Source of the DNA: Bacteroidia bacterium
GTDB taxonomy: Bacteria > Bacteroidota > Bacteroidia > Flavobacteriales > Flavobacteriaceae
DNA length: 64,000 bases
Assembly (NCBI GenBank): GCA_030427985.1
Contig: JAUIBH010000008.1
Coordinates: 1-64,000 of the forward strand
Direction of reading: 5' to 3'
Within the stretch, counting starts at the first letter, position 1. Every line of letters begins with the position of its first letter. Below the pieces are notes generated by a model. That model had not been told where the DNA came from. It did not search any database and saw nothing but the letters and a program-made list of their open reading frames with translations. This document shows, piece by piece, positions 1 to 64,000 of the stretch. The translations under genes were made by a program, and so were the position numbers.

Positions 1-1
1 G

Positions 2-508
2 CTTACCGCTTCCCAAACCTCAATCAAAAATGAAAGGATTGCACATCTACTACAGCTTTTGGAGTTTTTAAGACGGTTTTTCAAGAATGCCATTCTCATG
101 GAATTGGATTCCACTGTGCAACAGTTGTTAATAAATGGGGAGCGTGTTAGCGGCAGCAAAATATCTGAGGTTTATTTAGAATTGTTAGAAGACTATTATG
201 GAGTCAAAAAGGACATCATGGAAATACCAAAATACTTGAAAAATGATTGGATGACAGAAAGCGCTGTTCTATTTATGCCAAAGTACGAGCATCATTATTG
301 GGCGCCATCATTGGCTGTTGGAGCTGCAATGGTAGAGGATAAAACATATTCTAATCTATATCTATCTCCATACAAAGAAGATAGATATGATTCTTATTCA
401 GTACTTAAAAGGGAAGGATTTAATCTAACTCAAGAGGAATCTTATGCAAATATAATTGATTTAATGAACAGCACTATGGACGAAATAGAAAGGGAACTAA
501 CGGATTAA
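2..508 (+). CDS. C-terminal fragment of a probable M3-family oligoendopeptidase
   Basis: The frame is open to the left edge, so the TTG at 59 given by the ORF track is probably not the start; this is the last ~168 residues of a longer protein. The pattern of a long helical stretch, 'YLELLEDYYG', a Trp-containing segment, 'YEHHYWAPSLAVGAAM', then 'LKREGFNL' and a final 'MDEIEREL' resembles the C-terminal helical end of M3 (PepF-like) zinc peptidases, where a Tyr-rich stretch lines the substrate cleft. The zinc-binding HExxH would lie upstream of the window, so it cannot be checked here. No signal peptide can be assessed. The family call rests on remembered sequence pattern only; another large helical protein is possible. 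Confidence 0.5.
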   Translation, partial: LTASQTSIKNERIAHLLQLLEFLRRFFKNAILMELDSTVQQLLINGERVSGSKISEVYLELLEDYYGVKKDIMEIPKYLKNDWMTESAVLFMPKYEHHYWAPSLAVGAAMVEDKTYSNLYLSPYKEDRYDSYSVLKREGFNLTQEESYANIIDLMNSTMDEIERELTD

Positions 509-633
509 TTTGTGGGTAAATAAACCTTGTGACATCTAATGATCAATTACCGATAATGAATTGTGACCACACATTGCTTTATTTAAACCGTTCTTGCTAA
601 TATTGTTTATCACAAAACATAGCAAGCTTAATT

Positions 634-1716
634 ATGACACCCGAGGGGATTCTATTAAATCTGGAATCGTGTATCATTGTACTAACACTTTTCTTTGGAT
701 TGAATTTGATCAAAGAATTCAATGTTCGAAGCAATCTTTGGCTTTCCTTGATTAACCTGACCCTGTCTTGTCATTTTTTGAACCTGTTTTTACTATCAAA
801 TGGAATCAATGTTCCCAATTTTGGCCTAGTGTTTGGCTTGCTGTACGGACCGTTGCTTTACTATTTTATTGAGTCTCATTTAATTGGCGCCGACAAAGAT
901 TTAGGGCTCCAGTTGATTCCATCACTCGTATTGGCGATATGGATATTGGTTTATTACATGCTTTCCATAAACACGTCAGATGTTGAATTACAAATTTTAA
1001 GAGTACTGGTGTTCTTGCACTTTATAGGCTATATGATCGTGTCCTATCAAAAATCAAAAAAAATTAAGTTGGGAACTTTAAAGTATCGTTCCAACAAGAT
1101 AATTGAGGAGAGAATTGGCATTGTGGAGAATACAATGATTATAATTTCAATTCTTTACCTAATTGGTTTATTTGAGATTATCTTGGTATTTGGGGAAAAT
1201 TCAACGTATCTCGTATACATAAGCATAATAGCTTGTGTCCTTATCCTATTGGGGCTATTGAAGTATATGTCCAGGGGATTGAACTATTACAATGTGGTAT
1301 ACAGCACACCACTTTCAAACGAAAAGTTCCCAGAATTGGAATCCGATAAGTACAAGTCTTCCTCATTGTCAAAGAAGATGGCAGAGCAATACGTTGAAGA
1401 GCTAAATGAATTGATGCTTAAGGAGAAACCTTTCACAAACTTTGACCTTACTCTTGCCCAGTTGGCCAAAATGTTGAATATGCCCGAGAGATACCTGTCC
1501 CAAGTTATAAACGAATATTTTCATCAGAATTTTTACGATTTCATAAACTCAAAAAGAATAGAAGAAGCCCAAGGGGAATTGAGAGATAAAAGCAAGAGGA
1601 TATCTGAAATAATGTACGATGTTGGTTTTGTGTCCCGATCGTCTTTTAATACCTCATTCAAAAAATATGTTGGAATGACACCAAGCGAATTTCGACGAAA
1701 AACAACTAACAGTTGA
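634..1716 (+). CDS. AraC-family regulator with membrane-embedded N-terminal domain
   Basis: The first ~215 residues form about six or seven hydrophobic segments (for example 'CIIVLTLFFGLNLI', 'FGLVFGLLYGPLLYYFI', 'LVYISIIACVLILLGLL'), followed by a linker and a C-terminal AraC double helix-turn-helix at ~260-355 with 'LAKMLNMPERYLSQVINE' and 'ISEIMYDVGFVSRSSFNTSFKKYVGMTPSEFR'-type second motif. Such membrane-anchored AraC proteins are common in Flavobacteriia and are thought to sense extracellular or envelope signals. It starts with ATG and is transcribed toward the serine hydrolase gene 100 bp downstream, so control of that hydrolase cluster is plausible but is inference. The ligand is unknown. 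Confidence 0.85.
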   Translation: MTPEGILLNLESCIIVLTLFFGLNLIKEFNVRSNLWLSLINLTLSCHFLNLFLLSNGINVPNFGLVFGLLYGPLLYYFIESHLIGADKDLGLQLIPSLVLAIWILVYYMLSINTSDVELQILRVLVFLHFIGYMIVSYQKSKKIKLGTLKYRSNKIIEERIGIVENTMIIISILYLIGLFEIILVFGENSTYLVYISIIACVLILLGLLKYMSRGLNYYNVVYSTPLSNEKFPELESDKYKSSSLSKKMAEQYVEELNELMLKEKPFTNFDLTLAQLAKMLNMPERYLSQVINEYFHQNFYDFINSKRIEEAQGELRDKSKRISEIMYDVGFVSRSSFNTSFKKYVGMTPSEFRRKTTNS

Positions 1717-1816
1717 GGTCTTTGGGTTAAAAAATTATGTTCGAGTTCCTGTATTGCTACAATTATCAATAATGTACTTGATTACTTTGTCAGAAATCAG
1801 AAAACGGTAAAGTTGA

Positions 1817-3676
1817 ATGTACAGGTCTATATTAATAGGGGTATTTAGCATTTGTTTGGTCACCACAAGCTATGCCCAAGATTCAGAAGATAAAATTGTT
1901 GGCGAGGAGTCCATAAAAAAATGGGCAGATTCCATCATTGACCATGCCATTGAAGATTATAATATTCCGGGTGCCACCTTTGCTTTTGTAGAAGGAGAAA
2001 GTATCATTTATGCACAAGGTTATGGCTATTCTAATTTGGCTACGCAATCTTCCATGGAACCATACACCCATAATTTTGACATGGGTTCCATTCCAAAATC
2101 AATGGTAGCCGCTGCTGCACTTCAACTTGAGGAAGAGAAAAAATTAAAACTCACCGACCCAATATCCAAGTACATAGACCATCAAGATGCAAAGTCATTC
2201 AGGAAAATCACAATACACGATCTATTGACCCATAGTGCTGGCCTGGATGATATCTCCAATATTAGCAGCGCTTCCTTGAATCCTGAAGATGTGCCAACCT
2301 TGAAAGAGTATGTTACCAACAACCGGCCGGTTCAAATAGAAGAACCAGGAGCCATAATCAGCTACTCCAACATTGGGTACGCGTTGCTTGGCAGGGTCAT
2401 TGAAGAAGCTTCTGGCGTGGACTTTTCTGATTATATGCAAGAAAACATACTGGACCCTCTTGATATGAAAAACAGTACGTTTCAGTCAAGATTACCAGCA
2501 CATATAAAAGAGAGTAGGGCAACGGGATATGAATTCAATGGTATGGAATTGGAAGTAGTCCCACATAACTTTCAATTTAACCTACCTGCGGGTGGACTAA
2601 GGAGCACTGCCGGTGATATGGCAAATTTTCTGATGTTTCTGCTTAATGATGGTAGTTTCAAAGAGAATCAGATTGTTGGTATGGAGGAGTTGAAGAAGAT
2701 GTTTGCCAAACAATTCTCAAATCACCCTCAACTGCAAGGTCTAACCTATTCATTACGCGAAGAGTTTATAAATGGCTATAGAGCTTTGGGACAAAATGGA
2801 GGTTGGCAAGGTTTCAATCATGATTTTTATCTTTTCAAAGAAGCCAACTGTGCATTCATAATTTGTCTGAATGGTAATGATGGCTCAGAAATTAGTTCAA
2901 TATTGGCCAATTCCTTTGTGGAAAACTTTATTCGGCCAAAAGGCACAGAAACACAAGGTCAAACCCCCATTTTGTATCCCGAAAAATATGTGGGCACCTA
3001 TAGGAGCAATCGCTATTCAAGAAATAGTATTACCAAATTGGGAGTTTTGTTGGGGGTTGTTCCAGAGTTTGAAATTACCTCGCGAAATGACTCGTTATTT
3101 TACTTTTCAACGCCTTTAATCTATGAAGGGAATAACGTTTTTAGACGCTATAACAAGAATGGACTACTGGCATTTCTGGAAAATCCAGATGGTGAAATTA
3201 CGCATATGGTCAGAGATTACAGTCACTATGATGCCAATGAGAAAATAACATGGTTTCAAAAATCAAAAACCCAAATGCTGTTCTATGTTGCAATTCTGGT
3301 TTTACAAATAGTTGTTATTTTGATATTCATCATCGGGAAAATTAGGTTTAAGCAACATAGAAAATCTTCCTTTGATTGGATTACACAATTCGCGCCTTCA
3401 TTTCTTTCGATAATTTTTGTCGCAGGCTTTATAAGTGCATTTTTCGCCGTTGGGGCATGGAACCTTCAATATGGTATGAGCAGTGCTATTAAAGCTTTAT
3501 TATTGGTTCCTTTATTCTTGATCGGATTGTTTGTGCTAATGGGTTTTCTCATTTTCAAAAAAAGAAACACAGTGGAGCAAAAACTTAGAAAGTGGAATGC
3601 CATCCTGTCTTTCATTACTTTATTCTTGTTTCTATTGTTTCTGGACCACTGGAATTTGATTGGATATAATTACTGA
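1817..3676 (+). CDS. Serine hydrolase (beta-lactamase/PBP class C-like) with C-terminal membrane domain
   Basis: An N-terminal signal peptide ('ILIGVFSICLVTTSYAQ') is followed by a class C beta-lactamase-type domain. The SxxK motif is 'SIPK' at ~91-94, the YxN motif is 'YSNIGY', and a 'GQNGGWQGF' segment occupies the place of the third motif. The last ~150 residues carry four hydrophobic segments, so the catalytic domain is probably displayed outside the inner membrane or in the periplasm. The family (PF00144-type) includes D-alanyl-D-alanine carboxypeptidases, D-aminopeptidases and esterases, so the substrate cannot be named. It lies just after the membrane AraC regulator and before a decayed paralogue, in the same direction. 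All catalytic motifs look intact. Confidence 0.88.
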   Translation: MYRSILIGVFSICLVTTSYAQDSEDKIVGEESIKKWADSIIDHAIEDYNIPGATFAFVEGESIIYAQGYGYSNLATQSSMEPYTHNFDMGSIPKSMVAAAALQLEEEKKLKLTDPISKYIDHQDAKSFRKITIHDLLTHSAGLDDISNISSASLNPEDVPTLKEYVTNNRPVQIEEPGAIISYSNIGYALLGRVIEEASGVDFSDYMQENILDPLDMKNSTFQSRLPAHIKESRATGYEFNGMELEVVPHNFQFNLPAGGLRSTAGDMANFLMFLLNDGSFKENQIVGMEELKKMFAKQFSNHPQLQGLTYSLREEFINGYRALGQNGGWQGFNHDFYLFKEANCAFIICLNGNDGSEISSILANSFVENFIRPKGTETQGQTPILYPEKYVGTYRSNRYSRNSITKLGVLLGVVPEFEITSRNDSLFYFSTPLIYEGNNVFRRYNKNGLLAFLENPDGEITHMVRDYSHYDANEKITWFQKSKTQMLFYVAILVLQIVVILIFIIGKIRFKQHRKSSFDWITQFAPSFLSIIFVAGFISAFFAVGAWNLQYGMSSAIKALLLVPLFLIGLFVLMGFLIFKKRNTVEQKLRKWNAILSFITLFLFLLFLDHWNLIGYNY

Positions 3677-3835
3677 GCAATAACAATATTGATATCTCAG
3701 GATATGGCAAGGTGGCATTTAGGTAAATAATAATTGGATTTGTAATTGGGAACCAATCTCTTGATTTAAAATAAAGATAAAATCACTATAAACATCCACA
3801 TGGGATTCAAAGCAAATCATTAAATAAGTAGCACT

Positions 3836-5190
3836 ATGAATAAAATTGCAGTAGTAGGAATTTTTCTTTTTTCATTGGGGTATTCCTTGCAAAATGCAAA
3901 GGCCCAAGAGCAAAAGAATTTTTACGGAATAATCAAGCCATTTGTGGATACGAATAATTTTAGTGGCTCAGTAATGATTCAGCAAAGGGGTAAAACAATT
4001 TTTGAGGATAGTTTTGGAAGAAAGAGCATAGAGTTTGATTTGAAAAACGCTATGGATACTAAGTTTTATTTGGCATCGGCTTCCATGATTTTCACTTCAG
4101 CGGCCATTATGAAGTTGGTTGAGAATGGAAAAATTAACCTCGAGGACAAGCTGGATAAATTTATACCAGATTACCAACATGCCTCCAAAATTACCATACA
4201 TCAAATGTTGGCTCAGCGATCGGGCATTCCTGCAATTGGCAAATTTGGAAATACGGATTATACAACGATTACGCAGTTTACCCAGACCCCCCAGTCCCTC
4301 TATAGTTTGTTCAAGGATTATGACCTGCTTTTTGAGCCGGGTTCTGAATATAGCCATGAACGTTCTGAATACATCCTTTTGGCTTTGATTATAGAAAAAA
4401 TAACTGGGAGGCCATTTGGGGAGTATCTTAATGATGAAATATTTGTCCCTTTGGGCATGAAAAATACGGGACACTCTTCTAGCGAGGGCCAAATAATAAT
4501 GAATCTCGCAAAAGGATATGCTACAAAGGATCTTTTTGACCTGGAAGCACCAACCAAATCGATTGGTCATCAAAAACAGGTCACGCCTCCATATATTCTA
4601 CGGCACAAGACTTAATGTTATTTATCCAAGCCAGTCAGAGCAACCAATTGCTGTCAGAACCCTCATGGGAAAAGATATTTACTAATTACGGAGGTGATAG
4701 TGTTGGCTATGGTTGGTTTGTAAGGGATCATTTGGGCAGAAAAAGGATACATATGAATGGACGGTCACCTGGCTTTTCTTCATTTTTGTGTATATATCCA
4801 GAAGAAGAATTAGCGGTTGTTGTTTTAAGCAACATATATACAACGGTTCCTACATCTTTGGGTAACATGCTAGCTGCAAGAGCATTGGATGAATCCTTTG
4901 AGCCACTGAATTTGAGTAGTGCCCCTATTAATGATGCCTATGGAAAAGAGATTTCTGGAGTGTATGAATTCGGGGAGAACTTCTATGTGCCCAATTTCAA
5001 ACTTAAAGTTCAATTGCAAGAAGGAAATTTGTATGCTGATTGGGGCGGTCTTTTAGCTGTGGAAAATGAATTCAAAGAAATTGAAAGATTCATTTTAAGA
5101 ACATATTGGTCTGATGTTAAGTTTGTTAAGGAGGATGGAAAAATTGTGGGTATGGAGTACGATGATTTTTTTGGAAAAAAAATTAGGTGA
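3836..5190 (+). pseudogene. Frameshifted serine hydrolase (beta-lactamase-like), catalytic motifs also lost
   Basis: Two ORFs (3836-4615 and 4615-5190) together make one beta-lactamase-like protein with signal peptide ('VGIFLFSLGYSLQNAKAQ'). The second frame can be read upstream of its ATG as 'GHASIYSTAQDLM', the usual family segment, while the first frame turns into unrelated sequence and stops. The switch lies around the five-A run at 4572-4576 and fits loss of one base. The motifs are also degraded: the SxxK position reads 'SASM' (S81-M84, Lys replaced by Met) and the YxN position reads 'YSH'. Several independent lesions make a sequencing error alone an unlikely explanation. An alternative is a non-catalytic homologue with a recent frameshift. 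Confidence 0.8.
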
Positions 5191-5364
5191 ACGTGGCAGA
5201 ATGATATTAAATCAAAATAATCTTAAGTTCCTTGACATAGTTTCCGATAAATCTGGTCCTAGTTCAGTTGACCCGTTTTTGCAGCATTGGCCAATGCAAC
5301 AGAAAACGCCTATATGATTAACCCTTTTTGACATAGTCAAAATTGGGTACTGAAATACTGATTT

Positions 5365-6450
5365 TCACTGCATGGCAGGTAAAATTTGATTTTGAATGAC
5401 GCTAAAAAGCTGGTCTCGATAAAAGCCATTATTTCCAAAATTTTCGCTGGTCAATGTAAGAACAAGGTTTAATTGTTTGATAACCAATATGAATTGTCCC
5501 CCGTTTCCCCATGCATAATGTATGGTGTAATTGACCCCATTGCTGAACACCTTTCCTTTCCACCATTGTACAGAATATTCATTGGAAACGGGACTTTGGT
5601 TAAAGGTATAGCTTACCCAACTGGTAGGAAGAACTTGAATGCCGTTATAAGCACCATTATTGGAGAACATCAGACCAAACTTTAGAAGTTCCCTTGGCCT
5701 TACAGCCAATCCACCACCTGTTTGAAATACACCGTTTTGCTGGGACCATATAAAGGTGTCTATGCCCAAGGGATCAAATAAATTACTTTGGGCAAATGCA
5801 TAAAAACCATCGTCAGCTACCTCATCTAAAATGTACCCCAGCAATATCGATGCACCACTATTATAGTTAAAATCTGTTCCTGGAGACGTTTCCATGGGTT
5901 GTTCCAAAATAAACTGTATCCAATCATCACTTAACCCCAATTGTCTATGGATGTTGGAACTATCCTCATAAGGCACATCCGTTTCATTCCACTGGATACC
6001 TGTGGTCATAGTCAACAAATGCTCTATGGTGATATCAGCTTTGCCATTCGACCAATCAATCATATCATAATTGATAAAATAGGGCATAATAAGGTCATCC
6101 AAACTTAATAATCCCTGTTCGATGGCTAATCCAACAAGTGCTCCTGTAAAACTTTTTGTGACGGACTGTACATAAAACTGCTGATTAAACGTGGATGATC
6201 CTGTATATTCAAAAAACAATTTGTTTTCTGCGGAAATCAGAAAAGACTTTATGTTTCCATACGCTCCGGATTCCAGATCTAATTGAAGTTTACCAAAGTT
6301 AGACTCCTCATAACCCAAATCAGAAATGGAAGTAACCGCTATGCCGTCTTCCAAGGAAACTGGAATGTCAATGCCGCCATTAACCTGATCGGAATCACTA
6401 TTTTTGGAACAATTCCATACCAATAGGGCTAATAAGAAATATTTTTTCAT
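5365..6450 (-). CDS. Serine hydrolase (beta-lactamase/6-aminohexanoate-hydrolase-like), probable lipoprotein
   Basis: Starts 'MKKYFLLALLVWNCSK', a short lipoprotein-like leader with Cys14 followed by polar and acidic residues, although the lipobox is not canonical. The catalytic SxxK is 'SVTK' at ~96-99; the second motif is 'FNYNSGASILLGYILDE', and 'WGNGGQFI' sits at the third motif. This pattern is typical of the class C beta-lactamase branch that includes 6-aminohexanoate-dimer hydrolases and esterases. The gene overlaps the upstream Kelch-like gene by 4 bp (ATGA), so the two are translationally coupled. It converges on the two serine hydrolase loci on the other strand. Substrate unknown. 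Confidence 0.87.
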   Translation of the reverse strand: MKKYFLLALLVWNCSKNSDSDQVNGGIDIPVSLEDGIAVTSISDLGYEESNFGKLQLDLESGAYGNIKSFLISAENKLFFEYTGSSTFNQQFYVQSVTKSFTGALVGLAIEQGLLSLDDLIMPYFINYDMIDWSNGKADITIEHLLTMTTGIQWNETDVPYEDSSNIHRQLGLSDDWIQFILEQPMETSPGTDFNYNSGASILLGYILDEVADDGFYAFAQSNLFDPLGIDTFIWSQQNGVFQTGGGLAVRPRELLKFGLMFSNNGAYNGIQVLPTSWVSYTFNQSPVSNEYSVQWWKGKVFSNGVNYTIHYAWGNGGQFILVIKQLNLVLTLTSENFGNNGFYRDQLFSVIQNQILPAMQ

Positions 6451-7406
6451 GGCAATGGCATTTTTGTAACCTGAAAATCAGCGAATAGCTCTTCTTCTCC
6501 AGCCAGTGCATAGAGGTACTCATTGTCCACCGCCAATTGATGAATATTACCACCATTTGGAAGCTCAAAATCAATCTCGGTAAACGCGTTGGTTTCCGTA
6601 TCGTATTTTCCCAAAATCGTTGTGGTGTTCTCACCATTCACTACGTGGCCGGCCACATAAATGGTACTGCCCAATTTGGCAGTAAAGGTTCTAAAAAAGC
6701 TATAGGGGAGCATTATTTTAGTTTCGGTTTGGGTATTGAGATCATAAATGAGAATTGTATTTTTAATGGGGGTGTTCTCAAACTCTTCCTGGCCCCCAAA
6801 TACGTATAGGGTATTGTTAATGATTTCACCATGTGCCCACGTTCGTGGCTCGGAAAGTTGGCCGTAAACCTCAAAGAGATTTGTACTTTGGTTGAGTTGA
6901 TAGATTTTATCGGAATTCACTTCATTCAGGTCTCCTCCCCATATAAATAAAGTATTGTTATGAAGGTCGCTTCCAAATCGACTAAGTTCCAAGCCGTGAT
7001 TGAAGGACTGTAGGAGCTCTAAATTTGCAGAATTGTAATAGGTTACAATGGTTCCGCCAATGATTGCCAATTCGTTGTTGAGAACGTGTACGTTTTTTGA
7101 AATGAAATCCTGAACATCACTGTAGGTGGTTATTCCAGTCTTGTTCACAAGATCTATTTTGGTGATTCTTTCCGTGGATTGCCCTGATCCTGGGTCGGTT
7201 TCCCGGGTAACGATAAAGCAGCTATTTGAAGCATTGTCAATTTCCATACCTGTGGCTTGCCAGAGGCGTTCTCCTGAAACAGTTATGACGGTCTCAAAAG
7301 AAGTTTTGGGCATGGAGTCATTATCCTTTGAACAGGATGATGTTCCAAGACTTAACAGAAGTGAAAACAATAAAATCTTAAAATAGTGATAGGTAGTTGG
7401 TTTCAT
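6447..7406 (-). CDS. Kelch-like beta-propeller lipoprotein
   Basis: The N-terminus 'FSLLLSLGTSSCSKDNDS' is a clear lipoprotein signal with an acidic stretch after the Cys, the kind of signal linked to surface export in Bacteroidota. The rest consists of repeats of roughly 45-50 residues with Kelch-type features, for example 'NTLYVFGGQEEFENTPIKNT', 'NTLFIWGGDLNE', 'STIYVAGHVVNGENTTTI' and 'EYLYALAGEEE', which predicts a beta propeller. It is probably a binding or scaffolding partner for the serine hydrolase encoded next with a 4-bp overlap. No enzymatic motif is visible. Confidence 0.75.
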   Translation of the reverse strand: MKPTTYHYFKILLFSLLLSLGTSSCSKDNDSMPKTSFETVITVSGERLWQATGMEIDNASNSCFIVTRETDPGSGQSTERITKIDLVNKTGITTYSDVQDFISKNVHVLNNELAIIGGTIVTYYNSANLELLQSFNHGLELSRFGSDLHNNTLFIWGGDLNEVNSDKIYQLNQSTNLFEVYGQLSEPRTWAHGEIINNTLYVFGGQEEFENTPIKNTILIYDLNTQTETKIMLPYSFFRTFTAKLGSTIYVAGHVVNGENTTTILGKYDTETNAFTEIDFELPNGGNIHQLAVDNEYLYALAGEEELFADFQVTKMPLP

Positions 7407-7517
7407 ATAACATCAATTGGTTTTGGGATCAAAAGTCAAGCTTAAAAACTACCTGCAAAATATTATGGTATGTGTTGGCCTTTTAGTTACATGTATCGTA
7501 CATTTTTGTGATTGATT

Positions 7518-7652
7518 CTAGGAGAAGAGGGGGCCAGAGAAACGTTTTTCAAACAGGTCGTTACCTTGAAGGTCAATTTCTTGATCCTTGCTATCACAAG
7601 ATTGATTGATCACAAAAGAAGTCATTGAAAGCATTACGGCAAGCTTTTTCAT
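7518..7652 (-). CDS. Short lipoprotein-like ORF (44 aa)
   Basis: Too short for the ORF track. It reads MKKLAVMLSMTSFVINQSC then 25 polar residues ending 'EKRFSGPLFS' and TAG. The start has a Lys-Lys n-region, a hydrophobic core and a Cys at 19 followed by 'DSKDQEID', matching Bacteroidota lipoprotein signals. It could be a genuine micro-lipoprotein or the surviving N-terminus of a longer gene cut short; no downstream continuation in other frames was recognised. It lies 112 bp upstream of the Kelch-like lipoprotein gene in the same direction. Confidence 0.4.
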   Translation of the reverse strand: MKKLAVMLSMTSFVINQSCDSKDQEIDLQGNDLFEKRFSGPLFS

Positions 7653-7790
7653 GGAATAATGGAATTTATTAATCTATAAGATTCATTGAGCCACAAATCT
7701 TTGCTTATAAAAAAATGACTAAATTAGTGATGTAAAACTCCCATAAGTTTTGCTTTTAGATGTGCCGATTTGAACACGGTTCAGAGTTCG

Positions 7791-7810
7791 GTTAACTGGT
7801 CTTAGTTAAC
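7791..7810. repeat. Inverted repeat GTTAACT-N6-AGTTAAC
   Basis: A perfect 7-bp inverted repeat separated by GGTCTT. It sits about 140 bp upstream of the short lipoprotein ORF on the minus strand and could be an operator. No regulator can be assigned. Confidence 0.4.
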
Positions 7811-7882
7811 GGTGTAAAAAATTGAAAATCAACTATTTATGTTTAAAGGGATGGGCCTGCCACCCCAACTTTTTTATTTGCA

Positions 7883-7910
7883 AACCCTTGATTTTCAAGG
7901 GTTTTTTGTT
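7883..7910 (+). terminator. Rho-independent terminator
   Basis: A 9-bp perfect stem AACCCTTGA / TCAAGGGTT with a three-base loop followed by TTTTGTTTT. No plus-strand gene precedes it closely, so it is an orphan terminator, perhaps left from a lost RNA or tRNA gene. Confidence 0.65.
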
Positions 7911-8107
7911 TTATATAGATTTCACTCCCCATAAAACACCGAATTTCACTATGCTCGAGAAATGACCACTTCTCTCAAATTAGATAAAAAATCCAAAAAT
8001 GAGATTGGGCAATAGAAATGGATAAACACTTATAATCAACATATTATAGCACAATCAAAACAATATTACTTGCCAAAATTTATTATGCCAAGGTCAATCG
8101 TACCATT

Positions 8108-8242
8108 TTGATAGTATTAAATTTATTGCTTTATGCATTGTTCTTCTCGTGCTCCCCTGCCGATGAGAGCAGAGGCCTCAACTTTGATATATTGAATACT
8201 GAGGGAGATTTTTTCTTGGATGCTATGGCCCTTTTTATATAG
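8108..8242 (+). CDS. Lipoprotein-like open frame without ATG (44 aa), possible remnant
   Basis: From a TTG at 8108 the frame reads a hydrophobic leader 'LIVLNLLLYALFFSCSPADES' and then ~25 residues to a TAG. The leader with Cys followed by polar residues looks like a lipoprotein signal, but there is no ATG, and the mature part is very short. Probably a truncated gene start or chance; low support. Confidence 0.2.
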   Translation: MIVLNLLLYALFFSCSPADESRGLNFDILNTEGDFFLDAMALFI

Positions 8243-8330
8243 GGTGTTTTTTACTCTTTTAGTGAAAGGATGGGAACAAAAAATCCACTAATAATCCAAG
8301 GTACCCTCTTTTCGTTGATTAATTCTAAAA

Positions 8331-8954
8331 TTGAACATTTTGAGTAACAGGGGAAAACATAGATTACTTCAATATATCGCAGGATACATCCAACTAACGG
8401 AGGAAGAAGAAGAGCTTTTGTTGTCACATGTCATAGAGCGCAAATATTTAAAAAGTCAATACATCGTTCAACAGGGTGATGTATGTGATAAGGAAAGTTT
8501 TGTGCTAAGTGGGTGTGCCCGGACCTTTTATCTAGATGGGGAAGGAAATGAGCATGTTGTGATGTTTGCCATAGAAAATTGGTGGGTAGCAGATATGGGC
8601 AGTTTCACGTCAAAAACCCCTGCCACATACAATGTCCAGTGTTTGGATGATACCGAAGTCATTCAGTTTACGTATGATGCCTTGGAGTTTTTGTACCGAA
8701 AAATACCAAAGCTTTAACGCTTTTTTAGATTGATAATCCAAAAAGCGTTTATTGCTTCTGAAAAACGAATATTATCTAACTTCTCATTGACCGCTAGAGA
8801 AAGATATTTCAACTTTCTGGCCATGTATCCTGAAATAGAACAAAAAGTTCCTCAGTACATGGTCGCATCCTATTTGGGGATTACCAAAGAATTTCTCAGT
8901 AAAATCAGAAGTGAAATGCGTAACTCCCCAATTGAAAATGTTAATCTAGTTTAA
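8331..8954 (+). pseudogene. Crp/Fnr-family regulator interrupted by an in-frame stop
   Basis: ORFs 8331-8717 and 8730-8954 are in the same frame. Reading through the TAA at 8715-8717 gives 'KIPKL*RFFRLIIQKAF', which lines up with 'NHKFETFFRIMAEKGLAF' of the intact paralogue at 14376-14981. The N-terminal half is a cNMP-binding fold ('IVQQGDVCDKESFVLSGCARTF', 'VVMFAIENWWVADM'), and the C-terminal half has the HTH with 'PQYMVASYLGITKEFLSKIR'. A single nonsense change is the only lesion seen, so inactivation looks recent. The 5' end uses TTG (a TGA lies 15 bp upstream in frame). Without the HTH the first fragment should not bind DNA. Confidence 0.82.
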
Positions 8955-9039
8955 CCGGTTTTTTTAATGTAGCTTATTTTTCTTCCAGTTGATTCGTTGC
9001 AATTTTGTCCTGATAAAACATTAAAAATTGTTGAAATCG

Positions 9040-9636
9040 ATGAAAAAGAAATTGCAAAAGAGCGTATTGCTCTTACTGTTCTTAAATGTTGTTTGCTTCG
9101 GATTTGGTCAAAGCACAGTTTGGAAAATAGACCCCTCACATTCAACCTTGGGGTTTTCAATAGACCATTTGGTCGTTTCAGAAACAACGGGTGAATTCAA
9201 AGATTATTCCGTAACCGTTGTATCAGATGAAAAAGACTTTTCTGATGCCAAGATGGAAGTTATGATTCAGTCGGAAAGTATTGACACCAATGCTAAAGAT
9301 CGGGACGAGCATTTAAAAAGTGCTGACTTTTTCCATGTTGAAAAGTACCCGCAAATAATTTTTAAATCAAATGGGTTTCATAAATCCAGTAACGGCGATT
9401 ACAAATTGTCAGGAACCATTCAAATGCACGGTGTTACTAAAAAGATAGCGCTAAATGCAAAGTTTGGGGGTATAGTAAAGGATCCTTGGGGCGGTACCCG
9501 CGCCGGATTAAAAATATGGGGTGTTTTGGATCGATATGACTTTGGTCTAAAATACAATTCTGTTATGGAGGCCGGTGGACTTTCCATTGGGCGAGAAGTT
9601 AGGGTTGACTGCCGTGTTGAGTTGGTAAAAGAGTGA
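9040..9636 (+). CDS. YceI-family periplasmic protein
   Basis: The ATG at 9040 is chosen over the TTG at 9028 because it gives a compact signal peptide ('KSVLLLLFLNVVCFGFGQS'). The mature part has the YceI pattern: 'WKIDPSHSTLGFSIDHLVV', 'DEHLKSADFFHVEKYPQIIFKS', 'GTIQMHGVTKKIAL' and 'GTRAGLKIWGVLDRYDFGLKYN'. YceI proteins form a lipocalin-like barrel that binds isoprenoid or other amphiphilic molecules in the periplasm. Length (198 aa) is normal. It follows the broken Crp/Fnr gene by 85 bp; an intact version of that regulator may once have controlled it. Confidence 0.92.
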   Translation: MKKKLQKSVLLLLFLNVVCFGFGQSTVWKIDPSHSTLGFSIDHLVVSETTGEFKDYSVTVVSDEKDFSDAKMEVMIQSESIDTNAKDRDEHLKSADFFHVEKYPQIIFKSNGFHKSSNGDYKLSGTIQMHGVTKKIALNAKFGGIVKDPWGGTRAGLKIWGVLDRYDFGLKYNSVMEAGGLSIGREVRVDCRVELVKE

Positions 9637-9939
9637 GTGATTTCGGAAAAGAATGGGCTTTTGGATTAAGCTATTGTGTAACCGCTAAATCCAACCTATT
9701 ACGCTGTAGATTACATGATGTTAACTTGTTTTATTACTAAACTTTGATTGGTTGTAGATGTAAAGGCGGTTCATGAGGTAGTGTTGGCCTCAAGCCGCTT
9801 TTACTGATACAATGGAGAGGAACGACATATTATTTGGATATCTTTTCTAATACATCTAATCCATAATAATCTGTAAGTGAAGCGATAAAAATCGACAAAT
9901 ACTGAGAAAATTGATTACCCAGATTTAGCTGTTCAAAAT
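9637..9939. other. Intergenic region with hairpin
   Basis: About 300 bp with no ORF. It contains the imperfect GC-rich hairpin listed separately; nothing else recognisable. Confidence 0.5.
9762..9804 (+). terminator. Possible terminator after yceI
   Basis: Interrupted stem in which AAAGGCGG and TGAGG pair with CCTCA and CCGCTTTT, ending in a short T run. It lies 125 bp past the YceI stop. Imperfect, so low confidence. Confidence 0.35.
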
Positions 9940-10752
9940 ATGCTCCGACACTGTTATGGAATTTATACGGTTCTCATTTTGCTCATTGGTATGACAAACA
10001 ATAACCTTTATTCCCAAATAAATGGTGAATCAGGAACCATTACTATTGATGGAAAGCATATTTATTTTGAAAAATATGGGGTAGGGGAACCTCTTGTTTT
10101 TTTGCATGGTTATGGATTGTCGTCCAAATCTTGGAAATCTTATGTACAGGATTTTGCTCAGGATTATACGGTCTATCTCATTGATTTGCCTGGGCATGGT
10201 AGGTCAGATAATTTTCAGGAAGACCTTTCCGTAAAAGAAGTCGCAGAGGATGTGAACAAAATGCTGGATAAAATTGGATTGGATAGCATCAAGGCAATTG
10301 GTTTTAGCTTTGGTGGCGATATACTTTTTCAACTGGCACTTCGTAATCCCCACCTTATTACTTCTATGGTCAGTGTTGGTTCAGTGGGTTCATGGACCAT
10401 TACGGATTTTCCTCAACTTAAAGAGAGTTTTACCTATGAAAACAGGGAGCAATACAAGTGGCTTGTAGAAGCACAAACCAGTGAAGAGCAGGTCAAGATA
10501 TTGATGGAACAATTTCAGAATTATACCATTTACCTTACGGATGAAGAACTGCAACAAGTTGAATCCGATGTGCTTATCGTCTCTGGTGATGATGACCCAG
10601 GCGTTGACTTATTTGAAATAGCCAGAGCTCAAAAATACCTAAGCAAGGTCGATGTCTGGATTTTGCCAAATGTTAGTCACAGTGCCCATACAGGTCGAAA
10701 CAAGGATGCCTTTATCTCAAGGGCCAAAGCGTTTTTAGCCAAAACAAGGTGA
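9940..10752 (+). CDS. Secreted alpha/beta-fold hydrolase
   Basis: A leader 'CYGIYTVLILLIGMTNNNLYSQ' suggests export. The fold is shown by 'LVFLHGYGLSSKSW' (oxyanion-hole His-Gly), 'YLIDLPGHGRSD', the nucleophile elbow 'GFSFGGD' (Ser), the acid 'VSGDDDPGVD' and the His in 'VSHSAHTG'. This is a complete Ser-Asp-His triad of the general hydrolase/esterase class, 270 aa. No feature singles out a substrate. It stands alone on the plus strand, about 190 bp before another alpha/beta hydrolase. Confidence 0.88.
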   Translation: MLRHCYGIYTVLILLIGMTNNNLYSQINGESGTITIDGKHIYFEKYGVGEPLVFLHGYGLSSKSWKSYVQDFAQDYTVYLIDLPGHGRSDNFQEDLSVKEVAEDVNKMLDKIGLDSIKAIGFSFGGDILFQLALRNPHLITSMVSVGSVGSWTITDFPQLKESFTYENREQYKWLVEAQTSEEQVKILMEQFQNYTIYLTDEELQQVESDVLIVSGDDDPGVDLFEIARAQKYLSKVDVWILPNVSHSAHTGRNKDAFISRAKAFLAKTR

Positions 10753-10850
10753 CCCTGACATCAAATCTTATTTTTCACAATGCTTTTTGAGTTATCGTAA
10801 GGAGAGCTCTCTTTTTCGGTCAATCTTAAAACATAAATATATGTTAAATT

Positions 10851-10876
10851 ATATAAACAGACTTGTCTGAATATAT
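10851..10876. promoter_or_regulatory. 26-bp palindrome, candidate TetR operator
   Basis: ATATA-aa-CAGAC-tt-GTCTG-aa-TATAT is an almost perfect dyad (two 5-bp arms on each side, only the aa/aa step mismatched) 62 bp upstream of the hydrolase gene whose downstream neighbour encodes a TetR regulator. AGAC...GTCT-type dyads are usual for TetR-family operators. Autoregulation of the hydrolase-TetR pair is inferred. Confidence 0.6.
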
Positions 10877-10938
10877 TTATGTTGATTACTTTTGGATTGC
10901 ATAAAAAATTCAATTCAAACAACCCAAATAGTTAAAAA

Positions 10939-11904
10939 ATGATTGTTCAAAATGTAATGGCAACACTGGTGTTCTTTGTGGGCGCTTTGGTATGTCCCAA
11001 CAGTGGTCTTGGTAAAAAATGGAATAAAAATTCAAACGATATGATAACAACACAGGTACAGTTTAAAAGAAAGAAAATTAGCGGCATCAACATTTTTTAT
11101 AGGGAAGCCGGAGACCCTAAAAACCCAACAATTGTGCTGCTGCATGGGTTTCCCACATCTTCACACATGTACAGAAAGGTCCTGGATGAACTTTCCAACG
11201 AGTATCATTTGATTGCTCCGGACTATCCCGGATTTGGGGAAAGTGATTTTCCTTCACCCGACACATTCAAGTACACCTTTGATGCCATCGCCAAATTGAT
11301 GGATGAGTTTATCGCGAGCTTCAATTTGGAAAACTATGCCCTAATGATACAGGATTATGGAGCGCCTATTGGCTTTCGGATTGCTACGGCCCATCCCGAA
11401 AAGATAACCGCCATCATTAATCAAAATGGCAATGCCTACGAAGCTGGGTTGGGAGATGCATGGGCAAGTATTCGAAAATTATGGGCAGAAAATAGCGAGG
11501 AAAATAGAAATGCGCTTTTGGGAGCTTTCTCTTTGGAAGGACTCAAATGGCAGTATACCCACGGAACCAGGAGTCCTGAAAACATCAATCCGGATGCTTG
11601 GCAGTTGGACTACCACAGGTTATCCCGGCCGGGTTCGCACGAAATCAATCTAGACCTTTTCTACGATTACCAAAACAATGTAAAACTTTATCCCAAATGG
11701 CAGGAATATTTACGAAAATATCAACCTCCCATGCTCATTGTTTGGGGCAAGAACGATGAGTTTTTTCCAGAGTCGGGAGCCAAAGCCTATAAAAATGATT
11801 TAAAGACTATTGATTACAATGTTTACGATACTGGTCATTTTGCCCTAGAGGAAGACGGTGAGGCCATCATTGAAAAAATACGTTCCTTTATGGGGAAATT
11901 GTAA
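10939..11904 (+). CDS. Alpha/beta hydrolase with Asp nucleophile (epoxide hydrolase/dehalogenase-like)
   Basis: The N-terminus has a short hydrophobic leader. Motifs include 'LLHGFPTSSHMYR' (HGxP oxyanion motif), 'LIAPDYPGFGESDFP', and the nucleophile elbow 'MIQDYGAPIGF' where Asp139 replaces the usual Ser, then 'VWGKNDEFFPESG' and 'DTGHFALEE' for the acid and His. An Asp nucleophile marks the epoxide hydrolase/haloalkane dehalogenase branch. The Trp that follows the nucleophile in true haloalkane dehalogenases is Tyr here, which favours an epoxide hydrolase-like or other ester-intermediate enzyme. It is in an operon with the TetR gene 6 bp downstream and behind a candidate operator, suggesting induction by a small toxic substrate. 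Confidence 0.85.
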   Translation: MIVQNVMATLVFFVGALVCPNSGLGKKWNKNSNDMITTQVQFKRKKISGINIFYREAGDPKNPTIVLLHGFPTSSHMYRKVLDELSNEYHLIAPDYPGFGESDFPSPDTFKYTFDAIAKLMDEFIASFNLENYALMIQDYGAPIGFRIATAHPEKITAIINQNGNAYEAGLGDAWASIRKLWAENSEENRNALLGAFSLEGLKWQYTHGTRSPENINPDAWQLDYHRLSRPGSHEINLDLFYDYQNNVKLYPKWQEYLRKYQPPMLIVWGKNDEFFPESGAKAYKNDLKTIDYNVYDTGHFALEEDGEAIIEKIRSFMGKL

Positions 11905-11910
11905 AGTAGC

Positions 11911-12459
11911 ATGGTGCAGCATAATCAAGATGTAAAGGATAGAATTCTAATTACGGCTGATAGATTGTTCCAGGAACAAGGGTTCAACGAGACGGGAATC
12001 AATCAAATTATCAGTGAGGCCAATATTGCAAAGGCCAGTCTTTACTATCACTTTAAATCTAAAGAAGAGTTGTGCGTAGCCTATTTGCAACGACGCAATG
12101 AAATTTGGAACAAGGCCTTTTATGAGTTTCTGAGAAACAAGAATAACAAGGCCTTGGCTGCATTTGATTTTTTGGTTGAACGAAATAGCATGGACAATTT
12201 TAGAGGATGTAGTTTTTTAAACATGCTTTCTGAAACCAGCCCGGAAAAGAAATTGGTCTATGACGAGATTCAAAACCACAAAAGTGGGCTACTTCTGTTT
12301 TTTGAGTACGAATTGAAGGAAAAAGAGTTGGCTTATCTTATATATTCCCTGTTCGAGAATGCCATAATTGAAAGTAAGCTGCAACGAAATCAAGAGCCCG
12401 TTTATCGGCTAAAAAAACTCGCGGAAAGTTTGATTCAGTCCAAGAAACCTTCAAATTGA
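11911..12459 (+). CDS. TetR/AcrR-family transcriptional regulator
   Basis: Residues ~8-55 form the TetR HTH: 'DRILITADRLFQEQGFNETGINQIISEANIAKASLYYHFKSKEEL' pattern. The ligand domain has a Cys in 'NFRGCSFLNML', a conserved position in the YxaF/LmrA-like subgroup. It begins 6 bp after the Asp-nucleophile hydrolase gene, so it is probably co-transcribed and represses its own operon through the palindrome at 10851-10876. The effector is not evident. Confidence 0.9.
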   Translation: MVQHNQDVKDRILITADRLFQEQGFNETGINQIISEANIAKASLYYHFKSKEELCVAYLQRRNEIWNKAFYEFLRNKNNKALAAFDFLVERNSMDNFRGCSFLNMLSETSPEKKLVYDEIQNHKSGLLLFFEYELKEKELAYLIYSLFENAIIESKLQRNQEPVYRLKKLAESLIQSKKPSN

Positions 12460-12466
12460 GGAGGTA

Positions 12467-12919
12467 TTAGTCCAAACCCATTTCGTAGGCTATGTTTTTG
12501 CGAACTTTAAAACCAAGTTTTTCATACAATTTTTTGGCCCTTGCGTTATCAGGGGTAACTTCTAGTTGAAGACTTACCGCATCGGCAAATTTGGATTTGG
12601 CCAATTGGTAAATCAGTTGGGAACCTATCCCTTTTGAGCGATAATCCTGTTTTATAAATAGCTCATCAATATGCAAAATGTTCCCGCCATATTCATTGCT
12701 CCAATAATTGATGAGTAGGCAATACCCTATGATTTCTTCTTTGTTCTCAACAACCAAAACAGCACCTAAATCACTTTTCTTTGAAAGCACATCCAAGGTG
12801 TTCAAGGCTTTTTCTTTGGTCATTTGTATGAGACCGGGGTCCTCATGGTATAGATGGATTATGAAATCTGTAATGACATCAAAATCCGAAGTTTTACAGC
12901 GTCTGAAATTGATTTTCAT
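12467..12919 (-). CDS. GNAT-family N-acetyltransferase
   Basis: 150 aa with the GNAT fold: an N-terminal 'INFRRCKTSDFDVITDF' strand-helix, 'VLVVENKEEIIGYCLLI', 'HIDELFIKQDYRSKGIGSQLIYQLA' containing the acetyl-CoA pyrophosphate loop (RSKGIG), and 'LEVTPDNARAKKLYEKLGFK' near the C-terminus. Substrate unknown. It converges on the TetR gene with 7 bp between the stops and no terminator between them. Confidence 0.92.
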   Translation of the reverse strand: MKINFRRCKTSDFDVITDFIIHLYHEDPGLIQMTKEKALNTLDVLSKKSDLGAVLVVENKEEIIGYCLLINYWSNEYGGNILHIDELFIKQDYRSKGIGSQLIYQLAKSKFADAVSLQLEVTPDNARAKKLYEKLGFKVRKNIAYEMGLD

Positions 12920-13041
12920 ATATAGGTTTTATCGTGCCGAATTAGTAGAAGTTCGTGGATGAAAATTATAGTTACTTTTGGTATAGGATATCATTTTATA
13001 TATGGTTGATAGGATAGAACTACTTACACCTATCTGAAAAT

Positions 13042-13080
13042 TAAAAAGCCCAGAGGAAACATTTTCCCATGGGCTTTTCT
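13042..13080 (-). terminator. Terminator of the YHS operon
   Basis: Stem AAAAGCCCA / TGGGCTTTT with an A-rich flank on either side; it lies immediately downstream of the YHS-protein stop codon on the minus strand and has a T tract in that direction. Confidence 0.7.
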
Positions 13081-13084
13081 AGTG

Positions 13085-13537
13085 TTACTTGCTTAGCTTT
13101 GTCCAATTGGCATCAGCCTTTTTCTTCACTTGCTGGTGATTTTCGGCCAACCATAGTTGTTGGGCATCCACTTCTACATCGTATAGAAATAAGAAGTACT
13201 TCCCATCCTTAACCACAAATTTTGTGGGATCGACCCTAAATTTAGCACCTACGGAAACACCAAAGGCGCAGTAACCGCCATATTGGGGAAGGTATTTCTC
13301 AGGAGAAGCTTCAAAAGTTTTCTTTTGGGCCGCACTAGTAAAGTAGTAGGATATCCCATTATGTGTGGCTTTGTACTCTTTAAGCCCTCTTTGTGCAATG
13401 CCCAAATCCAAATAGGAGACTGGACTGTACCCTTGCAATGCAATTTTACTGTCATCTATGTTATTGCTATCTTTCAAGTTTTGTGAATAACCTAGTGATG
13501 CGATTAGTAGCGTTGCCGCCAATAGTAATGATTTCAT
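13085..13537 (-). CDS. Exported YHS-domain protein
   Basis: Signal peptide 'SLLLAATLLIASLGYSQ' then a YHS-type domain: 'IALQGYSPVSYLD', 'HNGISYYFTSAAQKKTFEASPEKYLPQYGGYCAFGVS' with the single Cys of the 'GGYCA' motif, and 'KFVVKDGKYFLFLYDVEVDAQQLWLA'. YHS domains are linked to metal or haem chemistry and are often found near metal transporters; periplasmic versions like this have no firm function. It is the last gene of a run of four minus-strand genes and is followed by a terminator. Length 150 aa is typical. Confidence 0.85.
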   Translation of the reverse strand: MKSLLLAATLLIASLGYSQNLKDSNNIDDSKIALQGYSPVSYLDLGIAQRGLKEYKATHNGISYYFTSAAQKKTFEASPEKYLPQYGGYCAFGVSVGAKFRVDPTKFVVKDGKYFLFLYDVEVDAQQLWLAENHQQVKKKADANWTKLSK

Positions 13538-13542
13538 AGTTT

Positions 13543-13911
13543 TTAATTTTTTGCTTTTTGTAAATTATTTTCTGGTTTATGTAAACTGACCACCGTTAAA
13601 ACGGCAATGCCATTGATCCAATAGTAGTAGGCGTCCAAGCCTTTAAAACTCAATATAAAAGGTGCTAGGACAAATAAGGCTCCTACCAAGCCATCAACAA
13701 TAAGGTGACCCTTATATGGGATAATTCTGTATACCCCGAACTGGTGATCTGTCAAAAGGGTCAACACCAATGCAGCTATTCCCACAATAAAGGAAAGTTT
13801 CCAGGCCATTGGGTTAGAAGACCCCAATCCCAATATAAAAGGTAGGGCCATCAACGCCGCCGCTACCGGATAATCCAAGTACGCATGTATTTTTTTCGTT
13901 ACAAATCCCAT
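13543..13911 (-). CDS. Small four-helix membrane protein (SPW-repeat-like)
   Basis: The ORF track starts at 13992, inside the upstream gene; the ATG at 13911 ('MGFVTKKIHAYLDY') is 11 bp after that gene's stop and starts a natural N-terminus. The 122-aa product has four hydrophobic segments, beginning 'YPVAAALMALPFILGLGS', and an internal duplication of a 'ALPFILGL...' / 'VLAPFILSF' type seen in SPW-repeat proteins. Probably an inner-membrane protein of unknown role. It sits between SnoaL-like and YHS genes with tight spacing, so it is part of the same operon. Confidence 0.7.
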   Translation of the reverse strand: MGFVTKKIHAYLDYPVAAALMALPFILGLGSSNPMAWKLSFIVGIAALVLTLLTDHQFGVYRIIPYKGHLIVDGLVGALFVLAPFILSFKGLDAYYYWINGIAVLTVVSLHKPENNLQKAKN

Positions 13912-13922
13912 GGCGAACCTTA

Positions 13923-14276
13923 TTACGCTTTGAAGTATTGTTCCTCTACAATCTGTCCATTGTGCCAGACGGTTCGCAGAATCTCGTGCCATAAGATTTT
14001 ACTACCGTCCTTCATGTCAAAATCAAAGGTGAATTCTGAAAAAGAGACATCACCGGACAAGGATGTATTGTGCAGGGTAATGCCGTTGACCTTGGCAATA
14101 GCTCCAGCAAATCCTTGCATTTTGGAGAGCATTTCGGTTTTGTTGTTGGTAACCGTACCGTCAAAATCATAGGTTTTGGCATCCGAAGAAAAATACTTTT
14201 CGGTGGCCTCAACAATTTGTCCATTTTTGACCATCTCATTTTTGGCCGAAAGGACTTCATTTAATGATTGTTCCAT
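13923..14276 (-). CDS. SnoaL/NTF2-like small protein
   Basis: 117 aa. The pattern 'NEMVKNGQIVEATEKYFSSDAKTYDFDG' followed by alternating strands and ending 'WHEILRTVWHNGQIVEEQYFKA' matches the SnoaL-like cone-shaped fold. Many of these are stress-related proteins or small isomerases with unknown ligand. No signal peptide. It lies 99 bp downstream of a Crp/Fnr regulator gene on the same strand and is followed closely by the membrane and YHS genes, so the regulator may control the set. Confidence 0.8.
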   Translation of the reverse strand: MEQSLNEVLSAKNEMVKNGQIVEATEKYFSSDAKTYDFDGTVTNNKTEMLSKMQGFAGAIAKVNGITLHNTSLSGDVSFSEFTFDFDMKDGSKILWHEILRTVWHNGQIVEEQYFKA

Positions 14277-14375
14277 TTTTACTGTTTTAATTCTGTGTCA
14301 ATATCGACAAGACAAATGTCCTCTGATTGGGAGCCAATTAAAATGAAGTACATCAAGAAAAAGAGTTGAACTAGT

Positions 14376-14981
14376 TCAACTTTTCTTGACTCTTTTGTTT
14401 CGGATTCTGGAAAGAAATTCTGTGGTCATGCCCAAATAGGAAGCTAGGGCATACTGCGGTACCCGATTCACAAAATTTGGAAAATTCAGCAAAAAGTTTT
14501 CATACCGAGCTTCTGCTGAATTGGTGAGGTTAAAAAGAATTCTGCGGTGTTCAAAGGCAAGTCCTTTTTCGGCCATGATCCTAAAAAAGGTCTCAAACTT
14601 GTGGTTGGATTTTTTCAGTTCTTGTTCTTGATTATATTCAATTTGTAGAATAGTGCTGTCTTCCAAGGCAACGATGAAAAGCGTGGCGGGATGTTGGTAG
14701 ATGTAGCTGTTGAAATCTGAAACCCACCAATTCTCTATGGCAAATTGAAGGGTGTGATCTTGCCCATCATTGGTGATGACATAGGCTCTAAATGCACCTT
14801 TTATCACAAAAGCCCTATGCATATTGGTAAACCCTGGCTGAACAATGAACTGTCTCTTTTTTACGTGTACTTCCTCAAAACTTGATGCTAATTGATTGGT
14901 TTCCTCATTGGACAATTCGATGAAGTTGTTCACATAATTTATTAGCGATTTTTTACTCGACACAGGATAGGGTAATTGCAC
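14376..14981 (-). CDS. Crp/Fnr-family transcriptional regulator
   Basis: 201 aa. N-terminal cyclic-nucleotide-binding-like beta roll ('FIVQPGFTNMHRAFVIKGAFRAYVI', 'HTLQFAIENWWVSDFNSYI') and C-terminal HTH 'VPQYALASYLGMTTEFLSRIRNK'. The Arg and Glu that bind cAMP in E. coli Crp are not obvious, as is usual for Bacteroidota members, so the effector is unknown. It is the intact paralogue of the pseudogene at 8331-8954 and heads the SnoaL/SPW/YHS run. Confidence 0.92.
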   Translation of the reverse strand: MQLPYPVSSKKSLINYVNNFIELSNEETNQLASSFEEVHVKKRQFIVQPGFTNMHRAFVIKGAFRAYVITNDGQDHTLQFAIENWWVSDFNSYIYQHPATLFIVALEDSTILQIEYNQEQELKKSNHKFETFFRIMAEKGLAFEHRRILFNLTNSAEARYENFLLNFPNFVNRVPQYALASYLGMTTEFLSRIRNKRVKKS

Positions 14982-15142
14982 ATTTTGGCACCGAAATCAA
15001 CGAGTGGTACCCAATTCACTTTCAATCATAAATTTAAGCATATAAAATGTAAGCATGTTGCTTTTAATTCCTTAAAATGGAAAACCTTACCTCCAAATGA
15101 AATATTCAAATGGAAGTAAGGAACTTTCAATGTAACAGAAAT

Positions 15143-15170
15143 TAAAACCCGAATGTTTCGGGGTTTTCTT
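15143..15170 (-). terminator. Terminator after the barrel-protein gene
   Basis: Stem AAAACCC-GAA / TTC-GGGGTTTT with one unpaired G, 39 bp beyond the stop of the barrel gene on the minus strand. T runs on both sides, so it may work in both directions. Confidence 0.6.
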
Positions 15171-15208
15171 CAAGGATTATCTATCATGTAGATACTCCAA
15201 TACGTGTT

Positions 15209-16066
15209 TTAGTACTCTATGGAAATACCTAACGAGAAGGTTGCTCCGTCATAAATATTTTTGCGATCTACCAAGAAACCAGCATAATCTGAATACGCGG
15301 TGACCAAACTCAAGTGCCCCCCTAATTTATAGATGGCATTGAACCCATAAGAAGTAAACGTTGTGCCTTCCCCATAAAGAAAGGAACCACCTTGGAATCC
15401 GTCATTGGAAGACAATTTTTCCAATATACGCAGTTTGCCAATCAAATACAGTTTATCAAAAAATAGATGCCCAACTTCAGCACCTGCCTGAAACTGATTG
15501 CTAAAGGATTCAGTTCTGAAATTTACCCCGGTGTATAAACTTCCGTAGGTCTTTCCATCCCCAAAGGAATGGGATCCAATAAGATTGGTCCACACATTAA
15601 ACTCCCCATCAGAAGTTGGAAGGTTAATTTCATCAAAAGTGCCCAGGGCATTGGGTTGCTTTGATCTTGCAAAATTCGTACCGTCATCTGTGGGTATTTC
15701 CAGACTGGCCTGTATGGCAATGGGAATGTTGTTGAACAGTCTATATTTTAAACCAACATTGAGGCTGCCCACGCCTGCAACGGTTTCCGTAGAGCTGAAA
15801 CTGTTCAACATCACCACGGGTAAATCCACAATGGCTGTAATGCGGTCCGTTACACCGTATTCACCATATAAGATAAGAGCACTGCTACTGAACCTACTTC
15901 CGCTGTCAAATAGAATACCTTCTGTGGTATAGTAATCTTTTGAAGAATAGTAAGATGCTGTACTCTGAATATAAAAACTTTTGGCTTTCCTTGTCCACCC
16001 ACTTTGGGCCTGGATTTGGGATATCATTAGGGTAAAGACCACAAATGCATACCAGTACTTTTTCAT
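15209..16066 (-). CDS. Outer-membrane beta-barrel protein
   Basis: Signal peptide 'YAFVVFTLMISQIQAQ', then 265 residues of alternating beta-strand pattern rich in aromatic girdle residues ('FYIQSTASYYSSKDYY', 'SALILYGEYGVTDRITAIVDLPVV', 'GLKYRLFN', 'LVTAYSDYAGF') and a terminal 'GISIEY' ending in an aromatic, the usual OmpA/Bam signal. It resembles the 'transporter/phenol MetA-pathway' barrel group. It follows DM13 and DUF547 genes on the same strand, but a hairpin with T tract lies in the gap before it, so its level may be lowered relative to them. Confidence 0.75.
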   Translation of the reverse strand: MKKYWYAFVVFTLMISQIQAQSGWTRKAKSFYIQSTASYYSSKDYYTTEGILFDSGSRFSSSALILYGEYGVTDRITAIVDLPVVMLNSFSSTETVAGVGSLNVGLKYRLFNNIPIAIQASLEIPTDDGTNFARSKQPNALGTFDEINLPTSDGEFNVWTNLIGSHSFGDGKTYGSLYTGVNFRTESFSNQFQAGAEVGHLFFDKLYLIGKLRILEKLSSNDGFQGGSFLYGEGTTFTSYGFNAIYKLGGHLSLVTAYSDYAGFLVDRKNIYDGATFSLGISIEY

Positions 16067-16085
16067 AGCATTAATTTTTTTGAAT

Positions 16086-16147
16086 TAAAAAATACCTTCG
16101 GGAAACAGTTGGAAAATATTAGTTGCCGTTATAGTTCCCCGAAGGTA
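16086..16147 (-). terminator. Intercistronic hairpin with T tract (terminator or attenuator)
   Basis: On the minus strand a TACCTTCGGGGAAC arm pairs, with one mismatch, with GTTTCCCGAAGGTA about 27 bases later, followed by TTTTTTAATT. It lies between the DM13 gene and the barrel gene. A complete terminator would uncouple the barrel; a leaky one would give less barrel transcript. Confidence 0.6.
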
Positions 16148-16167
16148 ATTGTGTGCATTATGTTGTT

Positions 16168-16629
16168 TTACTGAAGTTCGGCGTTCCCGAAGGGGATACC
16201 TGCAGTGGCACACCACAAAATAATGTGGGTGAACTTTGCTTGGGGAGCACTGTCCAGTTTAACGAACATTTCTCCATTACTTTCTACATTTCCAATCAAT
16301 CGTAAATCAGGATTCCCATTGGCTGGGTCCGCAGTGTACACAGAAGACGTGGACAAGAATATGGCCACGGTACCTGTTCCCAATTCGGTGGTGAAGTCAT
16401 CGGAGAAGCGTAAAAAATTGGTTCCTTCCGAATCGGTTCCCAGTTGTACCGTTCCTTGGGTGGGAGTCCCACTTTCTGCGACCAAGTCACCTTGACTGTC
16501 AACTTCAAAATCACCAACGGGTAGTCCGGTGTCAATGGTTATTGTTTCAGTATCATCATCGGAACAACCGACAAGTACAAAGGCAAACACTGAAAAAATA
16601 CTGGCTAGTCGTACAAATTTTCTTTTCAT
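16168..16629 (-). CDS. DM13-domain lipoprotein
   Basis: The ATG at 16629 is preferred to 16671 because it gives a normal lipoprotein signal 'FSVFAFVLVGCSDDD' with acidic residues after Cys. The mature region fits DM13: 'QGTVQLGTDSEGTNFLRFSDDFTTELG', 'VAIFLSTS', 'LRLIGNVES' and the terminal 'KFTHIILWCATAGIPFGNAEL' with the conserved Cys. DM13 domains are proposed to be redox or electron-transfer modules. Upstream on the same strand is a DUF547 protein, downstream a barrel. Confidence 0.8.
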   Translation of the reverse strand: MKRKFVRLASIFSVFAFVLVGCSDDDTETITIDTGLPVGDFEVDSQGDLVAESGTPTQGTVQLGTDSEGTNFLRFSDDFTTELGTGTVAIFLSTSSVYTADPANGNPDLRLIGNVESNGEMFVKLDSAPQAKFTHIILWCATAGIPFGNAELQ

Positions 16630-16785
16630 CAATTTAGTTTTAAATATTTTTAATTTGTTTTTGAAATTCATTGTGGATGTTTCAATTCCTGTGAATTTCG
16701 ACCCAAACCTATGGGTAACCTATCACAGAAAAATCACGGTTGTATAACAAAAGAATTCAGGTGGATTTTTAATTGAAATGGTAGG

Positions 16786-17508
16786 TTATTCCATCTTGTT
16801 CAAAGACCAATCGTAGGGGTAAAAAACGACTTTTGAGGTAGGGTCTATTTTTTTGGTTCTATACATGTTTACGAAGTCGATAAAGCTTTTTCCATTTTTT
16901 GTGAAATCACCCGAATACCATTCAAAAATTTGGGACAATTCAGCCTTGTTGCCTTTAATGCGGACAAAATGTGGGTTGTTCAAGGAAAGTTCTGTTTGTT
17001 CTTGCAATTGTGCTTCTAATGTTTTTGGTAAATACGCTTTATCAATGATTGGGGGACACCCCAGACCAGCGCAGACCAGGGCAAAATGAAACCGGGGTTC
17101 ATTGGGGAAGTTTGCCCGTAGCAAATTGTTCTCAATTTCATTCAATGTTCTATCCATATTGCCAATGGAATAGGTTTTTGTATCGAAAAACCCCTGAACA
17201 TCCAGTGGGGAATTAATGGGATAGTGGTCCACCACACCCTTGATAACGCATAGGTTGTAGGCATTTATCCAAAAAGCTTGAAAGGTTTTTGAATTGTTTT
17301 TGGTTACCGAGATAGTTTGGGCCAATTCCAAAATTTCGTTCAGTTTTTTAGGATTTGAATGAATTTGGGCGTAGTCTACCTTTCCCTCCTTCACATATTG
17401 ACCAAAGAATGCATTGGTCTTTTCAAAAAATAGCGCAGTGTCTTGACCAAAACCATATGAAAATGACAGGGTTAAAGCACAGGAAATCAATAAGTTTCTT
17501 GTTTTCAT
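16786..17508 (-). CDS. DUF547-domain exported protein
   Basis: Signal peptide 'LLISCALTLSFSYGFGQ', then the DUF547 pattern: 'VKEGKVDYAQIHSNPKKL', 'FQAFWINAYNLCVIKGVVDHYP', 'TYSIGNMDRTLNEIENNLLR', 'EPRFHFALVCAGLGCPPI' and 'WYSGDF'. The conserved Asn-Ala-Tyr-Asn, His-Phe-Ala and Cys-Gly-Cys-type positions resemble a papain/transglutaminase-like core, but no activity is established. It is first in a minus-strand run with DM13 and barrel genes, a combination suggesting an envelope redox or metal function. Confidence 0.88.
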   Translation of the reverse strand: MKTRNLLISCALTLSFSYGFGQDTALFFEKTNAFFGQYVKEGKVDYAQIHSNPKKLNEILELAQTISVTKNNSKTFQAFWINAYNLCVIKGVVDHYPINSPLDVQGFFDTKTYSIGNMDRTLNEIENNLLRANFPNEPRFHFALVCAGLGCPPIIDKAYLPKTLEAQLQEQTELSLNNPHFVRIKGNKAELSQIFEWYSGDFTKNGKSFIDFVNMYRTKKIDPTSKVVFYPYDWSLNKME

Positions 17509-17767
17509 TTTACTGGATTCTATTTCAGAACTGTTTTTAAAACTAGATCAAAGTAATTATCAACATATCCCGTAGAGATCACAAAAACATCAAATCTTCA
17601 TTATGTGACCCCAAATCATCGGCGTAGTAGAGAAGCTGTTCGTTGCTAAACGACTTATTATGATTTGGTGACTTTTTTGTGATGTTTTTAGCTGTATTTC
17701 GTGTCATTGCTATTTATGGCCATGGTTGGCCGTTAACTCGGAACAGCGATTCCACAATTAAACCATT

Positions 17768-18253
17768 TTGAAAGTACTTTACATTGTATCCTATCTTCTA
17801 TTTTGTTTAAGCACCACTGGTAAAACGGCTTCGGTGGAATATGTCAAAAAATTTTATCCAACAGGTATCCTTAAATCTGAGGGGTGGATCAAGGGAAGTG
17901 ATAAAATTCGGTATTGGAAATTTTACTATCCCATTGGAACTCTTATGAAAAAAGGTCACTATAGGAACAATACCAAGGAGGGGTATTGGTACTTCTATTC
18001 CAAAAATGGTGTTTTGGAAAAGGAAGGGCATTTTATTGATGGAAATATGGAACATTGGTGGTTGTTTTATGATGACCGAGGTACTATTGATCACAAATGC
18101 CAACTTACCAAGGGAGTAAAGGATGGGTATTGCCTGCGATATGAGAATGAAAAATTGATTTCTGCAGAAAAATATAAAAAGGGAGAGAAGGTAAATGAGT
18201 GGTATGATTTTTACAGCTTCAAAAAGGATAATGATCTTTCCAAATTAAGATAA
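17768..18253 (+). CDS. MORN-repeat (YwqK-like) exported protein
   Basis: Starts with TTG (no ATG in the leader), giving 'LYIVSYLLFCLSTTG' as signal. The rest is a chain of ~22-residue MORN-type repeats: 'FYPTGILKSEGWIKGSDKIRYWKFY', 'YPIGTLMKKGHYRNNTKEGYWYFY', 'SKNGVLEKEGHFIDGNMEHWWLFY'. These beta-hairpin repeats are annotated as toxin-antitoxin YwqK antitoxin-like in databases, but no toxin partner is seen here. Function unknown. It converges on the histidine kinase gene. Confidence 0.8.
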   Translation: MKVLYIVSYLLFCLSTTGKTASVEYVKKFYPTGILKSEGWIKGSDKIRYWKFYYPIGTLMKKGHYRNNTKEGYWYFYSKNGVLEKEGHFIDGNMEHWWLFYDDRGTIDHKCQLTKGVKDGYCLRYENEKLISAEKYKKGEKVNEWYDFYSFKKDNDLSKLR

Positions 18254-18295
18254 AACAGGGGTGTTTTTTTACATCCATGATTTACAGCTAAGACC

Positions 18296-19792
18296 TTAAA
18301 TGGCACTGTAAATTGGTAATTCAAAGCTGAATTCTGTTCCTTTATTTGGATTGCTCAAAACGGTAATTTCACTATCGTGAATATCCATGATTTTTTTTAC
18401 GATGGCCAACCCCAATCCTGAACCTTCTTTTTCTTGTCCTATTTTGGTCTGTCTGTACCGTTCAAAGATAAGGGCTTGACTTTCCTTATCAATGCCAGGT
18501 CCCGAATCTTGGATAACAATTTCCACATGGGTTTCCGAGGGTAATATCTTCATTACAATTTCACCATTTTCAGGGGTAAATTTTATGGCGTTGTCCATCA
18601 GGTTTTCAATGGCCCGTTCCACCAATGAGATATCAGCAAAAACCAGAGGAATGTCATCGGACATGGACAAGCTTAGGGCAATGTTCTTGTTTTGGGCCAA
18701 CATGGAATAGTTCCTATGGATATCGTTGGCCAGTTCAGTGATCAGGAACGGTTCTTTCTGCGGCTGAATTTGGTTTGATTCCAGTTTAGAATATTCAAAC
18801 AATTGCGAAATTAAGTTGGAGAGTCGTTCACTGCCTGAAGAAATTATTTTTAAATACGCTTGCCGCTCTGCTGCTGAAAGTTGGTCACCTTTCATATGCA
18901 AAGTTTCAATGTACCCTTGAACAACAGCTAGAGGTGTCCTAAGATCATGTGAGATGTTCGCGATGAGCTCTTGCCTTAACTGATCAATGGATTTTATTTT
19001 TTCTATATCGGAAAGAATGGTATCGGCCATGCTATTAAAAGTGGTGGCCACATTGGCCAAATCCGTGCTATCTGCATTTTCAATTCGATATTTTAAATCT
19101 CCCTCCTGAAAGCGTTTGGCGGCATATATAATTTTTCTAAGGCTCCGTGTGAGGTGCCAAATGGCAAGTATCCCCAGAAAAGTTGAAAAAAAGAGGGTGA
19201 GTAAAGAACCTCCAAGACCTATATGCATCAAATACCCATTGAACAAATCGCTTCGTGCCGCTAAAAAATCTTCTCCCGCCAGAATGATGTATACATATCC
19301 TTTATTACCATTTTGGTTAAATTCTGCTGCGGAAAAAATGGTTTGGTGGGTTAAATCTTTGGGGTCTTGACCCAATATATAGTTGCGTCCATCGTCTTTT
19401 ATGAATTTGTGTATGGGAGCGAGATCAATTTTTTTTTGATTGGTCTCAGGCATATTATGATCTAAAACCACAGAGTATTGCACATACCCTTGATCATCCA
19501 ATAGATATACTTCAATGGCCCGGTTCACGGCCATCATATTGTGCATAATATCCCCAAAAAGCACTTTGTTTACCGTTCCGGTGGAATCGAAAGGTTTGGT
19601 GTTGCTGAATTTTTCGGCAACAAGATCTTTAGCTAGACTTGCATTTAACCGTTGTGTGGTTTCGTAGAAATATTGATTTGAGAAGTAAATTGAGGTGACG
19701 GTGTATCCAATCCCTGCCATTAGGATGATGGTAAAAAAGGTAAGTATCAACTTAACAACAAACTTGGTGGTAAGTACTTTACGGGTTCCCAT
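18296..19792 (-). CDS. Sensor histidine kinase
   Basis: The ORF track begins at 19840 inside the response-regulator gene; the ATG at 19792 ('MGTRKVLTTKFVVKL') is 10 bp past its stop and is preferred. Domains in order: TM1 (~10-32), periplasmic sensor (~33-190), TM2 (~195-220), HAMP (~220-275), HisKA with 'ISHDLRTPLAVVQGYIETL' (phospho-His), and HATPase with 'ENLMDNAIKFTPENG' (N box), 'DSGPGID' (G1) and 'GSGLGLAIVKKI' (G2). All catalytic motifs are intact. Partner is the OmpR-type regulator just upstream. The signal sensed is not evident. Confidence 0.95.
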   Translation of the reverse strand: MGTRKVLTTKFVVKLILTFFTIILMAGIGYTVTSIYFSNQYFYETTQRLNASLAKDLVAEKFSNTKPFDSTGTVNKVLFGDIMHNMMAVNRAIEVYLLDDQGYVQYSVVLDHNMPETNQKKIDLAPIHKFIKDDGRNYILGQDPKDLTHQTIFSAAEFNQNGNKGYVYIILAGEDFLAARSDLFNGYLMHIGLGGSLLTLFFSTFLGILAIWHLTRSLRKIIYAAKRFQEGDLKYRIENADSTDLANVATTFNSMADTILSDIEKIKSIDQLRQELIANISHDLRTPLAVVQGYIETLHMKGDQLSAAERQAYLKIISSGSERLSNLISQLFEYSKLESNQIQPQKEPFLITELANDIHRNYSMLAQNKNIALSLSMSDDIPLVFADISLVERAIENLMDNAIKFTPENGEIVMKILPSETHVEIVIQDSGPGIDKESQALIFERYRQTKIGQEKEGSGLGLAIVKKIMDIHDSEITVLSNPNKGTEFSFELPIYSAI

Positions 19793-19802
19793 TTTGTAGC
19801 AA

Positions 19803-20513
19803 TTAGGCTTTAACAAGCTCTTCGTTAAACTTATAGCCAACGCCCCAAGTGGTTAAAATATACTTGGGCTTGCCCATGTCGGGTTCTATCTTGGATCTAA
19901 GACGATTGATATGGGAATTTACTGTATGTTCATACCCACGAAAGTCATACCCCCATATCATGTTCAATAATTTGGAGCGGTCATAACTCTTCCCTGGGTT
20001 GGAAGACAATAGTACCAGTAATTCAAATTCCTTTGGAGAGAGCTCCACTTTTTCACCCTTTAGGAGCACCTTCCGCATTTCAATGTCAATGAGCAACGTC
20101 TCAAACTGTAGTATTTTAGTGTTGTCGATGGATTGTTCAAGATTATCCAGCTTCTGTCGCCTAAAAATGGCTTTGACCCGAGCAATGAATTCCCGAACAC
20201 TAAAGGGTTTGGTCAAGTAATCATCTGCTCCAACCTCAAGCCCCAAGACCTTGTCAATTTCTTCAGATCTTGAGGTAAGCATCATAACGGGAGTGGTTAT
20301 GTTGTTGGCTCTTAATTTTTGACAGAGCTCAATACCATCCATTTCTGGGAGCATGACATCCAAGATGATGAGGTCGGGATTTTTGTTCATTGCCTGGTTG
20401 AGACCTCCAATTCCATTAGTTTCGTTTATAACATCGCACCCTAAGTCCTTTAGATGTATTTGTAGTAAACGAACAATTTCCAGATCATCCTCAACTATAA
20501 GTACATTTTTCAT
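19803..20513 (-). CDS. OmpR-family response regulator
   Basis: 236 aa. Receiver domain with acidic pair 'VEDDLEI', phospho-acceptor Asp in 'LIILDVMLPEMDG', Thr/Ser 'VMMLTSR' and Lys in 'DDYLTKPFSVRE'. C-terminal winged helix with 'LSPKEFELLVLLSSNPGKSYDRSKLLNMIWGYDF' and 'VNSHINRLRSKIE'. Forms a two-gene operon with the histidine kinase 10 bp downstream. The targets are not visible; the divergent side is a 457-bp gap without a gene. Confidence 0.96.
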   Translation of the reverse strand: MKNVLIVEDDLEIVRLLQIHLKDLGCDVINETNGIGGLNQAMNKNPDLIILDVMLPEMDGIELCQKLRANNITTPVMMLTSRSEEIDKVLGLEVGADDYLTKPFSVREFIARVKAIFRRQKLDNLEQSIDNTKILQFETLLIDIEMRKVLLKGEKVELSPKEFELLVLLSSNPGKSYDRSKLLNMIWGYDFRGYEHTVNSHINRLRSKIEPDMGKPKYILTTWGVGYKFNEELVKA

Positions 20514-20970
20514 GGCTTAACCTACTTTTAAATGGTGGAACGGAAGTTTTTAAACCTCACCAAAACCATCTGGCTTGGTTAAGCAGTCTTGTTTTAAGCT
20601 TAAACTTTACAAGATTTTTTCACTTTAACATACTCCAGGTAGATGGATGCCATGGGATTTTTAGGTTACCCATCATTAGTGATTCTAGATGAAAAAAGGA
20701 TTTTCTCACCCTTAAAATTTGGCTTTGGATGGGTTATGGTGACTTGTTGTTTTCCCTCTCCTTATCAAGGTGTCTTTCATAAGAAAAGCCCTGATATTAA
20801 TCGGTTATCAGGGCTTTTGTGTTTTTGGTTGTCACCTTAAATTGACCCAAAGTTTATGAGGTTCAAGTATTAAGATGTTCAATAGAATGTTTTAAAAAGG
20901 GGCATTTACATGCTTTACTTTAATGGATATCACCCTCAATTTAGAAAATATCTCCAGTATAAAAGTTAGG
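20514..20970. other. Intergenic region with terminator
   Basis: The 65-aa ORF at 20643 has no family signature, runs through the terminator hairpin and is dismissed. The region holds the response-regulator promoter side and the terminator at 20784-20818; nothing else seen. Confidence 0.5.
20784..20818 (-). terminator. Strong bidirectional terminator hairpin
   Basis: A perfect 13-bp stem AAAAGCCCTGATA / TATCAGGGCTTTT with nine-base loop. It lies 153 bp past the carboxylesterase stop on the minus strand, and A/T runs allow it to act in either direction. Confidence 0.75.
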
Positions 20971-22521
20971 TTATTTATTTGATACAAATTCCATAAGTTT
21001 TCTATCATGGTTGGTGACAATTTTACACTCATCGTCAAAGTACATGGTAATTCCATTTTCCTTGGTGTATGGATCCCATTTTGGTAATTTCCAAGTGACA
21101 TTGGGATTGCCGTTTTTGGCAAAATTCAACCAAGCTGAACTCATTTTGTCCGCAAGTTCCCATGCTTCATCCGAATTTCCGGTCCAGTCTTCCCTTAAAT
21201 CCACATTGTTGAACGCCAGTGGAATATCCAATCCGTGAAAAGAGCCTTTGGAGCTATTTTCAACTGGACTTTTCCAAGCCAATAAATAAAGATAAATAGG
21301 CACATCTCTTTTTTCTGCCCTCTCATCCGCGGTTCTTATGGTATTGGGTCGGAAAACGGTATCGATGGACAAAAGATCTTGAGGAGTAAAATCAGGATAT
21401 GCCTCTTTGTACAGCGAAACGTAATCTTTGGTCTGTTCCCCATACGTCTCTTGTAAACGTTCTTCTGCCTCTTCCAAGCTCAATTCTTTTTCGGAATAAG
21501 CAGTTTGCATGAGTTCGTTCAAGGTGGTTCCCATCATAAGGGGTATATCTTTTGATATATCCGAGAACCCAGGACTAAAGGGTTGCTGTAAAAGTACGCT
21601 TCCATCCACGGAAGGGGCAAACCCAAACATGGTTGGAGAACCAGGTTTTCTTGGGCCAGAAATCTCCATAACGGCATCGTTTCCGGCTTTTACAAGGTCG
21701 GCGTAAGGTATGGTATTGAGCTTATCCAAATCTTCTGAACCGATATTTAGGTTTTCAAGCACTTTAGATCCGAGCGCTTGGGATTTTTCTTCGGTCATTA
21801 CATTAAGCAATGTTCCACTTTGAATAATGGCCTTATGAAACAAACCTTTGGCAGCAGGCATGCACATAAGTGTTCCTACTTTTCCTCCTCCTCCCGATTC
21901 ACCAAAAATGGTTACGTTGGAAGAGTCGCCTCCAAAATTCCCAATATTGCTTTGTACCCATTCAAGGGCCTTCACAACATCGAGCATACCCACATTGGCC
22001 GATTGGGCATATTTATCGCCATGTGCCGATAGGTCTAGAAAACCAAGAATGTTCAGACGGTGATTTACGGAAACAATTACCACATCTCCTTTTTTGGCCA
22101 AAGCTTTGCCATAAGTCATTGGATCATTGCTGCTCCCAACACGGAATCCTCCACCATGTAACCAAAACATAACCGGGCGCTTTTTTCCGTCGTTTACACC
22201 ATTGGTCCAAACATTCACACTAAAAAGTTTGGCTTCATCCATATCAGCATCATCGATCCAAGGAACGATTTGTTTTGCAACGGGTCCAAAATCTGTGCAT
22301 TCCCGCACCTCTTTCCATGGCTCTGGATCTTTTGGAGGCATAAACCTTTCCGCTTTGGCATAGGGAATCCCCTTGAAAGCATAAACTCCATCCTCCTTAC
22401 TGCCAGACACCTCACCAGAGGAAGTCTGTACAATGGGGTTTTCATTTTTGATTGGAGCTTTCTCCTCTGTTCGGCATCCAAAAGAAAATAGTACCAAGAG
22501 GACCAATAGCAGTTTTCCCAT
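20971..22521 (-). CDS. Type-B carboxylesterase lipoprotein
   Basis: The ATG at 22521 gives a compact lipoprotein signal 'LLLVLLVLFSFGCRTEEK'; ORF-track start 22611 and the ATG at 22563 are alternatives. The domain has 'GVYAFKGIPYAKAERFMPP', 'PVMFWLHGGGFRVGSS' (oxyanion hole), 'VGMLDVVKALEWVQSNIGNFGGD' and the nucleophile 'IFGESGGGGKV' (GESGG). The His is in 'SSKGSFHGLDIPLAF'. This carboxylesterase/cholinesterase family hydrolyses carboxylic esters; next to a second esterase and a xylanase it may remove acyl or feruloyl groups from xylan, but that is inference. Confidence 0.9.
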   Translation of the reverse strand: MGKLLLVLLVLFSFGCRTEEKAPIKNENPIVQTSSGEVSGSKEDGVYAFKGIPYAKAERFMPPKDPEPWKEVRECTDFGPVAKQIVPWIDDADMDEAKLFSVNVWTNGVNDGKKRPVMFWLHGGGFRVGSSNDPMTYGKALAKKGDVVIVSVNHRLNILGFLDLSAHGDKYAQSANVGMLDVVKALEWVQSNIGNFGGDSSNVTIFGESGGGGKVGTLMCMPAAKGLFHKAIIQSGTLLNVMTEEKSQALGSKVLENLNIGSEDLDKLNTIPYADLVKAGNDAVMEISGPRKPGSPTMFGFAPSVDGSVLLQQPFSPGFSDISKDIPLMMGTTLNELMQTAYSEKELSLEEAEERLQETYGEQTKDYVSLYKEAYPDFTPQDLLSIDTVFRPNTIRTADERAEKRDVPIYLYLLAWKSPVENSSKGSFHGLDIPLAFNNVDLREDWTGNSDEAWELADKMSSAWLNFAKNGNPNVTWKLPKWDPYTKENGITMYFDDECKIVTNHDRKLMEFVSNK

Positions 22522-22638
22522 TTTTAAGGGTGCTGTATGATGTCTGTGTTTGTAGCTGTGCATTGATTTTTTGCATAAATCAACACGCCTAACACTAGGT
22601 ATTAAGATCATTATAGAATTAAATTACGTGATTTATTC

Positions 22639-23589
22639 TTACTCCTTTTCTTTCAAAAATCCGTTTACATCCAACCAATGTGTGAAAGCATCAAACCATT
22701 TGTTGCTAGTTCGGTTGGGGTTTCCTAGGCCGAAACCGTGACCACCGTTCTGGTAAAGGTGAAATTCAACAGGAATGCCTGCTTTGTACCAAGAATCGAT
22801 AACCCCAAACTGGCCTCTAAAAAGAAAGTCATCCGAAGCAATAGCATTGAACATGGCGGGTGCGTTTTCTGGAACTTCAACGGGTCCCATACCACCATAA
22901 ATAGGGCCTATAAAGGCTAATTTCATGGTTTTGGAGTTTAGTGTGGAATGCATGGTAAGTCCGGCACCGGCCGAAAAACCGATCATCCCTATTCTTTCAG
23001 TGTCCACGCCCCATTCATCGGCACGATCTATGATCATGGCATATGCGGCTTCAGCATCTTCCAATTGGTTGGAAAGATCGCGTTGTGGTGGAGCCGGCGG
23101 TGTATCCTCTTCTTCTGCTTCGTCTTCGGAAGGTGGTGGCGGTGCAGTTCGTGGTCTGTTCATCCAGGCAGTAAAATCGTCAAGTGATTCCGGAGTTGGG
23201 TGCAATCTGTATTTGAGTACAAAAGCAGCAATACCTTTTTTTGCAAGGGCTTCTGCTACTTCCCAACCCTCATTGCCCATGGAAAGCCATCTAAAACCAC
23301 CTCCAGGTGCCACAATCACGGCAGCCCCGTTTGCTTTTCCGGGTTCGGGAAGAAATGGGGTAAGGGTGGCGGTGGTAATGTTGCGCGCCATTGGATCGCC
23401 CCATTGGCGAAACCATGATTCGGATGCGGGTTGATCCTCAACTCCACCTGTATTAAGCAGAATGGCATTGGGCTCATCGGGAGCATCAAGTGGGTAAATG
23501 GTTCCATCTTGGGACATAAGATTCCCAGTACTGTGTAACATCACCAATAAAACTAGTGATCTACCAAATTTGTTTAATGTTGCGTGCAT
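22639..23589 (-). CDS. Alpha/beta hydrolase, acetyl-xylan-esterase-like, with acidic proline-rich insert
   Basis: The ATG at 23589 gives a signal peptide ('RSLVLLVMLHSTGNLMSQ'). Motifs are 'GAAVIVAPGGGFRWLS' (HGG-like oxyanion hole), nucleophile 'GMIGFSAGAGLTMH', Asp in 'AIASDDFLF' and His in 'NGGHGFGLG'. This is the acetyl esterase/xylan-esterase-like (BD-FAE/CE) group that often accompanies xylanases. Between the oxyanion strand and the nucleophile lies an unusual insert, 'RTAPPPPSEDEAEEEDTPP' and following Pro-rich residues, which looks like a flexible surface loop. It lies 49 bp upstream of the carboxylesterase longest start and is co-directional. Confidence 0.85.
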   Translation of the reverse strand: MHATLNKFGRSLVLLVMLHSTGNLMSQDGTIYPLDAPDEPNAILLNTGGVEDQPASESWFRQWGDPMARNITTATLTPFLPEPGKANGAAVIVAPGGGFRWLSMGNEGWEVAEALAKKGIAAFVLKYRLHPTPESLDDFTAWMNRPRTAPPPPSEDEAEEEDTPPAPPQRDLSNQLEDAEAAYAMIIDRADEWGVDTERIGMIGFSAGAGLTMHSTLNSKTMKLAFIGPIYGGMGPVEVPENAPAMFNAIASDDFLFRGQFGVIDSWYKAGIPVEFHLYQNGGHGFGLGNPNRTSNKWFDAFTHWLDVNGFLKEKE

Positions 23590-23617
23590 TTGAATAAAGT
23601 TTATTGTTAGTTGCAAA

Positions 23618-23636
23618 ATATAGTGTAAAAAACACA
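23618..23636 (+). promoter_or_regulatory. Candidate operator ATATAGTGTAAAAAACACA
   Basis: Contains the dyad GTGT-N5-ACAC, 34 bp upstream of the esterase start. A 12-of-13 match (GTGTGAAAAACAC) lies upstream of the GH54 gene, and a related element lies upstream of GH10. Confidence 0.4.
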
Positions 23637-24080
23637 TTTATAATGCAATATACTATTTTTCAGTTATCTAAATCCAAATGAGACTTTCAAAAGCAGTGCG
23701 ATGTAAAAAATTAGTATTTCTTTAACTGTTAAGGATGACGAAAGTTTTGTTTTCGAGATGAGACTTATAGTACAAATGTGATATATGTAACAATCAATGG
23801 ATGAAGTAAGCTCTAATATTTGGTAACTTAATTAAAGCAATAGCTCAACAGAATTAATAAGGAGGGATAGCAACTGTGTTGCACAGGTACGAATCATTTT
23901 TGGATCCAAAATTAGGTGCTTTCATAGATATTGTCCCGAGAAAGAGGTTTTTGACTTCTTTCCATGGAATGCAACATTTGAAATAATGGTAAGGGTTTGC
24001 CTTGGTGTTTATGGGAACAAATTTTAATTGTGAGGATGAATTGATGACGCCCAATCCCTTTTATTTTCCGCCTTTGTTTT

Positions 24081-24097
24081 TGTGTTTTTTACTATAT
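24081..24097 (-). promoter_or_regulatory. Candidate operator related to the esterase element
   Basis: Minus-strand reading ATATAGTAAAAAACACA is the esterase element lacking GT. It is about 300 bp upstream of the GH10 start, so the link is weak. Confidence 0.25.
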
Positions 24098-24400
24098 TCA
24101 CACTTTTTGGAGATGCTAATTAGAAGATTTTCAATCTAGCGGTGCTATTTTCTAAACTAGTTGATTTAGGACGCAATTGCGGAAGCATATTGCAAATAGG
24201 ATCAAAGAGAAAAAAATACGGGATATGAAGTCTGACAATTGGCCATAATTCATGAAAAATAAAAAAGACAACAACAATTAATCGAACTATTTTTTGGTCT
24301 TATAAAATGATTTGGGTTGCATACAATCTAAATAACTTTCTATGACAAACCTTATCTAGTTTTTTGAAAGAACCTTTAAAACGAAACAATTACCAATCAC

Positions 24401-25558
24401 ATGAAAATACTCAAACCATTTTTTTTGATTTTAGCGGTAGTACCTTTGTTCATTTGCTGCAAACAAACCAAAGAAGAGCCCGCAGAAGAACCCGCAAAAC
24501 CTATCACACTAAGAAACGTTTATGAAGATGCTTTTTATATTGGAACCGCATTGAACAGGTTTCAGATAGACGAAACCGATTCTGTAATGGCAAGCATTGT
24601 TGGAAGGGAATTTAACAGCATTACCGCAGAGAACATCATGAAGTCAATGATGATTCACCCTCAAAAAGATACCTTTAATTATGAAATGGCCGATAAGTTT
24701 GTTGCACTGGGGGAAAAGTACGACATGTTCATCCACGGGCACACATTAATTTGGCACAGTCAATTATCACCTTGGTTTAGAAGTATTGAGGACAGTTTAG
24801 AGTTCGCTACTGCGGCAGAAAACCATGTCAAGGATATCACATCAAAATACAAGGGCAAGATTGATTCTTGGGATGTTGTCAATGAAGCTTTGAATGAGGA
24901 TGGAACCTTGAGAAAGTCAATTTTTCTAGAAAAAATGGGTGAAGCATACTTGGCTTCTGCATTTAAATGGACCGCAGAAGTTGACCCAGACGCGGACCTG
25001 TACTACAATGATTACAATATGACCAACCCCGAAAAAAGACAAGGGGCCATAAGAATGGTCAAGAATATTTTGGATCAGGGAATAAAAGTGGATGGCATTG
25101 GAATGCAAGGCCACTGGCACTTGAATTCGCCATCACTGGAAGAAATTGAGCAAAGTATTTTGGATTATTCCGCGCTTGGGGTAAAGGTAGCCATTACGGA
25201 ATTGGATGTTAGTGTATTGCCCAACCCATGGGATTTGGAAGGAGCGGAAATCAGCCAAAATTTTGAAAACAGTGAGACTATGAACCCTTACACCAATGGC
25301 TTGCCAGATTCAGTTCAGGTACAATTGGCCAACAGATATAAAGACATCTTCAACCTCTTTCTAAAACATAAGGACAAAATTAGCAGAGTTACCTTTTGGG
25401 GGGTCAGTGATGGACAATCATGGTTGAACGGTTTCCCAATCAGGGGAAGAACCAATTACCCATTATTATTTGATAGGGAGCTACAACCAAAGGCAGCCTA
25501 TGATAGCATCATTGCGTTAAAGAAAAGATTTGACGAGCAACAGAATCCAGCTAATTAA
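24401..25558 (+). CDS. GH10 endo-1,4-beta-xylanase, lipoprotein
   Basis: Lipoprotein signal 'LAVVPLFICCKQTKEEP' with acidic residues after Cys. GH10 signatures are present: 'ITAENIMK', 'HGHTLIWHSQ', acid/base Glu162 in 'WDVVNEAL', and nucleophile Glu267 in 'VAITELDV', plus 'FWGVSDGQSWLNG'. The enzyme cleaves the xylan backbone with retention of configuration. Length (385 aa) is the catalytic domain alone, no CBM. It begins a plus-strand operon with a GPH transporter (8 bp later) and GH43. Being a probable surface lipoprotein, it would make xylo-oligosaccharides for import. Confidence 0.97.
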   Translation: MKILKPFFLILAVVPLFICCKQTKEEPAEEPAKPITLRNVYEDAFYIGTALNRFQIDETDSVMASIVGREFNSITAENIMKSMMIHPQKDTFNYEMADKFVALGEKYDMFIHGHTLIWHSQLSPWFRSIEDSLEFATAAENHVKDITSKYKGKIDSWDVVNEALNEDGTLRKSIFLEKMGEAYLASAFKWTAEVDPDADLYYNDYNMTNPEKRQGAIRMVKNILDQGIKVDGIGMQGHWHLNSPSLEEIEQSILDYSALGVKVAITELDVSVLPNPWDLEGAEISQNFENSETMNPYTNGLPDSVQVQLANRYKDIFNLFLKHKDKISRVTFWGVSDGQSWLNGFPIRGRTNYPLLFDRELQPKAAYDSIIALKKRFDEQQNPAN

Positions 25559-25566
25559 CTCCATCA

Positions 25567-26955
25567 ATGAATATAGAATCTCACAAACTATCGGTAAGGG
25601 AAAAAATTGGGTATAGCCTTGGAGACCTTGCCGCCAATTTGGTCTTCCAGACACTGGTGACCTATTTGGCCTATTTTTATACGGACATATATGGGCTTAA
25701 GGCCAACGATGCCTCAGCCGTTACATTGGTCGTAGGTTTAATAGCCGCATTTGCATTTAATCCCTTAATGGGGGTAATAGCGGATAGAACAGTAACCAAA
25801 TGGGGAAAATTTCGTCCTTGGATCCTTTGGACGGCCATTCCTTTGGGTGTTGCCGCCATATTGGCTTTTAGCACTCCAGATTTTTCATATAAAGGAAAGG
25901 TAATCTATGCCGTAGTCACCTATACGCTTCTTCTGCTCTTGTACGCTGCAAATAATTTGCCCTACTCGGCTTTGAGTGGTGTAATTACCGGCGATATGAA
26001 AGAGCGCAACAGCCTTTCCGCATATCGGTTTATTGCCGTGATGGGAGCGCAGTTCTTTGTTCAGGTTTTTATGTACGACTTAATCTTAAAAGCAGGTGAC
26101 GGAAATAAAGCCGCAGGAATGGAAACCGTAATGACATGGCTAGCGGTAATAGGAACCGTTATGTTGCTGATTACCTTTTTCGCCACCAAAGAACGTGTGG
26201 TGCCAAAACCAGAGCAAAAATCCAGTATAAAGGAAGATTTAGGGGATTTGATAAAAAACAGGCCTTGGATCATTATGTTGACCATAACAACCTTGGTTTT
26301 TATAACCTTGGCCATGAAAGGAGGCTCATACGTCTATTATTTTGAAAACTATGTTGATCAACAAAGTCTAAATGCTTTTTTAAATCCCATGAAGAGCTTT
26401 TTACCAACCTTTGAAAACGACACCTCATTGGGATTGGGTGTGTTTAACGGTGGTGGTATTCTTGTGGGCTTGATCGGCATTGCACTTTCCAAAAAATTGG
26501 CCGATAAATATGGCAAACGAAATGTATTTGGGGCTTCATTGTTTATATCCACACTGTTCATTATAGCGTTCTACTTTTTTCCACCCAATGCCGTAGGAAT
26601 CATTTTTGGCACTCAGATATTGCACATGTTTTTCTATGGTATCAGCACCCCCATTTTATGGACCATGATTGCCGATGTTGCCGATTATTCAGAATGGAAA
26701 ACAACACGGCGGGCGACTGCAATTATTTTTTCGGCTATGATGGTGGGACTTAAAGGAGGGCTAAGCATTGGTAGCGCATTGGTCGCTTGGATTTTGGGAC
26801 TTTATCATTACATTACCAAAGAAGCGGCGATTCCCGGTGTGGAAACCGTACAACCCGAAAGTGCCATAGAGGGAACACGAATGTTAGTAAGTATATACCC
26901 TGCAATTCCTTATTGTTCTTTTATGAAATTAATAAAAGGATGGAATTACAGATAG
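25567..26955 (+). CDS. GPH-family sugar:cation symporter with altered C-terminus
   Basis: A 12-TM MFS protein of the glycoside-pentoside-hexuronide group ('SVREKIGYSLGDLAANLVFQ', 'DRTVTKWGKFRPWILW', 'ADVADYSEWKTTRRATAI'), as in XynB/XylP-type xyloside transporters. Near the end the frame reads 'SIYPAIPYCSFMKLIKGWNYR' and stops, whereas the +2 frame from 26910 reads 'LLFFYEINKRMELQIETELKGRR', the normal family tail, ending at 26981. A small deletion around 26905-26912 has therefore shifted the frame and removed a few residues of the last helix. Transport may be weakened but most of the protein is intact. It is followed by GH43 at 26997, 15 bp after the lost stop. Confidence 0.9.
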   Translation: MNIESHKLSVREKIGYSLGDLAANLVFQTLVTYLAYFYTDIYGLKANDASAVTLVVGLIAAFAFNPLMGVIADRTVTKWGKFRPWILWTAIPLGVAAILAFSTPDFSYKGKVIYAVVTYTLLLLLYAANNLPYSALSGVITGDMKERNSLSAYRFIAVMGAQFFVQVFMYDLILKAGDGNKAAGMETVMTWLAVIGTVMLLITFFATKERVVPKPEQKSSIKEDLGDLIKNRPWIIMLTITTLVFITLAMKGGSYVYYFENYVDQQSLNAFLNPMKSFLPTFENDTSLGLGVFNGGGILVGLIGIALSKKLADKYGKRNVFGASLFISTLFIIAFYFFPPNAVGIIFGTQILHMFFYGISTPILWTMIADVADYSEWKTTRRATAIIFSAMMVGLKGGLSIGSALVAWILGLYHYITKEAAIPGVETVQPESAIEGTRMLVSIYPAIPYCSFMKLIKGWNYR

Positions 26956-26996
26956 AGACCGAATTAAAAGGAAGAAGATAATTCAAAACAATTAAA

Positions 26997-28034
26997 ATGC
27001 CGGAAGATAGTATAGACCATATCGATTTTGATGAGTTAAACAAAAAAGCAATAGCACAACCTATTGTTTCCCATATGTACACTGCGGACCCATCTGCACA
27101 TTATTTTAATGGTAAAATATATATTTACCCATCGCACGATATTGATGGAGGGGAAGCCTTTGACGATTTGGGTAGTCATTTTGCCATGGAAGACTACCAT
27201 GTTATTTCCATGGATAGTGTAGACAGTGAAGCTGTGGACCACGGTGTAGCGTTGCATGTGGACGATGTGCCATGGGCAGAAAAACAAATGTGGGCGCCAG
27301 ATGCAGCCCATAAAGATGGAAAATACTACCTGTTTTTTCCGGCGAAGGGATATGATGGAATCTTCAGGATTGGGGTAGCCGTTAGCGATTCACCTGTAGG
27401 ACCGTTTACCCCACAGCCCGAAGCCATTAAAGGAAGCTTTTCCATAGATCCCGCCGTTTTTGAAGATGAAGATGGGAGTTACTACATGTATTTTGGAGGC
27501 CTTTGGGGCGGACAACTACAACGCTGGAGAACGGGGGAATTCAATGCGGAACAACCAGAAAGTCCAACAGCACACATCCCCGAAGATGATGAAACGTCAC
27601 TTATGCCCAAAATTGCAAAAATGACCGATGACTTATTGGAATTTGCAGAAGAACCAAAGGACGTTCTGATTATTGATGAAGATGGCAACCCAATATTGGC
27701 TGGGGACAATGACAGACGATTTTTTGAAGCAGCATGGTTACACAAACACAATGGCAAGTACTATTTCTCCTATTCCACTGGAGATACACACTTTATTTGT
27801 TATGCCGTTGGCGACAATCCATACGGGCCATTTACCTACAAAGGAAGGATATTGGAGCCAGTTGTAGGTTGGACCACCCACCATTCTGTTTGCAAAGTTG
27901 ACGGAAAATGGTATTTATTTTACCATGATTCAAGCTTATCAAAAGGGGTAACCCATTTGAGGTCCGTAAAAGTAAGTGAGATTGAACATGATGCAAATGG
28001 ACTTATCAAAACTCTAAAGCCTTATAGGGAGTAA
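26997..28034 (+). CDS. Cytoplasmic GH43 beta-xylosidase/alpha-L-arabinofuranosidase
   Basis: No signal peptide, so it would act on imported oligosaccharides. The five-bladed propeller signatures are seen: catalytic base Asp31 in 'YTADPSAHYFNGKIYIYPSHD', second Asp in 'SFSIDPAVFEDEDGSYYMYFGG', general acid Glu in 'RRFFEAAWLHKHNGKYY', and 'WTTHHSVCKVDGKWYLFYHD'. GH43 enzymes invert and remove xylose or arabinose from xylo-oligosaccharides; which one cannot be decided here. It is the third gene of the GH10-transporter operon and is followed by a strong terminator. Confidence 0.95.
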   Translation: MPEDSIDHIDFDELNKKAIAQPIVSHMYTADPSAHYFNGKIYIYPSHDIDGGEAFDDLGSHFAMEDYHVISMDSVDSEAVDHGVALHVDDVPWAEKQMWAPDAAHKDGKYYLFFPAKGYDGIFRIGVAVSDSPVGPFTPQPEAIKGSFSIDPAVFEDEDGSYYMYFGGLWGGQLQRWRTGEFNAEQPESPTAHIPEDDETSLMPKIAKMTDDLLEFAEEPKDVLIIDEDGNPILAGDNDRRFFEAAWLHKHNGKYYFSYSTGDTHFICYAVGDNPYGPFTYKGRILEPVVGWTTHHSVCKVDGKWYLFYHDSSLSKGVTHLRSVKVSEIEHDANGLIKTLKPYRE

Positions 28035-28085
28035 ATGTGAAGACTTTCTATTTAAAGGTTTATCTAAAATCGAATCAATCTTTTT

Positions 28086-28118
28086 GGGAGGCAAAGTAGT
28101 TTGTCTCCCATTTTTTTT
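28086..28118 (+). terminator. Terminator of the GH10-GPH-GH43 operon
   Basis: Stem GGGAGGCAAA / TTTGTCTCCC (one G-U pair) with four-base loop and ATTTTTTTT tail, 51 bp past the GH43 stop. Confidence 0.8.
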
Positions 28119-29142
28119 AGACTGGCATTGCTTGAGTGGATTTCCGTACCACTAGATTTGTTTTGATGATTTTTGTTTCAAAATCATGGGTGTTTTTGCC
28201 CTCTATTCGGTCAATTAATATGTTAGCGGCATTTTCGCCAATAAATTTTCCATGTTGACTGACCATTGTTGCCGGAGGACTGACATACTTTGAAAGTTCT
28301 CCGTTGGTAAATCCAATAATGGCTATATCCTTGGGAATCTGATATCCCTTGGAACGTACCATATTCATCACTTTTACGGTGGTGATTTCATCAAAAACCA
28401 ATATCCCATCAATTTTTTCCAAGTCCAATGAAATGGAAAGTGTAAGCTCCAAGTCTTCTTTAGGATCTATGGGCACTATTAAATCAGCATCAAAAGGCAG
28501 TCCTTTTTCCTGTAATGCTTTTTTATACCCTTCCACTCTTAACCTTCCAATGGAAGAATTTGTTATGGGATTGACCACTGCAATTTTTCTGCATCCGGTC
28601 TCTATAAAATGGATGGTGGCCCTGTAGGCCGCTTCAAGATCATCAACAATTACCTTATCACAATCAATAAGATCAGTGACCCTATCAAACATGACCATGG
28701 GTATTTGCTTGTCCTGTAATTCCTTGAAATGCTGCACGTGACTGGAAAGTTCGGTTTCTGCAGCTACTGTTGAAATAATCACTCCATCAACAGAACCGGA
28801 GCATAGAAAATCCAAAATTTTAATTTCCTTTTCTATGGATTCGTTGGTACTACAAGTGATGATGCTATACCCCCTTTGGTCCATTACCTGTTCTATTCCG
28901 TAAAGAACTTGGACAAAAAAGTAATTCAGCATATTGGGAATGACCACCCCAATGGTCTTCGTATTCCGATTTAATAAATTAAGGGCGACCCTATTGGGTT
29001 TGTAATGGTTCGCTTTGGCATATTCCTTTATACTTTCCCTAAGTTCCTTGCTGATTTCATGGCTATCATTAATGGCCTTGGAAACTGTTGATACGGATAC
29101 CTTAAAATGGGAAGCAATGGATTTAAGCGTTATTTTGGACAT
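28117..29142 (-). CDS. LacI-family transcriptional regulator
   Basis: 341 aa. N-terminal HTH 'ITLKSIASHFKVSVSTVSKAINDS' and hinge helix region 'KPNRVALNLLNR', then a periplasmic-binding-protein-like effector domain ('TIGVVIPNMLNYFFVQVLYGIEQ', 'GVIISTVAAETEL', 'IAVVNPITNSSIGRLRVEGYKKAL', 'IGFTNGELSKYVSPPATMVSQH'). Placed between the xylan operon and xylA, it probably senses a pentose or xylo-oligosaccharide and controls one or both; no experimental link is implied. Confidence 0.95.
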   Translation of the reverse strand: MSKITLKSIASHFKVSVSTVSKAINDSHEISKELRESIKEYAKANHYKPNRVALNLLNRNTKTIGVVIPNMLNYFFVQVLYGIEQVMDQRGYSIITCSTNESIEKEIKILDFLCSGSVDGVIISTVAAETELSSHVQHFKELQDKQIPMVMFDRVTDLIDCDKVIVDDLEAAYRATIHFIETGCRKIAVVNPITNSSIGRLRVEGYKKALQEKGLPFDADLIVPIDPKEDLELTLSISLDLEKIDGILVFDEITTVKVMNMVRSKGYQIPKDIAIIGFTNGELSKYVSPPATMVSQHGKFIGENAANILIDRIEGKNTHDFETKIIKTNLVVRKSTQAMPV

Positions 29143-29271
29143 AGGAACCTATCATAAGCATTGATAGTAGAATATAAGTATTTTTTACTATCCGAAGCAT
29201 TGAAAACACAAAAATAGCATTCTATGATGGTACCTATGCCCAATCTTATTTACAAGATGATTCGTATTCGT

Positions 29272-30597
29272 TTAAACAAATCTATTTATAACATTTTCGA
29301 ACAATTCTTGTTTGCCACTGATTTGCTGAGGCTCGCCTGTTTTAACGGCATAATTATATAGATCCGTTAAACCTAGCTTTTCTGATACAAAGTCTGCGCC
29401 TTTTCCAGCTTCAAAGGAGGCATATCGGTTCTTCAACAATTCTTCGTAAGAAGAGTTTTCCAAGATTGCATCGGCGGCCAATAAGGCTTTTGCAAAAGTG
29501 TCGGCCCCTCCAATATGGGCTAAGAAGATATCCTCCAAATCGGTACTGTTTCTGCGGGTTTTGGCATCAAAGTTTACACCTCCACCTTGAAGTCCTCCAG
29601 ATTTTAGAAATACCAACATGGCTTCTGTAACTTCCAGAACATTATTGGGGAACTGATCGGTATCCCATCCATTTTGGTAATCCCCTCGGTTTGCATCAAT
29701 GCTTCCCAACATTCCAGCATTGGCAGCCACCTGCAATTCATGCTGAAACGTATGCTGTGCAAGAGTAGCATGGTTCACTTCAATGTTCAGTTTAAAATCA
29801 TTCTCAAGGCCATATTCACGAATGGAGTTGATGGAAGTAGCCGCATCAAAATCGTATTGATGTTTGGTGGGCTCCATGGGTTTGGGCTCAATAAAAAAGG
29901 TTCCAGTAAAGCCTTCTTTTCGGGCATAATCCTTGGCCATGTTTAAAAAGCGGCCAATGTTGTCCTGCTCCAATTTCATATTGGTGTTCAAGAGAGACAT
30001 ATAGCCTTCACGACCACCCCAGAAAACGTAGTTTTCACCACCTAGTGCTATTGTTGCATCCAAGGCCATCTTTACTTGGGCTCCCGCATGGGCCACTACA
30101 TCAAAGTTTGGATTTGAGGCAGCTCCGTTCATATATCTTGGGTTAGAGAAACAGTTTGCGGTTCCCCAAAGCAATTTTACACCTGATGAATTTTGCTTCT
30201 CCTTTAGATAATCTACTATTATGGATAATCTTTTTTCGGATTCCGCCAATGTATCTCCCTCGTCCACTAAATCAAAGTCGTGGAAACAATAGTAGTCAAA
30301 ACCTATTTTGGTAATGAACTCAAAGGCCGCATCCGCTTTTTCCTTGGCGGCGTTTATGGGGTCTGCATCTGTTGACCATGGAAATTGCTTTGTTCCGGGC
30401 CCAAAAGGATCCCCTCCGGTTCCGCACAAGGTATGCCAATACGCCATGGCAAACTTGAAATGCTCTCGCATGGTTTTCCCTGCCACAACTTGATCGGGAT
30501 TGTAAAATTTAAAAGCCAAAGGATTGTCAGATTCCTTGCCTTCAAACTTAATCTCGCCTATTCCTTTAAAATATTCTTTGTTACCTAAAAGTGCCAT
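29272..30597 (-). CDS. xylA: Xylose isomerase
   Basis: Class II (long) xylose isomerase, 441 aa, interconverts D-xylose and D-xylulose in the cytoplasm using divalent metal. Motifs include '[13 protein letters not shown]' with the TIM-barrel entry, catalytic-pocket '[17 protein letters not shown]', '[10 protein letters not shown]', metal ligand Glu in '[18 protein letters not shown]', '[18 protein letters not shown]' (Glu, His) and '[20 protein letters not shown]' with the Asp metal ligands. It is flanked by LacI and the GH54 gene, linking it to xylan use. The usual partner xylulokinase gene (xylB) is not in this window. Confidence 0.98.
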
Positions 30598-31180
30598 TTT
30601 ATTCTTGTTTTATAATTAATTTTAATGTGCTCAGTTCCTTTGTAAATGTAATTCCACCCAACTTCAGGTTTTTGTTCTGTGTTCCATTTGGGACTTGTCT
30701 TTTTTTTATTTCATCAACCGTGTTCTCCCATAGCATCAACCTCTCTCTGTCATCTTTGGCTTTGAAAGTTATTTTTAAGCAGAAGGGACTAAACCTATTC
30801 CCTAATACTACATGGAAGATGTTTTTTCTGAATAGTCAAATGTAAAAAATGAACATTGTAATCAGGACTTTCTTTAAACTGACCGCAATGCATAGTGCTA
30901 AAAAACATAGAGCTCCATGTATAAATATACCTATTTAAAAAATTGATATATAGGTTTTTAGGTGTTATATGCTCAATATGTAAAATTACCGAAATGGTTT
31001 TCGTAAATAAAAGGGTTTAACCCGTGGCTTGACTGTTTTTTAGGGGGCTTTAGCTGCGATACAGTTATCCATATCAATAAAGGTTGAAGAGTACCCTAAT
31101 ATTAATTGTGTGAAAAACACACCACTAAAAGTAAATTCCATATATTTAAGTTTCTCATAACGCATTAAAAATATACACTG
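30598..31180. other. Divergent promoter region between xylA and the GH54 gene
   Basis: 583 bp. The 84-aa ORF at 30591 overlaps the xylA start and has no family signature, so it is dismissed. The only motif noted is the dyad at 31108-31122. Confidence 0.5.
31108..31122 (+). promoter_or_regulatory. Candidate operator GTGTGAAAAACACAC
   Basis: A GTGTG-N5-CACAC dyad 59 bp upstream of the GH54 start; 12 of 13 core bases match the element upstream of the acetyl esterase. Confidence 0.45.
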
Positions 31181-34100
31181 ATGGAACTCAATGGTCAACC
31201 CTTTTTCACATTTGCTTTTAAAATTGCCATACTGTTAATTTTGGTCTCTGGGTGCAGTGAAGTTCCTCCAAGAAATGAAGGCCCTGGCGATATTTATGCG
31301 GCATCTGGTTATACTCCTACTGCGGCGCACAGTACCACTAGGGCTTTGTTCGCAGACTATAATGGCCCCCTTTACCAACTTATACGCGAGTCGGATGGCC
31401 AAACGCTGGATATAGGAGTGGTGCAACCCACCATAGGTGACCCTGGCGGTTATGCAGATGCCACTGCACAGGATGCTTTCTGCGAAAATTCATTGTGTTG
31501 GATCAGTATTATTTATGACCAATCTGGAAATGGCAATGATTTAAAACAAGCACCTCCGGGAACTTTTAGAGGATTGGAGAAAGGTGGGTTCAATAGTTTT
31601 CCTATTGCAGATATGGCTCCGGTTATGGTCAATGGGCATAAAGTTTATGGAGCTTATGTGATGCCCGGAGCGGGTTTACGAAATAATAATGCGGTTGGTC
31701 TCGCCATTAATGATGAAGCAGAAGGCATTTATATGGTTTTGGATGGTACTCATTTTTCCAGTGGTTGTTGCTTCAACTATGGAAACACTTCCACAAATAG
31801 TAGGGCAGTGGGTACGGGTACCATGTCAACCGTATATTATGGAACAGCAACGGCATGGGGCAAAGGTGAAGGAGAGGGGCCTTGGATTATGTCTGATATG
31901 GAAGCAGGGCTTTTTTCCGGCTATGAAACCAAAGAAAATGCCGCGAACCCTACCATAGATTCTTGGCGTTTTGTCACGGGTATGGTGAATGGTGGCGGTG
32001 GCAACCAATGGGAAATTTGGGGTGCCAATGCCCAAGAAAATGAATTGACAAACTTTTATAAAGGGGAGCGCCCACAATCCAAAGAGAATGATAGGTATTA
32101 TCCCATGCACCGTAAAGGATCTATACAAATGGGAAATGGGGGAGACAATGGAAACGGTTCAGCCGGTACGTTTTATGAAGGTATCATGACAACTGGTTAC
32201 CCTTCGGAGGATGTTATTAAAGCGGTGCAGGCCAATATTGCAGCTGCCAACTATAGTGTGCCAAGCGTAACCATGTCAAGGCTCACAAGCTTTACCCCAG
32301 GTTCCTCACAGGAATTGAAAGTATCGATTACAAACAGTTCTTCAGAAGATATATCTGACATTGAAATAAACTTGAATGTACCGGATGGATGGCCTACTGT
32401 GGAAGCGAAGAGAATTGAAGAAGTGATTGCACCAGGAACTTCCTTTGAGACAACCTTTACCGTTGCTTCCGGATCATCAGTGGATGCGGGTTATTTGACG
32501 GCAAAAGCCGAATGGGGAAATCAAACTTATGAAACGTCTCAACGTGTAAGAAGCGTACTTCCCGTTAAGATCAATGAGGCAAGCTTCAGTGGCGGTGATA
32601 ACCCTACCAATCAATTTGTGGAACTTTTTAATGCTTCGGATTCTGATATGGATATTTCCAATTGGTCCGTTATAAACACCCCAGCAGAATGGGCTTCCAT
32701 GGAGTTGGCTAAAATTCCAGCAGGAACAACATTGGGGGCAGGTGAATTCTACCTTTTTGGTTTGGCACACTCAGGTTTGGTGGCATCGGCTAAGGCAGGC
32801 GACAAAATAATTAATGTACGTAGTACAGAAGGTCTAAAAGTTGGTCAACAGATTGCAATTGAGGGTGAAAAGAAAACCATTGCCAGTATCGGTACGCCAG
32901 CAGCGGATAAAACACTACTCTTTGTGCCGGTTTCAACAGGACCTTGGCTTCATTTTCCTGCGGGCTCAACCAATTTGCCCGTTGCCAATGCAGATGGATT
33001 CACGGTAGGGGATAAAATCGGCATAGATTTAGGCGGCAATTACGAGGTGGCCACTGTGACCAAAGTGGGTAAAGCGGCTACGCAGAGTAACCTTGCAGAA
33101 CCTGCTAAGGCAGGTGACAACATTATAAAAGTATGGCGAAATGCCAATATGAGCCCGGGTGATACCCTTACCATCAATACGGGTGCCCGTATTGAGTTGG
33201 CTGTGGTGAAAAATGTCATCAGTGAGGTACAGCGACCCTATCGGGGCCGATTTGTTGGCGACCCAGGTGAGGTGGAATTAACCGCCCCACTTCAGAAAGA
33301 CCATATGCTTGAGGTAGATGTTTCGTCACCAGGTACGGGAATCAGTTTTACACCAGCTACACGTTTTCCCCACAAAAGTGGCGATGCCGTTCAGGCACTT
33401 GGTAGTGGGGTCACCCTAAAAGAAGGCTTGGCTAAATCCCATGAAACGGGTACGCCGATTGTGTTTTTGGGAAATACAAATATTGGTTACCAAGGTACCG
33501 TTCAACCCAATCAATATTATGGACTTCCCATGTCCATTTATGCAGGTACAGTGGCACTTATGGACCCTAGTGGCGAAGTGTTACTAGATGCGATGGTTTA
33601 CGGATCTCAACAGGGCAATTCCAGTGCCCGCGGTTCGGTACCCACTCCGGCCATAGCCACTTTGGAAGGTAATCAGGGGCAGGGAGGTTGTATAGCCGTG
33701 CTTCCCGGTACCAGTCAAGGTTCCTTCACGGCTTCCTACGACCCGATGATCAGAAGTTTGGGACGTTTCCCTGATGGGAATGATAGTGATAGCAATTGTG
33801 AGGATTTTACATCACAAAATGTTATTACGTTGGGCAGTACAGTATTTGCCAATTCAAAAAACATTAAAGTTGTGAGTGTAGAAGGCTTTAATGCGGGTCA
33901 GGAAATTATTATCGGGACAGGTGGTAAAGCTGAACATGTTGAGGTTGCTGAAGTAGGCACTTCTGGAGTGACCACCATAACTTCGGCTGTAAGTGCCGGA
34001 GCAACCACAATTCCTGTTGCACGGATTTTTGGTTTTAGCGAAGGTCAACATATTACCATTGGTAGCGGCCCAAGTTTGGAGACAGTAACCATTACATCCA

Positions 34101-34309
34101 TTACATTTCCGCGCCGTAATTTTGAGAATCCAGCCGAAAGTCAAGGTCCCTCTATTACAGTCAGTGAAGGATTACGCTATGCCCATGGTGTGGGGGAACA
34201 ACTTTCAGGAAGTGGAATTACGCTGAAGCAAAGTTTGCGTAAATCCCATCCCGAAGGAACACAAGTATCCAGCAACCTTCCTACACCGGGAAGTGCCAAT
34301 GGGTTCTAA
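31181..34309 (+). CDS. GH54 alpha-L-arabinofuranosidase fused to NEW3-like, split lamin-tail and repeat domains
   Basis: Lipoprotein signal 'AILLILVSGCSEVPP'. Residues ~34-358 closely follow the fungal AbfB catalytic domain: 'AAHSTTRALFADYNGPLYQL', 'DAFCENSLCWISIIYDQSGNGN', the vicinal Cys pair in 'HFSSGCCFNYGN', nucleophile Glu241 in 'IMSDMEAGLFSG', and acid/base Asp322 in 'GNGGDNGNGSAGTFYEG'. The fungal CBM42 is absent; instead there is an NPCBM-associated (NEW3)-like Ig domain (~365-455), then a lamin-tail-like domain ('VKINEASFSGGDNPTNQFVEL') that is interrupted by and followed by about five ~45-residue repeats of the type 'GFxxGQxIxIG'. Predicted to remove arabinose from arabinoxylan at the cell surface. 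Confidence 0.88.
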   Translation: MELNGQPFFTFAFKIAILLILVSGCSEVPPRNEGPGDIYAASGYTPTAAHSTTRALFADYNGPLYQLIRESDGQTLDIGVVQPTIGDPGGYADATAQDAFCENSLCWISIIYDQSGNGNDLKQAPPGTFRGLEKGGFNSFPIADMAPVMVNGHKVYGAYVMPGAGLRNNNAVGLAINDEAEGIYMVLDGTHFSSGCCFNYGNTSTNSRAVGTGTMSTVYYGTATAWGKGEGEGPWIMSDMEAGLFSGYETKENAANPTIDSWRFVTGMVNGGGGNQWEIWGANAQENELTNFYKGERPQSKENDRYYPMHRKGSIQMGNGGDNGNGSAGTFYEGIMTTGYPSEDVIKAVQANIAAANYSVPSVTMSRLTSFTPGSSQELKVSITNSSSEDISDIEINLNVPDGWPTVEAKRIEEVIAPGTSFETTFTVASGSSVDAGYLTAKAEWGNQTYETSQRVRSVLPVKINEASFSGGDNPTNQFVELFNASDSDMDISNWSVINTPAEWASMELAKIPAGTTLGAGEFYLFGLAHSGLVASAKAGDKIINVRSTEGLKVGQQIAIEGEKKTIASIGTPAADKTLLFVPVSTGPWLHFPAGSTNLPVANADGFTVGDKIGIDLGGNYEVATVTKVGKAATQSNLAEPAKAGDNIIKVWRNANMSPGDTLTINTGARIELAVVKNVISEVQRPYRGRFVGDPGEVELTAPLQKDHMLEVDVSSPGTGISFTPATRFPHKSGDAVQALGSGVTLKEGLAKSHETGTPIVFLGNTNIGYQGTVQPNQYYGLPMSIYAGTVALMDPSGEVLLDAMVYGSQQGNSSARGSVPTPAIATLEGNQGQGGCIAVLPGTSQGSFTASYDPMIRSLGRFPDGNDSDSNCEDFTSQNVITLGSTVFANSKNIKVVSVEGFNAGQEIIIGTGGKAEHVEVAEVGTSGVTTITSAVSAGATTIPVARIFGFSEGQHITIGSGPSLETVTITSITFPRRNFENPAESQGPSITVSEGLRYAHGVGEQLSGSGITLKQSLRKSHPEGTQVSSNLPTPGSANGF

Positions 34310-34390
34310 TTGTATCCCTGTTTTAGGGGGTTGGGCATTTTAGTCTTCAACTAAAATCTATTTGGAATACGCAAATTGGTTTTAGAAGGC

Positions 34391-36916
34391 TTAGTTCTTG
34401 ATTTTAAATGTATAGGTTTTCCCTTTTTCCGTCATGATATCATAAAGAAAAGTTGGAACCAATGATAATTCTTCAAGAGTGGCTTCTTTTGAAATAAGGG
34501 GATTCATCGTTTGCGCTATCTTGAAAAAATGGTTGGGATTGCTTCCTTCAGCCTGCTTGAAATTCCCAGTTCCTACGAGTTCCAATTCGTTGGGAACACG
34601 GAGACGTAGGTTACCCCCCAAGTTTGATTTTATGGTGGCTACCACAAGTTTCTTGTTTTTCCATTCTAAAGCAATGACTTCAAAACCACCTCTAGCCTTT
34701 AACCCACCTACATATCCAGTATCAAGGGCATCGGGAACGGCAGGAAGCAAATGAACCGCTCCATCGGAACTTTGCAACAGCATTTCAGATATACCGGAAG
34801 TACAGCCAAAATTTCCATCAATTTGAAATGGCGGATGAGCATCAAACAAATTGTTGTACGTACCGCCACCACCTCGATTGATTCCCACTGGTGTCAATTG
34901 GTCTTTGATCAATTTATAGGCATGGTTACCATCTTGCATTTTAGCCCACCAATTTACCTTCCAACCCATGCTCCATCCTGTTGATATGTCGCCCCGCTGT
35001 AACAAGGTATTTTTTGCAGCGGCGAAAAGTTTGGGAGTTCTGTAAGGTGAAATTTGATTGGACGGGAAAAGACCGTACAAATGGGAAATATGGCGATGAT
35101 GGTCTTCCGGCGAATCCACATCATCCAACCATTCCTGTAGTTGATTGTGTTTGCCTATCTGCATGGGGGGCAATTTGCTCCGCAAGACCTTGAGTGAGTC
35201 AATAAAGGTGCTCTCTTTTTCCAAAACTTCAGCCGCTTGGATGTAGGTGTTGAACACATCAAACACCAATTGATTGTCCATGGTGGACCCAGCTGTAATG
35301 GATGAACCTTGATGGGCTTCGGGCGCATTTTCGGGAGAATTTCCGGGGGCAACGACCAAATAGGGGTAGTTGGGGTGTTGCACCAAAAAGTCCGCATAAA
35401 ATTCAGCAGCCCCTTTGAGCGCTGGAAAAACGGATTTCAAAAAAGTAGTGTCCCCAGTGTATAAATAGTGCTCCCAAAGATGTTGACTGGTCCAAGCTCC
35501 TCCGCCATTCCAGATACCCCAAAACGCTCCGTCTATAGGGCCGGTTATCCGCCAAATATCGGTATTGTGATGGGCCATCCAACCTCGTGCACCGTACATG
35601 GTCTTGGCTGTTTCCTTGCCTGTTATGGAAAGCTCTTGAACCATTTTAAGAAAGGGTTCGTGAAGCTCAGAGAGGTTGGTGCGTTCGGCTGGCCAATAAT
35701 TCATCTCTGCATTGATGTTGATGGTATATTTGCTGTCCCATGCAGGTTTCATCCTGTGGTTCCATATGCCTTGAAGGTTGGCAGGCTGCCCTCCGGGTTG
35801 GGAAGATGAAATCAATAAATATCTGCCATATTGAAAGTACAGGGCAACAAAGGATGGGTCTGTGGTGTTCCTAAAATTGGCCAATCGTTCATCTGTGGGT
35901 AATTTTGAAGCTTCCGTGCTTCCAAAATCCAAAACAACCCTGTTGAACAATTCTTGGTATTTTTTAATATGATTGGATTTTAATAGCTCATATGCCTTAT
36001 CAAAACCAGCATCCAAATAAGTTTTTGCACGTTTATTTTCATCACCGTTGAGGTCTTGGTATGAATTGAAGTTGGAAGCAATGGAAATCATCAAAATGGC
36101 ATCATTTGCATTTTCAACTTTTAGGGATGTGTCCGTTTGTGTGATTGTTCCATTTTCGGTTTTTAATCGCATCAGTGCATTAAATTCGACTTTGCCCTCA
36201 ACGCCTTCATGATCACTGGTTTTTCCCCAAAGGGAAATTTGATTTTCTCCATTGATTTCAATTTTGGAATCGGTATGTGGAGTGGTAAGATTTGCGGTAA
36301 ATGAAATTTTACCGGGTTGGTCCGCTGTTAGTCGAACAATGAGTAACCGATCGGTCAATGAAACAAAAGCTTCTCGGGTATACGTAATGCCATCAATTTT
36401 GTAGGATGTTTTGCTTGTGGCATTGCTGATGTCCAGTTCGCGATAGTATTCCTCATAATCCATATGGTTTGGGAAAGACAATTCCAAATTCCCAACAGGT
36501 TGGAACATTTGTCCATGTGATTTTTTGGTTATGATCTTGTCATTGGCCAATTGTTCGGCAGCTTTGTATTCACCATTGAATATGAGTTCCCGGACCTTGG
36601 GAAGCGCTTCAAGCGCATTGGGGTTGTCATTTCTATTGGGACTGCCACTCCATACGGCATGTTCATTGAGTTGGAATATTTCGGTGCCCACATTACCATA
36701 GACCATGGCCCCCAATCGGCCATTTCCAATGGGAAGTGCATTTTCCCATGTATCTCCAGAGGGTTCATCATACCATAATTTTAAATCGTTGGATTGTTGG
36801 CCATAGGACAAACAGCCTGTGCACAAACAAACCAAGTAGAACCATTTTTTCAGGTTAAAACCTTGGGTCGAAAAATTGGAAAACCAATTATAAATCAAAG
36901 TGTGTGATACGGACAT
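34391..36916 (-). CDS. GH95 alpha-L-fucosidase or alpha-L-galactosidase
   Basis: 841 aa; a signal peptide follows an extended N-terminus ('[18 protein letters not shown]'). N-terminal domain has the family start '[28 protein letters not shown]'. The (alpha/alpha)6 barrel has the catalytic Asn-x-Asn in '[13 protein letters not shown]', the Glu in '[13 protein letters not shown]', and the Asp in 'FQIDGNFG'. These match the inverting 1,2-alpha-L-fucosidase mechanism. Two residues before the first Asn is Thr, where the bifidobacterial fucosidase has His; Thr is reported for a Bacteroides alpha-L-galactosidase, so L-galactose release is plausible. It stands first in the minus-strand block before the fucose/galactose catabolic genes, 78 bp past the oxidase stop. 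Confidence 0.93.
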
Positions 36917-36994
36917 ATCTTTTGTTTTGAGAATGTGTAGTTATATTTTTATGTGTGTATTTTGCTAAAAATGAAATAGTTGAAAATTAGAAAA

Positions 36995-38164
36995 CTAGTT
37001 TTTATTCCTTACCCTATGCAGGGGCATTTGGTTCACATCAGTGCATCCAATTTGCTCCATTACTTGCCGTAATTGTGTTTTTAATAGGGAGATGGTATGG
37101 TCTCCACCTCGGTTGCCCAAAGCTGCGGTGCCGTACATAAATGGACGTCCCATAAAGGTAAACCGGGCACCACTTGCCAAGACTCGTGCAATATCTGGCC
37201 CCGACCGTATCCCACTGTCCATCATAATTGTAATCTGGTCGTTATATTTTTCCACTATGCGCTGTAAAGGCTTGATGGTAGATTCCCCCGCATCCAATTG
37301 CCTGCCCCCATGGTTGGAGACTATGATGCCATCCAACCCCAATGAAATGGCTTTTTCAGCATCAGCTTCTGTGGCCACTCCTTTTAAAACCAATTTTCCT
37401 TTCCACATATCCCTAATGGAAGCGATCTTGTCCATGTTCATTCGTTTGCTAAAGGTTTGGTCCATGAAATAACCGAGTTGCTTTAGGTTCAATCCTTTGG
37501 GCATATAAGGTTTCAATACTTCAAAATTGGGCTGACCATGGCGTAAGGTTTCCAATGCCCATTTAGGTTTGCCCAAAATTTGTAAAATGTTGTTCATGCT
37601 CATTTTAGGGGGCATGGAGAGTCCATTCTTGATTTCCTTGGGTCGAAATCCAAAAACGGGTGTATCGCAGAGCAATACCAATACAGGGCACTCAGCGGCT
37701 TTGGCGCGTTTAATTAAATCATTACGGACAGATTCCTCCGTGGGATGGTAAAGTTGAAACCACGCATTACCTTCGGTAATTTCGCTGATACGTTCAATGC
37801 TGGCAGTGGTCACCGTACTCAAAATGAACGGAATATTATGGGTAAATGCAGCTTTGGCCAATATTTCAGGGGAATTGGGCCACATAAGCCCTTGTAATCC
37901 AACGGGAGCTATTCCAAAAGGAGCGTCATAGGTCTTGCCAAAAAGCTCGGTGCTGAGATTTGCACCATGATAGTTGTCCAGATAGCGGGGCAGTAATTCA
38001 ACCTCTCGTATTTCAGAGGTATTTTTTCTGAGGCAGACCTCTTCATTGCAACCTCCATCCAAATATTCAAAGGCAAATTTAGGGATACGCCTACGTGCTT
38101 TTTCCCTTAAATCCTCTATGGATGGGTATTTTGGATTGAATTGTATTTGTTTTTGATTTCTCAT
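36995..38164 (-). CDS. FMN-dependent alpha-hydroxy-acid (L-lactate) oxidase/dehydrogenase
   Basis: 389 aa, TIM barrel. Motifs: 'FAFEYLDGGCNEE', 'PFGIAPVGLQGLMWPNSPEILAKAA', 'WFQLYHP', catalytic 'IIVSNHGGRQLDAGESTI' (His-Gly-Gly-Arg, Arg binds the substrate carboxylate), 'IMMDSGIRSGPDIARVLASGA' and 'GRPFMYGTAALG'. It oxidises L-2-hydroxy acids with FMN. In this block it would oxidise the L-lactate released from L-fucose to pyruvate. It overlaps the mutarotase gene by 4 bp (ATGA), so translation is coupled. Confidence 0.93.
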   Translation of the reverse strand: MRNQKQIQFNPKYPSIEDLREKARRRIPKFAFEYLDGGCNEEVCLRKNTSEIREVELLPRYLDNYHGANLSTELFGKTYDAPFGIAPVGLQGLMWPNSPEILAKAAFTHNIPFILSTVTTASIERISEITEGNAWFQLYHPTEESVRNDLIKRAKAAECPVLVLLCDTPVFGFRPKEIKNGLSMPPKMSMNNILQILGKPKWALETLRHGQPNFEVLKPYMPKGLNLKQLGYFMDQTFSKRMNMDKIASIRDMWKGKLVLKGVATEADAEKAISLGLDGIIVSNHGGRQLDAGESTIKPLQRIVEKYNDQITIMMDSGIRSGPDIARVLASGARFTFMGRPFMYGTAALGNRGGDHTISLLKTQLRQVMEQIGCTDVNQMPLHRVRNKN

Positions 38165-38508
38165 GCGGTCCGTAAATCAAATATTTTATCCATCAACACC
38201 CATTTTTCACCGGGTTTGGCCGTTGGAATGGCCTGTTGGTAGTTCCACATCAGTTTTTCCCATTCCTGAACTTTTGGATTGTTCACATCGGCCTGTTGTT
38301 TCTTTTCAAATGAGAACGATTCATCAACTTCCATGACCATGAACAACCGGTTTCCAATCCTATAAATTTCCATTTGTTGGATTCCGGATTCCCGAATACT
38401 TTCCAAAATCTCAGGCCATACTTTTTTATGGTAATCCAGATATGTGGCTATACTGTTTTTATCATCCACTAGATCAAGTGCGAGGCCATATCGTTTTAAA
38501 GTTCCCAT
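38161..38508 (-). CDS. L-rhamnose/L-fucose mutarotase-family protein (DUF718)
   Basis: 115 aa with the RhaM pattern: 'RYGLALDLVDD', 'YHKKVWPEILESIRESGIQQMEIYRIGNRLFMVMEVDE', 'VQEWEKLMWNYQQAIP'. The His and Tyr near the start of the helix are the typical catalytic pair. It interconverts alpha and beta anomers of a 6-deoxyhexose; the FucP, fuconolactonase and GH95 context favours L-fucose (or L-galactose) over L-rhamnose. It overlaps the downstream oxidase gene by 4 bp and the FucP gene by 13 bp. Confidence 0.9.
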   Translation of the reverse strand: MGTLKRYGLALDLVDDKNSIATYLDYHKKVWPEILESIRESGIQQMEIYRIGNRLFMVMEVDESFSFEKKQQADVNNPKVQEWEKLMWNYQQAIPTAKPGEKWVLMDKIFDLRTA

Positions 38509-39812
38509 TCTCGATTTGTTTCAAAGTGTTTGTGGGTTCTAAATCCAAACCAAGTGATAAAAGCAAAGCAGCACAACGGAAGAATGAAGGAGAAATTTAC
38601 TTCTGATACCCCTATGATATGGGTGTCTGCTACCTCACTTCCTCCAATATCAATGATCATACCTTGTAACTTTGGCATTAACGCCCCTCCTACAATGGCC
38701 ATGATCAGTCCCGCAGCACCCAATTTGGATTCTTCCTCGGTCAAATTATCCAAAGAAATACCGTAAATGGTCGGGAACATAACCGACATGAACAACGAGA
38801 TGCAAACAAGGGAGTACAATCCAATTTCCCCTTGGACAAAAATTGCTCCCAGGGTAGCGATACCTGCAAGGATGGCAAACCACATCAACAGTTTTCCAGG
38901 GCTAATGAAACGGAGCATGTAGGTGCCGATTGCCCTGCCCGCCAAAAAGACCACAAAGGCCAAAAATTGGTAATTAGCCGCGGTGTCACTTGATATTCCA
39001 ATGGCTTCTGCATATTGATAAATATAGGTCCAACACATGATCTGTGCACCTACGTACAGCACTTGTGAGATGACACCTAAAACATAACTTGGCCTTTGGA
39101 ACAGAGCTTTTCCTATTTGTTTGACGGAAGGGAGTTCGCCATCACTCTTGGCCTGGGGCATTTTACTGATTAAAATGAGTACAAAGACAAAGAGGATCAC
39201 TAGTCCTAAAATAACGTAGGGGTCTCTAATGACCATTAAATCAGAAGTTCTGATCAAGACTTTTTTTGCCTCGCTAAGTGCATTGAAATTGGAAATATCA
39301 TCAGATTCCAATCGTCTTAAAACAAACTGTTGTGCCACCAAAAGTCCCAAAATTGAACCTACAGGATTAAACACTTGGGCCAGGTTTAACCGTTGTGTTG
39401 CGGTTTCCCTATCGCCCATGGCCAAAATATACGGATTGGCCGTTGTTTCCAAAAAGGCAAGGCCAAAGGTGAGGATGTAAAGACTTAAACAAAAGAACCA
39501 AAATTTTTCGGTAATGGCAGCAGGATAGAACATAAGCGCACCGGCAGCATAGAGTGCCAGGCCTATCAGAACCCCGGTCTTGTACGAATATTTCCTTACA
39601 AAATGTGCCGCAGGCAGGGCCATGCAAAAATAACCACCGTAAAACGCCATTTGTACCCAAGCGGCCTGGGAGTTGGATAGCTCCAAAACTTTTTTAAAAG
39701 CCTGTACCATAGGATCCGTAACAGCGTTGGCAAATCCCCAAAGCGCAAAGAGCGAAGTGATCAGTATAAATGGAAGCAGGACTCCTTTAGGTACTATTTT
39801 TGATTTTTTCAT
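38496..39812 (-). CDS. fucP: L-fucose:H+ symporter (FucP family)
   Basis: 438 aa MFS transporter with 12 TM segments. The FucP signature is clear: 'LFALWGFANAVTDPMVQAF' in TM1 (FucP has the same WGxAxxxxDPM-type motif with the proton-relay Asp), 'MAFYGGYFCMALPAA', 'LETTANPYILAMG' and 'FLETTANPYI'-adjacent 'RLNLAQVFNPVGSILG'. E. coli FucP carries L-fucose, L-galactose and D-arabinose, so the gene fits either substrate branch of this block. It lies 9 bp downstream of the SDR gene and overlaps the mutarotase gene. Confidence 0.93.
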   Translation of the reverse strand: MKKSKIVPKGVLLPFILITSLFALWGFANAVTDPMVQAFKKVLELSNSQAAWVQMAFYGGYFCMALPAAHFVRKYSYKTGVLIGLALYAAGALMFYPAAITEKFWFFCLSLYILTFGLAFLETTANPYILAMGDRETATQRLNLAQVFNPVGSILGLLVAQQFVLRRLESDDISNFNALSEAKKVLIRTSDLMVIRDPYVILGLVILFVFVLILISKMPQAKSDGELPSVKQIGKALFQRPSYVLGVISQVLYVGAQIMCWTYIYQYAEAIGISSDTAANYQFLAFVVFLAGRAIGTYMLRFISPGKLLMWFAILAGIATLGAIFVQGEIGLYSLVCISLFMSVMFPTIYGISLDNLTEEESKLGAAGLIMAIVGGALMPKLQGMIIDIGGSEVADTHIIGVSEVNFSFILPLCCFAFITWFGFRTHKHFETNREWEL

Positions 39813-39821
39813 GGTATGGTT

Positions 39822-40601
39822 TTAGAGGGCACGATCTAAGTGGGTGTAGCCACCATCAACATAAACAAGTTGGCCGGTTGTATGGCTAGATTTTTCAGAA
39901 AGCAGGAACACAACGGCGTTGGCAATTTCCTCTGCTGTGGTCATCCGGTTTTCAAAGGGGATGTTGTCTGTAATTTTCTTTAATCGTTCTTCCGGGTTTT
40001 CAAACGTATTGATCCATTTCTTGTATAAGGGCGTATAACATTCTGCAACGATTACCGCATTCACCCGGATGGAGTAAGGAAGGAGTTCCACGGCCCATTC
40101 TCGTGTAAGCGAGTTTCTGGCACCATTGGCAGCCGTATAACCCGATGTATTTCCCTGTCCGGTAAAAGAAGTTTTTGACCCAATGTTCACGATGCTTCCC
40201 TTGTTTTTCTTCAAATAAGGTAGCACATAATGGGCCATCACGTAATAGTGACCCACATTGCGCTCCAATGAACGCAAAAAGTCTTTGTAGTTGCCGTGCT
40301 CCAGTCCAACACCATCATTTATCCCAGCGTTGTTCACCAATCCATTGATTCTGCCATATTTTTCGAGTGTTGCATCTATGGCTTTCTTGCACTGTTCGGG
40401 ATCAGTAAGTTCCGCAATGGCATAAAAGGCTTGGCCTCCCTTTTGCTTGATTTCATCTACTGCGGAAAGAACATCTTTTTCGGTTCTCCCAATGATAACG
40501 GGTATGGCATTCTCTTCCGCCAAAACAGAGGAAATTCCCTTTCCAATACCCTTGTCTCCGCCTGTGACCAATATGACCTTATCTTGTAATCCTAAATCCA
40601 T
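39822..40601 (-). CDS. SDR dehydrogenase, probable L-fucose/L-galactose 1-dehydrogenase
   Basis: 259 aa classical SDR: coenzyme motif 'ILVTGGDKGIGKGIS', 'LVNNAGINDG', catalytic Ser-Tyr-Lys region 'GSKTSFTGQGNTSGYTAANGA' (here Tyr-Thr-Ala-Ala-Asn replaces the usual YxxxK: the Lys position is Asn), and a C-terminal 'QLVYVDGGYTH'. The Asn in place of the active-site Lys is striking but seems compatible with a subset of SDRs; annotation as active enzyme should be held with care. From position between FucP and the lactonase it is the likely first step, L-fucose (or L-galactose) to the 1,5-lactone, analogous to FucX of Campylobacter. Confidence 0.8.
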   Translation of the reverse strand: MDLGLQDKVILVTGGDKGIGKGISSVLAEENAIPVIIGRTEKDVLSAVDEIKQKGGQAFYAIAELTDPEQCKKAIDATLEKYGRINGLVNNAGINDGVGLEHGNYKDFLRSLERNVGHYYVMAHYVLPYLKKNKGSIVNIGSKTSFTGQGNTSGYTAANGARNSLTREWAVELLPYSIRVNAVIVAECYTPLYKKWINTFENPEERLKKITDNIPFENRMTTAEEIANAVVFLLSEKSSHTTGQLVYVDGGYTHLDRAL

Positions 40602-40661
40602 TTTTGTATTTAAAGTGTCTTTTTATGTTTTTGATTGGTTGAAATGTTCATCCCAAGAATT

Positions 40662-41504
40662 TTATTGTTGAATTCCATAAAATTTTAGGGCATTCAATCC
40701 CATGATTTTTTCTCGAATATCTGTCTGTACATGTTTGAGATAGCGCTCCACAATTTCGATAACCTCTTCATAATGGGCGGAGAGAAGGCATACAGGCCAA
40801 TCCGAGCCGAACATGATTTTATCTGAATCAAAGGATTCGAAGACCTTGTCAAGATAAGGGACAAAATCATTTTTTGACCAAGCACCCCATGTTGTTTCCG
40901 TTACCATCCCTGAAATTTTGCAATAGACATTGGCACACTTGCCCAATTCTGAAATATGGGAAGACCACTCCTTATCCACTATACCATCAATTTTAGGCTT
41001 GGCGATATGGTCAATCACAAAAGGTTGATCAGGAAATTTTTTGACGAGTTCCAAAGCAGCGGAGAGCTGTTTTGGATAAATTAAAATATCGTAAGTGAGC
41101 TTATATTTTTGAAGCAGGGAAATACCCTTTACAAAGTCGGGGCGGAGCATGAAATTGTCGTCAGGCTCATCCTGAACCACATGCCTAAGACCTTTTAGTG
41201 CTTTGAATTGGGTGTATTCTTGCAGCTTTTCCTCAAAAGTATCTGCACAAATATCCAACCACCCTACTACGGCTTTTATAAATGCATGCTTTTTGGCCAG
41301 TTGCAATAGGAATTTGGTTTCCGTTTCGGATTGTTGTGCCTGAACAGCAACACAGCCTTCAATACCATTCGCTTGAAGGATAGGTTTCAAGTCTTCGGGC
41401 AAAAAATCTTTTTTAATGGTTTCCATGGAAGAATCGATCCAGCCGTGTGTATTGGGATGATATTTCCAAAAATGTTGGTGACTGTCAATCATTATGTCAT
41501 TCAT
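40662..41504 (-). CDS. Amidohydrolase-family L-fucono/L-galactono-1,5-lactonase
   Basis: The ATG at 41504 ('MNDIMIDSHQHFWKY') is the natural start, the track start at 41561 adds an unlikely tail. COG3618-type features: 'DSHQHFWKYHPNTHGWI' with two metal-binding His, 'LPEDLKPILQANGIEGCVAVQA', 'GLRHVVQDEPDD', 'FVIDHIAKP' and 'KIMFGSDWPVCLL' with the metal Asp. Members hydrolyse sugar lactones including L-fucono-1,5-lactone and L-galactono-lactone. It would act right after the SDR 61 bp downstream. It diverges from the zinc dehydrogenase gene 268 bp away. Confidence 0.92.
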   Translation of the reverse strand: MNDIMIDSHQHFWKYHPNTHGWIDSSMETIKKDFLPEDLKPILQANGIEGCVAVQAQQSETETKFLLQLAKKHAFIKAVVGWLDICADTFEEKLQEYTQFKALKGLRHVVQDEPDDNFMLRPDFVKGISLLQKYKLTYDILIYPKQLSAALELVKKFPDQPFVIDHIAKPKIDGIVDKEWSSHISELGKCANVYCKISGMVTETTWGAWSKNDFVPYLDKVFESFDSDKIMFGSDWPVCLLSAHYEEVIEIVERYLKHVQTDIREKIMGLNALKFYGIQQ

Positions 41505-41586
41505 GCAAAATCGAGTCTTTTTGGTGCCTCTATTTTGAAATTTCCTCTCGGGTCCATTCAATAGCCGTTATTGAAACTAAAATTAG

Positions 41587-41601
41587 GTGTTTTTTTCACA
41601 C
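41587..41601 (-). promoter_or_regulatory. Weak operator-like element GTGTGAAAAAAACAC
   Basis: Minus-strand reading resembles the GTGT-N5-ACAC dyads of the xylan block but with a spacer of seven. It lies in the divergent lactonase/dehydrogenase gap. Could be chance. Confidence 0.2.
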
Positions 41602-41772
41602 TTTTCCAATAAATTTAAACCCAAGTACGGCCATCAGTTCTATCTTTGGCTGTACATTTATACTTAATTTTCGTGGATTACATACGAATAGCAAAATCTA
41701 AATGTATGAAATGTACCATAGAATTCAAACGTTTGAGATGAATATGAAAATGCTAAACTTAACTCATGTGAT

Positions 41773-42804
41773 ATGAAATATGTGGTCTGTGAAAAGCCCG
41801 GTAAATTTGTCCTAAAGGAAAAAGAAGTTCCCATCCGAAAAAGAAATGAAGCATTACTGCGCATAAAAAATGTGGGTATTTGTGGCACCGACATCCATGC
41901 GTATGGCGGAAACCAAGCCTTTTTTACCTATCCACGAATTTTAGGTCATGAACTTTGTGCTGAAGTCGTTGAGGTTGAAAACAACAATACAACTATAAAA
42001 GTGGGGGACAGAGTGGCCATAATGCCCTATTTAAGCTGTGGTACGTGCAGTGCCTGTACCAATGGAAAAACAAATTGTTGTTCCAACATTAAAGTGATTG
42101 GGGTCCACACGGATGGCGGCATGCAGGAGTTTATAAGCCTGCCTACAAGTGTATTGATTCCGGTAAACCACCTTACGGATAATGAGACGGTTATCATTGA
42201 ACCCTTGGCGATAGCCGCCCACGCCATACGTAGGGCAGGTTTAAAGAAAGGGGAGACCATTGTTGTCATGGGATGTGGACCCATTGGAATTGCATTAATG
42301 GCTCAGGCCAAAATAATTGGGGCACGTGTCATTGCCCTAGATATCGATAACAAACGTTTGGCGTATGCCCAGGATCATATGGGTGCAGATTTTATCATAA
42401 ATACTGTGGAAGAAAATGCTGAGGAAAAGATTATGGCGCTTACCAATGGCAATCTGTGTGAGGTTGTATTTGATGCCACTGGGGCAAAACGGGCATTGGA
42501 GGAAGGGCCAAAATTCATGTGCCATGGGGGAAGGTACGTTTTGGTTGGTTTATCTAAAGGCGATTTGGTCTACAATCATCCGCAGATCCATGCCAAAGAA
42601 ACTACATTGCTATGCAGCAGAAATGCCACCTATGAAGATTTTGAGCATGTTATACAGATGATCAAAAGTTTTCCAACCGATAAATACATCACCCATAGAA
42701 TGACATTTTCATCACTCCCTGAAACCTTTGATGGTTTTATTGGTTCTGATGATTTGGCCGTGAAAGCGGTAATAGATTTGGATAAAATTGATTCGAAGGG
42801 GTAA
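41773..42804 (+). CDS. Zinc-binding alcohol dehydrogenase, probable L-galactonate 5-dehydrogenase
   Basis: 343 aa medium-chain dehydrogenase. Catalytic zinc site 'VGICGTDIHAYGG' (Cys) and 'ILGHELCAEV' (His-Glu), structural zinc 'CGTCSACTNGKTNCC' (four Cys), NAD motif 'VVMGCGPIGIALMAQA'. No exported signal. It resembles the L-galactonate oxidoreductase (YjjN/LgoD) group that turns L-galactonate into D-tagaturonate. The next two genes encode tagaturonate reductase and altronate dehydratase, which would use exactly this product; this context is the main evidence for the substrate. Confidence 0.88.
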   Translation: MKYVVCEKPGKFVLKEKEVPIRKRNEALLRIKNVGICGTDIHAYGGNQAFFTYPRILGHELCAEVVEVENNNTTIKVGDRVAIMPYLSCGTCSACTNGKTNCCSNIKVIGVHTDGGMQEFISLPTSVLIPVNHLTDNETVIIEPLAIAAHAIRRAGLKKGETIVVMGCGPIGIALMAQAKIIGARVIALDIDNKRLAYAQDHMGADFIINTVEENAEEKIMALTNGNLCEVVFDATGAKRALEEGPKFMCHGGRYVLVGLSKGDLVYNHPQIHAKETTLLCSRNATYEDFEHVIQMIKSFPTDKYITHRMTFSSLPETFDGFIGSDDLAVKAVIDLDKIDSKG

Positions 42805-42851
42805 AATTCACGTTTCATCAGAAGCGTATCTTCCTCAAATAAATAGCATAT

Positions 42852-44282
42852 ATGTCAAGAAAAAGACCCATTAAAATTGTTCAATTCGGTGAAGGCAACT
42901 TTTTACGGGCATTTGTGGACTTCGCATTCCATAAACTTAACACCGAATTGGATTTTAACGCAGGAATTGCGGTGGTACAGCCCATTGAAAAAGGACTAAT
43001 TGATGTTCTTAATGAGCAGGATGGCCAGTATGCCCTTTTTTCAAAAGGAGTAGTGAACGGTATTGAAGTTCAAGAAAAATACGTGATTGATTCCATCGAA
43101 TATGCTGTGAATCCCTATGTTGATTTTGAATCCTTCAAAAAATTGGCCCATGAGCCCGAACTACAATTTGTAATCTCCAATACTACGGAAGCCGGAATTG
43201 CCTACAATGAAGACGATGCCCAAGAAATGGCTCCGCCCAATTCATTTCCGGCCAAGTTGACCGTTTTTTTATATGAACGTTTCAAACATTTTAAAGGAAA
43301 CAAGGATAAGGGCCTTACCATTATTCCATGTGAACTTATCAATACCAATGCGGATGCATTAAAAAAATTCATACTTCAATATAGTGAAGCCTGGCAATTG
43401 GGTCCGGATTTCAAAAATTGGGTTGACAGGGACTGTAGTTTTCACAATACATTGGTGGATAGGATTGTTCCAGGGTATCCCAAGGATGATATTTTAAGCT
43501 ATACCCAACAATTGGATTATGAGGACAAATTGATCGTTACTTCAGAGGAGTTCTTTTTGTGGGTAATAGAGGGTGATGAAACGCTCAAGAAAAAGCTGCC
43601 ATTTCATAAAACGGGATTAGATGTAAAAATCGTTCCCAATATGCAACCCTACAGGACCAGAAAAGTACGTATTTTGAATGGAGCCCATACGGTAATGGTA
43701 CCTTTTTCTTTAATGTACGGAAATAGTACTGTAAAAGAGACCGTTGACGATAAATTCACGGGAAAATTTGTTTCAGACCTTATTTTTGATGAGATCATCC
43801 CCACTTTGGAACTGGATAAAGAAGAACTGGAAATTTTTGCCAATGCCGTTTTGGATAGGTTCAGAAACCCCTTCATCAAACATTATCTGGCCAGCATTGC
43901 ACTGAATTCCATTTCCAAATTTAAAGTAAGGGTGTTGCCAAGCCTCTTACAGTACCAGAAGAATACAGGTGAACTACCTCCAAGACTGGTCTTTGCCTTT
44001 GCATGTCTGCTCAGATTTTACAAAGGTGATTGGAAGGAGAAAAAACTCCCAGTGAATGATGATGAAAACGTTGTATCTTTTATCCAGAACATTTGGAATT
44101 CATCAAGTAAAATTCAAGCCGTGGTTGATGCCATAATTGGTGAGGAAAGCTTTTGGGATCAGAACTTGACCAAAGTAGCAGGTTTGAGCCAATCCCTTAC
44201 GCTCGCCATGGAACATATTGAAAGGAATGGGATAGAAGAAGGTTTCAACGCATTTTGCAATCATATAAAAAAACAAAAATGA
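42852..44282 (+). CDS. uxaB: Tagaturonate reductase (altronate oxidoreductase)
   Basis: 476 aa, mannitol-dehydrogenase family. Start 'RPIKIVQFGEGNFLRAFVDFAF' is the family NAD-binding signature, followed by 'LQFVISNTTEAGI', 'CELINTNADALKKFIL', 'NTLVDRIVPGYP', the catalytic Lys region 'YRTRKVRILNGAHT' and 'FIKHYLASIALNSISKFKVRVLPSL'. Converts D-tagaturonate to D-altronate with NADH in uronate degradation. UxaC is not in the window, so galacturonate is not the obvious source; L-galactonate through the preceding dehydrogenase is. Overlaps uxaA by 4 bp (ATGA). Confidence 0.93.
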   Translation: MSRKRPIKIVQFGEGNFLRAFVDFAFHKLNTELDFNAGIAVVQPIEKGLIDVLNEQDGQYALFSKGVVNGIEVQEKYVIDSIEYAVNPYVDFESFKKLAHEPELQFVISNTTEAGIAYNEDDAQEMAPPNSFPAKLTVFLYERFKHFKGNKDKGLTIIPCELINTNADALKKFILQYSEAWQLGPDFKNWVDRDCSFHNTLVDRIVPGYPKDDILSYTQQLDYEDKLIVTSEEFFLWVIEGDETLKKKLPFHKTGLDVKIVPNMQPYRTRKVRILNGAHTVMVPFSLMYGNSTVKETVDDKFTGKFVSDLIFDEIIPTLELDKEELEIFANAVLDRFRNPFIKHYLASIALNSISKFKVRVLPSLLQYQKNTGELPPRLVFAFACLLRFYKGDWKEKKLPVNDDENVVSFIQNIWNSSSKIQAVVDAIIGEESFWDQNLTKVAGLSQSLTLAMEHIERNGIEEGFNAFCNHIKKQK

Positions 44283-45886
44283 AACAACTGATAAAGGTGC
44301 ATCCTAATGACAATGTGGCCATAGCCCTTGTGGATTTGTCCAAGGGAGACCATATTGAGTTTGAGGATATACGGTTGGAATTACGCTCTGACGTTCCAGC
44401 CAAACATAAAATCAATTTACAACCGCTCAGCAAAGGGGATAAGATTTATATGTATGGGGTTTTAGTGGGCACGGCAAAAAAAGAGTTGGAAAAAGGGGTG
44501 CAATTGACGACTGAAAATGTCATTCATGAAAGTGCCATTACCACAGGACGAAATGGGAAATCGGATTGGTCGCCACCTGATATTTCCAAATGGAAAGACA
44601 GACAATTTCTAGGCTATCATAGAGCTGATGGGCAGGTGGGAACCGAGAATGTATGGTTGTTTTTTCCACTTGTTTTTTGTGAGAACAAGAACATTGAGCG
44701 TTTAAAGGAAATATTTGACAAGGAACTGTATATAGAGGAGGTGAGTGAGCAAAGACAGCTTCTTCGGAGCCTCATTAATGGAGAGGAAGAAACCGCCCAA
44801 CCCCAATTGGAGCGAAAATCCGTTTTCCAAAACGTTAAGGTGAAATTCATTACCCATCAAGGTGGGTGCGGTGGAATACGGCAAGACTCCGAATTGCTGG
44901 CCAAATTATTGGCAGGCTATGTAAACAATCCCAATGTTGCCGGCGCCACCGTACTGAGTTTGGGCTGCCAGAACCTACAAATCAAAACCTTTAAGGAAGC
45001 ACTGAACACTATTAACCCAGACATAGGAAAACCAGTCCTGATTTACGAACAGCAACAAATGGGTACTGTAGATAATATGCTGAATACCATCATAAAGGAA
45101 ACCTATGAAGCATTGATCAAAGCCAACGATATTGAAAGACAAGCTGCCCCACTCTCCAAATTAAAACTGGGTCTGGAATGTGGTGGCTCAGATGGGTTTT
45201 CAGGTATATCAGCCAACCCAACCTTGGGATATGTGTCTGATGTTTTGGCTACTTTGGGTGGTTCACCCATTCTTTCCGAGTTTCCTGAACTTTGTGGGGT
45301 AGAGCAGGAGTTGGTCAATCGGTGTGTTGACGATAAAAAGGCCGATAAATTTCTCAGCTTGATGAAAGCCTATGAAAAATCTGCTATCGATGCTGGATCA
45401 GGTTTTGATATGAACCCATCCCCCGGAAACATTAAAGATGGACTTATCACCGATGCCATGAAATCGGCCGGTGCAGCCAAAAAAGGAGGAGCCTCCCCCA
45501 TAACGGATGTGCTGGACTACACAGAATATGTGACCAAACCAGGACTTAACCTACTTTGTACGCCAGGCAACGATGTGGAAAGCACCACTGGAATGGTAGG
45601 TTCAGGAGCAAACATGGTAGTGTTTACTACGGGGCTGGGCACCCCAACTGGAAATCCCATAACACCGGTGATTAAAGTGTCATCCAACACGACTTTGGCG
45701 AAAAAAATGCCCGACATCATTGATGTGGATACAGGTCCTGTGATACGTGGTGAAAAGAGTATTGAGGAAATGGGTACCCTTCTGTTGGAATATATCATAG
45801 CTGTGGCCAGTGGCGAAAAAACCGCCAAGGCCGATATGCTAGGGCAAGATGATTTTATTCCTTGGAAAAGGGGAGTGTCCTTGTAA
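44279..45886 (+). CDS. uxaA: Altronate dehydratase (UxaA family)
   Basis: The ATG at 44279 overlaps the uxaB stop; the track start at 44255 is further upstream. 535 aa: N-terminal SAF domain (~1-90, 'LIKVHPNDNVAIALVDL'), then the dehydratase domain with 'GYHRADGQVGTENVWLFF', 'THQGGCGGIRQDSELLAKLLAGY', 'LGLECGGSDGFSGISANPTLGY', 'NPSPGNIKDGLITDAMKSAGAAKKGG' and 'TTGLGTPTGNPITPVIKVSSN'. Converts D-altronate to 2-keto-3-deoxy-D-gluconate. UxaA-type genes also occur in the Campylobacter fucose locus, so an additional or alternative role as L-fuconate dehydratase should be considered. Confidence 0.92.
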   Translation: MKQLIKVHPNDNVAIALVDLSKGDHIEFEDIRLELRSDVPAKHKINLQPLSKGDKIYMYGVLVGTAKKELEKGVQLTTENVIHESAITTGRNGKSDWSPPDISKWKDRQFLGYHRADGQVGTENVWLFFPLVFCENKNIERLKEIFDKELYIEEVSEQRQLLRSLINGEEETAQPQLERKSVFQNVKVKFITHQGGCGGIRQDSELLAKLLAGYVNNPNVAGATVLSLGCQNLQIKTFKEALNTINPDIGKPVLIYEQQQMGTVDNMLNTIIKETYEALIKANDIERQAAPLSKLKLGLECGGSDGFSGISANPTLGYVSDVLATLGGSPILSEFPELCGVEQELVNRCVDDKKADKFLSLMKAYEKSAIDAGSGFDMNPSPGNIKDGLITDAMKSAGAAKKGGASPITDVLDYTEYVTKPGLNLLCTPGNDVESTTGMVGSGANMVVFTTGLGTPTGNPITPVIKVSSNTTLAKKMPDIIDVDTGPVIRGEKSIEEMGTLLLEYIIAVASGEKTAKADMLGQDDFIPWKRGVSL

Positions 45887-45889
45887 CCC

Positions 45890-46747
45890 TTATTTTTTGT
45901 ATGCGATGCAGCTTTGTTTGGAGGTCCCTAAACCTTCAATGCCAAGTTCCATGATATCGCCTGGCTTTAGGTATCTGGGTGGATTAAAACCAAGCCCAAC
46001 TCCAAAGGGTGTCCCTGTTGAAATCACGTCTCCCGGCAAAAGGGTCATAAACTGACTGATATAAGAAACCACTTCTTGAACATTAAAAATAAAATCTGAT
46101 GTAGAGGAGTGTTGTAGACGTTCACCATTAACGTCCAACCATAATTCCAGATTATTGGGATTTTGTATTTCGTCCGTTGTGGCAATAAATGGACCCAGGG
46201 GAGCAAATGTATCACAACCCTTCCCTTTGCACCATTGCCCTTCTTTCTCTATTTGGAAGGCCCTTTCGCTAATGTCATTATGAAGGACATATCCGGCAAT
46301 ATGGTCCATGGCTTCTGATTCTTCTATATAAGAAGCTTTTTTACCAATAACAATAGCGAGTTCTACCTCCCAATCGGTTTTTTTGGAATTTTTGGGGATA
46401 ATAACCTGGTCATTTGGGCCACAAATGGCAGTGGTGGATTTAAAGAAAAGTACGGGTTCCTTAGGGATGGCCATGCCAGCCTCTTTGGCATGCATTGCAT
46501 AATTTAATCCTACACAGACAAGTTTTGAAGGTCTTGCCAAAGGTGGACCCAATCGAACTTCATTGGCCACGGTGGGGCAATCGGATTCATTGTCCTTCAA
46601 CCAATTTCTAAGTTTTTCTATGCCGTCGTTGCCAAAAAATTCCTCATTATAGTCCATTCCAAAAGCAGATACGTCAAGTTTTGTTCCATCTGCCAATTGT
46701 ACACCCGGCTTTTCTTGTCCGGTAGTTCCAAATCGAATTAATTTCAT
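45890..46747 (-). CDS. FAH-family hydrolase, probable 2,4-diketo-3-deoxy-L-fuconate hydrolase
   Basis: 285 aa. N-terminal half 'MKLIRFGTTGQEKPGVQLADGTKLDVSAF' and the FAH catalytic domain with 'CVGLNYAMHAKEAG', 'PVLFFKSTTAICGPNDQVIIP', Mg-binding acidic residues in 'KTDWEVELAIVIGKKA', 'GYVLHNDISERAF', 'GKGCDTFAPLGPFIAT' and 'LLPGDVISTGTPFGVGLG'. Members cleave diketo acids by hydrolysis; here the expected reaction is 2,4-diketo-3-deoxy-L-fuconate to pyruvate and L-lactate. It converges with uxaA, the stops only 3 bp apart, and runs with the second SDR. Confidence 0.9.
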   Translation of the reverse strand: MKLIRFGTTGQEKPGVQLADGTKLDVSAFGMDYNEEFFGNDGIEKLRNWLKDNESDCPTVANEVRLGPPLARPSKLVCVGLNYAMHAKEAGMAIPKEPVLFFKSTTAICGPNDQVIIPKNSKKTDWEVELAIVIGKKASYIEESEAMDHIAGYVLHNDISERAFQIEKEGQWCKGKGCDTFAPLGPFIATTDEIQNPNNLELWLDVNGERLQHSSTSDFIFNVQEVVSYISQFMTLLPGDVISTGTPFGVGLGFNPPRYLKPGDIMELGIEGLGTSKQSCIAYKK

Positions 46748-46756
46748 ATGTTGTGT

Positions 46757-47533
46757 TTAACCTTTTAGTTTTATGAACCCACCATCAATGGGGTAATCTG
46801 TTCCAGTAATAAATTTTGCCTCATCTGAACAAAGGAAGAGAGCCAAGTCGGCAACCTCCTGTGGCTCTGCCATACGCCCTATGGGTTGGGTCTTGGAAAG
46901 TTTGTCAAATATTTCTTTTTCCCGACCTGGATAGTTTTTTTTAATGAAACCGTCTACAAAAGGCGTGTACACCCTCCCAGGGGAAATACAATTGCACCGT
47001 ATTCCATGGTTGATATAATCGTTGGCAATGGAATAGGTCATGGTAAGGACTGCACCCTTGGTCATTGAATAAGCAAAGCGATCTGTTATTCCTACCGAAG
47101 CAGCCACCGAAGCAATGTTTAAAATATTGCCATTTCCCTTTTTCTTCATGAAGGGGAGTATGGACTTGGTACAATTGTAGATGCCTTTTATATTCACGTT
47201 GTACAATTTATCTAAGTCTTGCTCGGATACAGCTTCAATGTTTCCTACATGGGCAATGCCCGCATTGTTCACCAAAATGTCCGGTACTTCATTTTTGGCA
47301 ATTTCGGAGATGACTTCGGTTACATTTTCTTGATTTGAAACATCGCACATGTACCCAAATGCATCCATTCCCAATGCTTTGATTTCCTCAACAACATTTA
47401 AGGAGGATTCTTGGTTGGCATCTAAAATATGGACCTTTGCACCTTGTTGGGCAAATGTCATGGAAATTGCTTTTCCAATTCCGCTGCCGCCTCCGGTTAC
47501 AATGACAATCTTACCGTTTAAACTAAACTTCAT
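46757..47533 (-). CDS. SDR dehydrogenase, probable 2-keto-3-deoxy-L-fuconate dehydrogenase
   Basis: 258 aa classical SDR with 'IVTGGGSGIGKAISMTFAQQGA', Asp in 'VHILDANQ' (NAD preference), 'LVNNAGIAHVGN', and intact catalytic 'GITDRFAYSMTKGAVLTMTY' (YxxxK), 'TDYPIDGGFIKLKG' at the end. It precedes the FAH hydrolase by 9 bp. In the non-phosphorylated L-fucose route an NAD-dependent SDR makes 2,4-diketo-3-deoxy-L-fuconate for that hydrolase, which matches this pair. Confidence 0.9.
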   Translation of the reverse strand: MKFSLNGKIVIVTGGGSGIGKAISMTFAQQGAKVHILDANQESSLNVVEEIKALGMDAFGYMCDVSNQENVTEVISEIAKNEVPDILVNNAGIAHVGNIEAVSEQDLDKLYNVNIKGIYNCTKSILPFMKKKGNGNILNIASVAASVGITDRFAYSMTKGAVLTMTYSIANDYINHGIRCNCISPGRVYTPFVDGFIKKNYPGREKEIFDKLSKTQPIGRMAEPQEVADLALFLCSDEAKFITGTDYPIDGGFIKLKG

Positions 47534-47975
47534 TTTACCTGTTGCTTCTATTCTTTCTGTTTCTTTTGACTATGGGCAATACTAGGAAACAAGGCATCTA
47601 GGTGCTCAATGCAATAATAGTCAGTTTTTTCATTAAATGGAGGAGGAGCACTGTTTTTCCTGTTTATAGAAATCTTGTCCCGGACAAAAATTACCAAAGG
47701 AAATTTTAGCTGCCTGTTTGTTGGGTATGTACCTTTTAAAATATTGTTTTTTTAAATTTATAAATATAGAGGTGGTTTTTTTTGATATAATGTGGTTTAA
47801 TTCAAAAATAATTTGCAAGGTTCGTAAAAAATTATTTAATTTATAAATGTAATTAAAACACTTATTGATGATTGTATATGGATTTTAGCCTGACATCCTA
47901 CATTGGACCGTTTCTACGGATCAGATAGATGGCAGCGTTTTTTTTTAACCAATAAATACGAAGCTGTTGGAAAAT
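47534..47975. other. Divergent promoter region of the catabolic block
   Basis: 442 bp between the SDR gene and the AraC gene. The 61-aa ORF at 47633 is unsupported. AT-rich; no clear operator recognised. Confidence 0.45.
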
Positions 47976-48830
47976 ATGCCTACTACACGATTTGACGAAT
48001 CTAGAACCGCCCTAAAACCTTACGGGATGAGGTGTGAGTTGTGGCAGCCAAAAAGGATGAAAAGGGAAGAGCGGCACAATGAATTGGAAATCAATTTTAT
48101 GCCCAATTGTTCCATTACCTATCTTATCAGTAATCGTAAGTTTAAAATAAAAAAAGGGTCAGTAATTGCATTTTGGGCACTCATGCCACATCAAGTTATT
48201 GATTTTAAAGACGATTGTCCGTATTACGTCATCACTATACCATTCTCAGTTTTATGTGAATGGAAACTACCCAAAACATTTCTTGATTCCATCTTTCAGG
48301 GAGAAGTACTGTTTAACCAAGAATTGGAAGATCTCCAATTTGAGAAAAAGCGTTTTGATCGATGGTCCACTGAACTTGATCGTAAGGGAACTGAACTCTA
48401 TTCGGCTTGTTCGCTGGAAATTTGTGCCTTTTTAAAAAGATTGGCTTTAAAGACCTCGTCGCTGTCCTGTCAACAGAAAGTTCAACCGCCACCCATTAAT
48501 CTTGTAGAAAGAATGGCCATGTTCATTGCGAATAACTTTACGGAGCCGATTAAAGCGGGTGATGTGGCAAATGCAGTTGGCCTCAATCCAGATTATGCCA
48601 ATTCAATTTTCAAAAAAACATTTTGCAAGACCATATCAAATTACATCATTGGCCAGCGTGTACTGTTGGCAGAAAGGAAGCTTTCAATTTCTGATGAGCC
48701 AATCACTTCATTGGCATTTCAATCTGGTTTTAGTTCTATAAGTAGGTTTAATGCAGCTTTTAAGAAAAAAAACAACTTGACTCCCAGGGAGTATCGAAAA
48801 AAGCATTTGCTAAACCTTCAAATGAAGTAG
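47976..48830 (+). CDS. AraC-family transcriptional regulator
   Basis: The ATG at 47976 is preferred over the TTG at 47967. About 170 residues of cupin-like sensing domain ('CELWQPKRMKREERHNELEINFMPNC', 'IAFWALMPHQVIDFKDDCPYYVITIPFSVL') precede a C-terminal double HTH ('AGDVANAVGLNPDYANSIFKKTFCKTISNYI', 'ITSLAFQSGFSSISRFNAAFKKKNNLTPREYRK'). The cupin pocket suggests binding of a sugar, in line with the RhaS/AraC type. It lies between the catabolic genes and the SusCD pair and is their probable activator. Confidence 0.92.
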   Translation: MPTTRFDESRTALKPYGMRCELWQPKRMKREERHNELEINFMPNCSITYLISNRKFKIKKGSVIAFWALMPHQVIDFKDDCPYYVITIPFSVLCEWKLPKTFLDSIFQGEVLFNQELEDLQFEKKRFDRWSTELDRKGTELYSACSLEICAFLKRLALKTSSLSCQQKVQPPPINLVERMAMFIANNFTEPIKAGDVANAVGLNPDYANSIFKKTFCKTISNYIIGQRVLLAERKLSISDEPITSLAFQSGFSSISRFNAAFKKKNNLTPREYRKKHLLNLQMK

Positions 48831-48885
48831 CGCCTCTGCTGTTTTAATATTGATCTATCCTTCTTGTTTTACTTTTTACCAAATA

Positions 48886-48922
48886 AAAAAAACCACCTGT
48901 TTTGCAACAAGTGGCTTTTTAA
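48886..48922. terminator. Bidirectional terminator between AraC and susD
   Basis: Stem AAACCACcTGTT / AACAaGTGGcTTT around TTGC, with A and T runs on both sides. It separates the converging AraC gene and SusD gene and can stop both. Confidence 0.7.
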
Positions 48923-48958
48923 AAATAACTAACTCAAAATAATTATCACTGATTCTAT

Positions 48959-50536
48959 TTATGGGACATCCCAAAAAACTCGGGAAATCAGATTATCCCC
49001 CCCAATGGCAGTAGCTGCCGCTGCATAGTTTTCTGCGTTTGCAGAAGCCTCGGCATCTGGGTAGGACATTCTATGTACAAAACCATCCCCACCATTGGCC
49101 AAAAGGTTGTCGTTGAAATCATTTCTCTCTAAATCGGGGAAGCCACTTCTTCGCACATTGGCAAAGGCTTCTGTCCCGTTTCTAAAGTTGACCAACCAAT
49201 ATTGCGTATTGATCAACTCCAATGCATTGCCTGCATCATATGCAACCTCAGGTTCTGCCAAATAGGCATTTATTTCGGCATTTGAGATGGGCGTAACATT
49301 TGGATAAAGTGCATAAGCTTGCATATCTGCCCTTATTCCTTGCTCGTAAAGTGCTTCTGGATCTCCAGATATCCATCCCCTAAATGCAGCCTCTGCCATG
49401 AGCAAAGAGGTTTGTGCATAGGTTACATAAAAATCCGGTGCAGCAGGTGATGCCACAGCAAAAATATTGATCTGCGAGTAAGCCAGTCCTGCACCATTAG
49501 TGCCACGATACCCTAGAGAAGTGTCCGATAGTTCCAAATCTGAAACCCCGATTGGCACCCCAAATTGGTTGGCCAAATCGGTATCTGGGTCAGTGTCATT
49601 AGCCACTGCACCTGGGTCATCATACGTAGCGATCATGTATTGGCCCCTAGGGTCGTTTGTGGATTTTAGTTGGTCCACCAAAGGTTCGGCTGCATAATTA
49701 AAAAATGAGAAGTTTCGCAAACCATTGTTGTCGCCTTGAGTAAATGTACTTCCATCATACTTTACATAAGCGTTGTCTGCGTTTGAGGTCATAACCCCTC
49801 CGGCAACAGCTTCGGCAACTATGGACTCGGCTCTGGAAGCATTTACTTTTGAATAGCGCATGCCCAACCTTAGCAAAAGTGAATTGCCCAATTTTCTCCA
49901 TTTTTCTGCCTGAGCGGAGGCCCCACCGGTGGGGTTTTCGCTATTGGCCCCATAGAAAAGGTCTTCAGGGACAAAACCTCCATTTGAACTCAGTGCTGCA
50001 ATGGCTTCGGTGAGCTCATTGTATAGATCCTCATAGATGGCTTCATCATCATCATAGGCTGGGAAGTAAATGAGTTCACTTACGGCCTTAGCGGCATTAA
50101 AGTAAGGGATATCTGCATAGTTGTCCACAAGGCCCATAAAAATTTGGGCTTTCCAAATGCGGATCATACTGGTAAGGTTTGTTCTATTACCACCCTCATC
50201 TTGGCTTAACAAGATCAAAGCCTGCTCAAGATTCCTGATGTCAGAGGGATATGAACCGTTCCACTTTGGATTGCTGACCCCATCAATGTCTTCATTGAAA
50301 TTAAAACCCAGGGTAGCACCTTGGTTAAATGGGTTTACAAAATGTTGCACAATAGTATGTTCGGCAGACCAAGTTCCTAAATGGCTCCGTTGCGCCCCAG
50401 CGAACAATAGTGCAGGGTCAACTTCCGTTACCGCGTAAGGATTTGTGTTCACTTCCACAAAATCTTCGTCACATCCACTCATACCGATAACCAGGCAAAC
50501 AAAGACTATATGTTTTATATATTTTATCGTTTTCAT
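48959..50536 (-). CDS. SusD/RagB-like nutrient-binding lipoprotein
   Basis: The ATG at 50536 ('MKTIKYIKHIVFVCLV') is 4 bp past the SusC stop; the track start at 50554 overlaps SusC. Lipoprotein signal ending 'IGMSGCDEDF', with acidic residues after Cys marking surface export. The alpha-helical SusD fold is shown by 'VNTNPYAVTEVDPALLFAGAQRS', 'IWKAQIFMGLVDNYADIPYF', 'KWRKLGNSLLLRLGMRYSK', 'YAQTSLLMAEAAFRGWI'. It binds glycan on the cell surface and forms the lid of the SusC transporter. Which glycan is not shown; it may serve the neighbouring L-fucose/L-galactose and xylan genes. Confidence 0.94.
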   Translation of the reverse strand: MKTIKYIKHIVFVCLVIGMSGCDEDFVEVNTNPYAVTEVDPALLFAGAQRSHLGTWSAEHTIVQHFVNPFNQGATLGFNFNEDIDGVSNPKWNGSYPSDIRNLEQALILLSQDEGGNRTNLTSMIRIWKAQIFMGLVDNYADIPYFNAAKAVSELIYFPAYDDDEAIYEDLYNELTEAIAALSSNGGFVPEDLFYGANSENPTGGASAQAEKWRKLGNSLLLRLGMRYSKVNASRAESIVAEAVAGGVMTSNADNAYVKYDGSTFTQGDNNGLRNFSFFNYAAEPLVDQLKSTNDPRGQYMIATYDDPGAVANDTDPDTDLANQFGVPIGVSDLELSDTSLGYRGTNGAGLAYSQINIFAVASPAAPDFYVTYAQTSLLMAEAAFRGWISGDPEALYEQGIRADMQAYALYPNVTPISNAEINAYLAEPEVAYDAGNALELINTQYWLVNFRNGTEAFANVRRSGFPDLERNDFNDNLLANGGDGFVHRMSYPDAEASANAENYAAAATAIGGDNLISRVFWDVP

Positions 50537-50540
50537 AGTT

Positions 50541-53500
50541 TTAGAATTTAACATTTAGGCTAAAATTGTAATTACGGGTGGTCGGTAGCGCAGAGTTTTC
50601 ATACCCAGCCCTAAAGTCACCGGAAGACTGTACAGCTTCTGGATCAATGCCAGGGAAGTCTTTGTAGAGAATTGCCACATTACGGCAAGAAGCAGACAAA
50701 GTCAACCCTTTTATGAATTTCATATCTGGAATTTTACTGATAACATCGGTAAAATCATAAGAGAGGTTTATGCTTCTTAGTTTAACAAAATCGGATTTAA
50801 ACGTAAATGGATCACCGATTTGAAGGTTACGATAATCTGCATAAAAAGATTGCAAATTGCTTACTGCAGTGGTGTTAGGTTGACCGCTACTCTCATAAAC
50901 ACTGTTAGGTACAATAATTCCATTTTCACCTTCTCTACGACCTTCAAGTGACAAGATGGAATGTCCTTGTCTCAACATGTTCAAATGTGTTGAGGACAGA
51001 ACTGTGCCACCAAACTTGTAATCGATGAAAAAGCCAAAGCTAAAGTTCTTATACCGGAAACTGTTGTTCCAACCTCCTGTATGTTTTGGGATGGAGCTAC
51101 CAACCGGCAAGAAACCATTGGTTTCCTCTGCACCTGGTGTGTCGCTGTTTGTAGCTAGCAAGCGTCCATCATCATTCACCAAAATTTGTCCATTGGCGTT
51201 TCTTCTGTACGTCCTTGTGTACAATTGGTTCATGGCCATACCTTCTGTATATCTCAATTCACCAAGGAACTCGTTTCCGGTACCGTTGAAATAAATAAGA
51301 AGAATAGAGCCACTCTCATTACCCACATCCAACACTTCGGTATCAAGGTAGGCGTTGTTCCATGAGCTGACCCAGGTAAAATCGTTGGTCTGAATGGGTG
51401 TAAACTCCACTAAAGTTTCCAATCCACTGTTTCTCAAGGAAGCTATGTTTTGCTTAGAGTTGTTGTAACCCGAAGTATTTGAAAGGGTAACGTCCAAAAT
51501 TTGATCTGTGGTGATTTTCTCAAAAGCCGCTATGTCCAATCGTAGTCGATTGTTGAACAATCTCATATCCAGACCAATCTCTTTTTCAGTAACTGTAAAT
51601 GGTCTTAACAATGGGTTGGGAGCAAATCCTCCTTGAACACCTGCAGTGGTCTGACCATTGAACGGTGGATTGATGTTGTAATTCAATATACCTTCATAGG
51701 TGTTAACACCATTGGCGCTACCAACTTCGGCCCAAGATGCTCTTACCTTACCATAATTTAGCCAGCCATCTCTATCGTTCAGTAATTCGGAGAAGACAAA
51801 ACTACCTGAAACGGATGGATAGAACACGGAATTATCTGCAGGGTTAAGCACGGAGAACCAGTCCTGTCTTCCCGTAAAATTCAGATAAATCAAGTCATTG
51901 TAGCCAAAATCAGCTGTTCCATACAGGGAGTTGATCCTAAACGTGCTATATTGATAAGGTTGAAAGCCCGCTTGGTCAGTTTCAAAGAAGGTACCATTGG
52001 TAATTGAATATAGGTCCGGTACCACAAAGAGCCTTGAGAACTGTTCATTTCTTTGGAACTTGGACCTCCATGTGTTACCACCAAAAGTAGCATCCACAGA
52101 AAATTTACCAAAGGTATTGCTAAAACCAAGTAAGAAATCGGCGTTGATATCCCTTGTCTCGGTTTGTTGAATGTTATATTGACCTCGGTAAAATCCTGTA
52201 TCACCTTCTAAAGTTGTAGTGGCACCTGCACCATTTAGCGTATTCCATTCTCTAAAATTGGTGGCATAGTCATAGTTATATCGACCTTGCAAATAGAGCC
52301 AATCTGTAAAATCATATCTCAGGGTGGCAGTACCTAGCAAGCGATTACGATCATCGTTAAAGAACTGATTTTTTTGTAGCTGATAGTATGGGTTGTTAAT
52401 GGTACCCAAGAATCCGTTGGTACGTAATTCAGCTCCTGTAACCGGGTCGATGGCACTTTGCTCATAAGCCTCAATAGGAACGGAAACAGTCGTCCTGTTG
52501 AAGAAGTTCACCGCACCTGGACCTTGAGTTCCAATTTCAGGCGGGTTAATATTCTCTTCATTGGCATAGTTAACGTTCAACAACATATTCAGCTTTTCCG
52601 TGATATTATAGTTAATACCTACGTTAAAGATTCTTTTCTTGTATGTATTGGTTGGTTGAATACCCTCAGCTTTGGTATCCGCAAATGACACCCTAAAGCT
52701 TCCTTTTTCATTTCCTCCAGATAGCCCTATAGTATTGGTAAGGTTGGATCCTGTTCTAAGGAAGTCATAGAGTTTATAGGGATACGCAGAGTAGGGGCGC
52801 ATTACACCATCAAAATTGATCGTAGGAGCACCATCAAGTCTTTCTCCAAAGCCAAATTGACCTGTAGCTGCAGCTTCACCCTGTGTTTGAGGTCTTAAAC
52901 CACTGGTACCCTGACCATACATGGTCTGGGTGATTTCATCCATGAAGTTCAATGCCTCAGAGGTAGTGTAACTCGAGGTGAATTCAACACCAATGCCCTG
53001 ATTCAGTCTACCTGATTTTGTGGTGATGATCACCGCCCCGTTGGCAGCCCTTGCACCATAAATGGCTGCTGCTGTGGCTCCCTTAAGGACAGTCATGCTT
53101 TCAATGTCATCGGGGTTGATGTTCTGTAGATTATCACCCAAATCCCTTTGATTGCCACGACCGTTTGCTCCTCTAGCCCCTTGGTCTATGGGTAGACCGT
53201 TGATAACAAAAAGAGGGGAGTTGCTCGCACCAGCAAATGCTGCTTGACCACGCAAACGAATCTTCATACTTGAAGCTGCACCTGCAGAAGGTGGGGTAAT
53301 GTTTAAACCAGAAACCTTACCCACCAAAGATTCCATGGGGTTCACTGTTCTCGTTTTGGTGAGTTCCTCGGTTTCGACTGAGGTCACCGCGTAACCAAGT
53401 TTTCTGGTATCTTTCCGGATACCAAGCCCGGTAACCACTACTTCATTCAAAGAAGTTACATCTGGTTCTAGGCTAACATTGATTACACTCCGGTTTCCAA

Positions 53501-53813
53501 CTACAATTTCTTGGGTTTTGTAGCCAATAAAGGAAAATACCAATACACTCTGATTGTTTCCAACCTCAATCGAATAATTTCCATCGAAGTCTGTTGAAGT
53601 ACCATTTGTAGTGTTCTTGACGACCACGGTGACCCCCAGAAAGGGCTGCCCATTTTCGTCAGTAACCATACCGGTAACAGTAGTTTGTAACTCGGATGCA
53701 TTGAAAATTTTCCGGTCCATGTCTGTATCCATGGCCACACCGCTATAGGCATTGGCCATAGCACTTGAACATGTTAACAGTACAATGCACCACAAAAAGT
53801 GATAATTTTTCAT
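50541..53813 (-). CDS. SusC/RagA TonB-dependent outer-membrane transporter
   Basis: 1090 aa, SusC-type. A signal peptide is followed by the carboxypeptidase-D-like N-terminal domain (~43-118, 'GMVTDENGQPFLGVTVVVKNTTNGTSTDFDGNY'), a TonB-box-like 'NEVVVTGLG', plug domain (~130-245, 'NPMESLVGKVSGLNI', 'PLFVINGLPID', 'NPDDIESMTVLKGATAAAIYGARAANGAVIITTKSG') and a 22-strand barrel. The final residues 'NYNFSLNVKF' end in an aromatic. Imports oligosaccharides across the outer membrane with energy from TonB. It pairs with the SusD gene 4 bp downstream; it is the only SusCD pair in the window. Confidence 0.96.
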   Translation of the reverse strand: MKNYHFLWCIVLLTCSSAMANAYSGVAMDTDMDRKIFNASELQTTVTGMVTDENGQPFLGVTVVVKNTTNGTSTDFDGNYSIEVGNNQSVLVFSFIGYKTQEIVVGNRSVINVSLEPDVTSLNEVVVTGLGIRKDTRKLGYAVTSVETEELTKTRTVNPMESLVGKVSGLNITPPSAGAASSMKIRLRGQAAFAGASNSPLFVINGLPIDQGARGANGRGNQRDLGDNLQNINPDDIESMTVLKGATAAAIYGARAANGAVIITTKSGRLNQGIGVEFTSSYTTSEALNFMDEITQTMYGQGTSGLRPQTQGEAAATGQFGFGERLDGAPTINFDGVMRPYSAYPYKLYDFLRTGSNLTNTIGLSGGNEKGSFRVSFADTKAEGIQPTNTYKKRIFNVGINYNITEKLNMLLNVNYANEENINPPEIGTQGPGAVNFFNRTTVSVPIEAYEQSAIDPVTGAELRTNGFLGTINNPYYQLQKNQFFNDDRNRLLGTATLRYDFTDWLYLQGRYNYDYATNFREWNTLNGAGATTTLEGDTGFYRGQYNIQQTETRDINADFLLGFSNTFGKFSVDATFGGNTWRSKFQRNEQFSRLFVVPDLYSITNGTFFETDQAGFQPYQYSTFRINSLYGTADFGYNDLIYLNFTGRQDWFSVLNPADNSVFYPSVSGSFVFSELLNDRDGWLNYGKVRASWAEVGSANGVNTYEGILNYNINPPFNGQTTAGVQGGFAPNPLLRPFTVTEKEIGLDMRLFNNRLRLDIAAFEKITTDQILDVTLSNTSGYNNSKQNIASLRNSGLETLVEFTPIQTNDFTWVSSWNNAYLDTEVLDVGNESGSILLIYFNGTGNEFLGELRYTEGMAMNQLYTRTYRRNANGQILVNDDGRLLATNSDTPGAEETNGFLPVGSSIPKHTGGWNNSFRYKNFSFGFFIDYKFGGTVLSSTHLNMLRQGHSILSLEGRREGENGIIVPNSVYESSGQPNTTAVSNLQSFYADYRNLQIGDPFTFKSDFVKLRSINLSYDFTDVISKIPDMKFIKGLTLSASCRNVAILYKDFPGIDPEAVQSSGDFRAGYENSALPTTRNYNFSLNVKF

Positions 53814-54447
53814 AATTGTACGAATTAGTTTAATCGGTTAATGTTAGTGAATATGGACACCCAGGTACACTGTTGTTTTTTTATTATAGCCTACTTGTTT
53901 GCCCATATGGTTTTAGTTTGAAAATTTTTTTTGGGGAAGCTGTCGATGTTTATACACTTTCTACATTTTAGAAGTGTTTTTTTTATACTTATTTTTTTTT
54001 GACATGAAACTCCCCAGGAATAAATTCCCAAACTGAAACAAAGGAGTAGAAATCTATGGAAAGAAACCAATTACATTTTAGATAAAACCTATCGTTTTCC
54101 TATATTTTGATAATAAAACCATTAAAATTTAATGAATATCATAATTTGATGGAAAATGGTGGTATTTATAACTACATGCCTATTACTAATATGTATGATT
54201 TTATTTTAATACTAGGTGGTTCTTTTAAACGTACTTTTTTTCAGATGAAAATGTTTCGAAGCCACTGATATTCCTAAAATTTAATGAGTAGTCTTCATTT
54301 GATAGTGTTTAAGAAAAGTTATAATAGGGTCTGATAAAAAATAAAGAAGAGAATTTGGATTCTGTTGGAAATAACTAGATGTAAGGGATGCTGATGAATA
54401 GCCTACATCCATTTAAAATTTTGATTAGGATGAAATCTTATAGGCAG
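53814..54447. other. Upstream region of susC
   Basis: 634 bp, AT-rich, no gene seen and no clear dyad recognised. Contains the susC promoter and leader, and the 3' side of the TauE gene. Confidence 0.4.
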
Positions 54448-55254
54448 TTAAATAAGCTGAGCCAGTTCTCTACAAATAACAAGCACGGAAATACACAATA
54501 CCACATAGCCAAACCCTTTTTTTAAACTCTTTTCGCCAATAAGGTGCGAACTGTGTATACCTATGGCCATTCCCGTTAAGGAGATAGCGGTGAAGCTGAG
54601 CAACAATATCCAATCTATTTCAATGCTGCCTACGTCTCCAAGAAACCCTATAAAGGATTTTAAGGCGATAATTATAAGTGACGTGGCAATAGCTCTTTTT
54701 ATGGGAAGCCGTAAGAAGAGGATAAGTACCGGAACAATTAAAAAACCACCTCCGGTGCCGGTTATCCCGGTGATAATACCAATTCCTACACCAAACAAGA
54801 GAATGGGAAAGTAATGCTGCTTGGAATTGCATGGTTTTGATGATTTTTTCTTCGCATCTTTTATGGTACGTAATGCCGCCACGGCCATCAATACACCAAA
54901 AAATATCATAATTACCAAATCCCTTGTAATGGCAAGGTTATCTGTGTGATAAACTACAGGAGGAATTGAAGGCAATAAGAACTTACGTACCAGAAACACC
55001 GTAACCACCATGGGAATAGAAAAAAGCAGGGCCAATTGCCAATCCATGCTTTGTTTTCTTGCATTGAGCAATACACCTGCAGAAGCTGACATGCCCACTA
55101 CAAATAAAGAATGGGCAGTAGCAGAGTGCATATCCATTACAAACAAATAATTGAATATGGGAACGGCCATTGCAGACCCACCACTTCCCGTGGATCCCAT
55201 GATCAATCCTATGGCAAAAGCACCCACATATCCTATAAGTTGGAATGTTTCCAT
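54448..55254 (-). CDS. TauE/SafE-family sulfite/sulfonate exporter
   Basis: The ATG at 55254 ('METFQLIGYVGAFAIGL') is preferred over 55299. 268 aa with about eight hydrophobic segments and the duplicated family motif: 'GLIMGSTGSGGSAMAVPIF' and 'GIGIITGITGTGGGFLIVPVLILF'. TauE/SafE permeases move sulfite, sulfoacetate or related anions. It lies 95 bp after the Tat-signal/DsrE-like gene and with the TsdA-like cytochrome suggests export or import of a sulfur oxyanion linked to thiosulfate oxidation. Confidence 0.88.
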   Translation of the reverse strand: METFQLIGYVGAFAIGLIMGSTGSGGSAMAVPIFNYLFVMDMHSATAHSLFVVGMSASAGVLLNARKQSMDWQLALLFSIPMVVTVFLVRKFLLPSIPPVVYHTDNLAITRDLVIMIFFGVLMAVAALRTIKDAKKKSSKPCNSKQHYFPILLFGVGIGIITGITGTGGGFLIVPVLILFLRLPIKRAIATSLIIIALKSFIGFLGDVGSIEIDWILLLSFTAISLTGMAIGIHSSHLIGEKSLKKGFGYVVLCISVLVICRELAQLI

Positions 55255-55349
55255 TGATGCGTGTTCTCTTAATGTTGAAAATGGCGCACATAAAACCAAG
55301 GGGCTATTTGGATAGCCCCCTTAAAGTTCATGCTATGCCGTTAAAATAA

Positions 55350-56039
55350 TTATCCCCCAGCGTAGATGTAGGAACATCCATGCGCTTGGGCACGACTCAG
55401 GGCCCATACACCAGAAGGAACCAATTGAATCCCTGGAAGGATGGCATCTACCCATTCGTTGTACACCTCTTTTGGATCTAACCCCATTTTTTGGGCTGCA
55501 ACGCTGGCGCATACCGTTATGGCAAGATTGCATACACAGAACATGGCCCCGCGTTCTTGAAGACGTTTTATACCCTCAATATTGGGTAGGGGCAAATCGC
55601 CTTCCTGTGGTTCAAAATATGGGTTGCGAAGTGAAGGTTGCTGAGTGGTATTGTCATTGATTTTAAAGACTTCACCAAGCTTGTATTTTTTCCAAATATC
55701 TGAGTGCAATGCAAAAGGGATGGCATCGTGCCTAAGCACGGTCATGGCTGTAATATCACTGTCAGGAGATCCCGTTTCGTTATTGCTTAAATAATAGGCC
55801 CAATTCCAGATAACAGGAAAGCCGTCATGTGGCATGGAACCGTCAAATACCACGCGGTGTGTGCCCTTGATTTTTTTGAACCAAGCTTCGGCATCCCCAA
55901 CTTCTACAGCTTCATTTTCCGCTGCTGAAAGTTTTGAATACCACGGACTTAAAGGGTTCGTTACTGCCGCCATTGTACCAGCTGTTGTTCCCAAAGCCAG
56001 TGTTCCGATAAACATTCGTCTTGATTGATGATTTTTCAT
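55350..56039 (-). CDS. Tat-exported DsrE-like protein with conserved cysteines
   Basis: 229 aa. The N-terminus 'SRRMFIGTLALGTTAGTMAA' is a twin-arginine signal, so it should be folded before export. The mature part has 'HRVVFDGSMPHDGFPVIWNW', 'VTVLRHDAIPFALHSDIWKKY', 'ERGAMFCVCNLAITVCASVAA' and 'ALSRAQAHGCSYIYAGG'; the Cys-x-Cys, a further Cys and a late Cys-Ser-Tyr are reminiscent of DsrE-fold sulfur carriers. It is between the cytochrome and the TauE gene, 2 bp after the cytochrome stop. Function likely in sulfur transfer in the periplasm; unproved. Confidence 0.7.
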   Translation of the reverse strand: MKNHQSRRMFIGTLALGTTAGTMAAVTNPLSPWYSKLSAAENEAVEVGDAEAWFKKIKGTHRVVFDGSMPHDGFPVIWNWAYYLSNNETGSPDSDITAMTVLRHDAIPFALHSDIWKKYKLGEVFKINDNTTQQPSLRNPYFEPQEGDLPLPNIEGIKRLQERGAMFCVCNLAITVCASVAAQKMGLDPKEVYNEWVDAILPGIQLVPSGVWALSRAQAHGCSYIYAGG

Positions 56040-56041
56040 TA

Positions 56042-57076
56042 CTACTTGTTTTTGATTAAATTAAACTGCTTTTTATAATACTCCATAATGGGTTGAAAGG
56101 GCCCCAATTGATGTTGAACCAGCGAGAAATTGTCCACATAGGGGCCATAAGGTGTGGACACCGGTTTCTTTTTAAGGTCTGGGAAGTCTTCTTCAAGATT
56201 GCTTTTCTGTGGTCTTTGTTGCTGATTTATATATCCCGCCACATCATAAGCTTCTGAATCTGTAAGTACAGGGTTCTTGTATGTGGCGCCATAAGGCATA
56301 TTGGCTTTGATAAAGTTTGCAGCAGTTATCACCCGTGTCATTCCAGCACCATTGTTATAGGAATCTTTGCCCCAGAGTGGTGGATATAGGTAAACCTGTC
56401 CTGTTGCAGCCAGTTTTCCTTGGCCGTCATCACCATGGCATTCCACACATCGTTTTGTAAAGATTTTTTCCCCCATTTCAAGATCAACGGGTCGTTCAGG
56501 AACTTGAATTTTCACGAATCCTTGCCCTTCTATTTTACCATCCGAAGGTGCGTAGCGACCCAACCACTCCAAATAGGCAATGAACGCTTTCATTTCCTCA
56601 CTATCCTCTGGGAGTGCAACACCATTCATACTACGTTGCATACAACCATTGATGCGTTCCTCAAGAGAACCTATTTTGTTTTCTCGGTTCCGGAACTGTG
56701 GGAAACGTTTTGCAATACCAATCAAAGGAGCTGCATAAGGTTTGGTTCCTGATAAGAGATGGCAGTTGTTACAGGAGAGGTAGTTTCCAGCGTATGGTTT
56801 TTTACTATCTGGACCTATATGTTCTGGTGTATGTTGAAACAGTTCATAACCATATTTTATGGTCTTGCTCCTACTGGAATTCCCCAAAAGGGAAACGTTA
56901 TAGTTCTGATGGTATACATCTTCATATTCCCTACTATCAAAAAAGCTATCATCCACCCCAAAGGCATATACCATTAGTCCTAGGGAAAGAACAATGACCC
57001 CCAAAATGGGATAGAGTAGCATCTTGTGGAGTCGTTCCATGCCCAAAAGCATACTATTTTGCCTATCTGTGGCCAT
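56042..57076 (-). CDS. Dihaem cytochrome c, thiosulfate dehydrogenase-like
   Basis: 344 aa with an N-terminal membrane anchor ('LLYPILGVIVLSLGLMVYAF'). Two haem sites: CxxCH at 102-106 ('SCNNCHLLSGTKPY') and at 210-214 ('RCVECHGDDGQG'). The stretch 'SLEERINGCMQRSMNGVALP' with Cys145 corresponds to the Cys axial ligand region of TsdA-type enzymes, and 'ANFIKANMPYGATY' holds a Met ligand candidate. TsdA oxidises thiosulfate to tetrathionate, or in reverse. It is followed by DsrE-like and TauE genes, forming a sulfur cluster. Length and organisation fit TsdA, but related unassigned dihaem cytochromes exist. Confidence 0.8.
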   Translation of the reverse strand: MATDRQNSMLLGMERLHKMLLYPILGVIVLSLGLMVYAFGVDDSFFDSREYEDVYHQNYNVSLLGNSSRSKTIKYGYELFQHTPEHIGPDSKKPYAGNYLSCNNCHLLSGTKPYAAPLIGIAKRFPQFRNRENKIGSLEERINGCMQRSMNGVALPEDSEEMKAFIAYLEWLGRYAPSDGKIEGQGFVKIQVPERPVDLEMGEKIFTKRCVECHGDDGQGKLAATGQVYLYPPLWGKDSYNNGAGMTRVITAANFIKANMPYGATYKNPVLTDSEAYDVAGYINQQQRPQKSNLEEDFPDLKKKPVSTPYGPYVDNFSLVQHQLGPFQPIMEYYKKQFNLIKNK

Positions 57077-57363
57077 ATCTGTCCTTCATGGTTTTGCGTA
57101 TTCTGTGTACTGTTCTTTCAAAAAGTCTCTTAAAAAGGCAAATACCATGTATTCTTTTTGAAGGGTGCAAACCTATCTAGACGATGGGAAAAATGGTATA
57201 AGGAACACGTGCATGCTGTGTGTACAGGGCCGTATACTTGGTAGACAAAAAGTACTGGATTCTTAAAAAAAGGTAGACAATAGGTAAACAAAAATTTGTA
57301 TTTCTTTGAAAACCAGTGTGAAAGATGGTGTTAAATGGAAGGTGCTTAAATCGGAAAAACCCA

Positions 57364-59028
57364 TTAACTTTCTTGGTCCCATTGCGATAGAAATGAAAAA
57401 AGGTCGTCTTCTTGTGCCATTTTCAGTTTTTTTCGGAGTCGATACCGAGCTGTTTTGGCACTTTCTGGGTAAATCCCCAAAATATTGGAGGTTTCCTTAA
57501 TGTTCAAATTCAGACGGGCAAGAGCTGCAACTTTTAGGTCGTTGCTACTGAGTTCAGGGAAATTTTCTTTAAGTGCTGTCAAAAAGTTGGAATGTACCTG
57601 TTCAAAATGGATTTTAAAATCTTCCCAATCTTTTTCGCGTGACCTGTGTTGTCTAATGAGCTGTTCCATTTGATTAAAGTACTTGGCCTTGTCTTTTTGG
57701 GAAGCACTCTTAAGAGCTTTTAATTGGTCATAAAGATTTTCGAACAGCTCATTTTTTTGAACAAAATTTAGGGCATAAGAAGCCAATTCCTTGTTCTTGA
57801 AATGTAGTTGGCTTTCTAACTCAATCTGTTTCAATTTTTGATTTTCAATGGTCTTTGTATTCAGGTTCTCCTGGGAAATCAACAATTCTTTTTGCTTTTT
57901 GTTCCTCAGTTTTAAACTCCATATCAAGGAAATGGAGAGAAGGGTGATCATAACAAAACTGATTCCCAAAATCCATTTTATTTTTGAATCTGTTCGCTTG
58001 GTTTGGTTAAGGTACTCCAATTGGCTGTCTTTCTCCCTCAGTTCATTTTCAAATTCTAAAGCAGCTATTTGTTTGGATTTGTCCGTATTGTAAATGGAAT
58101 CCTTAAGCGCAATATATTGGTCATAGTACTCAAGGGATTCTCCCAGTTTTCCTTCCTGTTTTTTTAGGAGTTTCAATTCCCGAAGCGCATTCAGTTTGTA
58201 TTTTTTTAAATTCTTTTTATCCGCTCCCGCCAAGGCTAGGTTTAACTGGGTTTCCGATGCTTCAAATTCATTCCGTAACCGCAACAAATGTCCGTACAGA
58301 ACAAGATTGCTGATTTTTCCGTCTTCATCGCCCACTTCTTTTCCCAAATCAATGGAATGTATAATATGGTATTCAGCTTGCTCCAGCTCTCCTTCCTCCA
58401 TAAAAAGTTTTCCCAATTGGTTATGAGCTTCGGCCATACCATAAGTGAAATTATTTGCAGAATGTATGGACAGGGCATTGTCTAAAAACCTTTTGGCGTC
58501 CTGTAAATTATTTTGTGCGAGGAAGATATCGGCCATTTTGGTATACGTGGTCGCAATTCTGTCCTTTAGGTCATGTGCGGTGAACTTTTCTATTGCCCTT
58601 TCATAGAGATTTTTTGCTTTTGTAAACTCATCAATATCAGCGTAAACCATACCAATATTCAGAAAACAATTGGCAAGGCCTACATCATCCCCAATCTCTT
58701 CATACCTGGTTTTGGACGCAACAAGGTTTTCCAAAGCAGATTTAGGATTGCCTTGGGCCCAATACGAAACACCTATAATCCTTCGGGCCCTTGCCATTCC
58801 GGGAATATACCCCAGCTCTTCTGCCAATTTCTGGGCTTCAACCCCATACTTGACGGATTTTTCCGTATCCACAATCCAATATTCATAACCCAGGTCGTTC
58901 AGGATATCCACTCTTTCAATCTGTGATAGCGTATCCTGGGCCAACAAATACTCCAAGCTGTCCAAACTCTTTTGACCGTTGACCAAGGCCAAGACAAAAA
59001 AGATAATAAGGGTTGCTGAGGTCTTCAT
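57364..59028 (-). CDS. TPR-repeat membrane protein with C-terminal HTH
   Basis: 554 aa. A signal peptide ('TLIIFFVLALVNGQ') leads to about six TPR-like repeats (~20-330: 'YTKMADIFLAQNNLQDAKRFLDNALS', 'AEAHNQLGKLFMEEGELEQAEYHII'), one TM helix near 350-375 ('WILGISFVMITLLSISLIW'), a coiled coil (~375-450), and a C-terminal HTH 'LSSNDLKVAALARLNLNIKETSNILGIYPESAKTARYRLRKKL' of LuxR-like type. Typical of Flavobacteriia; the periplasmic TPR region is thought to sense, and the cytoplasmic HTH to bind DNA. Position next to the sulfur cluster suggests but does not prove a control link. Confidence 0.87.
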   Translation of the reverse strand: MKTSATLIIFFVLALVNGQKSLDSLEYLLAQDTLSQIERVDILNDLGYEYWIVDTEKSVKYGVEAQKLAEELGYIPGMARARRIIGVSYWAQGNPKSALENLVASKTRYEEIGDDVGLANCFLNIGMVYADIDEFTKAKNLYERAIEKFTAHDLKDRIATTYTKMADIFLAQNNLQDAKRFLDNALSIHSANNFTYGMAEAHNQLGKLFMEEGELEQAEYHIIHSIDLGKEVGDEDGKISNLVLYGHLLRLRNEFEASETQLNLALAGADKKNLKKYKLNALRELKLLKKQEGKLGESLEYYDQYIALKDSIYNTDKSKQIAALEFENELREKDSQLEYLNQTKRTDSKIKWILGISFVMITLLSISLIWSLKLRNKKQKELLISQENLNTKTIENQKLKQIELESQLHFKNKELASYALNFVQKNELFENLYDQLKALKSASQKDKAKYFNQMEQLIRQHRSREKDWEDFKIHFEQVHSNFLTALKENFPELSSNDLKVAALARLNLNIKETSNILGIYPESAKTARYRLRKKLKMAQEDDLFSFLSQWDQES

Positions 59029-59294
59029 GTAATAAGCGGGTACTTTGCGTGCTAAAAGTCACAAAGTTAAATGATTCGCAACTTCCATAAGAATATGGTT
59101 TCATTATTGTTTAAATGTTAAACATATATATTGGAACTTATATAGAGAGAAGTGTAATTGATATATGTTTTTTCGACTCTTAGTATGTATTCGAAGATTG
59201 ATTATAAGGTCTTCATCGGTGTTTTGGTAGATGGAGCTAATGGAATTTAGACTTTATGTGAGGTAAATCACCAAGAAAAGAAAAAAATAAAGCC

Positions 59295-59873
59295 ATGATA
59301 ATTAGAAAACCCAAAATAGAAGATTCAACAGAAATTGCTACATTGTTTATGTTGGCAATGGACGAATTGATTTTTGATTTTATTGGAGAGAATTCAGTTG
59401 AAAAGGCCATGCATTTTTTAGAAAGCTTGGTACGTACCGAGGCCAATCAATATTCGTATGAGAATTGTTGGGTTGTTGATATTGGAGATGAGGTTATAGC
59501 TATGGCAAATGTTTATGATGGTTCAGAATTACATCGGTTAAGAAAACCAGTTACAAAAAAGATAGCATCCATGTTCACAAAGGAGTTTAATCCAGAAGAT
59601 GAGACTCAAAGTGGGGAAATCTATATAGATAGCTTGGCGGTGCACTCCGATTGGCAAGGCAAAGGAATTGGTTCAAAAATGCTTAATTTTTTAATAAATC
59701 AATACGTGGGTAAATTGGATAAAACTCTTGGTTTACTTGTGGATATGGATAATGTGGATGCCAAAAAATTATATATGCGAATGGGTTTTGAAAAAATTGG
59801 AGAGAAGCAATTATCCGGAAAAAAAATGGAACATCTTCAAATTTATACAGCAACGCCACCGAACAAAATATAG
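59295..59873 (+). CDS. GNAT-family N-acetyltransferase
   Basis: 192 aa with 'MIIRKPKIEDSTEIATLFMLAMDE' at the start, 'YIDSLAVHSDWQGKGIGSKMLNFLI' (the acetyl-CoA loop QGKGIG) and 'GLLVDMDNVDAKKLYMRMGFEKI'. Substrate unknown. It stands between minus-strand genes with gaps on both sides and no visible operon partner. Confidence 0.92.
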   Translation: MIIRKPKIEDSTEIATLFMLAMDELIFDFIGENSVEKAMHFLESLVRTEANQYSYENCWVVDIGDEVIAMANVYDGSELHRLRKPVTKKIASMFTKEFNPEDETQSGEIYIDSLAVHSDWQGKGIGSKMLNFLINQYVGKLDKTLGLLVDMDNVDAKKLYMRMGFEKIGEKQLSGKKMEHLQIYTATPPNKI

Positions 59874-59966
59874 ATTATTTTGCCGACTTAGAAACACCCT
59901 CTAGCAATTGATACGTGTTTATTTTCAATTGTTTAGAAATTATTGAATTATCTTTTATTGACTATA

Positions 59967-60314
59967 TCAAAAAAGATGAGCAACTATAACCAGAATACTG
60001 AACACCACACTTAAGATGAGAATATTGAACGTGGTTGATGGTTTTAATTGGGCCAAAACAGCTCCGTTAAAGGCCATACAAAAAATGGTCACCAAAAAAA
60101 GCAAAATCATTTTAAGCAACATGTTCATTTCTCCCATTAAAAGGACCATGGCTGCTGCCGAACCCAGACAACTTTGACCTATGATGGCAATGGTTGCATA
60201 ACCAAGCTGCTTTTTTTTAAACTCATTGAACGTTAATTTGTATATGTTCTTTACACCATTAACTTTCTGTTCAGTTCTTGAATGTGTCATTGGTAGTATT
60301 GTGGAATGTTTCAT
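59967..60314 (-). CDS. Small membrane protein of unknown function
   Basis: 115 aa with a basic N-terminus ('KLTFNEFKKKQLGY') and three hydrophobic segments (~40-60, ~66-84, ~90-113). No family is recognised with confidence. It lies 49 bp after the RIC gene on the same strand and is probably co-transcribed with it, so a link to nitric-oxide stress is inferred. The second ATG (residue 9) is an alternative start. Confidence 0.65.
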   Translation of the reverse strand: MKHSTILPMTHSRTEQKVNGVKNIYKLTFNEFKKKQLGYATIAIIGQSCLGSAAAMVLLMGEMNMLLKMILLFLVTIFCMAFNGAVLAQLKPSTTFNILILSVVFSILVIVAHLF

Positions 60315-60363
60315 TATAGATGATTTTATGTTGTTTGTTAGTTACCCTTTGTGGGCAGCCCCA

Positions 60364-61089
60364 TTAAAATGAGTTGCCCAATACTTTGCTTTCCAGAATT
60401 TCAGCTTTTGGAAAAAGGATGTTGTTTTCTAAATGGATATGTTCGTGAAGGTCTTCTTCAAATTCCTGAAGGAGTGAAAAGGCAACTCTATAGGTATTAC
60501 AGGCATCCGCTGGAGGAGTGTAATCATTACTGAGTTCAGCAATTTTGCGAAAACGTTCACCCTCATTATCATGCTCCTGCATCATCATTTGAATGGGATT
60601 TTTAATGGTACCAAAATGGGGAGTGGTCTTACTTTCGGTGCCACCAACCATTTTGCGAACCCATGGGAATAGGACCAACTCTTCCTTTTTCATGTGCATG
60701 GCCAAATCTCCGGCAGAAGCATTGAAATGCTCAAAAATATCGAGCAGTTCTGGATGACGTTCTCCGTGTACTTTGCAAAGTTTGGTCAGGTATTGTTTTA
60801 AAATCGGAATTTGTTGCTCCACGTAACGATGGTGCTTCTTTTCAATATAATCGACCAATAGGTCCAAAGGCCAAGTTTTAAAATCGGGCTGGTCATTTTG
60901 GTTTTGGTTCTGGACAGCATCAAGTTCCTGGATCAAGCTTTCCAAGTTCAGGCCATTTTTTTCTACAACTTCTTCTAGGGTTCGATTTCCTTTACAGCAA
61001 AAATCTATTTTATGATTTTTAAAGACTTGGGCAGTGCGATAGTTCTCCGCTACCAACTGTCCGACTGTTTTTTCCATAGTATCATTCAT
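60364..61089 (-). CDS. Iron-sulfur cluster repair di-iron protein (RIC/ScdA/YtfE)
   Basis: 241 aa. The N-terminal domain has the ScdA signature 'VGQLVAENYRTAQVFKNHKIDFCCKGNRTLEE' with two adjacent Cys. The hemerythrin-like domain supplies the di-iron ligands: 'KKHHRYVEQQIPIL', 'HGERHPELLDIF', 'HMKKEELVLFPWV', 'MMQEHDNEGERFR' and 'HEHIHLENNILFPKAE'. It repairs Fe-S clusters damaged by nitric oxide. Its promoter carries a 14-bp palindrome shared with the Rrf2 gene next to it, which fits control by that regulator. ATG at 61077 (second Met) is an alternative start. Confidence 0.95.
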   Translation of the reverse strand: MNDTMEKTVGQLVAENYRTAQVFKNHKIDFCCKGNRTLEEVVEKNGLNLESLIQELDAVQNQNQNDQPDFKTWPLDLLVDYIEKKHHRYVEQQIPILKQYLTKLCKVHGERHPELLDIFEHFNASAGDLAMHMKKEELVLFPWVRKMVGGTESKTTPHFGTIKNPIQMMMQEHDNEGERFRKIAELSNDYTPPADACNTYRVAFSLLQEFEEDLHEHIHLENNILFPKAEILESKVLGNSF

Positions 61090-61122
61090 GATTTTTTATT
61101 TTTTAGATTATCGATGCGTTAA

Positions 61123-61140
61123 TCGGACAATTTTATCCGA
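61123..61140. promoter_or_regulatory. Palindromic operator upstream of the RIC gene
   Basis: TCGGACAATTTTATCCGA. In minus-strand orientation the core GGATAAAATTGTCC differs at 2 of 14 positions from GGACAAAATTGTCT upstream of the Rrf2 gene. It lies 34-51 bp before the RIC start. Confidence 0.7.
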
Positions 61141-61157
61141 AATAGGTTTAAATTTTT

Positions 61158-61595
61158 TTAGCGTTTTAAATAGGTCAAACCAACCTCTAACCCCATGGCC
61201 AATTCATACAAACTTGTGTTCCTCAGCATTTTACTTAAATCACTACGGATGTCAACAAATTTATCGTGCAAAGGGCAAGGTTTGTCCGCATTACATTCCT
61301 TAAGTCCCAGACCACATCCCTTATAGATATCGTCCCCATCAATGGCCTTTACGATCATGTTCAATTTTACGGACTCCATGTTTTCCCGTTCAATTTCAAA
61401 TCCCCCAGTAGGTCCTTTTACGGAGTGAATGATATTGCTTCTGGAAAGCTGCTGCAAAATTTTGGCCGTGAACGCAATAGGGGAATCAATTTCCTCGGCA
61501 ATCTCATTTACGCTGACACGCCTTCCCTCCATGGATTGAAGTGCAATGTAAACCGATGCGCGTATACCATATTCACAGGCTTTTGAAAACATCAT
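61158..61595 (-). CDS. Rrf2-family transcriptional regulator, probable NsrR-like
   Basis: 145 aa. Winged HTH 'FSKACEYGIRASVYIALQ', 'RVSVNEIAEEIDSPIAFTAKILQQLSRSNIIHSVKGPTGGF', followed by an Fe-S-binding Cys cluster 'CGLGLKECNADKPCPLHDKF' (three Cys as in NsrR/IscR). Such proteins sense nitric oxide or Fe-S status. It sits between the RIC gene and a membrane protein of the nos region and has a matching palindrome upstream of its own start and of RIC. Starts with ATGATG. Confidence 0.94.
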   Translation of the reverse strand: MMFSKACEYGIRASVYIALQSMEGRRVSVNEIAEEIDSPIAFTAKILQQLSRSNIIHSVKGPTGGFEIERENMESVKLNMIVKAIDGDDIYKGCGLGLKECNADKPCPLHDKFVDIRSDLSKMLRNTSLYELAMGLEVGLTYLKR

Positions 61596-61637
61596 AGGGA
61601 ACTTTTAGTAGTACAAAGATAATATTTAAATTAAATA

Positions 61638-61651
61638 GGACAAAATTGTCT
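61638..61651. promoter_or_regulatory. Palindromic operator upstream of the Rrf2 gene
   Basis: GGACAAAATTGTCT, core dyad GACAA-AA-TTGTC, 43-56 bp upstream of the Rrf2 start. Nearly identical to the site at 61125-61138 read on the minus strand; autoregulation inferred. Confidence 0.7.
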
Positions 61652-61732
61652 TTTATTATTTCTGGTATAAAATCCAAAAAAATTAAATTTAAGGCAAAGG
61701 AGTGGGGAGGGCACCATGGTTTAGCACCTAAT

Positions 61733-62935
61733 TTAGGTCTTATTGCGGTTTTTTATAAGCATCAGAACAATTCCCAATGGAATTAGGATTGAGACCACTG
61801 CTAAAAGTTTTACATGTCCGCTGAATATGCCCCATTGCTGCCAAGCGGCAAAGCCTTTGTAAAATATCAATGTTTCGGTAAGGAGGAACCCCAAAAAATA
61901 CCATAAATAGGATGTTTTAGTGATCCGAAACAAATCAAAATAATCCATAAAAAAGAAAAGACCTATGCTGATGACGCCCAAAAAGGTCAAGTGCAAATAC
62001 CCGATTGTAAAATCAAGATAAGTAGCCGCCATATGGGCAAAATAGGGAAGGACGGTTAATAGCTGTAAAATTATTTTTATCAAACCTAACACTACAACTG
62101 ACTTGAGGAGCAACTTTTGAAATTCTGACAATGCCAATTTCGAAAACCAGTTCTTGATCATGTTCCACAAGCATACAAATGCAAAAATTTGTGCTACTGC
62201 ACCAAATCCTGCCAGTGCATAAAAACCAAAAGAAGGTTTTGCCCAAAGCGTGGACAAGAAAAAAGTGAAAATAATACCTAGGTTGAGGCTCGTAAAAAAA
62301 CGAGCGAAGGATTTTTTTGGAATTTCAAAACCTAGCTGTTCCCAAACATATAAGAACAGCCCAACCAAGGCAAGCATTATCCAGGCATTATACTGAAAAT
62401 GAAGGTAAAAATAAATGGCCAACCGATACCAAATGGATTGTGCCCCCAAAGTGGTCATGATACCTCCCAAGGCCCAAGGTCCTAAACTGGAGATTACCAT
62501 ATAAATTAGGGCTGCTTTTGCACATTTCAACCCTTTACTGTGCTTGTGTTTTTGGTCGATATTTTTCCAGAAATGATAAACGTAAACGTAGGATACAATC
62601 AAGAAGAGCGTGGAAAAAATAATGGAAAAGAGCGCATATCCTTGAAAAGGGAAAGTCAGCAGCATGCCGATCAAAGTGGCTTGGGTACACCAAAAAATAC
62701 GTTTATAGTTTGTGGTGGATTTCTTTCTTTCCACAAAACAAAAATGAAACAAGGTCGTCAAAGCCAAATAAACCCAACCCAACAGCGCTATGTGCGAATG
62801 CCCATGTACAACAAACCTATAATTGAAATCAAAAGAAAAAATAGAGAAGGAGCGGAGCAGTATGCCCAGAACAGCAGCCACGAGAAAATATACCATGGCC
62901 ACCTGTAGATGAGATCGATATAATTTATCCTTCAC
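61733..62935 (-). CDS. Haem-copper-oxidase-like multi-pass membrane protein of the nos region
   Basis: 400 aa with about twelve hydrophobic segments. Near the start 'FVVHGHSHIALLGWVYLALTTLFHF' has the His-x-His and LLGW pattern of subunit-I-like haem proteins, and 'YFYLHFQYNAWIMLALVGLFL' and 'GYLHLTFLGVISIGLFFFM' contain further His. The full set of oxidase metal ligands is not obvious. It runs after nosY with a 33-bp gap and before the Rrf2 regulator, so it probably takes part in nitric or nitrous oxide metabolism; exact role unknown. NnrS-type and NorB-like proteins are related possibilities. Confidence 0.65.
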   Translation of the reverse strand: MKDKLYRSHLQVAMVYFLVAAVLGILLRSFSIFSFDFNYRFVVHGHSHIALLGWVYLALTTLFHFCFVERKKSTTNYKRIFWCTQATLIGMLLTFPFQGYALFSIIFSTLFLIVSYVYVYHFWKNIDQKHKHSKGLKCAKAALIYMVISSLGPWALGGIMTTLGAQSIWYRLAIYFYLHFQYNAWIMLALVGLFLYVWEQLGFEIPKKSFARFFTSLNLGIIFTFFLSTLWAKPSFGFYALAGFGAVAQIFAFVCLWNMIKNWFSKLALSEFQKLLLKSVVVLGLIKIILQLLTVLPYFAHMAATYLDFTIGYLHLTFLGVISIGLFFFMDYFDLFRITKTSYLWYFLGFLLTETLIFYKGFAAWQQWGIFSGHVKLLAVVSILIPLGIVLMLIKNRNKT

Positions 62936-62968
62936 TTTGAACGGTTTGTAAAAATGCTCTGGTCAAGA

Positions 62969-63751
62969 TTAAAAATCTTTTTTCATGGCTTTATATCGTA
63001 ACCCTAATATAGGCAGAACAGTCCACAATAAAAGAATGACCAGTGAAATAAAGAAACCTAGATTGGTGCCAAAGAATTGCTTGAAAATGGCCCCCGTGTA
63101 CCCCAATAAGGCCGAGATGTCCAATTTGAGCAGTATCAAAATCCTGGACAAGTCAATGGGGTTGAGCATGGTGGCCACCAGCGAAAATGTATCCAAGGGA
63201 TATTCCTCAAAAACGATGAGGGACATCAAGAACAGCCCATCGTAAACCACTGCTAAGAAAAGCCAAAGCAAAACCGCATAACCGAACCCTTTTATCTTGT
63301 TTTCATTGGATATGGCTATCACAAAGGATAGTCCCACAAAAATAAAGGTCAAGAAAGCTCCTGTGACCAACAATAAGGAAAAGTCAAAAATAGCATTGCT
63401 CCGCAAAAGTCCGTATAGTACAAATGGAATCCCCAAACCAAGCACCAGGCTTAGGGTCAGTGAACCGGCCACGCCAAAATACTGTCCCATGAAGATGGAA
63501 CTACGCTTTATGGGCTGCGCCAATAGCAGCTCCGTAAATTCTCGGGAATTGTAGTAGTACATCACCCCAAATATGGTTCCTATCAGCGGAATAAGCACAA
63601 TGATCACGTTCATTAAGGTGATTACGGCTTTAGAGACATCGTTGTTCAAAAACAACAGCACAAAACCAAGAGCGAGGTAAAACAAAAAGTAGACATAGCT
63701 CCAACGGCTTCGTATTAGGTCGTAAAAACTGTATTTCAATATTTTAAACAT
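62969..63751 (-). CDS. nosY: NosY-type ABC transporter permease
   Basis: 260 aa, six hydrophobic segments ('YVYFLFYLALGFVLLFL', 'TLMNVIIVLIPLIGTIFGVMYYY', 'GYAVLLWLFLAVVYDGLFL'), with the NosY-like 'SREFTELLLAQPIKRSSIFMGQYFG' and 'ATMLNPIDLSRILILLKLDISALLGYTGA'. It works with the NosF ATPase encoded upstream (8-bp overlap) and with NosD in delivering sulfur or copper for maturation of nitrous oxide reductase. NosZ and NosD would lie beyond the window end, which can be tested only with more sequence. Confidence 0.88.
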   Translation of the reverse strand: MFKILKYSFYDLIRSRWSYVYFLFYLALGFVLLFLNNDVSKAVITLMNVIIVLIPLIGTIFGVMYYYNSREFTELLLAQPIKRSSIFMGQYFGVAGSLTLSLVLGLGIPFVLYGLLRSNAIFDFSLLLVTGAFLTFIFVGLSFVIAISNENKIKGFGYAVLLWLFLAVVYDGLFLMSLIVFEEYPLDTFSLVATMLNPIDLSRILILLKLDISALLGYTGAIFKQFFGTNLGFFISLVILLLWTVLPILGLRYKAMKKDF

Positions 63752-64000
63752 GGCTACCCGTTGTTATGGCCGCAATGGCGTGTTCAAAATTGGTTTGCTC
63801 GGTCTGCTGTAAAAGTTTTTCTATACTCCCTTTAAAATAAATTTCCCCTTCCAATAGATATAAAATCTCATCCGCCATTTCTTCCACAAACTGCATAATG
63901 TGTGAGGTGATCAAAATGGTTTTTCCATTGGCTTTTTCTTTTTGGATCAATTCCTTTAGTCGAATCAAAGCTTTGGGGTCCAAACCAGTCGTAGGTTCAT
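63744..64000 (-). CDS. nosF: NosF-type ABC transporter ATPase, 5' part outside the window
   Basis: The frame is open to the window end. The visible C-terminal part begins with 'EPTTGLDPKALIRLKELI' (Walker B/D-loop, the Asp of 'DEPTTGLDP' is completed by the last bases), then 'GKTILITSHIMQFVEEMAD' with the H-loop His. The TTG at 63983 in the track is internal. Directly overlapping nosY, hence NosF rather than another ABC ATPase; the Walker A and signature motif are outside the window. Confidence 0.85.
   Translation of the reverse strand, partial: EPTTGLDPKALIRLKELIQKEKANGKTILITSHIMQFVEEMADEILYLLEGEIYFKGSIEKLLQQTEQTNFEHAIAAITTGSHV

Follow-up and report, generated by a model that had tools for sequence, protein, structure and literature searches.

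Paired 14-bp palindromes as probable operators of an Rrf2-family regulator of nitric oxide genes in Bacteroidota

In a 64,000-nt stretch of a Flavobacteriaceae genome (hereafter, the window), the gene for an Rrf2-family regulator, denoted here Rrf2A, is flanked by two near-identical 14-bp palindromes, the second of which precedes ric, the gene for a di-iron Fe-S cluster repair protein. We consider it likely that both palindromes are operators of the Rrf2A protein encoded between them and that Rrf2A acts as a nitric oxide (NO)-released repressor of ric and other NO-related genes. The recurrence of such sites before NO-defence genes throughout the phylum makes the palindromes very probable control sites of the adjacent Rrf2 protein, whereas the nature of the effector is argued from the list of targets: the linked genes, namely ric, globin, qNOR and nirK, indicate NO as the signal.

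Results

Two palindromes around rrf2A

The two palindromes, operators 1 and 2 (Table 1), are identical at 12 of 14 positions and imperfect, each matching its own reverse complement at 10 of 14 positions, the AA centre excepted. Operator 1 is separated by 42 nt from the start codon of rrf2A (61595, minus strand) and operator 2 by 35 nt from that of ric (61089, minus strand); the initial annotation of this DNA had placed the shared palindrome correctly. The ric product is a full-length repair protein, and the ORF of 115 aa downstream of it, which adjoins ric in relatives too and has no match in Pfam or NCBIfam, is a possible member of the same operon.

Table 1. Features of the window around rrf2A and the end of the nos cluster
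Feature	Coordinates	Strand	Description	Basis
Membrane-protein-like ORF, 115 aa	59967..60314	minus	downstream of ric	conserved order
ric (scdA/ytfE)	60364..61089	minus	di-iron Fe-S cluster repair protein, 241 aa, full-length	TIGR03652, 253.4 bits (cut-off 204.7)
Operator 2	61125..61138	.	between rrf2A and ric; gene-strand (minus) sequence GGATAAAATTGTCC	exact match
rrf2A	61158..61595	minus	Rrf2-family regulator, 145 aa; Cys94, Cys101, Cys107, His110	PF02082, TIGR00738
Probable -7 element of rrf2A	61614..61621	minus	TATCTTTG (TAnnTTTG), 16 nt from operator 1	sequence and relatives
Operator 1	61638..61651	.	GGACAAAATTGTCT; read on the rrf2A strand, AGACAATTTTGTCC	exact match
Membrane protein, 400 aa	61733..62935	minus	final nos-cluster gene, immediately upstream of rrf2A	conserved order
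nosY-like ABC permease	62969..63751	minus	no Pfam match	named from the gene order nosZ-nosL-nosD-nosF-nosY (extended contig and relatives)
nosF-like ATPase, C-terminal part	63744..63998	minus	cluster runs on to nosZ outside the window	extended contig (L050)

Across the 188 contigs of the assembly (3.63 Mb), GGAYAAAATTGTCY occurs exactly in two places only, the two promoter sites, and few sites lie outside promoters. The relaxed symmetric palindrome RGAYAAWWTTRTCY is found in four places, namely the two operators and two positions within coding frames, and one-mismatch matches elsewhere in the genome also fall nearly all within coding frames. The exceptions are a paralogous rrf2A-ric locus on contig C170 and two intergenic positions (C27:12462 and C157:26561) with no obvious link to NO. 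The C170 copies of rrf2A and ric (85% and about 80% identity, respectively) have kept both operator sites at equivalent places. A separate sequence, GGACATATTTATCC, which many genomes contain irrespective of rrf2A, was rejected as a candidate site: in both cases examined it sits within a murG-like coding sequence.

Within the window, no place other than operators 1 and 2 matches without mismatch, and eight places match with at most two mismatches versus 3.7 expected, a count that chance reaches in 7 of 100 shuffles, so that the window count alone is weak evidence, too weak to decide. This count would be compatible with a chance repeat, a reading that we set beside that of a terminator, RNA hairpin or other structural element. 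Both are, however, already refuted by the phylum-wide conservation of the sites at fixed positions (see below); moreover, the sites also occur upstream of unlinked genes and lack the T-run geometry of a terminator, and we attach practically no weight to these explanations.

The Rrf2A protein

Rrf2A clearly belongs to the Rrf2 superfamily, scoring 85 bits against PF02082 (gathering threshold 30) and 89.1 bits against TIGR00738 (cut-off 73.3), but stays below the cut-offs of the equivalog models for NsrR (NF008240; 35.8 bits, cut-off 182) and IscR (TIGR02010; 58.6 bits, cut-off 207.55). A C-X6-C-X5-C-X2-H motif is invariant in all 81 sequences compared, and its Cys residues (94, 101 and 107) agree with the three conserved Cys that characterize NsrR near residues 90–107. 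This Cys/His cluster region lay outside the patterns used for the search; Glu8 and Cys7 stood inside them, and the conservation of these two residues is therefore biased. The initial description of the protein as NsrR-like with an Fe-S Cys cluster thus holds for the three-Cys motif, whereas the likeness to NsrR is one of analogy, given the low score and an operator unlike the NsrR consensus.

A regulator that owns the palindromes but senses Fe-S status, iron or redox state in the manner of IscR, with ric being induced as a repair enzyme, would fit three observations: the IscR model scores better than the NsrR model, the His positioned after the Cys region in solved IscR structures aligns with His110, and IscR and other Rrf2 proteins are the PDB entries that match Rrf2A best by sequence. 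Yet the targets described below are NO-handling genes, and in the regions read no site stands beside a gene of Fe-S biogenesis. Accordingly, we regard IscR-like sensing as unlikely and prefer NO as the predicted effector of Rrf2A.

Conservation of the operator in the genus and the phylum

A first set comprised 17 rrf2A copies of at least 77% identity from the genus Allomuricauda/Flagellimonas, in which the organism itself is placed by its nearest named relatives. Every copy with a complete upstream region has a site about 42–45 nt upstream, and nearly all copies with ric behind them have a second site. A weight matrix was trained on 31 sites from this genus, with no other taxa included, and an operator was called when the score reached at least 14 within 160 nt upstream of a gene. 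The phylum set consisted of 80 rrf2A relatives (59–89% identity) collected by a scan of GTDB genomes and originating from Flavobacteriia, Cytophagia, Saprospiria and Chitinophagia. Operators were called upstream of rrf2A at 64 of these 80 loci, with the gap to the gene centred on 39–49 nt, and were weak or missing at about 16; the consensus across loci is the 14-bp sequence GGAYAAWTTTGTCC.

Among the test loci (L108–L166, one of which, L111, is still from the genus), an operator precedes rrf2A in 45 of 59 cases versus 3 of 319 control upstream regions, which belong to other genes of the same loci (Fisher P = 4e-42). Of these control matches, one lies before a further rrf2A of Croceitalea (L157) and one before a nirK of Pseudozobellia (L108), so that both look like true members of the regulon. 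This autoregulatory conservation, together with the fact that the sites track rrf2A, supports the earlier suggestion that the repeated dyad points to the operator of the Rrf2 protein. The accompanying proposal of an NO regulon in Flavobacteriia is upheld as regards NO handling (ric, globin, qNOR and nirK), but its range was drawn too narrowly, considering that the loci extend to the three other classes.

Promoter geometry and the second operator

Bacteroidota promoters have a -33/-7 consensus, of which we take TAnnTTTG to be the -7 element. Of 71 aligned rrf2A promoters, 61 carry this motif downstream of the operator, 60 of them at a spacing of 14–19 nt (mode 16–17), and the TTTG at operator positions 8–11 coincides with the -33 element. 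In the promoter-proximal half, G is favoured at position 11 (46 G, 18 A), which completes the TTTG, whereas the symmetric position of the distal half has 28 C and 36 T; the stronger bias of the proximal half (P = 0.002) is what would be expected if one half doubles as a promoter element. Coverage of the -33 element by the operator suggests an autorepressor, and the geometry of the rrf2A promoter as a whole likewise favours repression.

A second operator is found behind rrf2A at 41 of the 80 loci, in 40 of them 17–21 nt past the stop codon, and its position is constant whatever gene comes next, be it ric or a gene for a TDO-like protein, a cupin, qNOR, globin or a CcoN-like protein. The second operators, including the one in the ric promoter, do not show the -33/-7 layout of the rrf2A promoter. 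Loci devoid of a second operator have another conserved element, GATAAAAAGGTcTTAAaaTCt, at the equivalent place, 17–22 nt past the rrf2A stop (about 23 loci, including L117, L120, L124 and L126–L137).

Targets away from the rrf2A locus

The wider regulon was assessed in 71 genomes of the genus, 40 of which carry rrf2A. Globin orthologues, defined by at least 55% identity, are present in 35 of the 71 genomes, 34 of them rrf2A-positive. The 37 genomes with a ric orthologue (at least 57% identity) all carry rrf2A, and a diverged ric of 44–47% identity is found in three genomes lacking it. The globin belongs to the Bac_globin family (PF01152) and, in our reading, is truncated and group-III-like. 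Most of the orthologues are located within the rrf2A-ric operon, whereas those with an upstream region of their own have an operator in 14 of 14 cases, 77–119 nt upstream and with scores of 12.8–21.3, compared to 0 of 15 for paralogous or control globins, which are diverged, derive mostly from rrf2A-less genomes and never score above 4. The globin operator lies between globin and a divergent gene for 5-formyl-THF cyclo-ligase, behind which several genomes carry a qNOR gene; in one genome (G079), qNOR is a site-linked target.

In five rrf2A-positive genomes, nirK is immediately preceded by GGATAACTTTATCT or a closer variant, the nirK sites of the genus being weaker variants of the operator; by contrast, nirK of three rrf2A-less genomes resides inside a nor-nirK operon without a GGATAACTTTATCT-type site. 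Genome-wide, the excess of GGAYAWWWWTRTCY over a reversed-pattern control amounts to +7.2 per rrf2A-positive genome versus +0.85 per rrf2A-negative genome (40 genomes; P = 0.0007). The assignment of ric, globin, qNOR and nirK as NO-detoxification targets was made from the sites only. The genome containing the window lacks nirK and the regulon-type qNOR, and its globin orthologue is a fragment (residues 53–120, 60% identity; G000:C170:14118-14318) adjoining the ligase gene, which keeps the site AGACAAAAATATCC. Consequently, the regulon of this particular organism may be just rrf2A and ric, twice.

Several neighbouring observations concern genes outside this set. A gene for a CcoN-like haem-copper oxidase of ~600 aa is located behind rrf2A in many Bacteroidota (e.g. 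L120:4484-6313 and L148:737-2488) and has perfect operators in three genomes of the genus (L251, L259 and L261). Its HHFVF motif aligns with HHLHY of cbb3 CcoN, so that Phe takes the place of what is presumably the cross-linked active-site Tyr; with this residue replaced, the oxidase is a candidate NO reductase. The same three loci contain, between two operators, an ORF of ~105 aa of no known family (e.g. L259:3712-4120) in a layout that mirrors rrf2A, that is, operator, TATCTTTG, ORF, operator and CcoN-like gene. In a denitrifying member of the genus without rrf2A (G021; L073, L074), other Rrf2 genes lie near a diverged ric and are preceded by AAGACATTTTAGTCTT-like or AAGATATTTTAATCTT-like dyads, perhaps representing a parallel system.

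The nos cluster and a second Rrf2 protein

The membrane protein of 400 aa encoded by the last nos-cluster gene has a HGHSH motif, is conserved and has no relative in Pfam, NCBIfam or PDB. Beyond the window, the contig continues with nosF, nosD, a PNPOx-like gene, nosL, an ORF of 208 aa and nosZ, which encodes a Sec-dependent NosZ (TIGR04246, 866.5 bits). In relatives, the first gene of the nos operon, at a distance of about 9 kb, encodes a cytochrome c; the operon diverges from rrf2B, the gene for a second Rrf2 protein about 38% identical to Rrf2A. The promoter shared by nos and rrf2B contains AGACATTTTTATCC-TTTTT-ATGATTAATATCAT, an Rrf2-like dyad followed after 5 nt by a Crp/Fnr-like dyad, the latter placed, by our estimate, some 41 nt ahead of where nos transcription or translation is expected to start. 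The corresponding promoter of the genome studied here has the weaker AGACATTCTTATCC on contig C26 (G000:C26:1324-1439, L084), which, judging from relatives, presumably adjoins C142. The composite Rrf2-like and Crp/Fnr-like element also precedes a TonB copper-receptor (nosA-like) operon in several genomes.

The initial annotation suggested that the regulon may also take in nos genes beyond the window. Part of the nos cluster (nosF, nosY) lies within the window. An extension of the regulon to nos is weakly supported: the nos site is a variant beside rrf2B, and it is equally present in four genomes without rrf2A (G004, G009, G020 and G023), a persistence which weakens the case for nos belonging to the Rrf2A regulon. 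We therefore assign nos to Rrf2B together with a Crp/Fnr protein; any control of nos by Rrf2A would be a matter of possible cross-talk. The similarity of AGACATTTTTATCC to the operators raises the converse question, namely whether the palindromes around rrf2A could be owned by another factor, such as a Crp/Fnr protein or Rrf2B, whose gene stands at the nos operon head. The palindromes, however, track rrf2A and adjoin it in many lineages without a nearby nos gene, and it is the rrf2B-type site that persists in the four rrf2A-less genomes; ownership by another factor thus appears very improbable, and Rrf2A itself is the favoured owner.

Discussion

The identity of the operator, its link to rrf2A, the target genes and the promoter geometry all emerge from the comparison of genomes, and we infer that Rrf2A binds as a dimer, represses rather than activates and carries an Fe-S cluster, with NO as its effector. 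In the proposed mechanism, an Rrf2A dimer, probably with a Cys3-ligated Fe-S cluster, would bind GGAYAAWTTTGTCC; binding to operator 1, which holds the TTTG of the -33 element, would block RNA polymerase and result in autorepression, while operator 2, at its fixed distance from the rrf2A stop, would control ric independently. Damage of the cluster by NO would then release the protein from DNA, switching on ric and, where present, the genes for the group-III-like truncated globin, 5-formyl-THF cyclo-ligase, the quinol-type NO reductase and nirK.

Such a system would resemble the NsrR regulon of Proteobacteria, Bacillus and Streptomyces as outlined by Rodionov et al. (2005; PMC1274295), in which an Rrf2-family protein with three Cys residues controls ric/dnrN/ytfE, globin-type NO detoxification, norB and nirK. 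The differences are nevertheless considerable. The 14-bp operator of Rrf2A does not fit the NsrR consensus gATGyAT-N5-ATrCATc given in that paper, the passages of which considered here report no NsrR for Bacteroidota; the protein scores far below the NsrR equivalog cut-off; a truncated globin takes the place of the flavohaemoglobin Hmp; and the system combines autoregulation with another operator past the regulator gene. By analogy, Rrf2A may work like NsrR but cannot be equated with it. With IscR, Rrf2A shares the Rrf2 fold, the C-X5/6-C-X5-C-X2-H arrangement, including the His two positions past the last Cys, and autoregulation, but it differs in the score and in that the targets seen in the regions read are NO genes rather than isc/suf. 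Control of dnrN (ric) in Bacteroides fragilis, also a member of the Bacteroidota, is ascribed in PMC1274295 to HcpR, which belongs to the Crp/Fnr rather than the Rrf2 family and recognizes a different site.

The presence of rrf2 genes beside clade II nosZ, the same gene neighbourhood as here, has been noted in marine metagenomes, including Rrf2 sequences of Maribacter, but their role was called hard to predict and no operator, targets or mechanism were given (PMC6264515). Our literature search, which was of incomplete coverage, retrieved no paper that prints the operator motif and none that links Rrf2, Bacteroidota and nitric oxide. Apparently, an NO control system of marine N2O-consuming bacteria has thus gone undescribed so far.

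Bacteroidota with clade II nosZ are widely discussed as sinks of the greenhouse gas N2O, and the literature searched contains no description of how they sense NO and control such genes. In its broadest form, which we put forward tentatively, our reading is that of a phylum-wide NO regulon of Bacteroidota, in which an undescribed Rrf2 repressor, with an operator built around the -33 element, might control ric, truncated globin, nirK, qNOR and the CcoN-like oxidase, which lacks the active-site Tyr and is maybe an unrecognized NO reductase, and would operate beside the gene cluster for N2O reductase in clade II consumers of N2O. The operator and regulator together constitute a testable regulon and a tool for annotating NO-defence genes across the phylum, allowing new members, such as the CcoN-like oxidase, to be found.
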